A stretch of DNA of 64,000 bases, from NCBI GenBank assembly GCA_034509925.1, contig CM067535.1, forward strand, positions 1,788,501 through 1,852,500. Direction: 5' to 3'. Below are positions 1 through 64,000 of this stretch, one piece after another; the first letter of the stretch is position 1; each line of letters begins with the position of its first letter. This stretch comes from Hirudinaria manillensis. Its lineage: Eukaryota > Annelida > Clitellata > Hirudinida > Hirudinidae. The notes under the pieces are model-generated. The model was not told the DNA's origin. It was given only the letters and a program-made list of their open reading frames with translations, and made no database searches. The translations under genes and the position numbers were made by a program.

Positions 1-138
1 AACAAGTCATGTTTCGATGAGCTATATTGTCTCTGATATTGCCGAATGCGATTCAAGAGAGAGTTTTCTATGATTCTGTTAATCATTTATAAATTTTATA
101 AAATTTAATGAATGAAATAATAATTTATTACTATTAAG

Positions 139-755
139 TGAGCTGTCATTCAAGCGTGGAGACAACTTGCTTCTGCTACGTAAGGTTGACGATCATTGGT
201 TCGAAGCCGAGCTGGATGGAAAGAGGGGACTGGTGCCTTCCAACTACCTGGAAGTGAGTTTGAACACCTGTAGAGAATTCTTTGACCTTGAGGTTCATTG
301 TCGATTCGATGCAGGTTTTGAAGAGTCCGTCCAATGCTTTTCCCGATGCGGACGAGTCTTCTGGTCTCGTATTGACGGATTTCCAGGCTCGTTATCCCTC
401 AGAAATATCCGCTAAAAAGGCTAGTATTTTGGAAATCCAACTCAGGTACAAGTATTATCGGTTTACCTTGGGTTTCCAGAATCGGGAAGGGTAGCATTAG
501 CATTAGGGGTTTGGGTAGTGGATGGGTTATAGGTGCTAAAGTTCCCATTCTACGGGTTGCCTGTCACTTATCCAATGTCCGGCATTTCACATAGGGGTTG
601 TGTCTGATTTGATGACTAATAAATTATTAACATTTAATTTTCAGAACGATGTTGTCAGGGTGATAAGGCGTCTGAGAGGAGATTGGCTCGAGGTTAGACT
701 TGGATCCAAGTCGGGTCTGTTACCAGCTCATCACGTTTGCTCCTATCTCAGCTGA
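139..755 (+). CDS. 3' end of a tandem SH3-domain protein (partial)
   Basis: Three exons at 139-253, 315-419 and 645-755 (TGA) encode the C-terminus of a protein whose start lies left of the window. Exon 1 begins one base into a codon and reads ELSFKRGDN...DDHWFEAELDGKRGLVPSNYLE, the body of an SH3 domain: the acidic/ELSF loop, the central W and the ALYDY-PSNY tail motif. Exons 2 and 3 build a second SH3 domain: DFQARYPSEISAKK joins DVVRVIRRLRGDWLEVRLG and ends in the C-terminal SYLS. SH3 domains bind Pro-rich peptides in adaptor and scaffold proteins. The domain is continuous only if the second intron uses a GC donor after position 419, because the nearby GT donor at 447 breaks the frame. The overall family (a RIM-BP-, intersectin- or sorbin-like adaptor) cannot be decided from two SH3 domains. 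Confidence 0.75.
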
Positions 756-1660
756 GTTCCATGCAGTTCCAAGACTCAGAATACAATACTTGAAGTATAA
801 AGGCTTTTCTTGCTAGTTTATTTATTTATTTATTTATCTATTTATTTAAAAATCTCGATTGTAACTGTTGAATTGCCGCAGAAGATGTTCGTATTACTAT
901 GACCAGCAACTGTTGCTAAGAAGCTCCATTTGTGTTGTTGACTTGATTTGAATTAGATTGTTTAAGTTCGGGACGGGGAAAAAGATCTAATCTCTGAATT
1001 CTTAATATTTAGAATTCGCTTTGGTACTATACTCCGGTTTTTCGGCGTGCAGGAATTACGTATGTAATAGATCGAATACCTAATATGACAAAATATTGAG
1101 TTATCCAGTCCGTTGAGATTCGCGTGAAATTGACGTAAAGACGACGTGCCTAAGTGGTTGGGGGGACGTGTCCAGAGGATCTTAGAACACTAAACCTTCA
1201 GGGTATAGGTTAATTTGGGATGGCAGACCGGTGTAGATCGGGTAGATTGTGATTGGTCGCGAGCGTTCCGGAGTTATTGTCCCACTTTTTTAAAATCTGT
1301 ATTTATTTTCATAAAGAAAATAGCCAAAAAATACTGGGTAATTATTAGGTATTATTCAGTAATTTCAAGTAAAATTTTATTTTCACAACCAATCCCTTGT
1401 TTTGAATTTTCTTTCGACGCGCTCCGTGACATTGAAAAGTTCTTGAGGCTCATGAATATTAATCGACGCCGTTGCATGTGTTAGTATTGCAGCCAGTATT
1501 GAGCTTTAAAGGGAAGTCGGTTGTTAGTGAACGATTAGAATTCGTGCAGTGAAGCAGCTCGAAGGTTTCTCAGTATTTTCCATCTCCTGAAAAATCTTTT
1601 TAGAGTTGAATTTTCACTTTCGGTGCTGATATTCAGGCAAATTTCTCAACGTCTTCGTAA
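756..1660. other. Intergenic region upstream of pyruvate kinase
   Basis: This is AT-rich spacer with a short (TTTA)n run near 820-848. An open frame at 1215-1484 has no recognisable motif and no coding composition, so I do not call it. The last 100 bases probably hold the promoter and 5' leader of the pyruvate kinase gene, but I see no clear TATA box or initiator. Confidence 0.5.
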
Positions 1661-4192
1661 ATGTCTCGCATGGCTGGAGGCACGGGAATTGGATCGCAGC
1701 CCCACGTGGGTCTTCTGAGCGTCCCCAGTTGGAGCAGTGGAGTGACTTTCATGACCGAAGGTTCTTATGAGCAGCAACTTCAGTCAGCCTACGCCAGTTC
1801 GCACCTGGAGTCCCTGTGCAACTTGGATATAGACTCCCCGCCTAATGTCCGTCGCATGTCCAGCATCATCTGTACCATTGGACCGGCTTGCAGGTCCGTG
1901 GAGATGCTGAAGAAGATGATAGGAGCTGGCATGAACATCGCCCGAATGAACTTTTCTCACGGCTCGCACGAATACCACGAGGAGACGATTAGGAACGTCA
2001 GGGAAGCTTCCCAGAATCTCGTCAGTCCAGTGGCTCTCGCCCTCGACACCAAGGGCCCGGAAATTAGGACTGGCATCGTGAAGACGGGAGTCAACGATGA
2101 AATCGAGTTGGTCGCTGGAAACGAAATCGAGATAACAATTCGTGACGAATTCAAGGAGCTATGCGACGAAAACCGCATATGGGTTGATTACAAGAACATC
2201 ATCCATGTTGTGGAAGTTGGTAAGGTAGGTATCTTCAATAGAAAATAAAATAATAAAATGTTGCATATTACTCTTTTGAAGCTTATTAAGCCTCGAGTTG
2301 GATAAAATAATGAGTCAATAAATATATAGTTTGTAATAAGCATGCAATCCGTAATAAATATAAAATTTTTAAGAAATACATAATTAGTAATTTGATTGTA
2401 ATTTTGACTACTGCTTTGACAGCAAATTTACATCGACGACGGTCTCATATCCGTCGTTGTCTTGCAAAAAGGCGTCGACTACTTGAAATGTAAAATTGAA
2501 AATGGAGGAAGAGTTGGTAGCAAGAAAGGCTGTAACTTGCCTGGAACCCCCGTGGATCTTCCTGCCGTGTCTGAACAGGACATGAAGGATCTTCTCTTTG
2601 GCGTGGAACAGGGCGTAGACATAGTGTTCGCCTCTTTCATCAGAAGCGGGGATGGAATCAGAACCATTAGGGAGGTACTTGGAGAGAAAGGACGCTACAT
2701 CAAAATCATCGCTAAAATTGAAAATCACGAAGGCGTTAAAAGGTTTTTTTATACTCTTTTTATTTTCATTTTTAACGCAAAATCAATTAAGCAAATTCAA
2801 GCGGGCTTGGCTTAAACGAGAATAGATGTTTATTTACTTCACGAATGCTTCTTCACATCTTACGAATAAAATTGTTTGTCGATTTCAGATTTGACGAAAT
2901 CTTGGAAGAGTCTGACGGAATTATGGTCGCCAGGGGTGATCTGGGAATTGAAATTCCAACGGAAAAGATATTCATAGCACAAAAGATGATCATCGGAAGG
3001 TGCAACAGAGCCGGCAAACCGGTCATCTGTGCCACTCAGATGCTGGAGAGTATGGTCAAAAAGCCAAGGCCAACTCGAGCCGAAAGCAGCGATGTTGCCA
3101 ACGCAATTCTTGATGGAGCCGATTGCGTCATGCTGTCAGGAGAGACTGCCAAAGGATCTTACCCTCTCCAGGTAATCGAAGCGATTTACCATGCAATTTC
3201 CATTTTATGAAATTTTAACTGGTATACGAACTTTATTCTAGATTATTCTATGATAAAAGAAAACTTATGAAAACTGAATTATAAGAAAGGATTTTTCCAG
3301 CCCTCAATGATCAATTTGAAATCGCTCAGGCAGTCGAAACGATGCACAAGATCGCAAAGGAAGCAGAAGCTGCGGTATACCACAAGCAGCTATTCGACGA
3401 CCTGCGAATGCTCACTCCGAGACCGACTGACGTCACTCACACCACTGCCCTTGCAGCCGTCGAAGCGGCCATCAACTGCTTGGCAGTGGCCGTCATTACC
3501 GTCACCTCTTCTGGAAGATCAGCCATGTTGATGAGCGCCTACAGACCGAGGTGCCCCATACTTGCTGTGACGAGGAACGACAGGGTAAGTTCTAGTATTT
3601 CCGGTTTAACTTGGAATTTATCAATTATTAAATACAAAAGTCAAAGGCAGAATTTCACATTTAATGATTGCAGGTTGCCAGGCAACTGCACATTTACAGA
3701 GGTGTGATGCCAATCCATTACACGGCAGAGAAGGAATTCAAGTGGACGGATGACATCGACAACCGAATCAACTTTGCCATAAAAATTGGCTTTGAAAGGA
3801 GCATCATCAGAGTTAGTGCCTTACCTTTTAACGATGAAACATTGAGAACATTGCAGAATGAATTCTCTCTGCGCTAATTTAGTCTCCCAATTCCAAAGAA
3901 ATAATTCTTGCTCACGATAGAACCACTCGTTCAAATACTTGACAAAAGTTTTACATAAACATCTCCATAAAATTTTGATCTATTTGCAATCTTAAATTAA
4001 TATCATTTAATGCTACCGCGTCCTTTGAAGGTTGGAACTCCGGTCGTAATCGTGACCGGGTGGAAAGCAGGATCCGGGTACACGAATACCGTCAGAGTTG
4101 TCGTCATCTCCGACAAAGAGTCGAAAATTCTCGGATTTCAAGAGGCATCAGACTGGACTGAAGAACCCGACATCACCATCTCCTTCTCATAA
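1661..4192 (+). CDS. PK: Pyruvate kinase
   Basis: Catalyses phosphoenolpyruvate + ADP to pyruvate + ATP, the last step of glycolysis, in the cytosol. Six exons (1661-2224, 2423-2742, 2889-3171, 3330-3584, 3674-3811, 4031-4192) join in frame to 573 residues, slightly longer than the usual ~530 because of a Gly/Ser-rich N-terminal extension. Hallmarks in order are the N-domain [11 protein letters not shown] and [10 protein letters not shown], the B-domain VDYKN...[10 protein letters not shown], the catalytic-lysine stretch [12 protein letters not shown], the metal/PEP segment [35 protein letters not shown], the active-site threonine motif [13 protein letters not shown], and the C-domain [15 protein letters not shown]. 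The first Met lies 5' of a conserved N-terminus and is the only reasonable start. The last intron (3812-4030) has a weak polypyrimidine tract before its GAAG|G acceptor. The gene looks intact. Confidence 0.97.
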
Positions 4193-4891
4193 TCCCATCG
4201 ACTGAGTACATCAACCGAGACATCAGTCGATTGCACAAGTATCGCAATCCAGCAACGCCTTGCGACAACTGTTTGTAACTTTTTGGCCAATTTTGGTTCT
4301 ATTTATATTCGGAGTGTTTTTTAGGACACACTGCATTTTAAATTATTTTTATTTTCAATTTAATCTAATCCAGAGTTTTCCATGGCGCCTTTTAAAAGAT
4401 GTTTAAGTTTGCAAGTGAGATATTTAGGTTTGTAAAATGCTCGCATGACATGAGACTAGATTCGAAGCAAGATATATTTTGCATCTTCGGTTTCACCCCT
4501 TGTGGTTCGGTGTTTGTTTCATTGATTTCTCTTTTCAATAACCATTTTTTCATTTAAGTGACCTTTGCCTCAGATATTGTGTTTTTGGATTTCTAAAGTT
4601 TATACTTTAACTCAGCCTTTTTACTCGGAAATGTTTCGAATCCGATTTTGAGTTTTTTTTTGCTGGAATGAGAAGAGCATTTGGATATAAAACGATGACA
4701 AAACCAGGTGTTTTGATGATAAATTTTTGGGAAAGTTCAACTGGATATAATGTCGATAATCTATAAACAATCCAAAAGTTTTTGCGAAAAGAAACAACAA
4801 CACAGAAACACGTTCCATTAAATTACGTACGTCAGAATGGCGTGTTATTTTATATACAAATAAATAAAACATAAATCAATAAAATAGAGAG
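4193..4891. other. Pyruvate kinase 3' UTR and short spacer
   Basis: This is AT-rich non-coding sequence between the pyruvate kinase stop and the start of the next gene on the same strand. Several AATAAA hexamers are clustered at about 4858-4888 and could end the kinase transcript just before the downstream ATG at 4892. I see no other gene here. Confidence 0.5.
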
Positions 4892-5609
4892 ATGGCCGGT
4901 GGATGTTGCAATGACAGCTGCTGTGACAATGTAATCCAAGACAGTTTGGACATGAAGCTGATGTCCATATACGATCACGCAAACGACTTCAACTACGATA
5001 AGAATGTCGTCGTCTATCAATGCCGGACCTTCATGGACCAGAGATTGGCCTGCCCCATGATGCACTTTCGACAGTTGAATTATTTTATTCCTGCATTTAG
5101 AATTAAATAATTGTTTTGCAAACAAAAATTTTAAAAATCTTAGATCCGGAATATGTCCTGAACCTAGGAAGGGCTGTTGGCACAAAAGAGACCATCCAAA
5201 CGAAATCAAAACGAACATATGTAAGAAATAGTTTTGTTTAAGATCTGTTTGGGATTACGTCAATTTTTGTAGACGTTATAGCCATATACAAAGTATTGTT
5301 GGATCCCTGGATCCAGATAATTGAAGAACAATTAAAATTATATTGCTGATTAATTAATTTAGTAATTAATTAATTGATTGGCAATATAATTTGATAATTA
5401 ATTTAATTAATTAATCAGCAATATAATTTTAATTATTCTTCAATTATCTGAATCCAGGGATCCAACATTATATAGACGTAGTTTTATATAAATAATCTAT
5501 TAATAATAGCTAAAATAATTGATTAAATGTTGCAGTGGGACCTCACACGAGGATGTCCAATGATGGTTATGCCAGGAAGACTGAATGTGGAATGAGATAC
5601 GTAGGCTGA
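4892..5609 (+). CDS. Small cysteine-rich protein, family not recognised
   Basis: Three exons (4892-5073, 5144-5220, 5536-5609) splice in frame, with phases 2 then 1, to about 110 residues. The N-terminus is MAGGCCNDSCCDN. Later segments read DHANDFNYDKNVVVYQC, RLACPMMHFRQ, SGICPEPRKGCWHKRD and a C-terminal SNDGYARKTECGMRYVG. There are about ten cysteines, no signal peptide and no membrane segment. The short, Tyr/Asn/Arg-rich, non-globular look is reminiscent of small ciliary microtubule-associated proteins, but that is only an impression and no specific motif supports it. The model rests on in-frame junctions with usable splice sites. Exon 2 is also open in another frame, so the second half is less certain than the first. 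Intron 2 carries a palindromic element. Confidence 0.55.
5298..5466. mobile_element. MITE-like palindromic element in an intron
   Basis: Two arms, 5298-5359 and 5405-5466, are reverse complements of each other over about 62 bases with about two mismatches. They start GTTGGATCCCTGGATCC and end GGATCCAGGGATCCAAC apart from one substitution. A 45-base AT-rich loop lies between them. Long terminal inverted repeats with no coding capacity fit a foldback MITE. ATT occurs on both flanks and could be a 3-bp target duplication, but this is weak in AT-rich DNA. Confidence 0.6.
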
Positions 5610-6808
5610 ATATTTCTCCAAATAAATGATGTTAACCCAACAACATCTTCTATATGTACAATAGTTTATTGCATAATTGAAAAAAAGTAATTAAATTATT
5701 TCTGGAATAAATGTTAGGATTGAAGAGAAACAATATATAATATATATATAATATATAATATATTATTATATATATATATATGTATAATATTACAAGATAA
5801 CAATACAAATCCCTTAAAAGCACACGTCTAACAAATGAGAATACAATAATACAACGCTTAAATAACTAAATAACAAGTAGATAAATAAATAAATAAATAT
5901 AACATAACTAATAAAAAAGAGTAAAACCAAAACTCTACAAAAAAGAAAACAAAAGAGCTGGGAAAAAAATAAACAAATAAAAAAAATAAACAAACAAATA
6001 AAGAAAAAATTAAAAAAATAGAAAAAGCAGGCGAGCCGCTACACTGGCGGCGCCATACTGGTTGCGTGAAGACATATTACAGAACGACCTCGGAAGGCGG
6101 GTGTGCGGCTGTGCGCCCTGACCTAACTGACCCTTAGGAGTGACGGGTGTGTAGAGTTGCGGGTACAACCTTATATGTCCTCTGATCTGCCCCCGTGCAG
6201 CGTCTTGGACGGCATCGAGAGACCTGTGCGGCTACGTGTCTACCTACGCGGGACACACTTCCTGCAGATCAGCCGGCTGATGCAGCGATCGATACAGGAC
6301 GTGTCGACCTGGACACACGCAACCATTAGTGTTGGTGCTTCGTTCGCTTATGTAGTGCTGTGTGTCTGGGGTTTCTAGTAGAGGTGGTTTAGTTTGAATT
6401 GGGTTTTTGTTGTTTTGTTGGTTGGTCTGCTTGGTGTTTTTATGTTGAGTTGGAAAAGTTTTTTTGATTATTTGTGTACGAATAGATGGATTGTAGTTTT
6501 AGACATTTTTTTAAACAGTAATTTAGCTACGAATTAGCCCTGGCGATTGAAAGGGAACTCTTTTATAGGTTATAGAAACAAGTTGCTCTAAACATTAATT
6601 CCTTTAATTTATCATTAGTTTTTGTAAATTTTGGTTTTATTTGATAATTTATGATATCATACTAATGAATCATTTATGCGCCTTCTTTGCCCAGTCCGTG
6701 ATTATTCAATATTTGTAAACAATGACCAACACGTGTTAATACTATTAATTTGAATTAGAATTTGATCGCGGGATATAATATAAGCATATTTGGGATAATT
6801 TCGCAGAT
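5610..6808. other. Intergenic region with AT repeats and a GC-rich island
   Basis: The left part is very AT-rich: TA-dinucleotide runs near 5735-5785 and A-rich (AATA)n-like tracts to about 6025. A sharply bounded GC-rich stretch of about 350 bases follows (6028-6380) and is described separately. The rest, to the TRMO start, is ordinary AT-rich spacer. Confidence 0.5.
6028..6380. other. GC-rich island of unknown origin
   Basis: This block has many CpGs, direct and inverted short motifs such as TGGCGGCGCCA near 6049, and abrupt edges against A-rich sequence on the left and T/G-rich sequence on the right. One frame (6157-6378) is open, but its product matches nothing I know. It may be a fragment of a transposable element or a short inserted sequence. 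There is no tRNA-like fold that I can see. Confidence 0.4.
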
Positions 6809-8137
6809 ATGGCGGAGCATGTAGATTTAATGAATCAATGGCCGAAAGCTTTTATCAATAACAAAGAAACTGATCCAAAGTAATGGCTTCATGAATTTCT
6901 TGTTTAACATTTTCCATAGTAAATAACATTGTTGATGAACGAAGTGTTCCAGGCAGTTATCAGTTTTCTCCTATTGGATACATTAAGTCAATGTTCAAAG
7001 ACAAAAATGGGACCCCAAGACAAAGTGGAATTTGCACCGAAACGGCCGCAAGGCTTGAGATTGATTCGAACTTATTCAATAATCCTGATCATACAATTGA
7101 TGGCTTAGAGAATTTTTCACATGTCTGGTTAGTGATAATTAATGCTGATTGATTTATTGATCAGTAACTAATTTGCAGTTCAAATTTTTTATTTATTAAA
7201 GATTAAAAATGTTAGAGAGTAATAAACAACTAGACTGTCACAATGTTTATAGGCTGCTGTTTATCTTTCACAAGAACAACAATAGGTATACCAAGGCAAA
7301 AGTTCGACCTCCAAGACTGAATGGGAAATCTCAGGGTGTCTTTGCGACCAGAAGTCCTTACAGATTCAATCCAGTTGGTCTCACTTTAGCTCAGATCATC
7401 AAAATTGAAGGTAATGTTTTTACCAGAAGTTATAATTCATATTGATGACTGCCTTGTTCTATTTCAATGATTAGTATTGTCTTTAAAAATTGTATTACAA
7501 CTTACCAGGTAAATGAAAATAAACAGATATCTCTTCTGTTTCAGGCCATGTCATATATCTCTCAGGTGTAGATGTAATTGATGGTACTCCGGTTATAGAC
7601 ATCAAACCCTACATTGAAGAGTATGATAATCCGAAAATGCATCGTCTCTCTGTACTTCCTGACAAAGATCTCACCAAAGTCAATCATGAATTAAACGATG
7701 ATTCACGAGTTGATATCCATCTTGATAAGATTGGACCTTCAGTTAAATCTGAAGATGAGAACAAGTTATTCAAAAGCCAAAAGTTTGAAATCAAAGAAGC
7801 TGCTTGGATAAAAAGTGCGGATGTCAACTTACATTTAAATGTGCGTTTTACACCAACAGCCGAAAATCAACTTTCCAATCTTAGGAGATTTCAAAGCCAT
7901 AGTGAAGGCCTTGAAAAAAGGGAAAGTTTTTTGAATGAACTGGAAGAATTTAAAGGTTCTGTTTATCAGATATTATCGGCTGATCCAAGATCTTCATATA
8001 GGAGAAACAAATGTCAAGATAGGCTCTATTTTCTTGTTGTTGACTTTGTAAAACTGACGTGCTGGTTTGATGAAGATACTAACACGGTGGAAGTTCTCAA
8101 AGTTAATGAAGAAATGACGTCTCCAAATATTTTATAG
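6809..8137 (+). CDS. TRMO: tRNA (adenine(37)-N6)-methyltransferase TRMO
   Basis: TRMO/TrmO uses S-adenosylmethionine to N6-methylate t6A at position 37 of tRNAs that read ACY codons. Exons 6809-6879, 6957-7127, 7253-7410 and 7545-8137 join in frame to 330 residues. The N-terminal TsaA-like beta-barrel is plain: YQFSPIGYIKS, KNGTPRQSGIC, LENFSHVWLLFIFHKNN, KVRPPRLNGKSQGVFATRSP, RFNPVGLTLAQIIKIEG, YLSGVDVIDGTPVIDIKPYIEEYD. The C-terminal half keeps FTPTAENQL and SSYRRNKCQDRLYFLVVD...TCWFDED, as in animal TRMO. It is shorter than the human protein (~440), mainly in the linker between the domains. The start at 6809 is preceded by an in-frame reading of only 24 codons in exon 1, so the exact N-terminus is less certain than the rest. 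Confidence 0.93.
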
Positions 8138-9023
8138 ATGTATATCTGTTGCATTCAGTTTTTCTTATATTGTAATTTAATGAACATGTAAAACGTTTGA
8201 AAGTTTCCTTGGGTTGATACTCGTGCTTTAAGACTTTCTTAAATAGAAAGTAAAGGTAATACGAAATATCAAAATGGTTTTGATATAATTTGAAAGTATT
8301 GGGACATATACAGAATGAATCCCGGTCTTGCAAATCATAAAATTTTTTAAATTTGGCATTTGTGAAGATGGGCTAGTGTATTTTACCAGCACCGGGATCG
8401 ATTTTATTTATTAAGCTTGCAATATGTTGTTTCTTTTGTGAATTTGATGTTTCATATCTTATAATAGAATCCGAATTCACCCTCACTTCATGAGTTTGAC
8501 CAAACCATTAATAACCATTACTAAAGAAATTTTAATCATTTTTAATTACTCAAAATTTTCAGTGGTAAATGTTAAAAAAAATTACCAACATAATTTCTAA
8601 TGTTTTGTTGCGAGAGAAATTTAAACCCCGAGTCTTCTGATATTTCTGACACCAATATAATAATTCGAATATACAACCTTTATATTTGTTATTTAAATTT
8701 AAAAAAATGAATAATTTTTACAATTAGAATGAAATTTTCTAGCACACCATGTTATTAGTATTGTATTTAGGCGGTGCTTTTCGAAGTTTCATAACGTATT
8801 GTTTATTAATGCTTTGTATAAGCGAGGATTATTTCACTTTTGGAGCTTAGCTTTGTTAGGATAGAAACACACTTCATTTTCTAACTAGAATAAAGTGAGT
8901 TTCATCGTTTCATTCAAAAATCACACTGACGAGAGTGCGAAGTGTCATCTCGAACTCAAGTTCAAAACAACCTATATTTTAACCAATTTTTATTTAAGCG
9001 ACTCATTTATTTTTAAAGTATTC
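8138..9023. other. Intergenic region between TRMO and the kinesin gene
   Basis: This is AT-rich spacer holding the TRMO 3' UTR and the CENP-E-like promoter and leader. The kinesin reading frame stays open upstream to an ATG at 8895, but that extension has no kinesin character, and 9024 gives a normal kinesin-7 N-terminus. I see no further gene. Confidence 0.5.
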
Positions 9024-10366
9024 ATGGCAAGTGACAAATCAGATAATATAAAGGTCGTCGTAAGGATAAGGGGCTTAATTCCAAGGTTGGTGACACCATG
9101 TTATTGCCAAAACAGTAAAATTAATTAATTATGTTGGGTATATACAGAGAAGAGGAGCAGAAATGTGTAGAGGCCTGGTTGAAAGATGGGGAAAATTCCA
9201 TTATAAAGGCAAATTCCAATGAGAAATATTCTTTTAGTAAGAAATTATTTATTTTATCACTCATTTAGATCATTTTTTTATAAATTTACATTTATCTGAA
9301 ACAGATAGAGTTTATGGTGTGAATCAACAAACAACTGAAATATTCAATGATTTGATAAATCCCATAATGGAAGATGTGATGAAAGGAATCAATGGTAAAC
9401 ACATTTTTACAGATTTTAAATAAATCAAAGTTAATCAAATCTTGATTTATGACACAAGCATTATTTACATCAAGGGGCTGTTTTTGCATATGGTCAGACA
9501 TCTTCAGGTAAGACATTCACAATGTTGGGCAAAGAGAGTTCTCCTGGTATCATCCACATGTGTATCAATAGTATCTTCAACAGGATTGAAAATGTAAGTG
9601 CATTCGTGCTTTAGATTTCGTAGTGATGAATGCATTTTGAAAATAATTGAATACTAACAAAATATTAGTGATAAAGATTTCTATAAGTGAGATGCCAACA
9701 ACTGGTAGGCCACTAAAAATAATGCAAATGTTTATCTTTGGATTATTACTTCTAATAGAATTAATTAATTTCTTAAGGTGTGTTTTGCAGTTCTGAAATA
9801 ATTCTGTTATATTGTTTATCATGGCCTTAATTACATCCATCAGTTGTTTCACTCATAAATGTGTTGTTTTTAAATATTTTTCTGATGCGCTCATGGCAGA
9901 CCCCTGATAGAGAGTACCTGGTGAGGGCATCTTACATGGAGATCTACAACGAAAACATTGTGGATCTGCTCGGAGATACGAGGAAACAGTTGAACCTCGG
10001 AGAAACATTGGTTTGTGAATGTATCTAAACTTGTCCATGAATGTATCCAAACTTATCCATGAATCATTCTAATTGATCGCTCTAGTTTGGAGTTTTCAAA
10101 TTTGTATTTCTTTTTTGGAAGACTGAGTTGATTTTTACATATTCAAAATGTCATTGCTGTGAAGATGGCCATCTTTGGTGATAATGCTATTTTGATGATG
10201 GAATTTTTAGGAAGGAGAAGTCATTGTGAAGGACTTGCAAGAAAACACTGTTAAGAACACCGAAGATTGTTTTGAGTGCCTCAAGAAGGGAGAGAGTTGG
10301 TTAATCACTGTTCATATTTAAATATCTTTTGCAGATAATTTTCTAAAATTTATATAACTTTGGTAA

Positions 10367-10447
<81 letters not shown>

Positions 10448-13400
10448 TTCCTCCTTCTAGCTATCAACTTAAATTGTGTTTAAGATCCATAAAATAACAA
10501 GAAATGCATCTTTTTTATATAGAGGCCAGGCATTACGAGCAGACAAACATGAACGACAGAAGTAGCAGATCTCACGTCATATTCAGAGTGGTGAGTGGTT
10601 TTTCTGACCAAAGATATAAGATGCTGTGTTTGTTTTGTTGAATATTGAATATGATTTATTGACTCATACTTAATATTTTTCATCTTAGATCATTGAAAGC
10701 AAATTGAGAGATGAAGTGGAGGATGATGCTTCTTTTTTTGTTTCTCAGCTGGTGAGTTTTGATGATATCTGAACATTTGAACCCTTATGTGACAAATTGG
10801 TAAAGATATGTTGTCTTGTCATGACGAGCATAGGAAGTCTTGGACTGTCATATGATTTATTATTACTTGTAACAGGCAGTGTTGTAAGGTTTGAATGAAA
10901 ATCGATATGTTGTAATGTTTTAACTCTTCCAACTTTCACTTGGTTACTCAATTTCAATTTGCTTCTTGTAAATAGAATCTTTACAATGATAGTTGGTTTG
11001 TAATAAATTATTATTTTATTTATTTATTGAGCAAGAACAAATTGGCCAGAGGACAATGTCAAATTAATTCTGTTGATTTCACCAATTAGAACCTCATCGA
11101 CTTGGCTGGGTCAGAGAAATTGAAGCAGACAGGAAATACGGGCCAGAGAATGGTGGAGGGTTCTTATATCAACAAGAGTCTTCTCACACTCTCTCAAGTT
11201 ATCTCTCAACTCTCATCAAATGCTAGGCAAGCTTTGCATTTAGTTTATAGGACATTTATGTTATTGATATGTTTTGATTTTATTTGGCACTATGTTTTCG
11301 TACTCTCATATTTTTATGCCAAGCGAGGCTCAACTTTGGAATGAAACACATAAATTTTTAGAAATGCTTGATATTATTATGGTTAACTACATCGTTGTTA
11401 TGTGAGATTTATGTGATTTTTGCAGCCACATAAGCTACAGAGATAGCAGATTGACGAGGATATTGCAGAATTCGCTTGGTGGAAACAGTAAAACGGCCTT
11501 CATTTGTGCAGTGACTCCAGTGGCTCTTGATGAAACATTATCAACTCTCAGGGTTAGACTTTTGCTTTTGAAGCTTTAAACCACATTTTTATGTGAATTA
11601 TTATAGAATAAAATTATTTACACTTTAATTTATATATTTTAATATATATTTACATTTAATTTCTAGTTTGCCATGAATGTGAGGAAGATTAAGAATAAAC
11701 CAATAATAAATGAGAAAGTGCCTGAGAGTGCCCAACTTCCAAGACTCACAAAGGTACAAAGATTTAAAAAGCTTGGGTTTCTATAAATGAATGGCAGATC
11801 ATGGCAGCATTTGATTCTTTTTCAGGAACTGGAACAAGTAAAGAAAATGCTTGCCTCTGCAGTTGAGAAAAACATGTCCTTGAACCAAACTGTTCAAGGT
11901 TACAACGTCAAGATTGCCCTTTTGGAAAATCAAATTATAGTTTCTAGCCAAACGAAGAACCTTTCTAGAGATGCTGCAAAGAAAAGGAGAGAAACTTGGT
12001 GTCCTGGAAAGGCAATGAAGCGTTTTGGTGCCTTGGATTTTCAAGCCACTTTACAGGAGGAGGATGATGATGATCTGACAGATAGTAATGATGCAATTGA
12101 GCCGACCAGGAGGTCCTGCGGGATTAACTTTCCATCCCTGAAACTTCCAAAATCAATCTTCGTCCCAATAACTCAGTCTCCGAATACGTCTGATGAAGTC
12201 GAACTGTTGCAACAGAAGTATGACTTTGAGCGTGATTTGAGGGAGAAACAAATTCAGATTCTCGAGACGGAAAATAAAAAAATGAAGAGGCAGCTGGAAA
12301 AGATCGTTGAAAATGCTCCCGGCGTTGTCCTAAAGAATCAGCTGCAGGAAGAGTTGGAGAAACAACTCGAGATTTATTTCTCAAAAGATGAGGAAAAAGT
12401 TTATTCCATGGTGTCTCCAATAAAAAAATCATTGGATGAAAATAAATTGGAATTAGAGGATAAAATATTGCAGACATCAATTCTTGAATGCCAAGAAGAC
12501 ATGTGTTTAAAATCCAAACAAGAAATTGAGTCTAGTGAAAAGAATATTCAAACTTCGTTTGTGTTGTTTGATGATGAATTAATGAAAACAGGAAAAAAGA
12601 GTCAGGAGATGATGATTCAAACTTCCTTCATGGCTGAACCTGAGATTGGTGATGAACCAGAAAAAATTGTCAACTTGGATGAAAAAATAACCCAAACCTC
12701 ATTTTCTGGAGAAGATAACATTATTTCCACAATGTCATGTAAGAACATCGAGACCAATGAAAAATTATTACAAACTTCCTTCACTGAGGGTACTGAAGGT
12801 TATTCCAAAGTGGAAACCTGTGAGACCGTATGTCAGACCTCTTTCGTGCATGATGGAGATGCAGAAGAACAAGATATTGAATCAAGTGAAAAAATGATTC
12901 AGACATCATTCTTTGTAGATGAAAGAGCCATTGAAAAGTCACTTTCCATAGATTTTGAGGAAAACGAAACTCAAACATCTTTTGTAGAGGATGACATGAA
13001 AGAGGTGAACCAACGTCTCGAAGATAAAATAAAGTCATACGAAGAAATTGTGAACGAATATGAAACTAACATAAAGTCTTATAAAGAGAAACTGGATGAT
13101 TGTGAAACAAAGATAAATGACTATGAAAGCAGAATTAGTGATTACGAATGTGAGCACCAGAGCTATGAAGACAAGCTTAGTTTAAGCATTGAAATGATGA
13201 AATCATCTGAAGTTGAGATGGAATCTTTAAAGAAAGAAATTTCAAAACTTGAGGAGAAGGTCAATTCAAAAGATCTTGAAATAGATCGATTCAAATCGCA
13301 AATTAAGGAGACAGAACATAACTTGGAAAACATCTCAGATTTGTTCTCCAACTCTAAGAGTCAAATGGATGATCTTTGCAAAGAAATTCAGACTGCCAAC

Positions 13401-16400
13401 CAGCAGATATTGGAGCTGAAAAGCAAAAATGCTAATGGCCTTGTGATTCAGGAAGATCAAAAGACTTTGATTGAAAGTCTTCAGAAACAATTATCTGAAG
13501 TGCAAGAGGAGAGGTGTGAATTCAAAAATTCCATGGATTCTACTGATGATGCCACATCAACCATTAGGAGCCAATATGAGCTGGTGGTACAAGATTTATT
13601 AGCTACTCACAAAAAAGAATTGGATGACATGAACAAGATGCACTTTGATGTTGTTGATTCTATGGAGAAAGAGAAGACCTTAGCGACAGAAAAGCTAAAT
13701 CAAGAATTGCAATCCTTGAGGAAGGAACTTGCCTATTTAGAAAGCAAATATGAAGCCATGGAGAATCTCCAGGAGGCACATCACCAGGGGGCTGAGTCTA
13801 ATGAAATCACCAAATTGGACACGTCAGTTAAAAGTGATGAAGAATTTGAAAAAATAAAAGAGGACTTTGAAGGAAAGATAAGCCAGCTCACTAGTCAAAT
13901 TGAAAGATTGAAGGAGCAGCATGAGATTGAAATTGCTGGTGCTAACAGCCTAGCATCAGATTTAGAGAAGCAGTTGGAGGAATGCAATAAGCAGTTGTTA
14001 GCCAATAGTACCACTTACAAGAAACAGCTAGAAATCTTAGAAGATGAAAATAGGATTAAGATCCAAGAATTAGAATCTGAATATTTAAAAGAAGTTGAAT
14101 ACCTCAACAAATTGCACTCTGAGGTCATAGAGGAGATCAAGAAAGAATCTATGAATCCAGATAATGAATCTGCATTAAAAGAAATCAATACATTGAGAGA
14201 TTGCCTGGATCTAGCCCAAACCGATGTTGAAAAAGCTAATCTTAGATGTTCTGCTCTTGAAACTGAACTCAACATAAAGACAGATGAATTGAAGACAACC
14301 TCTGTAAAACTCACTGATTTTGACTTAATATTGGAAAGATGCAAGTTAGATCATGAAGATGCTCTAGTATTATTAAACAGTGAGAAAGATGAACTTAAAA
14401 TGCAACTTGAAGATTGTAATAAGAAAATAGAAGAGCTCAAAGAATGTCAAAAACATGAGGCTGAAAACCTTATGGAATTACATGAGAAGGAGCTGGAAAA
14501 GATCAAAAAGGATCACCTGTTGTTTATTGAGGAGCTTGATTCTTTAAAGTCTGAAGAGATGGAGAGGAAGATAGCTGCAGAGAAAGAAAGTTTTACATTA
14601 CAATTGGATACTTTGAACAGCTCCCATAGAGCTGAGATAGAATCTGTTTCAAGACTCCATGCCGAAAAGCTGGCGTCAATTGAAAAAGATTATTTAGTGC
14701 AGATTGAACAAGTTAAAACTTCCTATGCAGAGGAATATAAAGAGAAACTTGGAAACTCTGAAATGAGCATCCAGAAGAGAATTAGTGACTTGCATGAAGA
14801 TTACGAAAGAAAACTTGACGAAAGTAACAGGGCCTACTCAGAGGTCATGGAAGATTTCAAACAAAAAGCTTTGGAACTAGACAGTCTCAGAAATGAGATT
14901 GATGAATTAAAAACCAGCAGAATGGCCACCATTGAACATCTGCAGAAAGAGCATGCACTGGAACTTGAATCAATGAAGAAGCTTCACACTGAGCAGTTGA
15001 AGGCTCTGTCTTCTGAGCACGAAAGTCTCTTAGAAAAATTCAAAAGCATCGAAGTCGATTCTACTGGCAAAGAGAATCAGGTGACAGTCCAATTTGAAAA
15101 GCAGCTTGAACATATGCAGAAAGGACATTCAGAGGAACTCGAATCTGTGAAGAGGCATCATGCTGACAGCATGAAGGCACTCTCTGCTGAGCATGAAAGT
15201 CTCTTACAGAAATTCAAAAGCATGGAAGTTGATTCTGCTAATAAAGAGAGGGAGATGACAGATCAATTTCAAAAGGAGCTTGAACATCTAAGGCAAGACC
15301 ATTCAAAGGAGATTGAATCCATGAAAAAGATTCATGCCGACAACCTGAAGGCACTCTCTGCTGAGCATGAAAGCCTCTTACAGAAATTCAAAAGCATGGA
15401 AGTTGATTCCGCTAACAAAGAAAAGGAGGTGACGGCTCAATTTAAAAAGGAGCTTGAACATCTTGAGCAGGAACATTCAAAGAAGATCGAATCCATGAAG
15501 AAGATTCACGACGACAACGTGAAGGTGCTATCTGCTGAACGTGTCAGTCTCTTAGAAAAATTCAAAAGTATGGAAGTCAATTCAACTAGCAAAGAAAAGG
15601 AAGTCATTTCTCAACTTGAAAAAGAACTAGACAGACTCAAGAAACTGCACTGCGAAGAAATAGAAAAACTGCAAAAGGACCAGAGCCTGGCATCCGACAA
15701 GCTAAGAGCCTCTTATATCAGTCAATTGGAGGAGCTACGCAAGGAAAGGGACGAACAAGAATTGCTCCAAGGTTATATGAAGACTCAATTCCTGCAGCTT
15801 TTAGATTCTTTCCAGATCGATATCGCCAGCGGTTTGGCCGGAAAAATGAATCCGACCAGGGAGATGTTGCTCGATAACCTTTTTGCCGGTCTACATAAGT
15901 TCATAAGTTCTAAGTTGGAGCATGAACAAGAATTGATGGGAGAACTGAAGAAGGTGAACGAGGATTACATGATAGAGATGGAGAAAAGTTCCCAACTTCC
16001 GCTCGAGTTTGTCCAGAGAGAACAGCAACTGAAGGTGGAATTCCTGGAGAAAGAGGCACAGTTGAAAGATGAATTAGAAAAATGCAGGGCTGATCAAGTC
16101 AGGTACAGAGAGGGTGAGTGAACTATTACAGAATTGCAGGAATTGTATTTATATGATGTTGTCACATTCTTTTACAGTATAAACATTGACATTAACATTG
16201 ATCTAAGTTCAAACTGATGCATGTTCTCCTAGCAATTTTTCAGTACAGCAATTTTTTTGTGAATGTATTTTTGCCTGAAATATTTGACAAATTCATTCTT
16301 CTGGAAAATTATCCCTAATTTAAGATCTATAATTTTTCCAGGAAATATTAATGTTTTCATTTTTATCAAACATCGTTATCATGACAGGTCGAGACAAAGC

Positions 16401-17411
16401 AGTGGATTTATACAAAAGTCGGGAGGAAAATTATAAAACGCTCAAGAATAGATACAAAATGTTGGAAATCCAAAATGAGACGTTGAGAATGAGAGAAGAT
16501 CAAGCTCAAAAAAGAGAAAAAGATTTGTTGGCGAGGTTGGAGAAGCTGAAGACGAGTTTGGATTCCCAAAAGGTTGATAAATTGATGGAAGAAAAAATGA
16601 ATCTCATGAAGGAGTTTTCAAAGAAAGATGATGATTGCAAAGCACTCAAGAAAGCCATTGATAAGTTTGAGGTAAATTTTTTATTGTTTATTGTCCATCA
16701 GGAAATATATGTGAATGTTTTAGCTTAATGTAGATATTATCTTTGAATTTATATATATTAATAATATTTATTTATTAGATTTTTAAGGAACCTGTGAGAG
16801 TAAAATTGTTAATCACAATAACTCCAACCTTCTTTATGCATTACCAATAAGACTTCAGTTGAATGCTGGATTATAAATACTAATATTTTAATTTTAATAG
16901 GGAGAAATATTTGTTAAAGATCTGGAGATCAGCAAAAAAGCTCTGCAAATAACAGAGCTAAAATATCAGCTGGAATCTCTGTACTCAGATAGCCAGAATT
17001 TGGCAGCCTCCGTCCCCGATAGGAACGTCGAGTCAACAAGTAGACCCTCTACCTCTTCTGGCCTCCCTAACACTGCCAATTTCACATTGGCCTTTGCAAC
17101 CACGCAGCTCACTGCTAAGAGTGCTGAAATCAAGGACCTTAAGAACGAATTAAAGTGTTACAAATTAAAGTTGAGTAGCAAAACCGTGGAATGTAATAAT
17201 TTAAAATGCGAGGTATGTTTTATAATATTTTTTATTTATTTATTTATTGTAAACCAATTGTTTTACTATCTGCAATGACATCTTACAGTTACATCAAGAG
17301 AGGAGAAAATCGCAACTAAACAAGGAGAATCTCTCCTCAACAGTCGCTGAAAACAAACAAAACCCAGACGATACGGCCGCACTCAACACCCAAAACATTC
17401 AACGATGGTAG
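9024..17411 (+). CDS. CENPE: CENP-E-like kinesin-7 motor
   Basis: Plus-end-directed kinetochore kinesin of the CENP-E type, which moves and links chromosomes to spindle microtubules. Fifteen exons (9024-9085, 9148-9236, 9305-9394, 9475-9593, 9900-10010, 10211-10295, 10523-10590, 10689-10751, 11090-11226, 11426-11552, 11667-11753, 11826-16113, 16388-16671, 16901-17212, 17289-17411) give 2014 residues. The motor (about 1-345) shows [11 protein letters not shown], the P-loop GQTSSGKT, switch [11 protein letters not shown], switch II DLAGSE, and [20 protein letters not shown] with the GEKARHYE motif typical of CENP-E. The rest is mostly coiled coil, with an eight-fold QTSF array (about 560-730) and four 58-residue repeats (about 1380-1610). 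It is shorter than vertebrate CENP-E (~2700) and ends NIQRW, with no CAAX farnesylation box. Exon 9 ends at a GC donor. Confidence 0.92.
10366..10444. repeat. (ATT)n microsatellite
   Basis: An almost pure ATT/TTA trinucleotide run of about 26 units lies in the intron between exons 6 and 7 of the kinesin gene. Confidence 0.95.
12460..12983 (+). repeat. Eight-copy QTSF motif array in the CENP-E-like coding exon
   Basis: Within the large exon, glutamine codons of the eight copies fall near 12471, 12549, 12618, 12690, 12770, 12832, 12901 and 12971, i.e. every 21-26 codons. The copies read [48 protein letters not shown] and NETQTSF, usually with acidic residues after the motif. The sequence between copies has diverged, but the motif has not. 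Confidence 0.9.
14930..15610 (+). repeat. Four 58-residue coiled-coil repeats in the CENP-E-like stalk
   Basis: Four tandem units of 174 bases encode [20 protein letters not shown] followed by a segment with [11 protein letters not shown] and H-A-D. Units 2 and 3 are nearly identical, while units 1 and 4 are more diverged. They lie in the C-terminal third of the stalk. Confidence 0.85.
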
Positions 17412-17599
17412 AGATACAACACTGAGATCTCTTTACTATTCCTTTCATTGACTGTATTAAAACCTCAAAGGAACTTTTTAAATTTATAATTCTGATGAAT
17501 GTATATTGCACTGTTTATTTTTTATCTCCTTTTAACTCCTTGACCGTCAACAAGTTCCTCACCAAATTAAAATTTCACACATATTTGCTGCTGCTCAAG

Positions 17600-17605
17600 A
17601 ATAAA
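17600..17605 (+). terminator. Candidate polyadenylation signal, CENP-E-like gene
   Basis: AATAAA lies 189 bases after the kinesin stop codon, at a plausible distance for a short 3' UTR. Confidence 0.5.
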
Positions 17606-18038
17606 TATGTTAGTTTGGATGCATACACAAATTAACTAATCTGCTGGCCCAATGAAAATAATCCTGGTTCTGCATTTTTAAACAACTGATCTTTGCTGTC
17701 CTAATGCACTTTTATGTGTGGTTTGCATTTGCTTCTCTGCAGCAAAAATTTGTGGTTTTAAATTTTAAATGAAATGACTGGGCACAACTACTTAAGCTTC
17801 CCCACCAATTGTATAAATTACTTATTAGTCTAGTTCAGAAAATAATTGAGTGTTTTGGTTGATCCATAATTAAATCAAACTTCAGTTGGAGTTGTTCTAA
17901 ATGAACTAACTGATATTCTGATTGGTCTCTCTAATAAGCGACAATTACTGATAATTAAAGAATTATTGGAACTCAGTTTTTCTAATTGTGGGAATGAATC
18001 CACTCAGTGGATAGTTATTTGCATCAGGTGCTACTTAT

Positions 18039-18044
18039 TTTATT
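18039..18044 (-). terminator. Candidate polyadenylation signal, POP7
   Basis: TTTATT on the plus strand reads AATAAA on the minus strand, 30 bases past the POP7 stop codon. Confidence 0.45.
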
Positions 18045-18073
18045 GAAAAAGGCAAAATGTTGTATTAGAAAAT

Positions 18074-18532
18074 TTATTTTTTCCTCAAAGTTGATGCAAC
18101 CTCTGACATGTCTTTGGTATCAACGTTGTTAACAAAAGAGGAATTTTTGAATACTCTAATGTGGATCACACTGCAGTGTCTTGAACCAAATTCACTACCA
18201 CAATCTCCATTTACCTTCCTCAACTCGTCTGTCATTGTCAATGTGCCAGTCTTCACAGAAACTTCCAACAACGGTTCTAGTTCAAGCTTTAGCTCCAGGG
18301 CGAGGTTTACAGTTCGGTCTACGGCAGCACCAAGTCCGTGCAAAAATATTTCGGAGTAGCCGGATTCTAACAATTTTAGAGAGCGCTTCTTTTGAGCCAT
18401 AAAGTTGGTTTTCCGGCCCATGTATATATCATTTTTTCGCTTCATCCATTTGCCTGGAACACATTTTATTAGTTCGTACTCCTCCGCATCTACGGCAAGG
18501 ACAGGATCCTGGACATCTGCAGGCGTTGCCAT
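18074..18532 (-). CDS. POP7: Ribonuclease P/MRP protein subunit p20 (POP7)
   Basis: Rpp20/Pop7 is an Alba-fold protein that pairs with Rpp25/Pop6 on the P3 stem of RNase P and RNase MRP RNA, for tRNA 5' and rRNA processing in the nucleolus. This uninterrupted 152-residue frame shows the family pattern NDIYMGRKTNFMAQKKRSLKL, then YSEIFLHGLGAAVDRTVNLAL with the conserved HGLG, an LxVxVKTGTLTMTDEL strand and SVIHIRVFKN, close to the usual length (~140). The ATG at 18532 is in a good context (ACAATGG). The GTAC after TTTATTTAG just upstream could be the end of a 5' UTR intron. It faces the kinesin gene tail to tail. Confidence 0.9.
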   Translation of the reverse strand: MATPADVQDPVLAVDAEEYELIKCVPGKWMKRKNDIYMGRKTNFMAQKKRSLKLLESGYSEIFLHGLGAAVDRTVNLALELKLELEPLLEVSVKTGTLTMTDELRKVNGDCGSEFGSRHCSVIHIRVFKNSSFVNNVDTKDMSEVASTLRKK

Positions 18533-19149
18533 TGTGGTACCTAAATAAACGATGTTAAATATGATAAATAATGGAGCTATAATTTAGTACGTGTGAATGC
18601 GGTGAATATCGAACTAAAATACCATACGAGGTGAAGGGAGAGCGATAAGAGAGGATGTTTACAAATGAATGTTTATTTTTAGTAAAATGTGGTTTGAGTT
18701 TATGTTTTGTGTTTATTTTTAATAAAATGAAACTAAACACTCTAAATAAAACTACCTAGTAGAATTTTAACATGCAATAAAATGCAATTTTTGTAATGAG
18801 TATCATATGCTCAATTCTTTCACATTTACAGATTCTGATTTGCTGATCCTTTTTTGATTATAACTATACATCTATGTAACGCAGACAAAAGTTTAAAATT
18901 AACATTTAAAATAAGATAGACTAAATATAATTAATCAGGACATATTAATAATTTGAAATAAAAAGAAGAAATTTACTTTATTTTTTACATCGTAATTAAT
19001 TACTATTAAATTAAATTTATTTTCTTTCAATTTGATTAATATATAGGATCTTTTATCGCGATAGAGCAATTTGAACCATCTAACTAATTATCAAAAGCTT
19101 ACATTTCATCAAACTAATTCTAAATAGTTTCTGATCATATAATCATACA
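18533..19149. other. Intergenic region between POP7 and the La-motif gene
   Basis: This is AT-rich spacer between two divergently transcribed genes, so it probably holds both promoters. I see no coding exon or structured RNA. Confidence 0.5.
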
Positions 19150-19560
19150 ATGAATCATTCAAGCAATGACACACCAGAGGTCATATTTTCATATGTTCCT
19201 TATCACTTGATTACGTTTTGGGAGACAATACAGCGCCAGATTGAGTTTTACTTCTCGGACGAAAATCTTAGTTATGATTGGTTCATGCACCAAAATATGG
19301 ATAACGAAGGATGGATTGCGATAGACGTGATAATGAAATTCAGACGAATAGAAGCTATGACGAAAGATGAGGAACATATCGTAACGGCTATGAATAACAG
19401 CCTTCAAGTAGAATTGTCTCCATGTTTGAAGAAACTGAGGAAAAGGATAAACGTGTCGACGGGCCCAAACTGCCAGAATCCCTATGATTCTGACAGCTAC
19501 CAACCGCAACCTTTCTTGGTCTATCTAGTACCAGTAATCGTGCCTCATACGTCATTTTAG
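19150..19560 (+). CDS. Stand-alone La-motif (HTH La-type) protein
   Basis: La motifs bind RNA 3' ends or poly(A) and start La and La-related proteins. This single uninterrupted frame of 136 residues carries a whole La motif at about residues 25-100: QRQIEFYFSDENLSYDWFMHQ, then NEGWIAIDVIMKFRRIEAMT and HIVTAMNNSLQVELS...KKLRKR. The conserved Q-I-E-F-Y-F-S-D-N-L core and the EGW...IMKF helix-wing pattern are closest to genuine La. No RRM follows: the protein stops about 35 residues after the motif with a Pro/Tyr-rich tail. AATAAA at 19722 supports a transcript. It may be an intronless retrocopy that lost its RRM or a dedicated small La protein. The frame is intact, which argues against a decayed pseudogene. 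Confidence 0.75.
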   Translation: MNHSSNDTPEVIFSYVPYHLITFWETIQRQIEFYFSDENLSYDWFMHQNMDNEGWIAIDVIMKFRRIEAMTKDEEHIVTAMNNSLQVELSPCLKKLRKRINVSTGPNCQNPYDSDSYQPQPFLVYLVPVIVPHTSF

Positions 19561-20022
19561 TTTATCTTTTTATCTGTCACTCATAAAATTCCAAAATTAT
19601 TACTAACATATACTTCCAGAAGGTAATCGACAATCAACTAATTAATGGTAATTATCTGGCAGATATAGATTATTTTGAAAATGGGCATATAAGCTCATGA
19701 TACTTTTTATAATATTTATTCAATAAACATTAATATACATATTTTATTTGGTGACCACAATATAAACACAATTAAATTATCTTTAATTATCTCAATTAAT
19801 TACAACAAATGTGTTTGTGCCAAACTAAACCATCCAAAAAATAAAAATGCTGCAATGTTAAGAACTGATTACAAAAGTTATGACAGTCTGAAAATAATGG
19901 ATAATCTTTAAAGTAGAAGACCCTTCAACCCCTCAAAAGGGAAAAAATATTAAAAAGTTAAAATTACATGCAAAGTTTCACTAAAAATTAGATAAAAAAA
20001 AATTGAATTATTTTCCATTTTC
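19561..20022. other. Convergent 3' regions of the La-motif and P450 genes
   Basis: This is AT-rich non-coding spacer between two opposed stop codons. It contains the La-motif polyadenylation signal and a minus-strand AATAAA near 19743 that could serve the P450. Confidence 0.5.
19722..19727 (+). terminator. Candidate polyadenylation signal, La-motif gene
   Basis: AATAAA lies 162 bases after the stop codon of the La-motif gene. Confidence 0.45.
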
Positions 20023-23000
20023 TCATCTCTTTTCAAAGCCAACATGAATTCCATTTTCGGCCTGATTAAACAGGACATACTTTTTTAGCTGGATGGGATT
20101 CTGAAAAGAGATTAAACTAAATTAGCCTAAATTAGAAAGAAAGAAATGGAACATCTGTATCAGATCTGTTATAATGTTGCTAGGATCAAAAAGGGAAGGT
20201 CTTGGAAGAAAGCATTTGATAAACAATCATTCAGAGTCAGTGTAGACATTAACATAAAATTACAATATAGTTAATTAATATATAATAATTAGTAGAGATA
20301 AAAAGTACTACGAATGGAATCACTATTACACAATAATATTTAAGGCTTATTTCACCTCAGTCTTATCAGTGGATATTACTCTGAACTTCCTCAAGATCTC
20401 AACCACAGCAGTTTTGACAGTCATCTGAGCCATCCTCATTCCTATGCAATTCCTTGAACCAGCTCCAAATGGCATGAACATGCATTGGCTTCTCTTTGAA
20501 ATGGCTTCCTTTGAAAACCTAACCAGGCATTGAATATTTCAAATAAGCCCAGGCCAAAAAGTGTGAACATATAATTGTTAACCATTTAATTTTGCATTAT
20601 TATTGTTATTATTATTGATACTAATGTTATTATTCTGCTATGTTGTTACCATAATCCAGGCTAAAGGGAGCCAAGTAAATAACCTTTCTGGATTGAATTT
20701 GTCTGGGTCAGGCCATACACTGGGGTCATGATGAAGGGCCCAGATCGGTGCTACAACACAGGTTCCCTTCTGAATGGTCATATCTCCAATTTTGACATCT
20801 GAAGTGGCTCTCCTATCAAAGCTGAGGTGGATCAAATTAATGACTTAAAAATACATTCACTCAATCGTTTTGCCTATAATCATTTGTTTTGAATTTAATC
20901 AGCCACTTAGTAAAAAGTCAAAACAAAAAGACAAAAGTGGATTTTTAAAGGCATATTGTGAAAGAATGAAATTAAGTTTTCCACAGAACGTACCGGAATG
21001 TGGGTGGATACATTCTCAATGACTCGGATAAACACATTTCCAGGTATTCCAGTCTATGCATGTTGTCATAGGTAAGAGCCTATTTAGTATCATGGGCAAT
21101 AAATACTTAATGACTTGAGTTCCGAAATAAATCGGTTTTATTTTAATTTAATCTTTAATAAATGCACTATTGACTTTCAAACCTCGTCTCCGATTTCACT
21201 CCTGATTTCATTGACCAACTTCTCTTGTTCATCCTGATGAAGAGCCAAACAGTGCAGAAAGAACGATATACTCTTCAAGGTCGTATCGTATCCGGCCAAA
21301 AGAAACAAGAGCGTCTGAGCCAATATCTCATCTTCTGTTAGACCTGTAATAAGAAATAGAAATGATCTCTCCAAGATAATTTTGATTAATACATTATATC
21401 ATAATAATAAACACAAAAAATAAATAAAATAATAAAAAGGAAATATTTTCAGAAAACAAACCCTTTTTTTCTCCATTGTCTTTTTTGTCCAAATTTTCCA
21501 AATGGGCCTTTACCATGGCATCGACAAAATCATTTCTATTCTTGTCCTGATACAAACAAGCTTATTTTGAACTTTTGTTATAATATATATAATTTCCTAT
21601 TTCAATAAAAACCAATTTAATAGTCTTAAAAGTTACTAAAGATCTCAAGAGAATGGAAAAAGTTTAACCCCTGCGCCCGCCTGTCTTTCCTGGATGATTT
21701 GGCGGGTAAAAGATTCAAAGAAACTCAGATATCCTTTTGGAAACATTGACACTCCAAATGTTTCAATGATTGGTGACAGGAATGGAAAGGTATCTTTACA
21801 AAGAAAAAAATAATTTCTAAACTTTCCCCAAAGAATTTTTTGGATTTCCTTTAGCTATAGAAATGGTGCATTGAGATGCTCAAAAGGTTGGCTAAATATG
21901 ATAAAACATGAAGGTAAAAAGACACAATGTTTACCAAGGAATACTAACACACGAGAAGCATGAGGTAGGAGTCAAAGTTGATGTTTTGGAGTTTCTTTAT
22001 CATGATAAAAAATGCATCGTTCGGATTGCTCTGAGAATCAATCTGAAGACCGAACGCTGTGCTGCAAATCACGTCGAGTGTAAAAGCTCCACAGTTTCTG
22101 AAATGGAATTACAAATGTTTCAGAATCAATTAACAATAAACAACATTGTTGTAAATTTAGGAATTATGTTTTATTTCAAATATATTCAGGACTTTCATTT
22201 TTTTATCAAGAACTATTTAAAATCCTTACATCTGAACATCTACAGATCCTTGTTTTTCTTGAGTGGCCCACAAATTTTCCACCAGTACTTTTGCACATTT
22301 TCTTATCAGAGGCAAATTCTAATAAAAATATTACATCAGAAGGACACTGATATTAAATCAGAAATATAAAATAAATAAGGAAACCTACATTTTTCAGTCT
22401 TCCAGATGAGAAGAAAGGTGTGAGCATAGATCTGGTTCTCTTCCACTCATGACCCTCAATATCCAATAAAGAATGCTTCATCCATTTTCTTAGGTACAAT
22501 TTCTAATGAGGAAATTCCAAGTTATTTTGGATCAGTGATACATACATGGACTTACCCTCCTTCCAGTGAAACTTTGGCTGTAATTGAATATAACTTCTTT
22601 AAGTAGTTCAGGGTTTTTGGTGACAATGACTGGAGTATCGAACTCAACCAGGCTGAAAATAATGTCTTTTAGTAAATCTTATGAGTTAGTCAGAGCCAAT
22701 TTAGATCATTTAATAAAAATCCACAGCATAAATCTCTTATGATAATCTCAGCCAAGTCAAATACTACTTACCCAAATGTTTCACCATGTCTTTCAAACAA
22801 TTCCAGATCAAAGGCTCCAATATGCTACATTGCAATTAAATACATAAGCAAACTACTTTATATTTAAAAAAAATATTGATCAACAACATCTTACGTCATA
22901 GTTGGCTTGATTAAGAATGTGTCCTATAAAATATTTTCCATCTTTCTCGATTGGTATGCCAAGCTTCTTTAAGACGTTGTAAGGCCATTTAGCATATCTT

Positions 23001-23141
23001 CAAAACCAAAGAGCTTTTTAAAACTTCCTAAAGCATTCTTAATTATATAAGCAGTCTTATGAGATTCCTGCCTTATTATTACCTATATACACAAGCGGCA
23101 ACGATAACAGCAGCAGCAGGAACAACGATGAATCCATTCAT
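20023..23141 (-). CDS. Cytochrome P450, CYP3-clan
   Basis: Heme-thiolate monooxygenase anchored in the ER by an N-terminal hydrophobic segment (MNGFIVVPAAAVIVAACVY). Fourteen exons on the minus strand (23141-23083, 22997-22895, 22824-22772, 22652-22556, 22502-22389, 22318-22230, 22097-21949, 21793-21669, 21546-21462, 21343-21183, 21079-20994, 20821-20684, 20518-20356, 20100-20023) join in frame to 499 residues, the normal P450 length. Motifs: helix C WKRTRSMLTPFFSSGRLK; I-helix oxygen-activation AGYDTT (308-313); K-helix ESLR (364-367); FNPERF across an exon junction; heme loop FGAGSRNCIG with the ligand Cys at 444. The SITVFPFL-like stretch (TFPFLSPIIETFGVSMFPKG) and helix spacing resemble CYP3A/CYP6-type enzymes. 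The substrate cannot be told from sequence. Confidence 0.93.
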
Positions 23142-24282
23142 GGCGATAATTTATAAAATAAAGTCGAGTGTTAAAAGCTATCTTGATTATTTCAACAGCA
23201 TTCATTCGCCAGAGATAAACACCTAAGACACGGCGCACATGTCCCAATTGTGATGAAATAGTATTCGAAATAAGATACCAGGCAATTACCGAATTATTTA
23301 CTTGCAAACTCAAGAGTTTAATAAGAATATTTATTTATTTTTTCACTTGCCTTCTATTTTTAATTATACGACAATCAATTTCTTTATGCCCATGGTTTAG
23401 CATAAAGTAAAACTGAATAATATGCATTTGTAGAAGGATTATAAAATGCCATCTTCAAACCTCTGGAGAACCTTCCTATTATAACGAAGTCTCCTGGAAA
23501 GGAAAATGGATGCGACAACCGAACGAATTTAGAGAATGTCCAGTTTCTTGACCAATCCCTAAAAGAACATGGATTGTGACACCATTATGATGAGCCACCA
23601 AGCGTTACTTTCGGGGGTCTAAAACATACTCAAGTTTTCAACATATTGCAACTCCCTGCAGTCCTATGCTTCTATTTCGACTAAATTTCTGCCATTGCCA
23701 ATGTAAAAATCCGTCTCAACAGTAAAACAAAGTTCTTTTGATTGCATTTTTTGCCATCGAACCAATTTCATTTGGAATTGAAGATAACCGCTATGAAGCA
23801 AATGATGGCAACCATGAATTAGATCGTTTTTTCCATACACCGAAGAACATGCTGACTTTCCCCAATCATAAAGATTTTTTTAAGATTTCAAAAATTCTGT
23901 TCAGTTATGACAAATCACCAATGAGAACACTAAGCTTGAAGTTCGAATTCTAAAAAAAACCCCATATCTCTACTTCATATTTAGTAAATATTTAAAACAT
24001 GATAATTGAGTTTATTCGTGATAAGTCTGTGTAAGTAACAATAAATTGTTACATCAATAAACCATGATACAAACTAGCTATAAATAATTAATAATAATCA
24101 TAATCATAACTAAAAACAATTTATCCAACTGGAGAGAATGATTGCATATCAATATAAGCTTCTATAAAGGCAATTTTAATTTAAGAATTACAAATATAGC
24201 AATAGCAGCTACTGAAAGAGATTAAAAAGTGAAATAAACATCCCATCATATAAGAGGGGATCATAGGGTCTTCGAAGAACAT
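23142..24282. other. Intergenic region between the P450 and the penta-EF-hand gene
   Basis: This is AT-rich spacer containing the P450 5' leader and the 3' UTR of the next minus-strand gene. Several open frames here show no recognisable motif. I see no gene or repeat. Confidence 0.5.
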
Positions 24283-27200
24283 TTATGAGTAGATGGCCAA
24301 CTGAACGAACTGAAAAACAACATTTAAAAAGTTAAATATGGTTAATAATTAAAGTTTAAATTTTACAAGTAATGAAGTCACGAATAAAACAATTAAATCC
24401 TCAAAAAGGCAAATAATTACATAAATGATTGTAACACAAATACAAGAATGAAGTCTGCGCACAATTAAAAATCATTTTTGAAATTTCCTACTACAAAAAC
24501 AAAATAAAAACAAAACCCACCTCGTCTCTCTCGAATTCCGTCATTCCCGAGTTCTGTGGATCTTTGCCTTGATATGTGGCTAAGCATAATTATTATAATA
24601 TTATTAAAGAACTTGTCAATTGATCAAACTAACAGGTCAATAAGTAGTACTTGGCCTAATTTTGACTTAAAATTTGTCAAACATTGCAATAACAATGGCA
24701 ATCAAATAGAAAAATTGATGACAGAGAAGTACCACTACTGCAATAATTTTCATGTTCATTTGCTACTCACTCATCATAGTCTTCAGTCTGATGTAGCAGA
24801 GTACAAAGTCATCAAATCTTATGTTCCCCTCCTTGTCAGTGTACCTCATGATCAGAGCCTGGTGAACTCTTGGGGTCACAGTGATTCCTGGAAGATATCA
24901 ACAACAATAGTAAACATATGCAGTTCATTGACAGAATGTCTGTATGAATTTCACTGCTCAAAGTAGATTTAACATGTATTTTTCTACAAAAATAAACAAA
25001 TCTGGTACAAAATTAATGGTTTTTTTCACCCATAGTTTCTAGAGCTTTTGCAAATTCCTCCTTACAGAATGCACCCGACTTGTTTGTATCGAGCATGACA
25101 AAGGCTCTCTGGCAGAAAAGAATTACATTGTCTTCATACTAACTTTGTTTATGATTGTTAATGAAAAGTCTTTCCAAAGAATTATATAAAATGGAAAAGT
25201 AAAGTACAAATAAAAACTATACTAATGCAAGATTACCTTGCACCAGGCCAGATCTGTCCACAATCTTCTAAAATCCTCAAATCCAAGTTTACCAGAAATA
25301 TCATACTGCAAATAAATCAATCATTTAATCAATTGCAATTGAAAAATCTGTAAACATTGCTTATTAAGCTTAGAGCATCTCTTCCAAAAAAGCACTTAGG
25401 ACTAGGGCTCTTAGAAGACAATTATAAAATATTATATAAGTGGAAAATATGAGCTCACATCTCTCATGGCCACGAGGCTTCTCGTCATGTCGGAACTGAA
25501 TCCGTTAAATTTGAATTCTGCAATTAAAACAATTAACATTCTATGAAAATCATTCGATCGATTTAACAACTTAAGGCAATAAGCTTTTCAAAAAACAGTG
25601 TCATTTGGAATGTTGATTGCATTTTCGGAAACCATGGCAACGAGTCACTGCCTAGAGACATCAGGGGACACGAACCGCTAAGGAAGACTTTATTGAGGAT
25701 TCCTTCCAATTCAAAAGCATCGATGGCTCCATCTGCACCTGCCAGGGTCAAAAAGTGACCCCTTCCATCATCTGGAATGACATCCTGAACAACAAGAAAA
25801 ACAGACTGAATTTAATTTAATATAATATACAAAATGATATCATATAAAAATTATAAAAAAAAATGATGTGAAATCAAACAGTGATTTGCTAACAAAAATG
25901 TCAGTTACTCAGTATTGGAACAAAATACTAAACTGTTAAACATATCAAAAAAATTAGAAAAATGGAAATTTCTGGTTTCTTTTTCTCAAAAATTGGGCAT
26001 TTTTCTAAATAATGACAGTAATTGTAACACCAAAGAGTTACTTAATTCTGCATAGCAATTAAAATGTCAGAAGATCTCACCTTGTCACACATGGCTCTGA
26101 AATATTCAATGGCATCAGTTGAACCTGTTTGATCAATCATTTATTAATCATTTCATCAGTCGCTTAAGATCAAATACAGCAAATCGGAATAAATAAAAAT
26201 ATTTTTAAAAAATAAATACATTTTAAATCAACCTTTATTTTCAAGCCCATTAAATCTCGTGCAAAATAAAATAATTCTTTGATAGAAATAAAACTGTAAA
26301 TCATTCAAACAACTTAATTCTATAAAATAAAAAAAAATAAGACAAGTTAATAAAAAGTAAATACAAAACAAATTACTAAAAAATAATAAATTAGTTCTGG
26401 TCAGGATTACATGCCTTTTCATGAGATTACTTGTTTAGCTTTATATTTGTCAATCCATTGCGATAAATAAACGATTATCCTGTTTTTCTGAAAACTCTAA
26501 TTCCAGTTAAGGCATATTCAGGTACAGTTCACTCTTGGCTAACTTTAAAGACATGCATTTATATGAATTTCTCACAAAGTCGCACATACAAACGAAAGAC
26601 TAAACATGTTCTCATCAAAACAAAAAGAAATGCTATTCATACAAATTAGTGAGAAAATGGCAAACATAAAGTAAAACATTATGGGATCATAAAACAATTT
26701 AAAATGGGGAATCTTGAAAACATTTACAATACAGCATAATAACGTCTTATTATAAAAAAAACTTTTTTAAAAATATTCTAAAAAATTTATTTTATTTGAA
26801 CCTTTGTCCTCCTTTTGAGCTGAAGTTTAAGAAGAGCCATGGATCAATATGAATATCACAAAAGATTAATCATAGCACATGGGGGAGTTTTGGAGTTTAT
26901 TTCAGACATTATTGGCCAAAAGCAAAACAACTTTACTACTGGTTACCATGAGAATTTGACAAATATTGCCATATTAAACTTATAACTTCTATGCTGTGAT
27001 AATGATTATTTTTAATAAAATAGTATTACCTGTTAAATAATTTAATAAATTTAATAAAGCCAATCGACTCACCTGATGCCACAGAGGACACAGACTGAGG
27101 TGCATAGGCCTGCTCTCCTCCTGTAAAAAATAATATAAATAATTAATTAATCAAAACTTTGTAATTAACAATCTATACTAAGAAATATAAGAAATACTTA

Positions 27201-29592
27201 AATGAAAAAATTACTATGAACAGGCAAAGACATTGATACCTCACACCAACAAGAGATTACATCATCGTCATCATCATCATCATCAATCAAATTACGTGAT
27301 CAAAGTCATTTATGAATTACTGTTGATTTATTGAAGCCATAAATCAATTAATTACTTCAAGAGAGACATTATTAATATACAAATGAATGAATAAATATGT
27401 TAAAGTGATAATAAATAAATAAACAATGTTTGTATTTATTCTGACTCGACTGATTATCGAGAAATGATTTCCAATTCTTTTTTTTTGTTTTTCTTTCATT
27501 TTGTGCAACGTAACAATTACGCGTTATTTTGACTGAAGGTGAACTTAAAAAATAATGGTGATAATTAATATGATGCACTAAAATAATAATGAAGTCCATG
27601 CAGTGAATGGCCAAGCTGTGTAGATCATCATCATCACTAGTTGTCATTATACACAGTGGCTGAATCAGCCCACTGATGCCTGGCTCAGTTCAGACCAGCT
27701 AACAGCTGATCTAAACAGACTTTACTGGGTCAACAAAACATCCTACACTCAATAACTTTGCATGTCATTTAAACAGCAAGAAAATAGTGGGCCCAAAATA
27801 CAGATCTAAAAAATTCTCTTCTCATAGAGATTTCCACATATCAATGTTGAAGGAAAAGCAGAAGAAAAAGTTATTGTTACATTCATGTAGGTAATAAGCA
27901 TAAATTTGAATATAGAATTTTAATTTCTTGTTTAAGCTGTAACTTTAAAATCAAAAGAATGGTTAGTATAGGTCAATGGTGACCAGGAAATTCTCATACC
28001 AAAAACAAAAAAATATGAAGTTCAGCAAAAGATTTTAGACAGAGAGAAACATCACTAACTCTCACAATAGCAAACAGCAATGATATGATCAAGTATGTTA
28101 ATGCTGGCAGCTTGCTCTGATTCAAGCAAAATCAAGCAAATTCCTTCCTGCAGCATTTGGAAGAACCTCTGCACAATTCCTTATCATATGGAATGTTTTA
28201 GGTATTAGATACAAGACATTTATTCATATACAGATGCCATTTGGCACAAAAATCTGTAATCATATTAACATATTGGTTAGATGGTTGAATTTAAGCTAGA
28301 AGGGCATCTGATTAAAATGTTGTAATTTGCTTGCTGCCATATCGAATACCGTCCTTACTAAATAAAAAAACAAGTCTCATTTATGGTTTTAATATCTTTA
28401 TTAGTGCCAAACAACTGTAATTGATTTTAAACAAATCATATCACTATGTAACTATCACAAGTCCAAAGCAGTGAAGGTCTAAATGAAGTTAAGTGCAATA
28501 AAATAACAATTATAATAACCAAGTGAATACAACCATTTCAACCACCATTCAATGTTTGCAAAATTTCCAATTAATTGTTCAACAAGTACTAATCTAGCAA
28601 GTTGAATATTGTGTTTTGCTATTAAAATTATCATAACAAATTTAAGTTAGACGACCTCAATAAATCACAGTAAACCAAATTTCACTGGGTGTGCAAAACA
28701 AAAATTTGACCAATAGATGCAAAGAAATTAATTTCTAAAAAAAAAAACAAAATAAAATAAAACAAAAAGTAAATCAGCCAAAAATCTGAGTCTGAGAACA
28801 TGCAATAAAATTGACATCGACAGGCAGTAACAGTTCTGATTTAGCAGGCATAGAAATCAAGTTTTGAAATCAAGTTTCTGCAGAGCTGTTTCAAATACCT
28901 GGAAAGGGGGAATATCCAGGATGAGGAGCTGAAGGAAAGACATTCGGGTGCGAGGGAAGGTAGGAGCTACCACCGGGAGGGTAAACATTTCCACCATGAG
29001 GATGGTACATGCTGCCACCTGGCGGATAAGGTCCACCCATAGCTGGTGGATAAACACTCGAACCACCTCCATGGTGGTACGGAGGATGATTTGGGTAAGG
29101 GCCTGGCAGAAAGCCAGGTTGAGACGGATGGGGTGGAAAACTTCCGGGACCAGACGGCGGATACACGGGTCCTTTCCAATTTAATAAAATAATGAAAAAG
29201 TGCAACTAAGAAATAAATGAAACTCCAGCGTTTTAGAATGGAGAGGTTTAAAAAGCAAACGTGAAATTATTCAACTCAAAACTGTTAATGAAGTACTTCA
29301 AGCCATACATTCTAAAGGCCTTTTAGAGTAAAAACCGTTACGAACTGATCATACCTGACGGGGGATATCCACCTCCTGAATATCCTCCTCCTCCTCCTCC
29401 AGATGCCCATGCCCCTGTAGGAGCAGCCCAGGCACCAGTGGGAGGGGCCCAACCCGCAGAACCACCCCAAGCATTTGAGGGTGGAGCCCAACCACCGGAC
29501 TGTCCTGCAGGAGGACCCCAACCCGGTCCGCCCCCTCCCCCGCCACCAGACGGAGGTGGAACTGCCTTACCGATTGGATAGTTGAATGACAT
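24283..29592 (-). CDS. Calpain-small-subunit-like penta-EF-hand protein
   Basis: Eleven exons (29592-29355, 29171-28899, 27120-27073, 26124-26081, 25784-25676, 25517-25459, 25305-25237, 25108-25030, 24887-24771, 24579-24521, 24309-24283) join in frame to 373 residues. The first ~185 are low-complexity Gly/Pro/Trp/Tyr-rich repeats (APPTGAW, YPPGGS types). The rest is a calpain-type penta-EF-hand domain: DAFELEGILNKVF (EF1), MRDYDISGKLGFEDFRRLW (EF2, good Ca ligands), MLDTNKSGAFCKEEF (EF3), RYTDKEGNIRFDDF (EF4), and a degenerate EF5 ending FVQLAIYS, the calpain QLTMYS-type tail. No cysteine-protease domain lies between, so the layout matches vertebrate CAPNS1 rather than a catalytic calpain. 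PEF domains dimerise and sense calcium. Sorcin- or peflin-like relatives are the alternative, but the C-terminus favours calpain. Confidence 0.85.
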
Positions 29593-32292
29593 CTCAGCTG
29601 AACAAAAATCCGTAATTAGTTTCGATCGAAATTAGGTCGAATCTAAATAAAAACTTCGACAAAATTAATCCAGAATTATATTAACAAATCATTACGGAAC
29701 TGCCAACATTCATCAGTAATACCTTCTAATGTTAACGAACAGACTATACCAGCAAATACTAGAACTTCTAGACACAAAATGTAAAGGTGCAACTAAGTGT
29801 CACTTTTCCATTAAAAAGTGTCGTTAAGTGACTAATTTAAAAATGCAAATAATTATGATTTTTCAAGAAAAAAGTTATAATAATGAAACATTTAGAGGTT
29901 TGTTTCGTTAAATAGTATTTTTTATCCGTATTATGTATTTCAGCTATTGAGTTACATTAATAATTGAAAATAAGATGTTGTAACGTTAATAAGGTTTGAT
30001 GATAATGTGTTTTTTATTTTGTAAATATTTATGTGACTGCAATTACGTTACTTAAAAATTCTAAATCAACGTTCAATCTTCCGCACCATCATAATTCAAG
30101 ATTAATCGTAATTTCAGAATCAAAATAATAATTATTATTGTTGTTATTTAAATTATAGAAAAAAAATAAACTTTAAAAAAAAACCAGCTTAGTTCAATTA
30201 GTTCACTTTTGGTTTCCAGATTTTTTCAGAGCTAAAATTATGCTTTTATGATAAGTTTCATTAAAAATCCATTTATTGCCACATCACATGTTTTAAGCAA
30301 TAGACACATCATTACATTGAAAGTTAAGAAAGCATTCTTATGATTATATGTCAATTTTTGCGACCCACGTTATTCCGAACTTCAGCCTGAAGATTGGGAA
30401 CCCCCAACTTAAAGAAATGAGCAGAGCTCATTCACTGTTAAGTTTTGGCCATTATTTCACCGAATTTGTCCGATCTCGTTCAAAATCCATCTTTGTTTGC
30501 GATAGCAAAGTTAGTAAACATCTACCAAAACACAAACAAAAGGTGAAATCATGCCAAAAAGGTGGTTGATGTGACGAAGAGGTCGTCGGATAATTTCAGG
30601 AATTTTGGAGTTGTTTGAAACATGCCGATTTGAATTCACTAACAAATATTATTAAGATATGGCCAAATGATTTCTCAAATTTGGTTACAGTGTCGATAAA
30701 ATGATTTCGACGATGTTTATTTCGTTTATAGATATTACCTCACATCTATAATTAGACAAGCTTTAACATGTTGCGTTGAATAAATTACTATTTATATGTA
30801 AACTACTTTATACAAGCACACAAATTTGTTATGATCTGTATAGGTTTAAGATTTTGCGATATATTTTGTGCGGTTCGAAATTGCTGAATAAATCAATATT
30901 TAATATCTGTTGTTACATTTTCTTTAAAAGATAGTCTTAATTAAACCAAAAGGTTGTGGTTTTAGTAGTTTGCTTTTTAAACTTGTAATTTTTAATTGAT
31001 TATTTATTATAGAACACTGATGTCTATAAATATGCATTGGGACATTTCGTATTTGGATCACAACCGACTCAAAAAAAAACAGCCATACTTTTAAAATATC
31101 TAAATCAACTTTAAATCCGATTTGATTTCAATCTGGGTATATGCATGAGGAGTCTCTGCGGCATTTTTTTGGCTTTTTCGACATGTTAGGCTACTGCTCG
31201 GCAAAAAAAATGAGTCGATAATCGTATACATCGATTATATGTTTCCAGTTATCAGCTTCTTCTTAATTATCACTAGGTTTTTTTATATATTTTTTATTGA
31301 CTTTAAAGGATAGGTGAATGCGCTTATAAAGTTTAACTGTCATTTTCGATTTTATTATTACATCATCCAGGTCGAACTACCTATCAACGAAAAGGATTCA
31401 ACATCTGCCAATAAACTTGGAAACGGTTCTCTTCAAAAACAAAAATTAGGCCATTTTTTTAAAAAACATTTTGGATAAAGCCTATAGATCATTGTTATTA
31501 GTCAAATATCGACAACTTCCTTCTTAGAGTTAAAAAAATGTAAGTAAAACGTTTTACTTTAAGAAGCTCTTTAACATTATAAACTTAATACGTTAAAAGA
31601 AAATATACTAAGTTAGAAAACTGAAAATTTCGATTTTGAGATCCCGTGATGTTGCCGATTTTTTTCCTTGTTGCTGATTAATATTCATGAAAAGTAAACC
31701 AATCCAAATTCGAGAAATTTTACATGTGACCGGAAAATGTATCATCGAAATATCGCCATCTTAGAGCGTAATAATCATAAAACAAACGATCAGGAATGAG
31801 AGCGGGGCAGGTATTCCGTTGACGTTTAGGCTGATCCTGTAGATTAATTCTGTTAATCGATTATCGCCGGGGTTATTTTTTTTCTGTTGAGCGATACTGT
31901 TTTTAGTTTGGGTCTATTTGTTTCGTATAAACAAACTATTGCCACTTATGCACAGCTTGTCCCGTGTATGTGATCTTGTTCTTTGGATATCTTTCTTTTT
32001 ATTGGTTGAAATTGGTAGCATTCGTCGGTAAAATATATGTTTTGACATATTTTTATTCACAAAGTGTCTTTTGCAGCGATAAGAAAAATTTCACGTAGTT
32101 TAAATTATCACCGCTTGAAGCCGTGTTTTCCTCAACTAGTACATCTTTTATTTATTTATATCTGCAAATTAGCGTCAGAAACTCTTATCGTCGAGAATTT
32201 TTAAAGTAAATCATTGATTTTTAGACTTTCGGAGTATGTAACTGCAAATAATTGGATATCTGTGGATTCATGTACTCTTTCATTAACTTGTC
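29593..32292. promoter_or_regulatory. Divergent intergenic region between the penta-EF-hand gene and CBP
   Basis: This 2.7-kb AT-rich region lies between two divergent start codons and must hold both promoters. An isolated 73-codon frame at 30348-30569 lacks known motifs and is not called. CBP exon 1 (ATG at 32293) lies at its right end. I see no TATA box that I would defend. Confidence 0.5.
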
Positions 32293-34424
32293 ATGGATGA
32301 ACGAGGAGAACCATATCCTAAGAGATCAAGAATAGATTCAACTGACGGTTGGAATTGATTTTCTTTCTGACGTTTATTAATAATTTCTGTATTAATTAAA
32401 TTGCAAACTTGAAGCAGATTGTCATAATGTCCCCTGCATTCAAGTTCTTGCTTAATTTCTAATTTTATAATGGAAATTAGATCACAATACGTGTAAATCT
32501 ATGTAATCTTTGAGTAAATCAATTGATCAGGTAAAATATAAAACATAGTTGGTTTTGCATTTGTGATGTAATTCTAAGAATACTTGATGTATTAACGGAT
32601 CAGAATTAAAACCACTTCCCGTTCAGCTAGAAATGTTATCGGGTCAGTGCATCACATAAATTTGTTATTTTCTCAAGAAGTTTTAGGTGCATTATAGAAG
32701 CTGACTCATTTAACACCATTACTAGAACGTCTTAGTGATCTTTGACGATTTTGTTCTTGCAGAAGCACTGAGCTTGAATTCCAACCTTCCTGATGAACTG
32801 TCACTAATCAACTGCACTCCTTCTTCGGTCAACAACTTGTTACCAGTATCGACGACCTCCGCTTACGTTAACAACGGGAACGACATCTTTGCTCCCATTT
32901 CAAATCCTTCCGTCGCCGAGAATCAAAATTCATGGATCGGCTCTCGGAAGGCCGCGGCAGAGAGAGTCCTGCCGACGGACCGCAACCCTAACGCCAACTT
33001 TCCGATGCCGAAGTCGGTCAACGTGACGGATCCGAGACTTCAGACCGACTCTCCTACGTTTCCCTTCAACGGCCCTATTCATCATCAGATGAACGCATTT
33101 TCCCCTAGTCCTACTCTAGTTGACGGCCTCGGAGGCTCGAAAGTCCAAACCATGGTCGGACTGAAGCGACCATTCAACTCTTCCGTCGTTCAGCAGTCGC
33201 AGCCCACCACTCACATGCTTCCGCTCGTGCCTCTGGCCGGGATGAATCCGGCGAGGGCGATGTCGCTCAACACTGCCAAGGATTCCGGGGGGATGTTCTC
33301 CTATTCGGTAAATTTGATTTTCGATCCTTAAATATTCATCCAATTCTAAAATTTTTGTTTTTTTAATTAAAATTTTAGTTATTTTAACATTAGTTAATGC
33401 ATTATGTTTCTATGTTTTCTGATGGATTTTTATTTGTTTTTGTAAGTACAAGAACTTATTTCTTATTGTATTTAAGCATTAAAAATGGTTTTTCTCGAAT
33501 TATTCTTATTGGTCGCCGGAAACGGACGGGATTAAAGTAATGGCGTGCATGCCTGCGTGTTTAAGCGCTCCTTAAGTTTTCAATTGAAAGTTTAGAATGT
33601 CACTTTTGTCAAATTGTTGGCTTGCATGGCAATGAATTGACTGAATGTAAAATGAATGCTTTGTGTGATATATTTTAATGGTCCTGATTTTTTTGATTCA
33701 AGTTTCATAATCTATTATTAAATAACAACTTAATCAAACATTATTTAATGCATTTGTCTCTTTTAAGAACGTCTGCCCACATCACGGCTCAATGGCAATC
33801 TTTTAGATTACTAAATTAAAAAAAACATCTGTAATTCCAGCCACTGCAGGTGGCAGCACCGAGACCATCTCCACCGAACCTGAACCTGTCCGGAGACAAC
33901 ATCATCATGAAGAAGAAGCTGATCCAAAGGCAGCTCGTGCTCCTGCTCCACGCCTTCAAGTGCCAGAGGAGGGAGCAACTGGGGACTCCGGTCGGCACGG
34001 GCTCGACTCCCGTCAAAGCGTGCAACCTGCAACAATGTCCGCTCATGAAAAACGTCTTGCAGCACATGTCCAATTGTAATGAAGGGAAGAACTGTAAAAG
34101 TAATTATGGTTACTTGTCTTTTGCTGTTCTCGTCTTTTTGTAATCGGTTCTTGTATTGTATTGTCTATGCTTTTTGCACTGCTAAGTCATCAATAAGTTA
34201 CGATGTTTGGAATGCATCGGTGGGTTGTAGTTGTCTTTGTATGCAGTATGTCACTTATGCACATAAAGTTATCGGAATGTTGTCGTCCGTGGAGGACGGA
34301 TCATATTTGATCATCAACAATTCCAGTAACTAACTTAATAATTAGCTTCAAATTTATTTGAAATAATAACCAATAGAAATTGAAATAGAAAATATGCAAC
34401 AACAACAACAACAATAACAATAAC

Positions 34425-34473
<49 letters not shown>

Positions 34474-37400
34474 GTATTCATTCCTTTGACATGCTTGACA
34501 TTTGTTAATTATAATACCATGTTAATTTTGGCGGATCTTCATTGGCTTCGTATACTTTGCTCGGTTTAAAACTTAATTTCACTTTTTGCAAAACAAGAGT
34601 TTAACGAGATAACTTATAAGTAATAACCCGAGAAGATCCCAAGAAGGGACCCTCGCCTTTCTTCAGAGCCTGGCAATGGTCTTGTAGAATGACATCACCA
34701 TGTTTGTTTCTCAATAGTTCTTCTAAACCCTCGCACAGCGATGCATTGCTCCACGTCGAGACAAATCATCGCCCACTGGAAGAACTGCTCCAAGACGGAC
34801 TGCATGATCTGCACGCCTCTCAAACACTGCGGAGGCGACAACAACAACAACGGCGGCGGCTGTGGCAACGTCGGCGTCAACTTCGTGACGAACAACCACG
34901 CTGGCTTCCTCGACGGTCCTTCCAACAACATCCTTCCGTCGCCGAACCTAGGTGAAGGTCGAGCGACGTTTTTATTTTATTTTATTCGAATCGATTTAAC
35001 ATTTAACGGTTTAATTTATTGGTTTAATGTCTTGAATATTAATAAATATATTGTTTTGAATAGATTATAATTACATCTGATTATCGATTTTATTGATCTT
35101 TTGTGTACAATGAACAGCAACTCATAGGTTTTCATGGGTTACATCTCAATTTATATGTTCGACAGGTCTGGCTATGTCTGTAAATTCCAACCAGTCGAGC
35201 ATCATTACCATCAACAACAGTAACATGTCTTCCATCGGGAAGGCAGTCATGAAACCGTGGCATGCCAGCGTGACGGAGGATTTGAGGAACCATCTCGTCA
35301 AGAGATTGTAATTTTATATTTCGATTATACTTTTACCATGATTTGATGTTTATTATGTTTAATACTAATTAACTTATTTTTACGCTTAGTTTTGTTTGTT
35401 TGATCAATCTCTTATAATATCTCTAATATATGTTCCATCTTTCCTAACTGAAAAATAATTGCTAAACTCAGTCATCTTATAATGTTTCTGTCAAAGTGAA
35501 AGATTCCTTACATGCTTGACTTACATCATTGCTACTTCCTAACTAATATTCACTCACTGGTTATCATACTGACTAGCCATAAATGAGGCGATTGTAATTA
35601 CAAACCTCATAATATTTTTATTTATTTATTTATGAGAATGAGGGTGTCAATGTCAAGCAGCAGAGGCATGAAGCTTTCCAATGCTTGGATTTGTTGATTT
35701 TCAATTAATCTCAAACTCGATCTTAATTTTAGGGTTCAGGCCATCATGCCCCCTAGTGACAACAACGACTTGTTGAAACATCCTCAGATCAAGAGCCTCG
35801 TCAATTATGCCAAAAAGGTCGAGGGGGACAATTTTGACAAGGCAGACAGCAGGGTAATGATTATAGTAACTATGATGCTGATGATGATGATGAGGGTGAT
35901 GGTGATGATGATGGTTTTAGCCTTGCAATGATATTATCATTATTTTATCATCACCGTCAAAAATAAAGCTGAAAATTTAATTCAGACCAAACCGTATTTA
36001 TTGCTCTTAGTTGATCGATGTGAAAAGCTTCTTTGATTCTTGACCACCTTTGTTGCCCACTGTCCTTTATCTGTTTCCACTGTTTTCATTTCTCTACCTC
36101 ACAGGACGAATACTACAGCTTGCTTGCTGATAGAATTTACAAGATCCAGAAGGATCTCGAAATGCATAGATTCAAGAAAGGCATGGAACAGAAACAGGTC
36201 CAGTCGGACTCCCAAGGAAGGCTCGTCCACGGCCGCAAGGCACCGGGGACCGACTCGCCTTTCCTGCCGGTCGGCAACAACTGCAACTTTAGCGACTCCC
36301 TCGCTGCGAACGTTCAAGACAGGACGGACCCTCGTCTGATGCTTCCTAACGACGCGTCTGCTTCCTTGCCAGGTACGCTAGTCTAAGGTTTAAGATTTAC
36401 TTTCGATTCTCGATCGGTCTGTCGATACGTTACGGTCCGCTGCAGCCAATAGTTTAGCTCTGTTGCACTGCAAATGCACTTCGAAAGGCGAGACTCGTGA
36501 TACAACGATGCACAAAGATTTGTATAACAATGTCTCGATTTGCAATGGGTTTTGTTGCTGGTGGTGGTGGTGGTGGTGCTGTAATTAAGGCACCTGATTA
36601 ATATTCATTAATACATAATTAATTATCATAATTAATATCATTACTATTATTCAATGTGAATAATTGGCCGTCTGCAAATAACCCTGAGTCATAGTGCTAA
36701 ACAGGATCTTCAATTTGGGGTTGCCTTTAAGTTTTAATACTAAATGTAATTAATGTCTGTCCGTCACTCGCAGAAGCTGCCGTGGGTCTGCGTTTTGATC
36801 TGCCCGTGGACTTTATCAATTGGTCATTAAAAATAATTTATGAATTTATGACAATAAGAATCAACAAGAATAAAGAGAATTATTATTATTATTATTATTG
36901 TCATTGAAATTAGAAAGATCGCAGGCACCTCATTTTTAACGGTGTTTGTTAGCCTTAACCTTAATTGTTTAATTACTTATTATTAGTATTATTCTTTTGT
37001 TATTATTCTTTTGTTATTATTATTGTGGTTTCAAGTCATGGTTTTCACAAGAGATCTAGACCAAACATTCTGTCCCTTGTGAGTTTTTAGATCTCGTACT
37101 GTTTATGGACGCGTCTTATCATGTTAAAGTTGCAGTCGTTAGACTTTTATGACCGCATTTTAAACTGTATTTCTATTTTATCAGATTTTCTTTTAAACAT
37201 TTCCACATTATTTCTTCTTCCTTCAGTTATCCATTTGTTATTTCACCTTTTAAATACCTTGTGTAGTTTTTATTATTATTATTATATATAATTTTTTGAG
37301 CAAACCCTTTTCGGAGCATAATTCCAACAGCGTTTTAACTCTGCACTGCTGTTAAGAAGCAATGACTTTTATCCCATCGCTCTGCCTTCAATGCCTGAAG

Positions 37401-40400
37401 TGCAGACGCAAAAAAGGAATGACTAGAAAGGAGAGAGGAAGATGAAGTGATAGAGCAGATTTTTTAAGGAACGTAATTGGTCTTCGCCGATTATCGACCG
37501 ACTTTGTAATCATCTTCACACCGAGATGAATCATTGGCATCCGATGCCACGAGTGGGCGCATCGCGTCACGTAGGACGTTCCCGACCGCCGCCACGGGCG
37601 GCAGTTTCTGGCGTAAAAATGAAAGACGAGAACCTGGCGAAATTAAACGAGCGACGCGTTGCATCCATTCGCGTCAGAATATAATCGATTAAGTGCCCGT
37701 CATTTGAAAGATAAATTGCAGAAAATAGTTTTTAGTGCTGATAATCCTGTATTCTTAATTGAAAGCTAAGTGATTGATTGCGGTTACTTTTTTCTTTCGA
37801 CAAACAAATTGCCTACCGGTTAGTAAATTTATTTTCTTTCCGTCAGATCTGCCCGGCATGTCCGCTTGTAAAAATCCGTACGTCATGAAAACGGAGTCGC
37901 TCACTCCGCCTCCTCCGCTGCCCCATCAAAACATATCAATGTCGTCCGCGTCGCTACTTCCCGATCCGAACTCTCTCCACGCCTTTGATCCAAAACAGGC
38001 AGAAGTGAGTTTTTGAATTTTGAATTTTTTTTTTACTTAAGTTAAGGGAAATGCAAAAGATGTTTGAAATGATGCTAGTAATGAATGTTGAGTACAAGTG
38101 GAATTTGTGTTCTTGATTTATTTTTTGATGGAATTATTTTTGAAAATTATTTTAATTTTTAATTTTAAAAAACAGTTTGAAATTTGTTAACTTAATTTAG
38201 ACAATGAAGCTCTCTCACTCTTCATATCCCTTTCCTCCTGCAAATGACTTCAAAAGTGTGCAGGTGAGAATATTTTGATCGATTTATGACGCATGCAAAC
38301 AAGCTTTTCATGATTTCAGCTCGACTGCATCTAGTGTGTCTAATTTTTGTGTTTTAATTTCAAAACAATTGGCTAACTAAGATTAATTAATAAATCTAAT
38401 CAATCATTTGATAACTCTATGCTATCAAGTTTATGAGTTTATTGAACAAACAATTATGTACACAAAGGAAACAAATGAAACTTAAAATACAAAATAAACT
38501 CATAGGGTCAGTCTTAAGGAAGTGCAAGCTTCCTCTAAACAGACTGGCCCTGGAAATCGTAACATATATAAATACAACCATGTAAACTCAAACAGCTCTC
38601 ACTAGATGAGACTTATACAATTTCTCAAGCTATAGAGGAATTGCTAATGTCTAAGAGACTGGCCATATAGTTTTTAAGGACAATAAATTTTGATACTAAA
38701 GTGAGAATTGGAGAATGTGGATATAAATCATTAGTTTGATAGCTGCTCAGTCTGCCATGATGGAGAAATTGATGTTTGACTTTCAGAACAAATCTGCTAT
38801 GTCTTCCAACCTGCAGCAACTCAAGGCAGAGCTCATGCTGTCTCCCTTTCCGTCGAGCATCGACTCCGGCACGATCTCCGACTCCTTGTTCGACGCTTTG
38901 TCGTCTGCTCCTTCCATGGGGACGTCTGGGTCTCCTCTGGGTAGGCCTTTTAAATACCGCTAATTACTAGAAACGACCGACGACTCGTGAACTTAACGAA
39001 ACCCGACAAAACATTCAGATTGCCTGAGTCAGTTCCTTCCGTCGAACAAGACAGACCCGATGGACTGCGGCGTCTCCCTCGGGAGCCTGGTCAACGACGA
39101 ACGTCCTCTCGACTCCTCGCTTCAGACCGCCTCTTCGAGTCGCTCGAACTCGGAATCCGCGACTCGCGGCAACTCGACGGGCGACCTTTCCGATCCCTCC
39201 CGACGAGAGGGGGTCCCCGGTTCTTCCTGCAGCCCGCTTTTTACGCCGGCGTCGTCCTCTTTCGGGATGCCGTTCGAGAACTTTAAAATAAAGACGGAGG
39301 TCGAAGAGTCCTTCCCGGTCGCAAAGGAAGAGGAGAGGAACGTTCGCGACGAGGGTCTCGAGGTTTCTCGGGTCAAGGAAGAATCGGTCGACGAGGTGAA
39401 GACGGAGCTCGTCAAAAGCATCAAGGAAGAGGCAGAAGTCAAGGAGGATGCCTGGGAACCTGTAGTGATAGAACCAAAAGGTATGGAGTGTTTTTTTACC
39501 TGTTTTTTAGAACCTATTTATTCTCTGTAATCAGAGTTTCGAGAAACGAAAACTATTCCATATATAAACTATACCATATATATATAAAATCTATAGTTTG
39601 AAAACGGGCAGAGCATGATGAATAATTTTGTCGGTTTCAAGTGCAAGCCATTTTGTTGGCAATCACTGGCTTTGATAAAACAAAGATTATTTCAAGTGCA
39701 CAAACCTTCTTATGGGTAATGATGGCTTTATTCTCTTTGTTTATTTCCCTAGTGTTCAAGCAAGAGGAACTCTATCAGGCTTTCCTTCCTTCGCTGGACA
39801 AGATGTGCATGCAGGATCCAGACGCCCTGCCCTTCTTGCAACCCGTGGACGTCGACAGGCTCTGCTTACCGGTCGGTTGCCTTGGAAACACGTTTTTTGT
39901 GTATATTAAGCGAGCCGTTGCTATTTCCGTTGGTTGTTTGCGTATCCGGAGGATTGTTTTGTCAATCAGGAATTTGTTCGTAGACCTAATTGTTTCTGTA
40001 ATGGCTGTCTGATTGTATAATCAAACTGTGTTGATAAAATGATTTGATAAAATTAAAATCAAATTCGAGAAGAAATAATTCTAATAGAATTCGCACATGT
40101 CCTGCCATGTTCTGCTTTTGTCTTTGAGTGATTGTCGATTGCTTTCATTTAACGAGGAGTTTTCAAATACAAAAACTTTTCAGGACTATCGAGACATCAT
40201 AAAGAATCCGATGGATCTGTCGACCATTCGTCAGAAGCTGGAATCTGGTCAGTACGTAGATCCCTGGCAGTACATCAACGACGTACACCTCATGTTTGAA
40301 AATGCCTGGCTGTACAACAGGAAGTCCTCAAAAGTCTACAAATTCTGTACAAGGGTTTGTATAGATACTATAATTGAATTTCAATTGGGTTTTTTTTTCT

Positions 40401-42358
40401 ATAAATATAAGTAATAGAGGCAGTAATATATCATATTAGACTTTTAGAAAATAAAGAAATTTAATTTTAACCTTAATTTCTGTTTGCATTCGATTCATTT
40501 GACTTTGGAAAACCTTCGCAGTTGTCCGAGATCTTCCAAGCGGAGATCGACGCTCCCATGAAGTCGCTCGGTTTCTGCTGCGGACAGAAACTCGTCTTCA
40601 CTCCTCAGGCCCTCTGCTGCTACGGCAAGGAATTGTGCACCATTCCCAGGGAATCCACCTATTACCATCACAAAAACAAGTCAGTCTTAAATTTAAATTT
40701 GTTTAAAGATTTTTCTTCGTTTTTTCAAATGTCAAAACAAACAAACAAACAAACAATTATGTATGCAAAACAATGAAACAAATGGACCTAAAAAAATATA
40801 CTATATACTAATATAGTAATATATTATAATATAGTAATATAGTAGTATAAATATACTATTGTATAAAAAATTATAGTAAATGATATATAATTTCCTATTC
40901 ATTTGCTCAGATACACCTACTGCGAAAAGTGTTTCAATGATATTCCCAAGGCCGAGGTGGAGATAGACGATCCGTCTCAACCTGGACTGTAAGATTTGTT
41001 TGTCTGTTTGGTATTGCTGGCATCTCCGTGGCATGCACACGCACGCACGCTCGATCTGTCGTGACGTTATTAAATGTTTTACTTTCATTAAATCTTCTTT
41101 TCTTACTTTTTAAAGGAGGGTCAAGAAATCAGAGTTCATCAAGGAGAAAAACGACAAATTCGAACCTGAACTGTGAGTATTTCATTCTCTTGTCTGTCTT
41201 GTCATCTGCAGGACTCCATTTTAAAATGTGTTTTCATCGTCCTCCTCCTCCTCCTCAGGTTCGTGGAATGTGCAGACTGTCGCAGGAAGGTGCACAAGAT
41301 CTGCGTCCTTCACTTCGAACCCGTTTATTCTCAAACGTTCGTCTGTGCCGGTTGCCTGAAGGCCAAGAATTGCAGTCGGAAGTCGAACAAATTCACGGCA
41401 AAGAGTGGGTTTTGTCGAACGAGTCGCGTTTTCGTTTCCGAACTTTCGTTTTCACGTTTCAAATGTATTTGCAGAGCTGCCCAACACGAAACTCGGCACC
41501 TACCTAGAAAGCAGGGTCAACCAGTTCTTAAAAAAGAAAGACGTCGGGGATGCGGAGGTATTCCCGCTTTTGCATTTTGTTATTGTTATTGTTATCTCCG
41601 CCGTCATCATCTCTAGAGAAAACAACATTTTGTGACTTATTTTACAAACCTGCGGCGAAAATCAATAATTTAGAAACCTTAATAATTGCTCGGAAAGTGG
41701 CTACAGCTTTGCCGAGCTATCGATGCAAACATCTGTCGCGTCAAACACTTTCGTATGACATTGATTTTGAAGCAACTTCCGATATCAGAAATTAGTAAAT
41801 AAACTAATTGTTATAATTAAATAAAATTAAAAATATCAAACTGATTGTTTTAATTAAATAAAATTAATAATATTAAACTAATCGTTATAAAATTCTAACT
41901 GATTTCTGTTTTAAAACCGTTATTGTTGCATGTAATATCTAGGTAGTAATTAGGGTCCTTTCGAGTCTGGACAAATCCGTGGAGGTGAAGGCAGGCATGA
42001 AGCAGCGCTTTGGAGACAACTTTTCCACCAGTTTTCCATACAGAGTGAAAACCATCTTTGCCTTCACCGAAATAGACGGAGCAGACGTCTGCTTCTTCGG
42101 AATGCACGTCCAGGAGTACGGATCGGACTGCCCGGAGCCGAACTCCAGGTCGGGTTTTCTCCGTGACTTTGTGCCGGCGTTGATGATGATGATCGTGGAT
42201 CTATAATAGTATTGTTATTATTGTAATACCTTATTATACATTATGACCTCTTATTATGTATAGCTATTGTAATAAAGCAAAAATATAAATTTTGCAAACT
42301 GGTTTTGGTAGAAATTTTAATTTGTTTTTTTAATTATAAAAAGTAAGTGATGATGATG

Positions 42359-42399
<41 letters not shown>

Positions 42400-44010
42400 T
42401 TTTAATTTAATTTCTAATTACATCAGGAGGGTGTACATAGCTTACCTGGACAGCGTCAACTTCTTCCAGCCTCGAAAGTACAGGACTCCAGTCTACCACG
42501 AAATTCTCCTCGGCTACCTGGATTACGTCAAATCATTAGGGTCAGTAGTTATAATATATTGGCATCAATAATTAATATTTTGCATCATAATTTATAAACG
42601 CAATTATTATAAGTAAATGTATGATTTATGAGGTGTTGGATGTGATAATTGTCATCATTAATGTCTAATGAATTTTAATTTATTTTAGTTTTCATTAATA
42701 AATAATTGCTTCACAAATAATGATTTCATTTAGCAATATGTATGTAAATATATTGCTATTTTCATAAACTGACAAAATCTCAAGTTACTATTATGATGGT
42801 TTTACAAGCATAAAAAAACTATTTTGTAAGAATTATTACATAGTAATTTTTTTTGTATTAATTGTTGAAATCTTGTTTTAAAATATATTTAAATACATTA
42901 TTCTTTGTAAAGGTTTTTGACTGCACACATCTGGGCCTGTCCCCCTAGCGAGGGTGATGATTACATCTTCCACTGCCACCCTCCTGACCAGAAGATCCCA
43001 AAGCCCAAGAGGCTCCAGGACTGGTACAAAAAGATGCTTGATAAAGGAGTAGAGGATAGAGTCATCGTAGAATACAAGGTTTGATTTTTGGCTTTTTGTT
43101 CGAAGCGAGCGTCCGACGTTGCGTGCGACCAGGGGTCGTCCGACCTCGAAGGTGGTCTTTCACGGTGTCCGGTCCTGTTGCTATGGTGACGAAGTTGACA
43201 ATAATGCTTGACATAATAAATTTTGATGAGGGAGATCATGATTTTAAATTGAAATACTACTTTTACAATATAAGTTGATTAAACAAAAAATACTCATTCA
43301 TTTGGTGCGTCTGTCGTTCGTTATCGCCAGGACATATTGCAAGATGCACAGGAGAGCCAGTTGTCCTGCATCACGGGTCTTCCTTACTTCGAGGGGGATT
43401 TCTGGCCGACCATCTTGGAGGAAAGCATAGCAGAGGAAAAGCAAAAGATGATACCAAAGAGGAATGAGGAGGATGAAGAAGAGGCAGAAGAATTCGATAC
43501 TTCGGCACTGTTCGAAAAGGAAGACTTTCTCGACGTTAGTTGATTTAAAGATATTAAATGGTAGAATATATTTATAGTGCAATGAGTGCATGTAATAAAA
43601 TTGTGATAGCAAAGCTTAACATAAGCAGTAGAAATAAGTCAGAAGGAGTAAATCAGTATGTGATGTACTTTCTTTCTTTCTTTCTTTCTTTCTTTCTCTT
43701 TCCAGTCTTCATAATAAAATAAAATAAAACGAAATGGTTGTAATATTCGTGTAATATACTGGTGGATATTAATTTTAAACGTTTATTTTTCCTGTTCATT
43801 TTTAGTCTCAAAACAGCCATTGCAATGCCAAGAAAAAGCCGCAGAAGAACAACAACGGAAAGAAGAGAAGTCTGAAGAACAAAAAGAACTCAAAGTCCAG
43901 GAACAAATCCTCGTTCCTTCAATCTGGCTACGACGACCTCCTCTACAAACTCTTCTCGACCATGGACAAGTACAAAGAGGTGTGTACTAAGAATGACATA
44001 TTATTATTAC

Positions 44011-44074
<64 letters not shown>

Positions 44075-47000
44075 CGCATTTTTCCTTCTACTCGGTTTCA
44101 TTGCCAGTGAGGAATAAATTATTATTATCATTATTATTATTATTATTATTATTATTGCAGATTAGATTTTTAGTTAATTATTAAATATATTTTTTTTATC
44201 CAGGTGTTCTTTGTCATCTACCTACAAAGTAACATCTACTCTTCATTCCGTCACTCTCCAAACTGCCTGACACCCGTCGTCGATCCCGATCCCATAATGA
44301 ACACGGACCTGATGGACGGACGCGACGCATTCCTCACCATGTGCCGGGAACGCCATCTCGAATTCTCTTCTCTCAGGAGGGCCAAGTTCTCGTCCGTGGC
44401 CCTGCTCTACGAGCTCCACGTTCAGATGAGAGAGTCCACCGTGTGCTGCACGTGCCAGAGTTGCAAGGTCTCGGTCGAGACTAGATATCACTGCACGATC
44501 TGCGAAGTACGTACATGCATTTCGATTCAGTTCGACTTTTTTTTTTTTGAGTTTATAAGTTTATTGAGGTATCAAAGCAACCGAAAGAACAAATAGCAAA
44601 TTGAACATTTACAATATTAAACAAACAATTATGTACATAACACGATTCCACTTAATTAAGTCATCTGATTTTATTACGTTTTTAACCCAAAGGACTTTGA
44701 CCTGTGCATCTCGTGCCATTCGTCTGCTCAGCATCCTCATCGCATGATCAAGATAGGCCTCGGTCTCGAAGATTCGGGCCCGATTTCCTCCTCCCCTTGT
44801 TCCGCTCTGTCGCCAGGAGAAAAGTCCAACCTCCAATCTACGGATTCTCTTAAGAACGGAAACGAATCCGTCAAGAAGCCTCAGCTGACGGCCATGCAGA
44901 GGTACGAACAGGCCTTGGTACATGCCGCCAGTTGTAGGGATGCCAACTGTCACATGGGAAGCTGCAAGAGGATGAGGGCTCTCCTCTCTCATCTCGAGAC
45001 GTGTCGTCAGAAGAAGGCCGGAGGCTCGCAGTGCGGCCGCTGCCATCAGATGATGAGACTGTGCCTGGCTCACTGGCGATCCTGCAAGGAGCAAAACAAA
45101 TGTCCCGTTCCCGGTTGCAACAACGCCAGGCGCAAGATGGAGGACAAGAGGAACAACGAGAGAGTGAAGCACGAGCTGCTGACTCGACGCAGGATCCTCA
45201 ACATGAAGTTCGAAGAGACTCTCGTCAGTCCGACGTCTAATGCGTCCAAAAATGCCGTCGATCCTGGTGGAAAATACGCTCAGACGGACGAATGTTTTGC
45301 CGTGCCGGGTCAGTATTTCAACCAAACGGTCGCAGCTGCCAAACCCTGCCCTCAGCCGAACGCCATGATTTCCGAGTCTCCGGTGGCACAGCAGAGGGCC
45401 ATGGCCGGAGATTTTGCCAGTTACGACTCGAACGGTTCCTCTCCCACGAGTGCGCCACCTCACGTGCAGCACCTATCGCCCCTGGGTCTACAACAACTGC
45501 ACTCCCCTCAGCAGAGGTTGTCTGCCATTGCCTCTACATCCTCAGGGATGGGCATGAGCCCTCAAAAAATACAACTCCAAAAGCTCGTCAGCTACATCAA
45601 GTCCAACAACAAGAATCCCGGCAGCATTCCGGAGATTGCCAAATTATTAAAATCCAAGCCGCAATTATTCGCGAGCATCTGGAAATACATAAAGGTTAGG
45701 AATACATAAAGCTTCTATTTTAAAACTTCTCTTTTAAGAATATTCTCAAATAACCCTCATTCATTCATTCATTCATTCATTCATTCATTCATTCATTCAT
45801 TCATTCATTCATTCATTCATTCATTCATTCATTCATTCATTCATTCATTCATTCATTCATTCATTCATTCATTCATTCATTCATTCATTCATTCATTCAT
45901 TCATTCATTCATTCATTCATCATTCATTCATTCATTCATTCATTCATTCATTCATTCATTCATTCATTCATTCATTCATTCATTCATTCATTCATTCATT
46001 CATTCATTCATTCATTCATTCATTCATTCATTCATTCATTCATTCATTCATTCATTCATTCATTCATTCATTCATTCATTCATTCATTCATTCATTCATT
46101 CGTTCCCCTCGTAGGAGAAGGGTGGCCCGAAAGTACTACCCGGTATGAGAGGTCCTAACATGCCAGCTTCTTCATCAGACATGGATACAGGACAGCACTT
46201 AAATGAGCAGCAAAAGATTAATCAACAAATGTCACTTCCGTTTGCTGGACAGTCGAACTTCCACCAGCAAGTGTCTCAACACCCTCAACAGCATCAGGTC
46301 AATCAGCAACTACCGCTCGGTCCTCATACAGTTCAACAATCTCACCAAATGAGTGTTGCCCACTCCCAGCAGACGATGCAACAACACGTTGCGACTCAAC
46401 CTCCTCAATCCATCATGCAGCAGCAAACGTTCCAACAGCAGTCGCAACTACAACAAATGCAGCAGGTCTCCACCCAGGCCGTGCCCGTCGTGCAAAACTC
46501 GCAACTCCAGCAACAACAGCCCCAACAAGTCTTGCAACAGAAGTTGTTGCCTCAGACGCAGCATCAACAACAATTACAACAAGTCGGACAGCACGTCCTG
46601 CAACAGCAGCAGTGGTTTCAACAAGATCAACAGCAGATGGCAAATTCAATGCCCTTCGATCCGAGCCACAAAACATATCAGCATCATCACTCGATCGACG
46701 GCGAAATCCCGGGCGACAACGTGAAGATGTTTCCCGAAGGTGGCAACTACAATTACTTCTCAAACAACCCTGCCATGTGGGACAAGGTCGTGCCTATGAA
46801 GAATCCCGCGCCGAATTTCCAGCAAAAACAGCTCCAACACTTGCAGCATCAGCAGTTCCTCCAGCAGAAGGCAGCCATTTATTCCGGTCAACAGACCGGA
46901 GACGGCATTGCAGACCCCCCGGTAAGGAACAGGTCGAGAGCAGCCCACCCTTATCAGATGAACGCGATGCCTTTCCGAGGCGGGAACCCGGGCGGTCAGA

Positions 47001-47758
47001 CTTCGATGACCTTCGACAATGCGGTCAAAGATGCCACTCCTTCTTTGACCAACAATCACGTACCCTTCCAGTCGACGCAGTCCCTGCAGTACATGCAGGT
47101 GCCCAGCAATGCCGACATTTCTCCTTCTCATCAGCACATTCAACAACAACAGCAACAGCAGAACATGATGAGAGCATCCTTTGTACCTCAGGATCCTTCA
47201 TATCAGGGCCAGATGCCAACATTCCAAAATCATCAAGTCCTTAGGACAGGTGGTCCTGGCATGAGGCACTCCCACAATCAACAGCAGCAGCATCACCAAC
47301 AGATTCTTAATGCTCCGGCCTTCGGCTACGTCTCCATGGATACTCTTCCGGGCATTGGCATGCCCAACCCCTCGTACGTTCAGCCGGCGGGACAGAGGTT
47401 CGCCAGGCCTCTCAACGCCGGAGGTCAAGGTCAGGCGAGAATGCATCGACCTCATTTTGCTCAGCTGGGAATGAAGCCTTTGGCTCAGGGAGACTACTAC
47501 TCTGGAAATTCTTATTCCTTCCCCCAACAAACAAACTTTCAACAAGTTCAGCAACAACAACAGCAGCAGCAGCAGCTCATCCACCAGCAGCCGCAGATGG
47601 CCGACCCCGGTCTCGTATGTTCTCCGAATCCCCAGCACGTCAATCCAGTTCCGCCCGGCGCGTACTCCATCCAGCAGGCCGGTCAGTTCCAGCTCGCGCC
47701 GGTTCAACTCCTCGAGTCTTCCGACGATTCCGGCCACCAGATGTTGACCCAACAGTGA
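32293..47758 (+). CDS. CREBBP: CBP/p300 histone acetyltransferase
   Basis: Nuclear transcriptional coactivator and lysine acetyltransferase (CBP/p300, Drosophila nejire). Exons: 32293-32347, 32763-33307, 33841-34099, 34739-34951, 35166-35307, 35733-35853, 36105-36372, 37847-38004, 38201-38263, 38751-38940, 39019-39480, 39753-39871, 40184-40354, 40522-40679, 40911-40988, 41116-41172, 41259-41404, 41475-41557, 41943-42148, 42427-42540, 42913-43078, 43331-43534, 43806-43979, 44204-44506, 44693-45694, 46115-47758; 2366 residues. Order: N-terminal DLPDELSL; TAZ1 (~215-335); KIX (~375-480, [19 protein letters not shown]); SUMO-site cluster; bromodomain (~830-950, [12 protein letters not shown]); RING/PHD; HAT (~1075-1430, [23 protein letters not shown]); ZZ; TAZ2 (~1545-1640); a divergent NCBD (~1770-1820); a Gln-rich tail of ~540 residues. 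The exon 9/10 boundary is the least certain. Confidence 0.96.
34420..34475. repeat. (ATA)n microsatellite
   Basis: An AAT/ATA run of about 18 units, preceded by (CAA)n and (CAATAA)n-type runs, in CBP intron 3. Confidence 0.9.
38428..38665 (-). repeat. Dispersed retroposon-like repeat copy in CBP intron 9
   Basis: It contains GAACAAACAATTATGTACAC at 38444-38462, shared almost exactly with sites near 40746 and 44619. Read on the minus strand it ends in ...GTTCAATAAACTCATAAA, a polyadenylation-like tail. The left and right limits are approximate because only the core is clearly shared. Confidence 0.4.
39275..39465 (+). other. SUMO-consensus cluster in CBP exon 11
   Basis: The translated stretch carries at least four psi-K-x-E sites in about 50 residues: [24 protein letters not shown] and SIKEEA, plus a near-match EVKED. 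This lies just before the bromodomain, where vertebrate p300 has its CRD1 repression domain with tandem sumoylation sites. Confidence 0.7.
40733..40770 (-). repeat. Core of the same dispersed repeat in CBP intron 14
   Basis: AAACAAACAATTATGTATG at 40746-40763 matches the core in introns 9 and 24, in the same orientation. The flanks are simple CAAA runs, so only the core is claimed. Confidence 0.35.
42349..42400. repeat. (ATA)n microsatellite
   Basis: (GAT)n then (AAT)n run directly upstream of CBP exon 20, within about 30 bases of its acceptor. Confidence 0.9.
43666..43697. repeat. (TTTC)n microsatellite
   Basis: About seven TTTC units in CBP intron 22. Confidence 0.9.
44003..44159. repeat. 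Two (ATT)n microsatellites in CBP intron 23
   Basis: ATT runs at about 44003-44073 and 44120-44156 are separated by about 45 bases. The intervening TATACGC...GGAATAAATTA segment is unique. Both strands are open across the runs only because of the triplet repeat. Confidence 0.9.
44538..44645 (-). repeat. Retroposon-like repeat with poly(A) tail in CBP intron 24
   Basis: On the minus strand the sequence runs from the shared core (complement of AAACAAACAATTATGTACA, 44619-44637) to CAATAAACTTATAAACTC followed by an A run of about 12 (plus-strand T run at 44538-44549). A polyadenylation-like signal followed by oligo(A) suggests a short retroposed element. The 5' limit is not defined. Confidence 0.45.
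45758..46100. repeat. (ATTC)n microsatellite filling CBP intron 25
   Basis: About 85 units of ATTC make up some 343 of the 420 bases of the intron between the NCBD exon and the final Gln-rich exon. There is a single one-base slip near 45920. Confidence 0.98.
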
Positions 47759-50700
47759 TGACCATTCGAGACCTTTCTCTCCTCTTTCTACCTTTGTCGT
47801 CCTCTCTCTAGTGTCGTAACAATGTGGATCTGTTTATAAAATTGTAGATCTTTGAGATTCTCGTTCTCCGGACGGCTCTTCGTTGTTTCTAAATTCGTAA
47901 TTCCTCCTTCCCTCGTTCGGCTCATCAAAAATATTCGTTCGTCACTCGTTCGGGGGGGAATTCCATTGAATTTAAAGTCCATCCATTTTAAATCTTGAGT
48001 AGTGATTAGGTTTTTGAGAAACTTGATGCTATTCACCCAAGTGCTTTTACGCCTTCTCGACAACCTGATCCTAAAAGTGTTCTTTGGTCTACAAATCTCA
48101 TGCCGAGTCAAGCCAGCCTTCACCTGCAAAAAATATTTATCGTACCAAGTCTCGTCCTTCGCCGAAGGGCAGAAGCAGTGGATTTGACGGTCCGACGTGA
48201 TTGCGTCTGCAATGTTACTCTGACGGTTATTATTTTTTTATCTTCCACTGACGTCAATTCAACCAGTGTTTTGTACATAAAAACTGTCGATCGATTTTGG
48301 CGGCCCTCGTTCGTCTCGCGTTGTAACTAATAATTTCTTCGACTTGAACTTGTTGACTCCGTCGTTGGCATTTGTTTCGGGACGCGTCGTCGGTCCGAGG
48401 CGTCCGTTTGCTCGCTCGTTCGTTCGTTTGTTTTTTCCTTTTCTTAGTGACAGTTTCGTCGTCAGTCGAACACTCGGTCCGAGGTTGGCAGGGAGCGTCG
48501 CAAAACGTAACTAAGAGCTGGGGCCTTTAATTTAAAGTGGCTTGACTTTTGCTTTTGATGAATTTTTAGTGGAGATCTCTACTCGACGGCTCCGAGAGGT
48601 TCCGCGACGGAGGGCCGTCTTTCCGCCTCGCCGTGCTCTTCCACCCGTCGTCCGTCGGCCCTCCTTTCGGGACCCGAGGGGCCTCGGATCGGCGGGGAGA
48701 CTTTGTACATTTTCGGAGACGAACTTTACATCTAAGACGTTTGTCGGTCAAGCCTGCAGAGTCGTACGGATGTTCGAGCGCCCGTTTCATCTCTCGATAT
48801 TTTCTTCGGCAGACGTCAGTTTTTATTTAGTATTACCGATCGTCGCCGCTCGGAGGGCGCGACGCGGTCCCCGGGTGCTCTTCCGTCGGGAGGTCGCGGC
48901 GGCACGCCTCGAGACCGTGCGCACGTGCGATCGACCGACTTAACGCTGCTACGAGACAGGAGACTTAGGACGGTTCCCAATCAAAAGGTAATCAGATATT
49001 CATTTCGTGTCCTTCCATCTGTTGTGCTTTCTTTTGTTTCTTGCTCAAATCTTGCGTGTGCTCTTCCACTCGGCCATCGCTGGCCACGTCGTGTGCGTGC
49101 GCATCTGAGCTGATGAGTTTGAATGTATGCGTGTGTGAGTGAGTGCGTGCGAGTGTCCCCTGCCTTGGGGAAAAGTATTAACTGGTGCGTGCCCAAGGAT
49201 CTTTGTGCTACTCGAGCTTTCTTATTATTGAGGTTGTTGACTTTATTTCTATCCTTTTTATTTCTTTATTTGTTGCTACTACTACCACTGTTATCGTTAC
49301 CGATCGTCGTCTGACGTGACACGGACGGACGGACGGAAGATTCGTCGACCGTGTGATCCAACGACTGTACAGGATGTACGTGTCCAGGAAATGTTGTTGT
49401 ACTGTGACAACTCTACTACAACTCACGGATTAAAATCTTGTAAAGTAATTTTTTCTTTTTTTTCGAGGTTTTGTTGACTTTTTAGCGACTCGGTTTTGTA
49501 ATTCCCCTCCTTTTTGATTGAAAGTATTGGTTGGCATTTTGCACTCGCTCGCTCGCTCAGACGGACGGATCACTGACGGCCATCTTCGTTCCGAGGCGCA
49601 TCGTTTGTTAATATATATCCATTGAATGTCCTGTGCATTTAATCTTGTTCAAAGTGGTGATACATCCGTGTATGGCTTGTACATACTTTGCCGAAGAAAT
49701 TCATATTATTTAAAAGTTATCCATGGAATTGTTGTAATCTGTTTTTTTTTTTAATTTGTATTTTTACCAGCAGAAAATCTTGTTATTTATGAGTGGTAAC
49801 TTTCAGGTTTATTTTCAGAATTTTCCGAATTTATTTATTATTACCGATTATATTGTTAGCGTATCATTACTTGGTTTTTATTGACATGTAATCAAGCTGC
49901 ATTATTGTATGGATTTCCGTGTTAAGGTTAAGAACGAGCCCGCGACGTACAAACACGCGGACGGATGGATGGATGGTGATATAGTTTTCGAATCATGTCA
50001 AATAGGATCCGAACAATCGATCGATCGATTTTGTCTTCGCGTTATTTTTGTTAAAAGAGTTTTGTAAAACTTGCAAGTGACTGCTGTGAGAATTCATTTC
50101 TTTCTTTGCATCTAAACTTACCTTGAAACTGTTGGTTCGTTCATCATCGTTGTCGTCGTCATCATTATCGTCATCACCATCATTTTCGTCATGTCTTTAC
50201 ATTGATTTTGTGCATTGAATGACATTTGTAGAAATCAATAGATTGGTCTTTTTACTTGATGTTATTTCATATATTTTCGCCGCCATTTTTTATTTTATGA
50301 AAACAACAGCTCACCTGACGTCTTTGCAGGGATGTTGCGAACAAAGATTAACTCTGACACTCCGAGTGTTCAGTTGGATCTGCAAGGATGCAAGCCTCAG
50401 GAATAGGTCCAAGTTGAGTCTGTCTTCCATATCTGGCAGACATTCCAGACCAAATCTTTTATGACGTTATGCCAACTTTTAAGTGAGATGTCCGTCTTAC
50501 CGCGGGCTATGTTTTGGGCATACAACTGATTCAACTTATGTATAAGCTGTATAACTTTGTAATGTTTTCAACACTTGTAACAGGCAGGGGCCTCGATCTG
50601 GTCGAAGTAGTTTGAGCATGGAATTTCATTGGGGGTGGTAATCTTATTTGGCTTTGTGCTATGTCAGTATGTGGACTTGGGAACAAACTGGTCATTGGAG

Positions 50701-52174
50701 TGTATGCTTCTAGCAACAAATCCGAGAGGTTTCCAGTGGGTCTCCAAAGATTGTGGAGCGAACTTTGCATCCATTTACTAATTAGTATAATTAATTTGTG
50801 ATTTATAAAGGTGAAAAATTAGGATAACGTTGGATCAGTTAATTTAAAGAAAAGAAAGTCAACTCTTTCAAAAAGATCATCGAAAGTCGACCCCTCTCGA
50901 AAAAATTTCTGGTTCCTTATAAGTTTTATCAGTTAAACATATAATATTTACGTAATATTTTATGGTTTATATTAATTATATATAATATTATACGTAATAG
51001 ATTTATAATAAACATCTAGTTATGTATGTAAAAAAGCTAGTGGCATAATCAGGATTTTAAAAATGGTCGAGGTTGGAAGCAAATTTTACGAATTAGAACG
51101 TGGGAGTCGGTACTACATTACCTATCTATAATGTGTAAGTACTTTAAATACTGAAACCGCTGCATATGAATGTAAAACAAAAAGTTGTGTTTTATAAATA
51201 TGAAATATAATATTGGCGCCATACGCTTTTATTTTTAGTCCTATTTTCAGGCAGCATCTAAACAAAATTATTGCATTTATTTTAGTTCATTTCGATATAA
51301 AAGTATGTTTTTTTTAATATTTTTTAAAATTTTTGTTCAACGGTCCGTTTGGTCTAGTTCGGCATAGTGAATTAATTATTACAATAATCAATTTGTTCAT
51401 TGTATTAGATTAAAAATATGTTTGCAAATAGAGTCTTTACAGGTCACTAACAACAAACATTATACTTCATTATTGGCTATAACGAAAGGGCGTGTTTACA
51501 AACATAACTGGTCGTTAAAATTTGAAAAAATGCATGCGCGATCATACATGCGTATAAGCATTATAAGCAGTCTTTGATAAACGTTCAACAGACCTTAAAA
51601 TCTCTATCTATGAAAAATATGGATAAACTTCAAACATTATGAGCAACGAAAATTTTTTCAATAAACTTTCTAATAAAAAATTAAAGACATAAGAGTAATT
51701 GCTTATTCAAAAAGAGCTTCAAACTTTGCCTCAATTTTATTGTATGCAAAGGAGACACAAATATAAGTATTTGTAAATAATTTTAAATTGTAATCCATAT
51801 ATACACTTGTTGATCTTCACTTGAATAGATCGGCGATTTGACGCTGATTGACATATACGACAATCTGACAAATCGTATCTTTTGTCGATGGACAATTTAA
51901 TACTTAAACAAAATTTTTAATTTTATTGATATTCTTTTTAACTTACTTTACTTGCCGAAAAGATGAGAAAATTTTTTCTTTGCGTCTGCTAAGCAATTTA
52001 AAAACTGCAAGAGACCTGGTCAGCGTGCATCATGTGTGGCTTGGGTTGGGAGGCGTACACGCTTTTGAGAGATGGTGACTTGGTCACATCTCGAACATTG
52101 ATCTCTGCAGTCATTCCGTGATTCTTTTAGTGGATTATTTTCTTTTATTTTGCAGTTGATAACGCTTCGTTTGA
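47759..52174. other. CBP 3' UTR and intergenic region
   Basis: The first 1.2 kb after the CBP stop keeps a raised GC and CpG content, peaking at about 48340-48960, and grades into T-rich then ordinary AT-rich DNA. Short runs of CTCG, GACG and TCA/TCG units occur near 48410, 49320, 49550 and 50145-50190. The frame at 48542-48943 would give an Arg-rich protein without motifs and is not called. The stretch is best read as a long 3' UTR followed by spacer. I recognise no tRNA, snRNA or coding exon in it. Confidence 0.45.
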
Positions 52175-53490
52175 ATGGAAATGAACGTTAAGATATTGTT
52201 TAAACTGCTAGCTTTAGCCATCGTTGCTGAGATATTGTACGTTTGCACGAAATACAATTTGTGGGAGTTATACATAGAGTATCCTAATTTCTGTACCACG
52301 TTCCTCAACGACCCCAAGAATTGCACCTTGGATTATGAAGAACTGAGCACATCATTTTTAAAACGTTATGGACAATTCTGTGAAAACCATTTCGTTTCTG
52401 GGGAACGCAACCCCTCACTACCGCCATGTCCCTGCGTTCCAGGTTAGGATTATTAACTTATTTTGATGAGCATTTTTTTGATGCCATGTTGATCTTGTTT
52501 ATTTTATAAAACGTTGCCAATAGACACCCACAGTAATTGTATTGCTTGTCCAGGGACACTAATTTATTGTTTTGATAAATTTTCATCATTCACATTACTT
52601 CGCAAGACTCGATTTGACAGTATAATTTCGTTTTGTTGTATGGTCATTTATAATTTAATGCAGATTTTGTTTTAAATTTTCTCTAAATTAGTCTTAGATT
52701 CACATTCATCAACATGAATTCACTTTAAGAAATTCAGGATGTAATGCAATAATTGTGTACTAATTTTTTTATTAGTAATGTAATTATATTTCAGAAATTA
52801 ATTGGTTGGTGATGATTTATTGTTAATTACTTAATCACTTGGGAAAGTGACATTCAAATGCATATTTGATGAAGGGGAGAATTTTATTACTTGCTGTTCA
52901 CATGAAGATGTTGAGGAAGTGATTCACATTTGAGACCATTAAATCAGATTTGAATGCATAAACCACATAATTTGTTTGTAATGTATCTCAAACATTGATT
53001 CACACAGTTGACAGCCTGGTTGCCAGGTTTTCCTGCCAACTGTTGATTAGTGATCATAGTGGTGCATTGTCTATTGTTCTACTTAAATAAATGTTTATAA
53101 GTCGATAAAATCATATAATTATTATGTACACAATATTTGTTTTTCTACTTGATATTTAAAAAATGGATATATTTATTTTTCTTTGTAATATGAAAAAATG
53201 TAAACATCTGTAAACATGCAGTCCAAAACTGATAACGAGAAATATAACGTTCGCAGACAGCGTGGTAGATGATGAGAAGGAAGCAACACCTTATGAAGTC
53301 ACCAAGAACGGAACCCATCGCCCCAAGACTTGCACGGCCAGGCAGACGGTTGCAATCATTATTCCCTACAGAAACAGAAATGCTCACCTTTATACCCTCC
53401 TCCAAACTCTCCATCCCATGCTGAAGAAGCAGAATCTTGCCTACCAAATATTTGTCATTGAGCAGGTTTTAATGCTTTTCTTATTTTTTG

Positions 53491-53540
<50 letters not shown>

Positions 53541-54222
53541 TATTGATTGGCTCAAAAGTTGGTTTAAAGTTGAGGAAAATACTTTGGACAATGTGTCATT
53601 GAGTGTTCCTTGTCACTGTGAGATTTAGGGTGGTGTTAGACTTAATCTTTGACCTGAATACTTATTTTTTAACATAAATTTAATACTAAAAATTTAAAAA
53701 TAAGTTTAATATAATAATGAACGTATTTTTACCTCCTTGGCTCTAAGCAAAAATTCTACCCCATGTAAATCACTAGATGGACTGAGTGTGATGTGTGACC
53801 TATGTAGAAGCATTCCAGATGCTGTCTCTTATACTTAAATTAAGAGTATAAGTGTTTGTTTAAGTTTCCCATTGAAATTAGGTCTTGATGATAGTTATTC
53901 AGCATTCAAGTTTAGAGTTATAAATTACTGTCTAAATAATGTCAGCGTCATATTTGACTAGAGTTCAGTTTTGCATCACATTCCTTGACGTCATGGTTGC
54001 TGGCGATGAATTGAATGTTTGCTTGTATGGGAAATATTAGAATCTAAGCCATCTGTTTATTTGGTCTATTTAATCTCAAACAACGTTGTTTAATCAATAA
54101 TTGTACTTGCACCACGAAATTATACTTGCGAATTTCACTTGGCTGCCCACGCAAACCTCTGCAGTACTTCTCCGGAAAGTGACATTTCGGTCTTTATCAT
54201 CATCATCATTAGCGTCGTCATC

Positions 54223-54256
<34 letters not shown>

Positions 54257-57078
54257 GTACCAATCACCTGGGAGGTTCTGAAAGTGGAACAGTTTCTATT
54301 GTTTGATTACATAATAGACTTAAGATGTTATTATTAATTAATATAATAATTAAGGTAACAAATGTGATTTAAATTACTAATTATGATTTAGATTATTTAA
54401 TTATTTTATATTGCCTCAGAAACATCTTCACTCAAATGATATCTTGTAATTTAATTATAATAAGACAAGAGACAGCCAAACAATGGATAATTGTCAAGTT
54501 GGTACAATCCATAAGTTAGTCAGGACTAAAACAATTTTAATTATATTAAGACAGCTAAACAATGGATAATTGTGAGATTGGTACGATCCATTAGTCAGGA
54601 CTAAAACCATTTTAATTATAATAAGACAGCTAAACAATGGATAATTGTGAGGTTGCTGTGATCCATAGTAAACAATTTTAATTATATTAAGACAGCTAAA
54701 CAATGGATAATTTTGAGATTGGTACGATCCATTAGTCAGGACTAAAACCATTTTAATTATAATAAGACAGCTAAACAATGGATAATTGTGAGGTTGCTGT
54801 GATCCATAGTTACTCAGGCCCAAAACAATTCTAATTATAATAAGACAAGAGACATCCAAACAATGGATAATTGTCAAGTTGGTACGATCCATAAGTTAGT
54901 CAGGACTAAAACAATTTTAATTATATTAAGACAGCTAAACAATGGATAATTGTGAGATTGGTATGATCCATTAGTCAGGACTAATCATTCATTTCATTTT
55001 ATTATCACTAACAATAATAACAAAGCAGCAGCAACAACAACAATAAACAATAATATAATTATAATAATATAATTATAACTATAATATAATTATGATACTA
55101 ATATGAATATTATAATTATTATTATTAATGGTAAAAGTAACGACAACAATAATAATAATAATAATAATAATATCAATAAAAAATGAAATGATAAGCAAAT
55201 CTTCAAATGTGTTTTAGGTACATATTTTGAGTGCAATGGCACGAATGTACTTGATAAACATCTTTATCAATGATTTACCTTGTCAGAATAATTTACCAAT
55301 GGAATTTAGCATGCACTAAATTATATGATATTATAATAATATCAACAGATAATAATTGGTTGAGATAAGCATGTGTTAACTTAAAACAATTGTGTTTAAT
55401 ATTATCTCGATTTAATGAAGGAATGAAATCCTAAGATAAAACATTAATTTCATTTTCATAGAACTTTAACTTTATTAATTAATAATAAATACATCGTTGT
55501 GGTTAAGATTTGATGACAATAATAATAATAATAATAATAATATTTCATGATATCTTGTGCTTGTGCACATTATTATTGAGACAAGCTTTCTTATTCTTTG
55601 GTGAATTTTTGATTTTCCATTTTGTCAAGAACTGAACTCTCTCCACATTTAATCGTTTGATACCATTTTAATTACATTATTTGTAGATAATTCCTGGCAA
55701 TTGGCACCTTTGAAATGCTGCTAAGCTGTCATTCACTTTGTACATGTTCTTTTATGCATCGTTTTGCAGAACATTTATCCTTTGTTTACTTTCTTTTCTC
55801 AATAATTATGCCTTAATTGCAGTTAAAGTCATAAATGCTTTTTAGAATATACCTTTGTTTGTCCTTTCTGTCACCAATTATTCTCAATTTGTGCCCATGA
55901 CAATAATTATAATATAAATGATGATTGTGATGATGTAACTGCTCTTCCTTCACAATTATTTGAAATTTAAACTTCCTCTTTGATTCTGAGTTTATTGTTC
56001 CAGAAAAAGCCTGACATCTTTAACAAAGCTGTGCTCATGAATGCAGGATTTCTAGAAGTTTCCAGAAACTTCAGCGAATTCGACTGCTTCATTTTCCACG
56101 ACGTGGACATGATTCCACTCGACAAGAGGAACTTCTACGTCTGCCTTGACATTCCGAGACATTTGGGAGGATTTATCCAAATTTATGACTTCAAGTTTGT
56201 GTCGATCGTCGATTTGCTTCGATTAAAATGCATTTAATTCGAGTTAAATTTCACAAAACATTTTAAATTGGATTGAGAAGTTATGGTTTGCTGATACGAT
56301 GTCTTAAGTCGATGAACGGTTTTTATTGAGTTGTGATTTTAATAACTTTTGAAGATTGCTTTACGAAGGAATTTTTGGAGGCGTAACTGCTTTCAAGAAA
56401 ACCGACTTTGAATTGGTCAATGGTTATTCAAACCAATTCTATGGGTGGGGTGGTGAAGACGATGACTTGCTGCAAAGGTAAGTAATGTCTGAATGAATGG
56501 ATGTCAGCATACTGTTTTCCTTAACTTATCCTTTCTTCAGATTCGTTTTTAATGGCTCTTTCCGTCGTTAAAATTCACTTATCAAAAGCCATGATCATAC
56601 ATAGTAATATTAATAATTAATGATTATCAATAAATATTTGGTTTGAATGACGACAGAGTAAAGGCATCGAAGATGATGGTGAACAGGTTTCCTCCCTCGG
56701 TTTCCCGATATGCAATGATAATCCACCGAGCCGATTCCGGGAACCCTGGAAACAGCGACAGGTGAAAGTTTAATTTCGGACACTTCATGCGACCTTTTAT
56801 GAACTCTAACTTTAATTTTAAGGACTTTGGGGTTTCATCACGACCCCGATAGGTATAGGGTGGATGGGCTCAATTCTGTTAACTACACCTTAGAGGACTT
56901 CAAAAGGGAAGTCAGTTATACCAAGATCTACATCTCCCTTCCCGATCCTCCGAGCACCCTGAAAACCTACGACAGATCACGCTGGTCGTCGGACCTGTCT
57001 GCGATGTACCAGTGGTTCATACTCTTCTGTGCGGTCGCCATCCTGGCTGTCGTTGTGATCTATTTTGGCTCAAAATGA
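52175..57078 (+). CDS. Beta-1,4-galactosyltransferase-family glycosyltransferase
   Basis: Golgi enzyme of the B4GALT/beta4GalNAcT family (GT7) that adds Gal or GalNAc from a UDP-sugar to terminal GlcNAc. Six exons (52175-52442, 53257-53465, 56004-56194, 56355-56477, 56657-56761, 56823-57078) join in frame to 383 residues. Residues ~4-23 form a type II signal anchor (ILFKLLALAIVAEILYVC). The catalytic part has the UDP-binding VAIIIPYRNRNAHL, FNKAVLMNAGF, the metal-binding FIFHDVDMIPLDKRNFYVC (DxD-type DVD), EGIFGGVTAF, the acceptor motif FYGWGGEDDDLL, and the late R...HH...DGLNSVNYTL segment. HDVD and the invertebrate look leave GalT versus GalNAcT open. The last ~25 residues end in a hydrophobic stretch WFILFCAVAILAVVVIYFG then SK, which the family normally lacks. 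Confidence 0.92.
53492..53548. repeat. (TTGA)n microsatellite
   Basis: About 12 TTGA/GATT units lie just inside intron 2 of the glycosyltransferase gene, about 27 bases after the donor. Confidence 0.9.
54192..54258. repeat. (TCA)n imperfect microsatellite
   Basis: TCA runs with TCG interruptions in intron 2 of the glycosyltransferase gene. Confidence 0.85.
54459..54984. repeat. Tandem repeat array with higher-order pattern
   Basis: Seven units of about 66-83 bases, each carrying AAACAATGGATAATTGT..G..TTGG...GATCCAT and a spacer ending AATTATA. Three unit types can be told apart, in the order A-B-C-B-C-A-B. Type A has AAGAGACA and TCAAGTTGGTAC..TCCATAAG, B has GAGATTGGTA, and C has GAGGTTGCTGTGATCC. 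The array sits in intron 2 of the glycosyltransferase gene. Confidence 0.9.
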
Positions 57079-58182
57079 TTCCCACCTCTTTGGGAAATAT
57101 TTATTGTTTACGCAGTTTACCTTCCAATCTTTTTAAGGATGCAATCAAACCACGCGTCGTTGTCCCAGATTTGAACGTACCCACGGTCCGGACGGGGGTC
57201 ACCTTCGCACCACATGCACTGCCAGCGATTCATGATCGATCTCAGTATTACAGCTATTTCAAATTGCCTTTTCTCCAGTTCGTATTTATTAGATTTTATC
57301 GACGTACCTGCCAGGTACGACCGTCTAGGCGATTATATTTTATCCTCTCGTTGGGCCAAAAAGAACGTTCGGCGCTCTGAGCGGCAAATAAATGAATAAT
57401 GATGCTGATAAATATTTTATTTCTAATATTTTTTCTCCTGGGATCTGCGGACCCGCGACAACGTCCGGCACGAGACGACCGCTCCAAACGAATGGCCACC
57501 GACCGCCAGAAAACACTTCGAGGCCTTGGGTGAGATGTCGCCGAGGATAGCAATTTCGGAGGAGAGCGTACGATCGGAACCCGACATTGACACATGATAA
57601 TGGTGCACAAAAAGAAACCATCAGCTAAGAGTCCGAATCCAACAAATTCTACTCTCGTTTGGCGGAGTTAAAAGATTTTCGTTATCGCTTGAGAATTCAT
57701 GTCGAACCCAAAGCAGCAGTGTGTGCCAAGTTCAGATGTTCAAACTACAAAAAGAAGCTATCCAGAATCACCAGCCAGTCCAGAATCATTTATTCTCCAT
57801 TCCCACCTGCGGTCGTTCGGTCCGACCAAGCTGCCTATCACAAGATGACACACCCGACAGTTATCCTCTCGATAATCGTCTAATTATACAAAAAAAAAAA
57901 TTGGAGTAAGAACGAAACATCCTGATCTCAAAAGAATGCTTAGAAATGGCTACGAGACTTAGTCCGAGAATCGCTTAGATTTTGTGACCCGACGAAAGGA
58001 TGCGAGCTAGCGAGGATAACGAAACGGCGACTTTTCATAGAACCCATGTCTAGATTACAAGCACGAACAAAACAGGAATGAGGAAACTTCCACCAGCCAG
58101 ACAAAAACAACCGCACGGCGTTCCCGGAGACGTGCCGAACGATCAGTCAACGAGGGGCGGCCACTTTCGTTTTAGCAGTCGG
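57079..58182. other. Convergent 3' regions of the glycosyltransferase and CNOT2 genes
   Basis: This is 1.1 kb between two opposed stop codons, with polyadenylation hexamers for both strands near 57390-57417. If both are used, the CNOT2 3' UTR would be about 770 bases long and the two transcripts would end almost back to back. Open frames here lack known motifs. Confidence 0.5.
57387..57392 (+). terminator. Candidate polyadenylation signal, glycosyltransferase gene
   Basis: AATAAA lies about 310 bases past the stop codon. A minus-strand AATAAA lies close by, near 57410-57417, on the opposite transcript's side. Confidence 0.45.
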
Positions 58183-61100
58183 TCAGTTGGGCTTACTGAC
58201 GACGGGCAGCAAAGACTCGGGCAGCTGGGGCTTCTCTTCCAACTTGCTGTACTCGAGGTGGAACTCTTTGGGTACCTTGCGCCAGCTGTTGACATCGAAA
58301 AAAAAGTAAGTTCCCCTCTCGTAGAGCGGCGTCTTCTGGACCGGCTCCATGCCCGGCGCTCTGGTCATCCAAGCCCTTTCGTCTTTATGGTATCTCCAAT
58401 CCCTGTTGTACCTTTATTGCGCAAAACATTTGTGACGGAAAATTAAAACTCATTGTAAACGTAAAATGGCAGCCTAATAAAAATACAAATGAAATAAAAA
58501 AATTCCATATTCAGATACCAAAAAACAAAAAACATTGGCCATCGGACATCGATATGTAAGACTTGATAACAACTGATAACCTAATAGAACATGTCACGAG
58601 AGCAGAAAGTGCAAAACAACTCACAATTCTGCTGCCACTGCCACCTGGAGGAGATCTCCACCGTAGACATAGAAGAGAAAAAACAGTAGGTCGTCCATGT
58701 ACCTGTTTAGACGGATGGGTGCAAGTTTGTCTCGTACGTAGACGTTGGCAAGGTACTCTGTAGGTACGTGGTAGTCTGCCATAGAAACAAAGTTTAAAGA
58801 TAAGGATTAGGAAGAACTTCTTCTGGAAGCCATGAACGAGCTCTGAGTGTGCGGCAGTGCTCGTGATGAAATGTAAAAATTCGAATGCAAAAGAAAATCG
58901 TGTAGGAGTTAAAGCGTAAAATAAAAATTATATTTTCAAACTAAAAACACGTCTAGCGGACTTTCACGAAAACATTGAATTGGGATGCTTATGGGCCTGA
59001 AATTAGGCTTAGAAATTAAATAATTTATAGCAATAATAACTTAATGTAAACTTCCTTAATTTCTATTGAGCAAACAATTTCACGAATTTCAAAGTATAAT
59101 CAACAGCTAAATGCTAAAGAAAGAAAAAAGTGCATTCCATTCTCATGCAAATTGCATTGAATTCATCATTCTAGAAAGAGCAGTATGACTCACCAATATC
59201 CTGAGGTCTGCACGGAGTTTCAGACCACGGAGACTGAAACGAGGGATAGAGAGGCCTGGGTGTAAAAAGAAAGAAGCCGATTAGAATCAAAGGCAGACGT
59301 TCCATCGAAGACGTCCGTTGCAACGAGAGTTTCTACTCACTCGCTCTGATTGAGATTTAATCCTAAGGTGGTGAGGTCAATCCCCGGGGTCAGGGCTACC
59401 AAGTTCGGATCGGTGTCTGCTGCCCTGATGAATGCCAGCAATCCGACGACACCGAATTGATCCCCTATCATGCTACTGGGAACGTTCGTCATCGTGCCTG
59501 CAAATCGATCGTTGATCATCATTGGCCATTATCTGAGTAATAGTTCCAAGTTCTAGAAGATGTACATGGGGTGCAAGTATAGCCCCAGTACAAGGGGTGC
59601 AAGTACAGTCCCAGTACATTGCTGCTCTGCATTATTTAACAAAATATCCTGATGCCTGATCCTTAATGTTAAATGATGTTAATCCAAATGTTATTACTGT
59701 TCACCTCTTAAGCACTGATAATATTTAACATTACTCTGCTAGATATGTATCTCTCTTGGAGAGAGAGAGTTTAAAAGATGGAAACAAAGTTTTACCATCT
59801 GGATGGGACTGGATGCCTCTTCTTGGGGTTTGACCGACGGTTTTGTCGGCAAACGTTTTGTTGTTGCTGTCCTTGACTGCTACATCATAGTTCCCTCCTG
59901 TAGTTGTCTGGCAATTATTTTAAATTACTTATTAACATATTCATCTCAGCTCTGATTGGTCAGAGGGGTATTGAAAATGGATTTAAATGGATCCTTACTG
60001 TCTTAATGGAGCTGTCAGTAAAATTGGAAGTTGTGGGATCTGGAAAGAAGTTTTAACAAAATATTTCACGTTATTTATTTAAAAATATTAACATTAAATC
60101 AGTATTTAAATTTACGTATATTAAGCAATGAAATGTATACTTTGAAACTAGAAAACTTAGAATAGAATCAAGAGATACAATTTGTTGTCGTTGATGACAG
60201 ATTCAACAAAACATATTCATGCAACAACAACAACATTAATAAAATGGACACTATTTTATGCTTATATTATTAAAGACATCCAATAAGCATACTTTGAGCC
60301 CCAGGCAATGCAGGAAAATCTTCTTGTTGTATCTGAAACTCAGATGTTGGCTCCTGCTTGTTGACCATATTGACTGAAAATTGTGAACGACAAATCATAA
60401 TTTCAATATCCTAGCAAAATGTCCGTTGACCCGCCGATCTTAGAGATCTAGACCCTTTCTACATGTTGAGCGAAAATAAAAACCGAGTGCAACTTAACCA
60501 CGACACAGTTAAGGAAATTCCGACGGATTTATAAGCATTGTCAAGAGTGTCAATCCTTTTCAAGGCAAAGTGCTTTATATGCAATATGGTTGATATTTAG
60601 CCAGCTAAATAGACCAAATACTTGATGCCCAGTCCACAATCAGAAACAAAAAGGCCAGAAACAATATATTATTTTCAAACAAAACTATATAAAATTATTA
60701 TATTTTATTATTAATATTATTTTTATTTTATTATATATTATATATATATATACAATTGCCTAAATGCAAACACACGCGAATACATGTTGTAACAAGATCT
60801 AATTTTAGCAGAAAGTCCACTTAGAGCAGTAACGACGGAATGCAGACTCGGGGATGGTTTTCTTACCATAATTTCGAGTAGGCAAAACTTGGTTCTGAGT
60901 TGTATTTCTGCTGCCACCTAAAGAAGGGAACTGAATGTAATCAAGACTTGGACCTGCTTGGTGAGCTATGTCATCTGGATGGATTGAACGAATTCAACTC
61001 TATCAATTCACAATGCATCGGGCGTGAACGGATGCGAATTGAAAAACGAACGAAAGAGGATCGACGGATCTAAAACCAATAGCAAACCGACTACTAACTG

Positions 61101-63760
61101 AATTGACGGGAGAAGTTGGACATTGTGTTGTTTGAACTGTAAAGTCAAGATATTGATTCAATACAATCGGATACATCTAGATAGCGCTCTGCTCTTCTTG
61201 GGGCAGACGCATCACGTGCCCACGCAACTATTTACATATCACACGATGTGTGGCCCAGCCAAACCTATAGCAGCATTTCAACTAATGAAGTTATTACTTT
61301 TCAATCGTTTACCGAGCAGCGAGTCTCGTACATGTTTATAGATGTACTGCAAAATGGACAGCACACGTTCATTGTACGTATTACATTGCTACATTGCACG
61401 CATATTACTTATTAACCGGGCCATAAACCGGGAGAACTCTTGTTTCAGAAAGAAGACCGAACAGGGGTTGATAACGAATTTCAAATAAGAAAACTTAAGC
61501 AACAGGCTAGGAGCCAAAGAAGAGAAATTTTAAAAAAATTACAATTAAAAAATATTCTTAACCTGAGCAGGTTGTTTGTTAGTTGATTGGACCTTTGCTT
61601 CATTTGGTTGAGATTTTGTTGAGAACTTAACGAAGAAGCTGAAGACATACCCAACATGCCCCTGGTCAAAGGAAATTTTTAAATAAATAAATAATACATT
61701 ACCCTTACGTACCCAAATGTGACAACTTAGATGTTATATTCCATAAAACACAAGAATAAATTCATCAAGATGCATAAAATCTACATAAAATCTTTCATCA
61801 AATGATCTAGTAACAAGTATATCATTTAATTAGATTGTCAAATTCTCACTGGTAACTGGAAATATTAAAAATAATTATAATTATTATTATTATTATTATT
61901 AAAAATTACCAAAGTAATTCAAATGAATTCCTCAATTGGCACAAAATGCAGAGACATTACTTATTAACCACAACAAGACAACCACATACTTTGAGGTATC
62001 CCATAGAATACTAATCATTCATCAGATTATCTGACCTGAGCATTGGTAACTCAAAATATATGTGATATAATAATATTACATACATTATAGATATATAGAT
62101 TAAATATATAATAATATTATACCCAAGCAAGCAAAATTAATCAACCTGCTGGGAGATATAGGCTGAGGTCGCGATGATTGATTCTGCTGTAGCGTCAAGT
62201 GGAAGTTGGAATTCAAGCCCATGTTGTTGGACATGGTGTTGGGAAACGGGAAGTTCGAGTTGGCGAGAACCCGCTGCGGTAGACCCATGCCTCCTGCACC
62301 TAACGGATTTATTAGGAGTAGACGTTAGCTGTCATGCAGTATGCTTGATTGAATTAAGGAAGTCCGACTTTAAAAATTCAATCATAAATCACTTTTGATC
62401 ACTTTTTCTTACAAATAAATGAAGAAGGAACGTCTGAAAAGTCAGGGTGATAACGATTGCCGATAAATTTCAAAGATGTTAGCCAGTTCAATTTCCATCA
62501 AAAGAAAAGCCCAAACCAATTTTTAAGATGCATTTTTAAATGCTTTCGTTATCCAAAGAAAACAAAAACCAAAGGAAAACCCAAATGAGCACAAACTGTA
62601 ATTATGCACTTAATATTCTCAGAGGCACGATTTGTTGATTACATCAATATCAATAGCCACTATTAACAGTAAAATAAGGATATGAGAGTGATGGCAAGAG
62701 ATGCATATTGTAGCTGAAACATTAGAAGCTTATCCTCCAAAGTCTGAATCCTTTCTACTCAGAAGTTATGTGATCACTTTACAGCTGGCTCAAACCTTAC
62801 ATGCCACTCGGATCAATTGAAACCTACTTTGGTATTAACAAACAGAGAAATCGTACAAATGCAGAACAGACAAAATAAAGAGAAAACTGAGTAATAAATC
62901 ATAGTACAATCTCCTGCAGATATTTATCTAGGCACAAAATTTATTTTCTAAAATTTCATTAAAAATCCCAAATCATTGAAATTTGACAACATCAAATTGA
63001 AAAAGTTGCTCACGACTTAACCATATAAAACCCTGAACAGGAAATAGAATTATTCCTATGTTACATCACTTTCACCCATAAATCATGCACAGGATGGATT
63101 TAATGACTCGAATCAAATATTTAATTTAATAAAAATATTTAAAATGTCAATTCACACATGAATGTCATCAGGCATACTTAACTTCTCCTGAGGAGAAGCA
63201 CATTTCATTAAAATAGCAAACATTTTCATTTACAAAGTCTTAAAGTAAGCTACACATGGATTGTGAAAATCGCTGACCAACATTCAGCAATTGCCAAATA
63301 AATAAATTTAAGCCACACATAGCCGTGCAAAACTTGCAAAACTTAAACACAACTTTGCTTTTCATCGAGAAAAATTCCAAGTTTTGTTAGAGCAAGAATA
63401 GCTCTATATGCCAGTGAATTCAAAAATTATTGAAACATTTGCAATAGAATGGACAAGCTAAAGTGATTGTAACATTGATAAATTATTCGTGATTGTACAA
63501 TGTAAGATGCTCAACTCACTAAAAAACTAAAGTCAGATTCAAATGCACTGCATGCTCAAACTATGGAGCATCAATTCATTAGAAACAGAAAGTAAAGGCT
63601 CCCAAAAGACCTTTAATTAAATTATTTAGACGATATTACAGATAATCCTTAGCAAATCAGAGATTTCAGTAAAGAACTCAAATTATTTATGAAATTCTTC
63701 AAACTAACCTGACAGCTGGCTGTAAATATTGGAGCCAAATGGCGTCGGTGAGCCCATCAT
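58183..63760 (-). CDS. CNOT2: CCR4-NOT complex subunit 2 (5' end outside or not found)
   Basis: Scaffold subunit of the CCR4-NOT deadenylase, pairing with CNOT3 on CNOT1, in mRNA decay and translational repression. Minus-strand exons: 63760-63709, 62293-62146, 61661-61563, 60974-60867, 60373-60293, 60039-59999, 59907-59796, 59497-59341, 59255-59194, 58775-58625, 58411-58183 (TGA). The N-terminal part is Ser/Asn/Gln-rich (FGSNIYSQLSG, PISPSRGMLGM). Then come two family motifs, LDYIQFPSLGG and QEDFPALPGAQ. The NOT2/3/5 domain is clear: DQFGVVGLLAFIRAADTDPN, LTTLGLNLN, HVPTEYLANVYVRDKLAPI, DWRYHKDERAWMTRAPG, YERGTYFFFD, and WRKVPKEFHLEYSKLEEKP at the C-terminus. The junction between 61563 and 60974 is out of phase (2 against 1), so a short exon may be missing. 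Exon 63709-63760 starts after an acceptor, so more exons lie upstream. Confidence 0.92.
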
Positions 63761-64000
63761 CTACAACAAAAGAATTGCCAATAACAATAATAGATGTTTT
63801 CTAAAGATTCTGACGATGTTATGCCAAAGCTTAATCCAAATAAATTTATATCGAACCGTAATTTACTTTTTGGAAAATATTCCCCACACGCCGCAGAGAT
63901 TTGGATTAAAATCACAATTTTTAAAGTGTGACAAATTGTTGAGAGATTAAAATCCGCAGACACACAATCACACCAAAACTGGTCGCAATTTTGAAAACTT

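Follow-up and report, generated by a model that had tools for sequence, protein, structure and literature searches.

The window analysed here, a 64,000-nucleotide stretch of a Hirudinaria manillensis contig, carries on its forward strand a gene that is CENP-E by its motor. In the splice prediction, a CENP-E-like motor domain of about eleven coding exons spans 9024-11717 (+), with exons 1 to 6 at 9024-9085, 9148-9236, 9305-9394, 9475-9593, 9900-10010 and 10211-10295 and exons 7 to 11 at 10523-10590, 10689-10751, 11090-~11224, ~11426-11552 and 11667-11717. The junction 10010/10211 is the second-ranked splice choice; the junction ~11224/~11426, used in the query for structure comparison, was set by hand and lacks a GT-AG pair. 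One of these exons has a Kinesin Pfam match, and when the spliced motor was compared with solved structures, the highest scores went to a pair of CENP-E motors, at 313.5 and 311 bits, ahead of KIF4 at 232.4 bits (best 60 of 153 matches), bearing out the CENP-E-like identity given in an earlier note made from the letters of this stretch. By its sequence, the leech protein would be expected to function at the kinetochore. An intron of the motor region contains TAT repeated 26 times (10367-10445), and the neighbouring coding stretches correspond to TrmO (7523-8134, +), Rpp20/Alba (18074-18583, -) and a La domain (19135-19557, +). Among telomere-type repeats, (TTAGGG)4 occurs many times in the genome and (TTAGG)5 is absent.

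The exons upstream join in frame into the motor domain under the splice model, and a large exon of 4.3 kb (11826-16118, +; acceptor 11826 in the top-scoring splice, 3' end near 16118 approximate, reading frame open at 11787-16121) encodes a neck coil, an Aurora-type site, short coils, an array of QT motifs and a long stalk. This exon had no match among solved structures, and two protein queries of the genome (4 and 3 candidates scored) revealed no second array-bearing or CENP-E-like gene. Protein searches found a single relative (P0001, 1309 aa) among the matches listed of 7988, 983 and 46 scored candidates; it is 66% identical over 1287 aligned positions and has five array sites, and the conservation of the array described below rests on these two proteins.

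The Aurora-type site, RRETWCPGK (exon residues 67-75; 11985-12011, +), is invariant in the relative. The usual PP1 RVxF pattern carries Val or Ile at a position that is Glu in both proteins, and the Aurora site at RRETW may persist here without PP1 docking. The peptide is probably the counterpart of human Thr422-Trp423, where Thr422 is a site for Aurora A/B beside the PP1-binding Trp423 (PMC10474297). Further along, the stalk holds a 174-nt tandem repeat at 14932-15601 (3.9 copies, 81% matches) with units of 58 residues, and the relative is short of 58 residues, or one unit, at this place. A patch of the stalk at 15777-15887 (exon residues 1331-1367) is identical in the relative at 36 of 37 positions, as compared to 60 of 93 aligned positions for residues 1180-1330 and 56 of 77 for residues 1368-1444.

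A regular array of QTS-centred octapeptides

Between the short coils and the stalk, the open reading frame at 11787-16121 (+; 1444 codons) contains eight QTS[F/I] motifs, all in frame, of which seven read QTSF and the first reads QTSI. Their Gln codons lie at 12471, 12549, 12618, 12693, 12771, 12834, 12900 and 12972, separating the sites by 26, 23, 25, 26, 21, 22 and 24 residues. Neither the number nor the regularity of the copies is expected by chance: shuffling the exon protein 20,000 times yielded a mean of 0.0097 QTSF and a maximum of two, versus the seven observed, and gaps as even as these (a range of 5 or less) arose in only 3 of 403,609 random placements of the six inner sites. The claim of eight regularly spaced motifs, 21-26 residues apart, thus stands, with two corrections to its location: a translation begun at 12460 is out of frame, the octapeptides (positions -4 to +3, counting Gln as 0) running from 12459 to 12983, and the residues given as 560-730 become 548-715 for the Gln residues in the gene model, in which one junction was set by hand.

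Aligning the eight octapeptides yields the consensus [DE]-K-x-[ILT]-Q-T-S-F. Positions 0, +1 and +2 are Q, T and S in every site (4.32 bits each), position +3 reads IFFFFFFF in sites 1 to 8, and position -4 reads DEEEEEEE, such that an acidic residue is present in all eight, a feature that had been overlooked; F+3 and the acidic -4 each hold 3.7-3.8 bits. Information falls to 2.4-2.5 bits at -1 (LIITLCIT; Ile, Leu or Cys in six sites, Ile alone in three, Thr in two) and to 1.8 bits at -2 (INMILVME; aromatic in none), and position -7, which is mostly Glu, is as informative as -3 (KKMKKTKN; Lys in five, otherwise Met, Thr or Asn). The motif had been described as mostly K-x-[I/T/L]-Q-T-S-F, which is loose, with Lys in only five of the eight sites and Cys as well as Ile, Leu or Thr at -1. 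Site 2 continues into F-V-L-F-D-D (12558-12575), which fits an ABBA-type pattern; the relative has F-I-V-F-D-N, and the resemblance may be due to chance.

Sites 1 to 4, DKILQTSI (12459-12482, +), EKNIQTSF (12537-12560, +), EMMIQTSF (12606-12629, +) and EKITQTSF (12681-12704, +), are identical in the relative from -4 to +3. Site 8, ENETQTSF (12960-12983, +), aligns with the relative's fifth site, ENSLQTSF, and shares its right flank, but the left flank of that fifth site is the left flank of site 5, EKLLQTSF (12759-12782, +). Sites 6 and 7, ETVCQTSF (12822-12845, +) and EKMIQTSF (12888-12911, +), are without counterpart. The relative lacks residues 325-391 of the leech exon protein, exactly 67 residues with three sites; this absence, and the joining of the site-5 and site-8 flanks, imply that copy number changed in register.

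Across the five aligned sites, 38 of 40 octapeptide positions are identical as compared to 36 of 68 in the linkers (p=1.5e-6), and positions 0 to +3 are identical throughout (20 of 20). Loss of the QT core in close relatives had been named as evidence against LC8 docking; in this one relative the core is kept at all five sites (Gln0 with Thr or Val at +1 in 8/8 leech sites and 5/5 of the relative's), with the three further leech copies having no counterpart there. Ser+2 is present in 13 of 13 sites of the two proteins and Phe+3 in 11 of 13, the exceptions being site 1, with Ile in both.

Repeats of this kind could also be a passive spacer, that is, an old tandem repeat without a partner, whose sequence is kept by copy turnover. 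The array does have a duplicated look: apart from the joined flanks in the relative and its missing 67 residues, the left flank of site 7 is like that of site 2, the copy number differs (eight versus five), and the array serines are encoded by TCN in 8/8 cases even though 43 of 131 Ser codons exon-wide are AGY (chance 0.04), which fits the descent of the copies from one copy. However, turnover would homogenise linkers and silent sites too, yet the octapeptides outlast their linkers, and third codon positions differ by 0.67 per copy pair, a level within the range for free synonymous choice (0.59, 95% 0.46-0.68), as against 0.03 for first and second positions. We therefore consider a spacer maintained by turnover to be improbable. 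Because third positions are as diverse as free choice allows, selection has acted on the peptide, and a recent DNA repeat, as the source of the array, is ruled out by this saturation. The pattern in the sequence points to an old duplication, after which the peptide has been under selection for a long time.

The predicted hinge and its possible readers

AlphaFold2, run on exon residues 1-480 with an alignment of two sequences, predicted helices at residues 4-71, 135-176, 180-234 and 396-479, along with short ones at 237-240, 365-371 and 379-385, the last two being of low confidence. Between helices 180-234 and 396-479 is a predicted disordered spacer (exon residues 231-397; 12477-12977, +) with pLDDT<50, which, given an alignment only two sequences deep, is weak evidence of disorder. 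The following helix, with pLDDT of 87-98 in blocks of 401-480, serves as an internal control for the low confidence of the spacer; helix 180-234, directly before the array, does so less well at only about 53-64, and an earlier helix has values of up to 86. Predicted helix leaves sites 2 to 6 free but contains all of site 1 (helix 180-234, with a block confidence of about 61) and half of each of sites 7 and 8, site 7 in a short helix of low confidence and the second half of site 8 in 396-479. Placement inside a confident, continuous coiled coil had been named as evidence against LC8 docking; no such coil covers the array, with the reservation that a helix of intermediate confidence encloses site 1 and that sites 7 and 8 are half overlapped, and we reject the continuous coil only at the strength of this one two-sequence run. 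The model suggests that the array region is probably a disordered hinge between the short coils and the main stalk. The flanking helices could dimerise.

The most likely role of the array is that of a multivalent docking array of short linear motifs on a parallel CENP-E dimer, and the partner that had been proposed is LC8. The natural LC8 motif is described as [D/S] at -4, K at -3, any residue at -2, [T/V/I] at -1, Q at 0, [T/V] at +1 and [D/E] at +2, in disordered settings that often have a flanking coiled coil (PMC3078936). The array comes near to this description, with Q0 and T+1 invariant, [D/E] at -4 in 8/8 sites, Lys at -3 in 5/8, and Thr or Ile at -1 in 5/8 (Thr, Val or Ile in 3/5 of the relative's sites), and with octapeptides that are kept, while linkers drift, in a low-confidence stretch between helices. 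Its columns agree with the rules derived in PMC6607443 (a large or basic -3, a polar or acidic -4, and neither an aromatic residue at -2 nor a hydrophobic one at +2), which permit the residues found at -4, -2 and +2 and, for the most part, at -3. The argument from Lys at -3 is weaker than had been stated: a strong Lys preference there is without support in the peptide collection of PMC5746249.

The same genome has a complete LC8 reading frame (locus L002), and two of its exons encode a dynein intermediate chain with the canonical LC8 site YNKETQTP. These two exons (loci L004 and L005, about 3.5 kb apart) are similar, both read YNKETQTPKEN, and represent either tandem genes or alternative exons.

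The leech sites share a number of properties with established multivalent LC8 clients, among which Drosophila ASCIZ, GKAP and Panoramix have QT-anchored octapeptides of unequal quality along a disordered chain; Nup159, Chica and Bassoon are also named as such clients (PMC5963919). Linker lengths are also similar: spans of 12 and of 16 residues occur in dASCIZ (PMC10046861), and those in the leech are 13-18 when octapeptides are delimited as -5 to +2. Unlike those clients, the leech array has a common Ser+2 and nearly always Phe+3, a more regular spacing, mostly Ile or Leu at -1, and a kinesin as its carrier; by comparison, the seven dASCIZ peptides have little in common beyond T[Q/M]T (PMC5963919, Table 2). 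Judged by sequence, the sites could plausibly be LC8 ligands of low affinity, in need of avidity to bind. Poor sites can be helped by their surroundings: the LCA5 CQS site, not validated as a peptide, binds within a fragment (PMC9481538), and in GKAP, whose IQV/VQV pair binds LC8 at 0.29 uM, flanks from -10 to +4 matter (PMC12797016).

To score the sites, we built a crude matrix from 22 published binders, comprising 11 of 12 binder rows of Table 1 (one duplicate out) and 5 of 7 binder rows of Table 2 (two viral out) of PMC6607443 and six of the seven dASCIZ peptides (TMT left out). Against 27 non-binders (18 rows out of 31 and 9 out of 12, after removal of rows that were duplicate, shifted, short or lacked QT, and of a viral and a phage row), its leave-one-out AUC was 0.86. 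The eight sites score 6.3-10.5 bits, within the range of weak binders (6.4-11.6, all 4 rows) save at its lower edge but overlapping the non-binders (0.1-14.3), as compared to 7.6-21.8 for binders and 15.0 for the genome's own dynein intermediate chain site; for the relative's own versions the values are 4.9 bits at site 3 and 7.4 bits at site 5. All eight are within the top 13 of 1437 exon octapeptides, a ranking to be read with the matrix's reward for any QT. After six unusual binders were added (AUC 0.79), the sites score 5.2-11.8 bits, and four of the eight beat 74-81% of non-binders. Low LC8 scores at all sites had been named as further evidence against LC8 docking; the values obtained are ambiguous on this point.

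LC8 buries position -1 and at +2 prefers Pro, Asp or Glu (PMC6607443). Thr or Val is present at -1 in two of the eight sites versus 22 of 22 binders (p=4.7e-5, for a binder set biased toward TQT), and of the four QT peptides in Tables 1-2 of PMC6607443 that carry Ile or Leu at this position (DAZL, FMN2, PLK1 and one plant-virus peptide), none bound; the FMN2 non-binder AKSIQTS resembles sites 2 and 7. In addition, Ser+2 is fixed despite not being a preferred residue, Phe+3 and position -7 fall outside the LC8 octapeptide of -5 to +2, and site 1 is part of a predicted helix. The reading of the array as an LC8 array is supported in part: the QT anchor, the acidic -4, the frequent Lys at -3 and the setting speak for it, and -1, Ser+2, Phe+3 and the scores against it.

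That Ser+2 and Phe+3 are fixed while -1 varies indicates flanking contacts, another reader, or a phosphosite at Ser+2, and the doubt that had been voiced about an invariant Ser-Phe, which goes beyond the LC8 consensus, was well founded. A different partner may read [DE]-K-x-hydrophobic-Q-T-S-F, with Ser+2 and Phe+3 as its anchors, in which case the array, again acting by avidity, would bring a protein of the kinetochore or the spindle to the hinge. Information peaks at Q0, T+1, S+2, F+3 and -4 and falls at -1 and -2, and this pattern, in 13/13 sites for Ser+2 and 11/13 for Phe+3, is unlike the constraint on LC8 sites (PMC6607443). On the other hand, the conserved block of -4 to +3 nearly coincides with the LC8 footprint of -5 to +2, and no known domain with such a preference was found: none of the open-licence papers listed (30 of 55), by title or start of abstract, concerns a QTSF docking motif, and PMC12057147 has no mention of QTS, CENP, kinesin, KIF, TQTD or IQT. 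We regard a partner other than LC8 as somewhat unlikely.

Alternatively, the array might serve phosphorylation, with a mitotic kinase of the Mps1 or Plk1 type charging the hinge stepwise at Ser+2 and thereby altering hinge extension, autoinhibition or partner binding. Ser+2 is invariant, though LC8 needs no Ser there, and the preference of these kinases for E, D, N or Q at -2 (PMC3076450) agrees with all eight sites, as Gln0 stands two residues before Ser+2, and is weakly specific. But this preference is loose (11 of 19 Mps1 sites; PMC3076450), it is Gln rather than an acidic residue that is fixed in all 13 copies, and Thr+1, Phe+3 and the acidic -4 are together left unexplained, such that an array of phosphosites alone appears quite improbable. 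Less probable still is a combination of the two, an LC8 ladder at up to eight places with Ser+2 as a switch of the Mps1 or Polo type that opens it; were it true, phosphorylation and copy number would set hinge stiffness and any coupling to dynein. Readings resembling PP1 RVxF, calcineurin or PIP-box motifs did not fit, judged only by eye against the usual patterns.

An LC8 ladder on the CENP-E dimer is the reading that we favour, tentatively and at somewhat less than even chances, and several LC8 dimers on the CENP-E motor make a fair hypothesis. Taken singly, the LC8 sites would bind weakly, with the array relying on avidity: two parallel CENP-E chains would offer matched sites to LC8 dimers, which could clamp the chains as a ladder, leaving the hinge region stiffened or kept dimeric. 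Each of these steps, from LC8 binding and in-register clamping to hinge stiffening, goes beyond the motif, and a link of the array to dynein would be a further step; client-bound LC8 is not known to recruit dynein by itself. The dynein/dynactin subunits LIC1 and p150 do co-precipitate with human CENP-E (PMC10474297).

Relation to other kinetochore arrays and significance

The MELT consensus is M-[DE]-[LIMV]-[TS], which has 0 matches in the 1444-residue frame. The MELT repeats of KNL1/Spc105 are like the leech array in that they form a series of short motifs in a kinetochore protein, where the number of copies is of consequence (PMC7292645), and differ in having another motif, one absent from the leech exon. 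The Astrin:SKAP complex also resides at the kinetochore and may include LC8, and CENP-E has been implicated in its recruitment (PMC4843017), which connects LC8 with CENP-E only indirectly; a peptide of Astrin (SPAG5) binds LC8 (PMC6607443). In this complex the LC8 motif is in Astrin and not in CENP-E. Vertebrate CENP-E, a kinesin-7, has a motor, a long stalk and probably an RRxTW-type Aurora/PP1 site in common with the leech protein; the published excerpts covered here describe no such array for it. The open-licence papers listed, as judged by title or start of abstract, yielded no account of LC8 sites within CENP-E, and neither did the excerpts of PMC4843017. The leech CENP-E bears a motif array of a kind known elsewhere, in a protein for which this search found none described.

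CENP-E and dynein move in opposite directions, and how the two motors share a single kinetochore is still unsolved. A docking array conserved in the hinge that follows the motor would make the problem directly accessible to experiment, with the eight sites versus five found in nature serving as a dose series. Should LC8 be the partner, this would be a kinesin bearing a ladder of dynein light chains; if it is not, an undescribed reader of QTSF may exist at the CENP-E motor.
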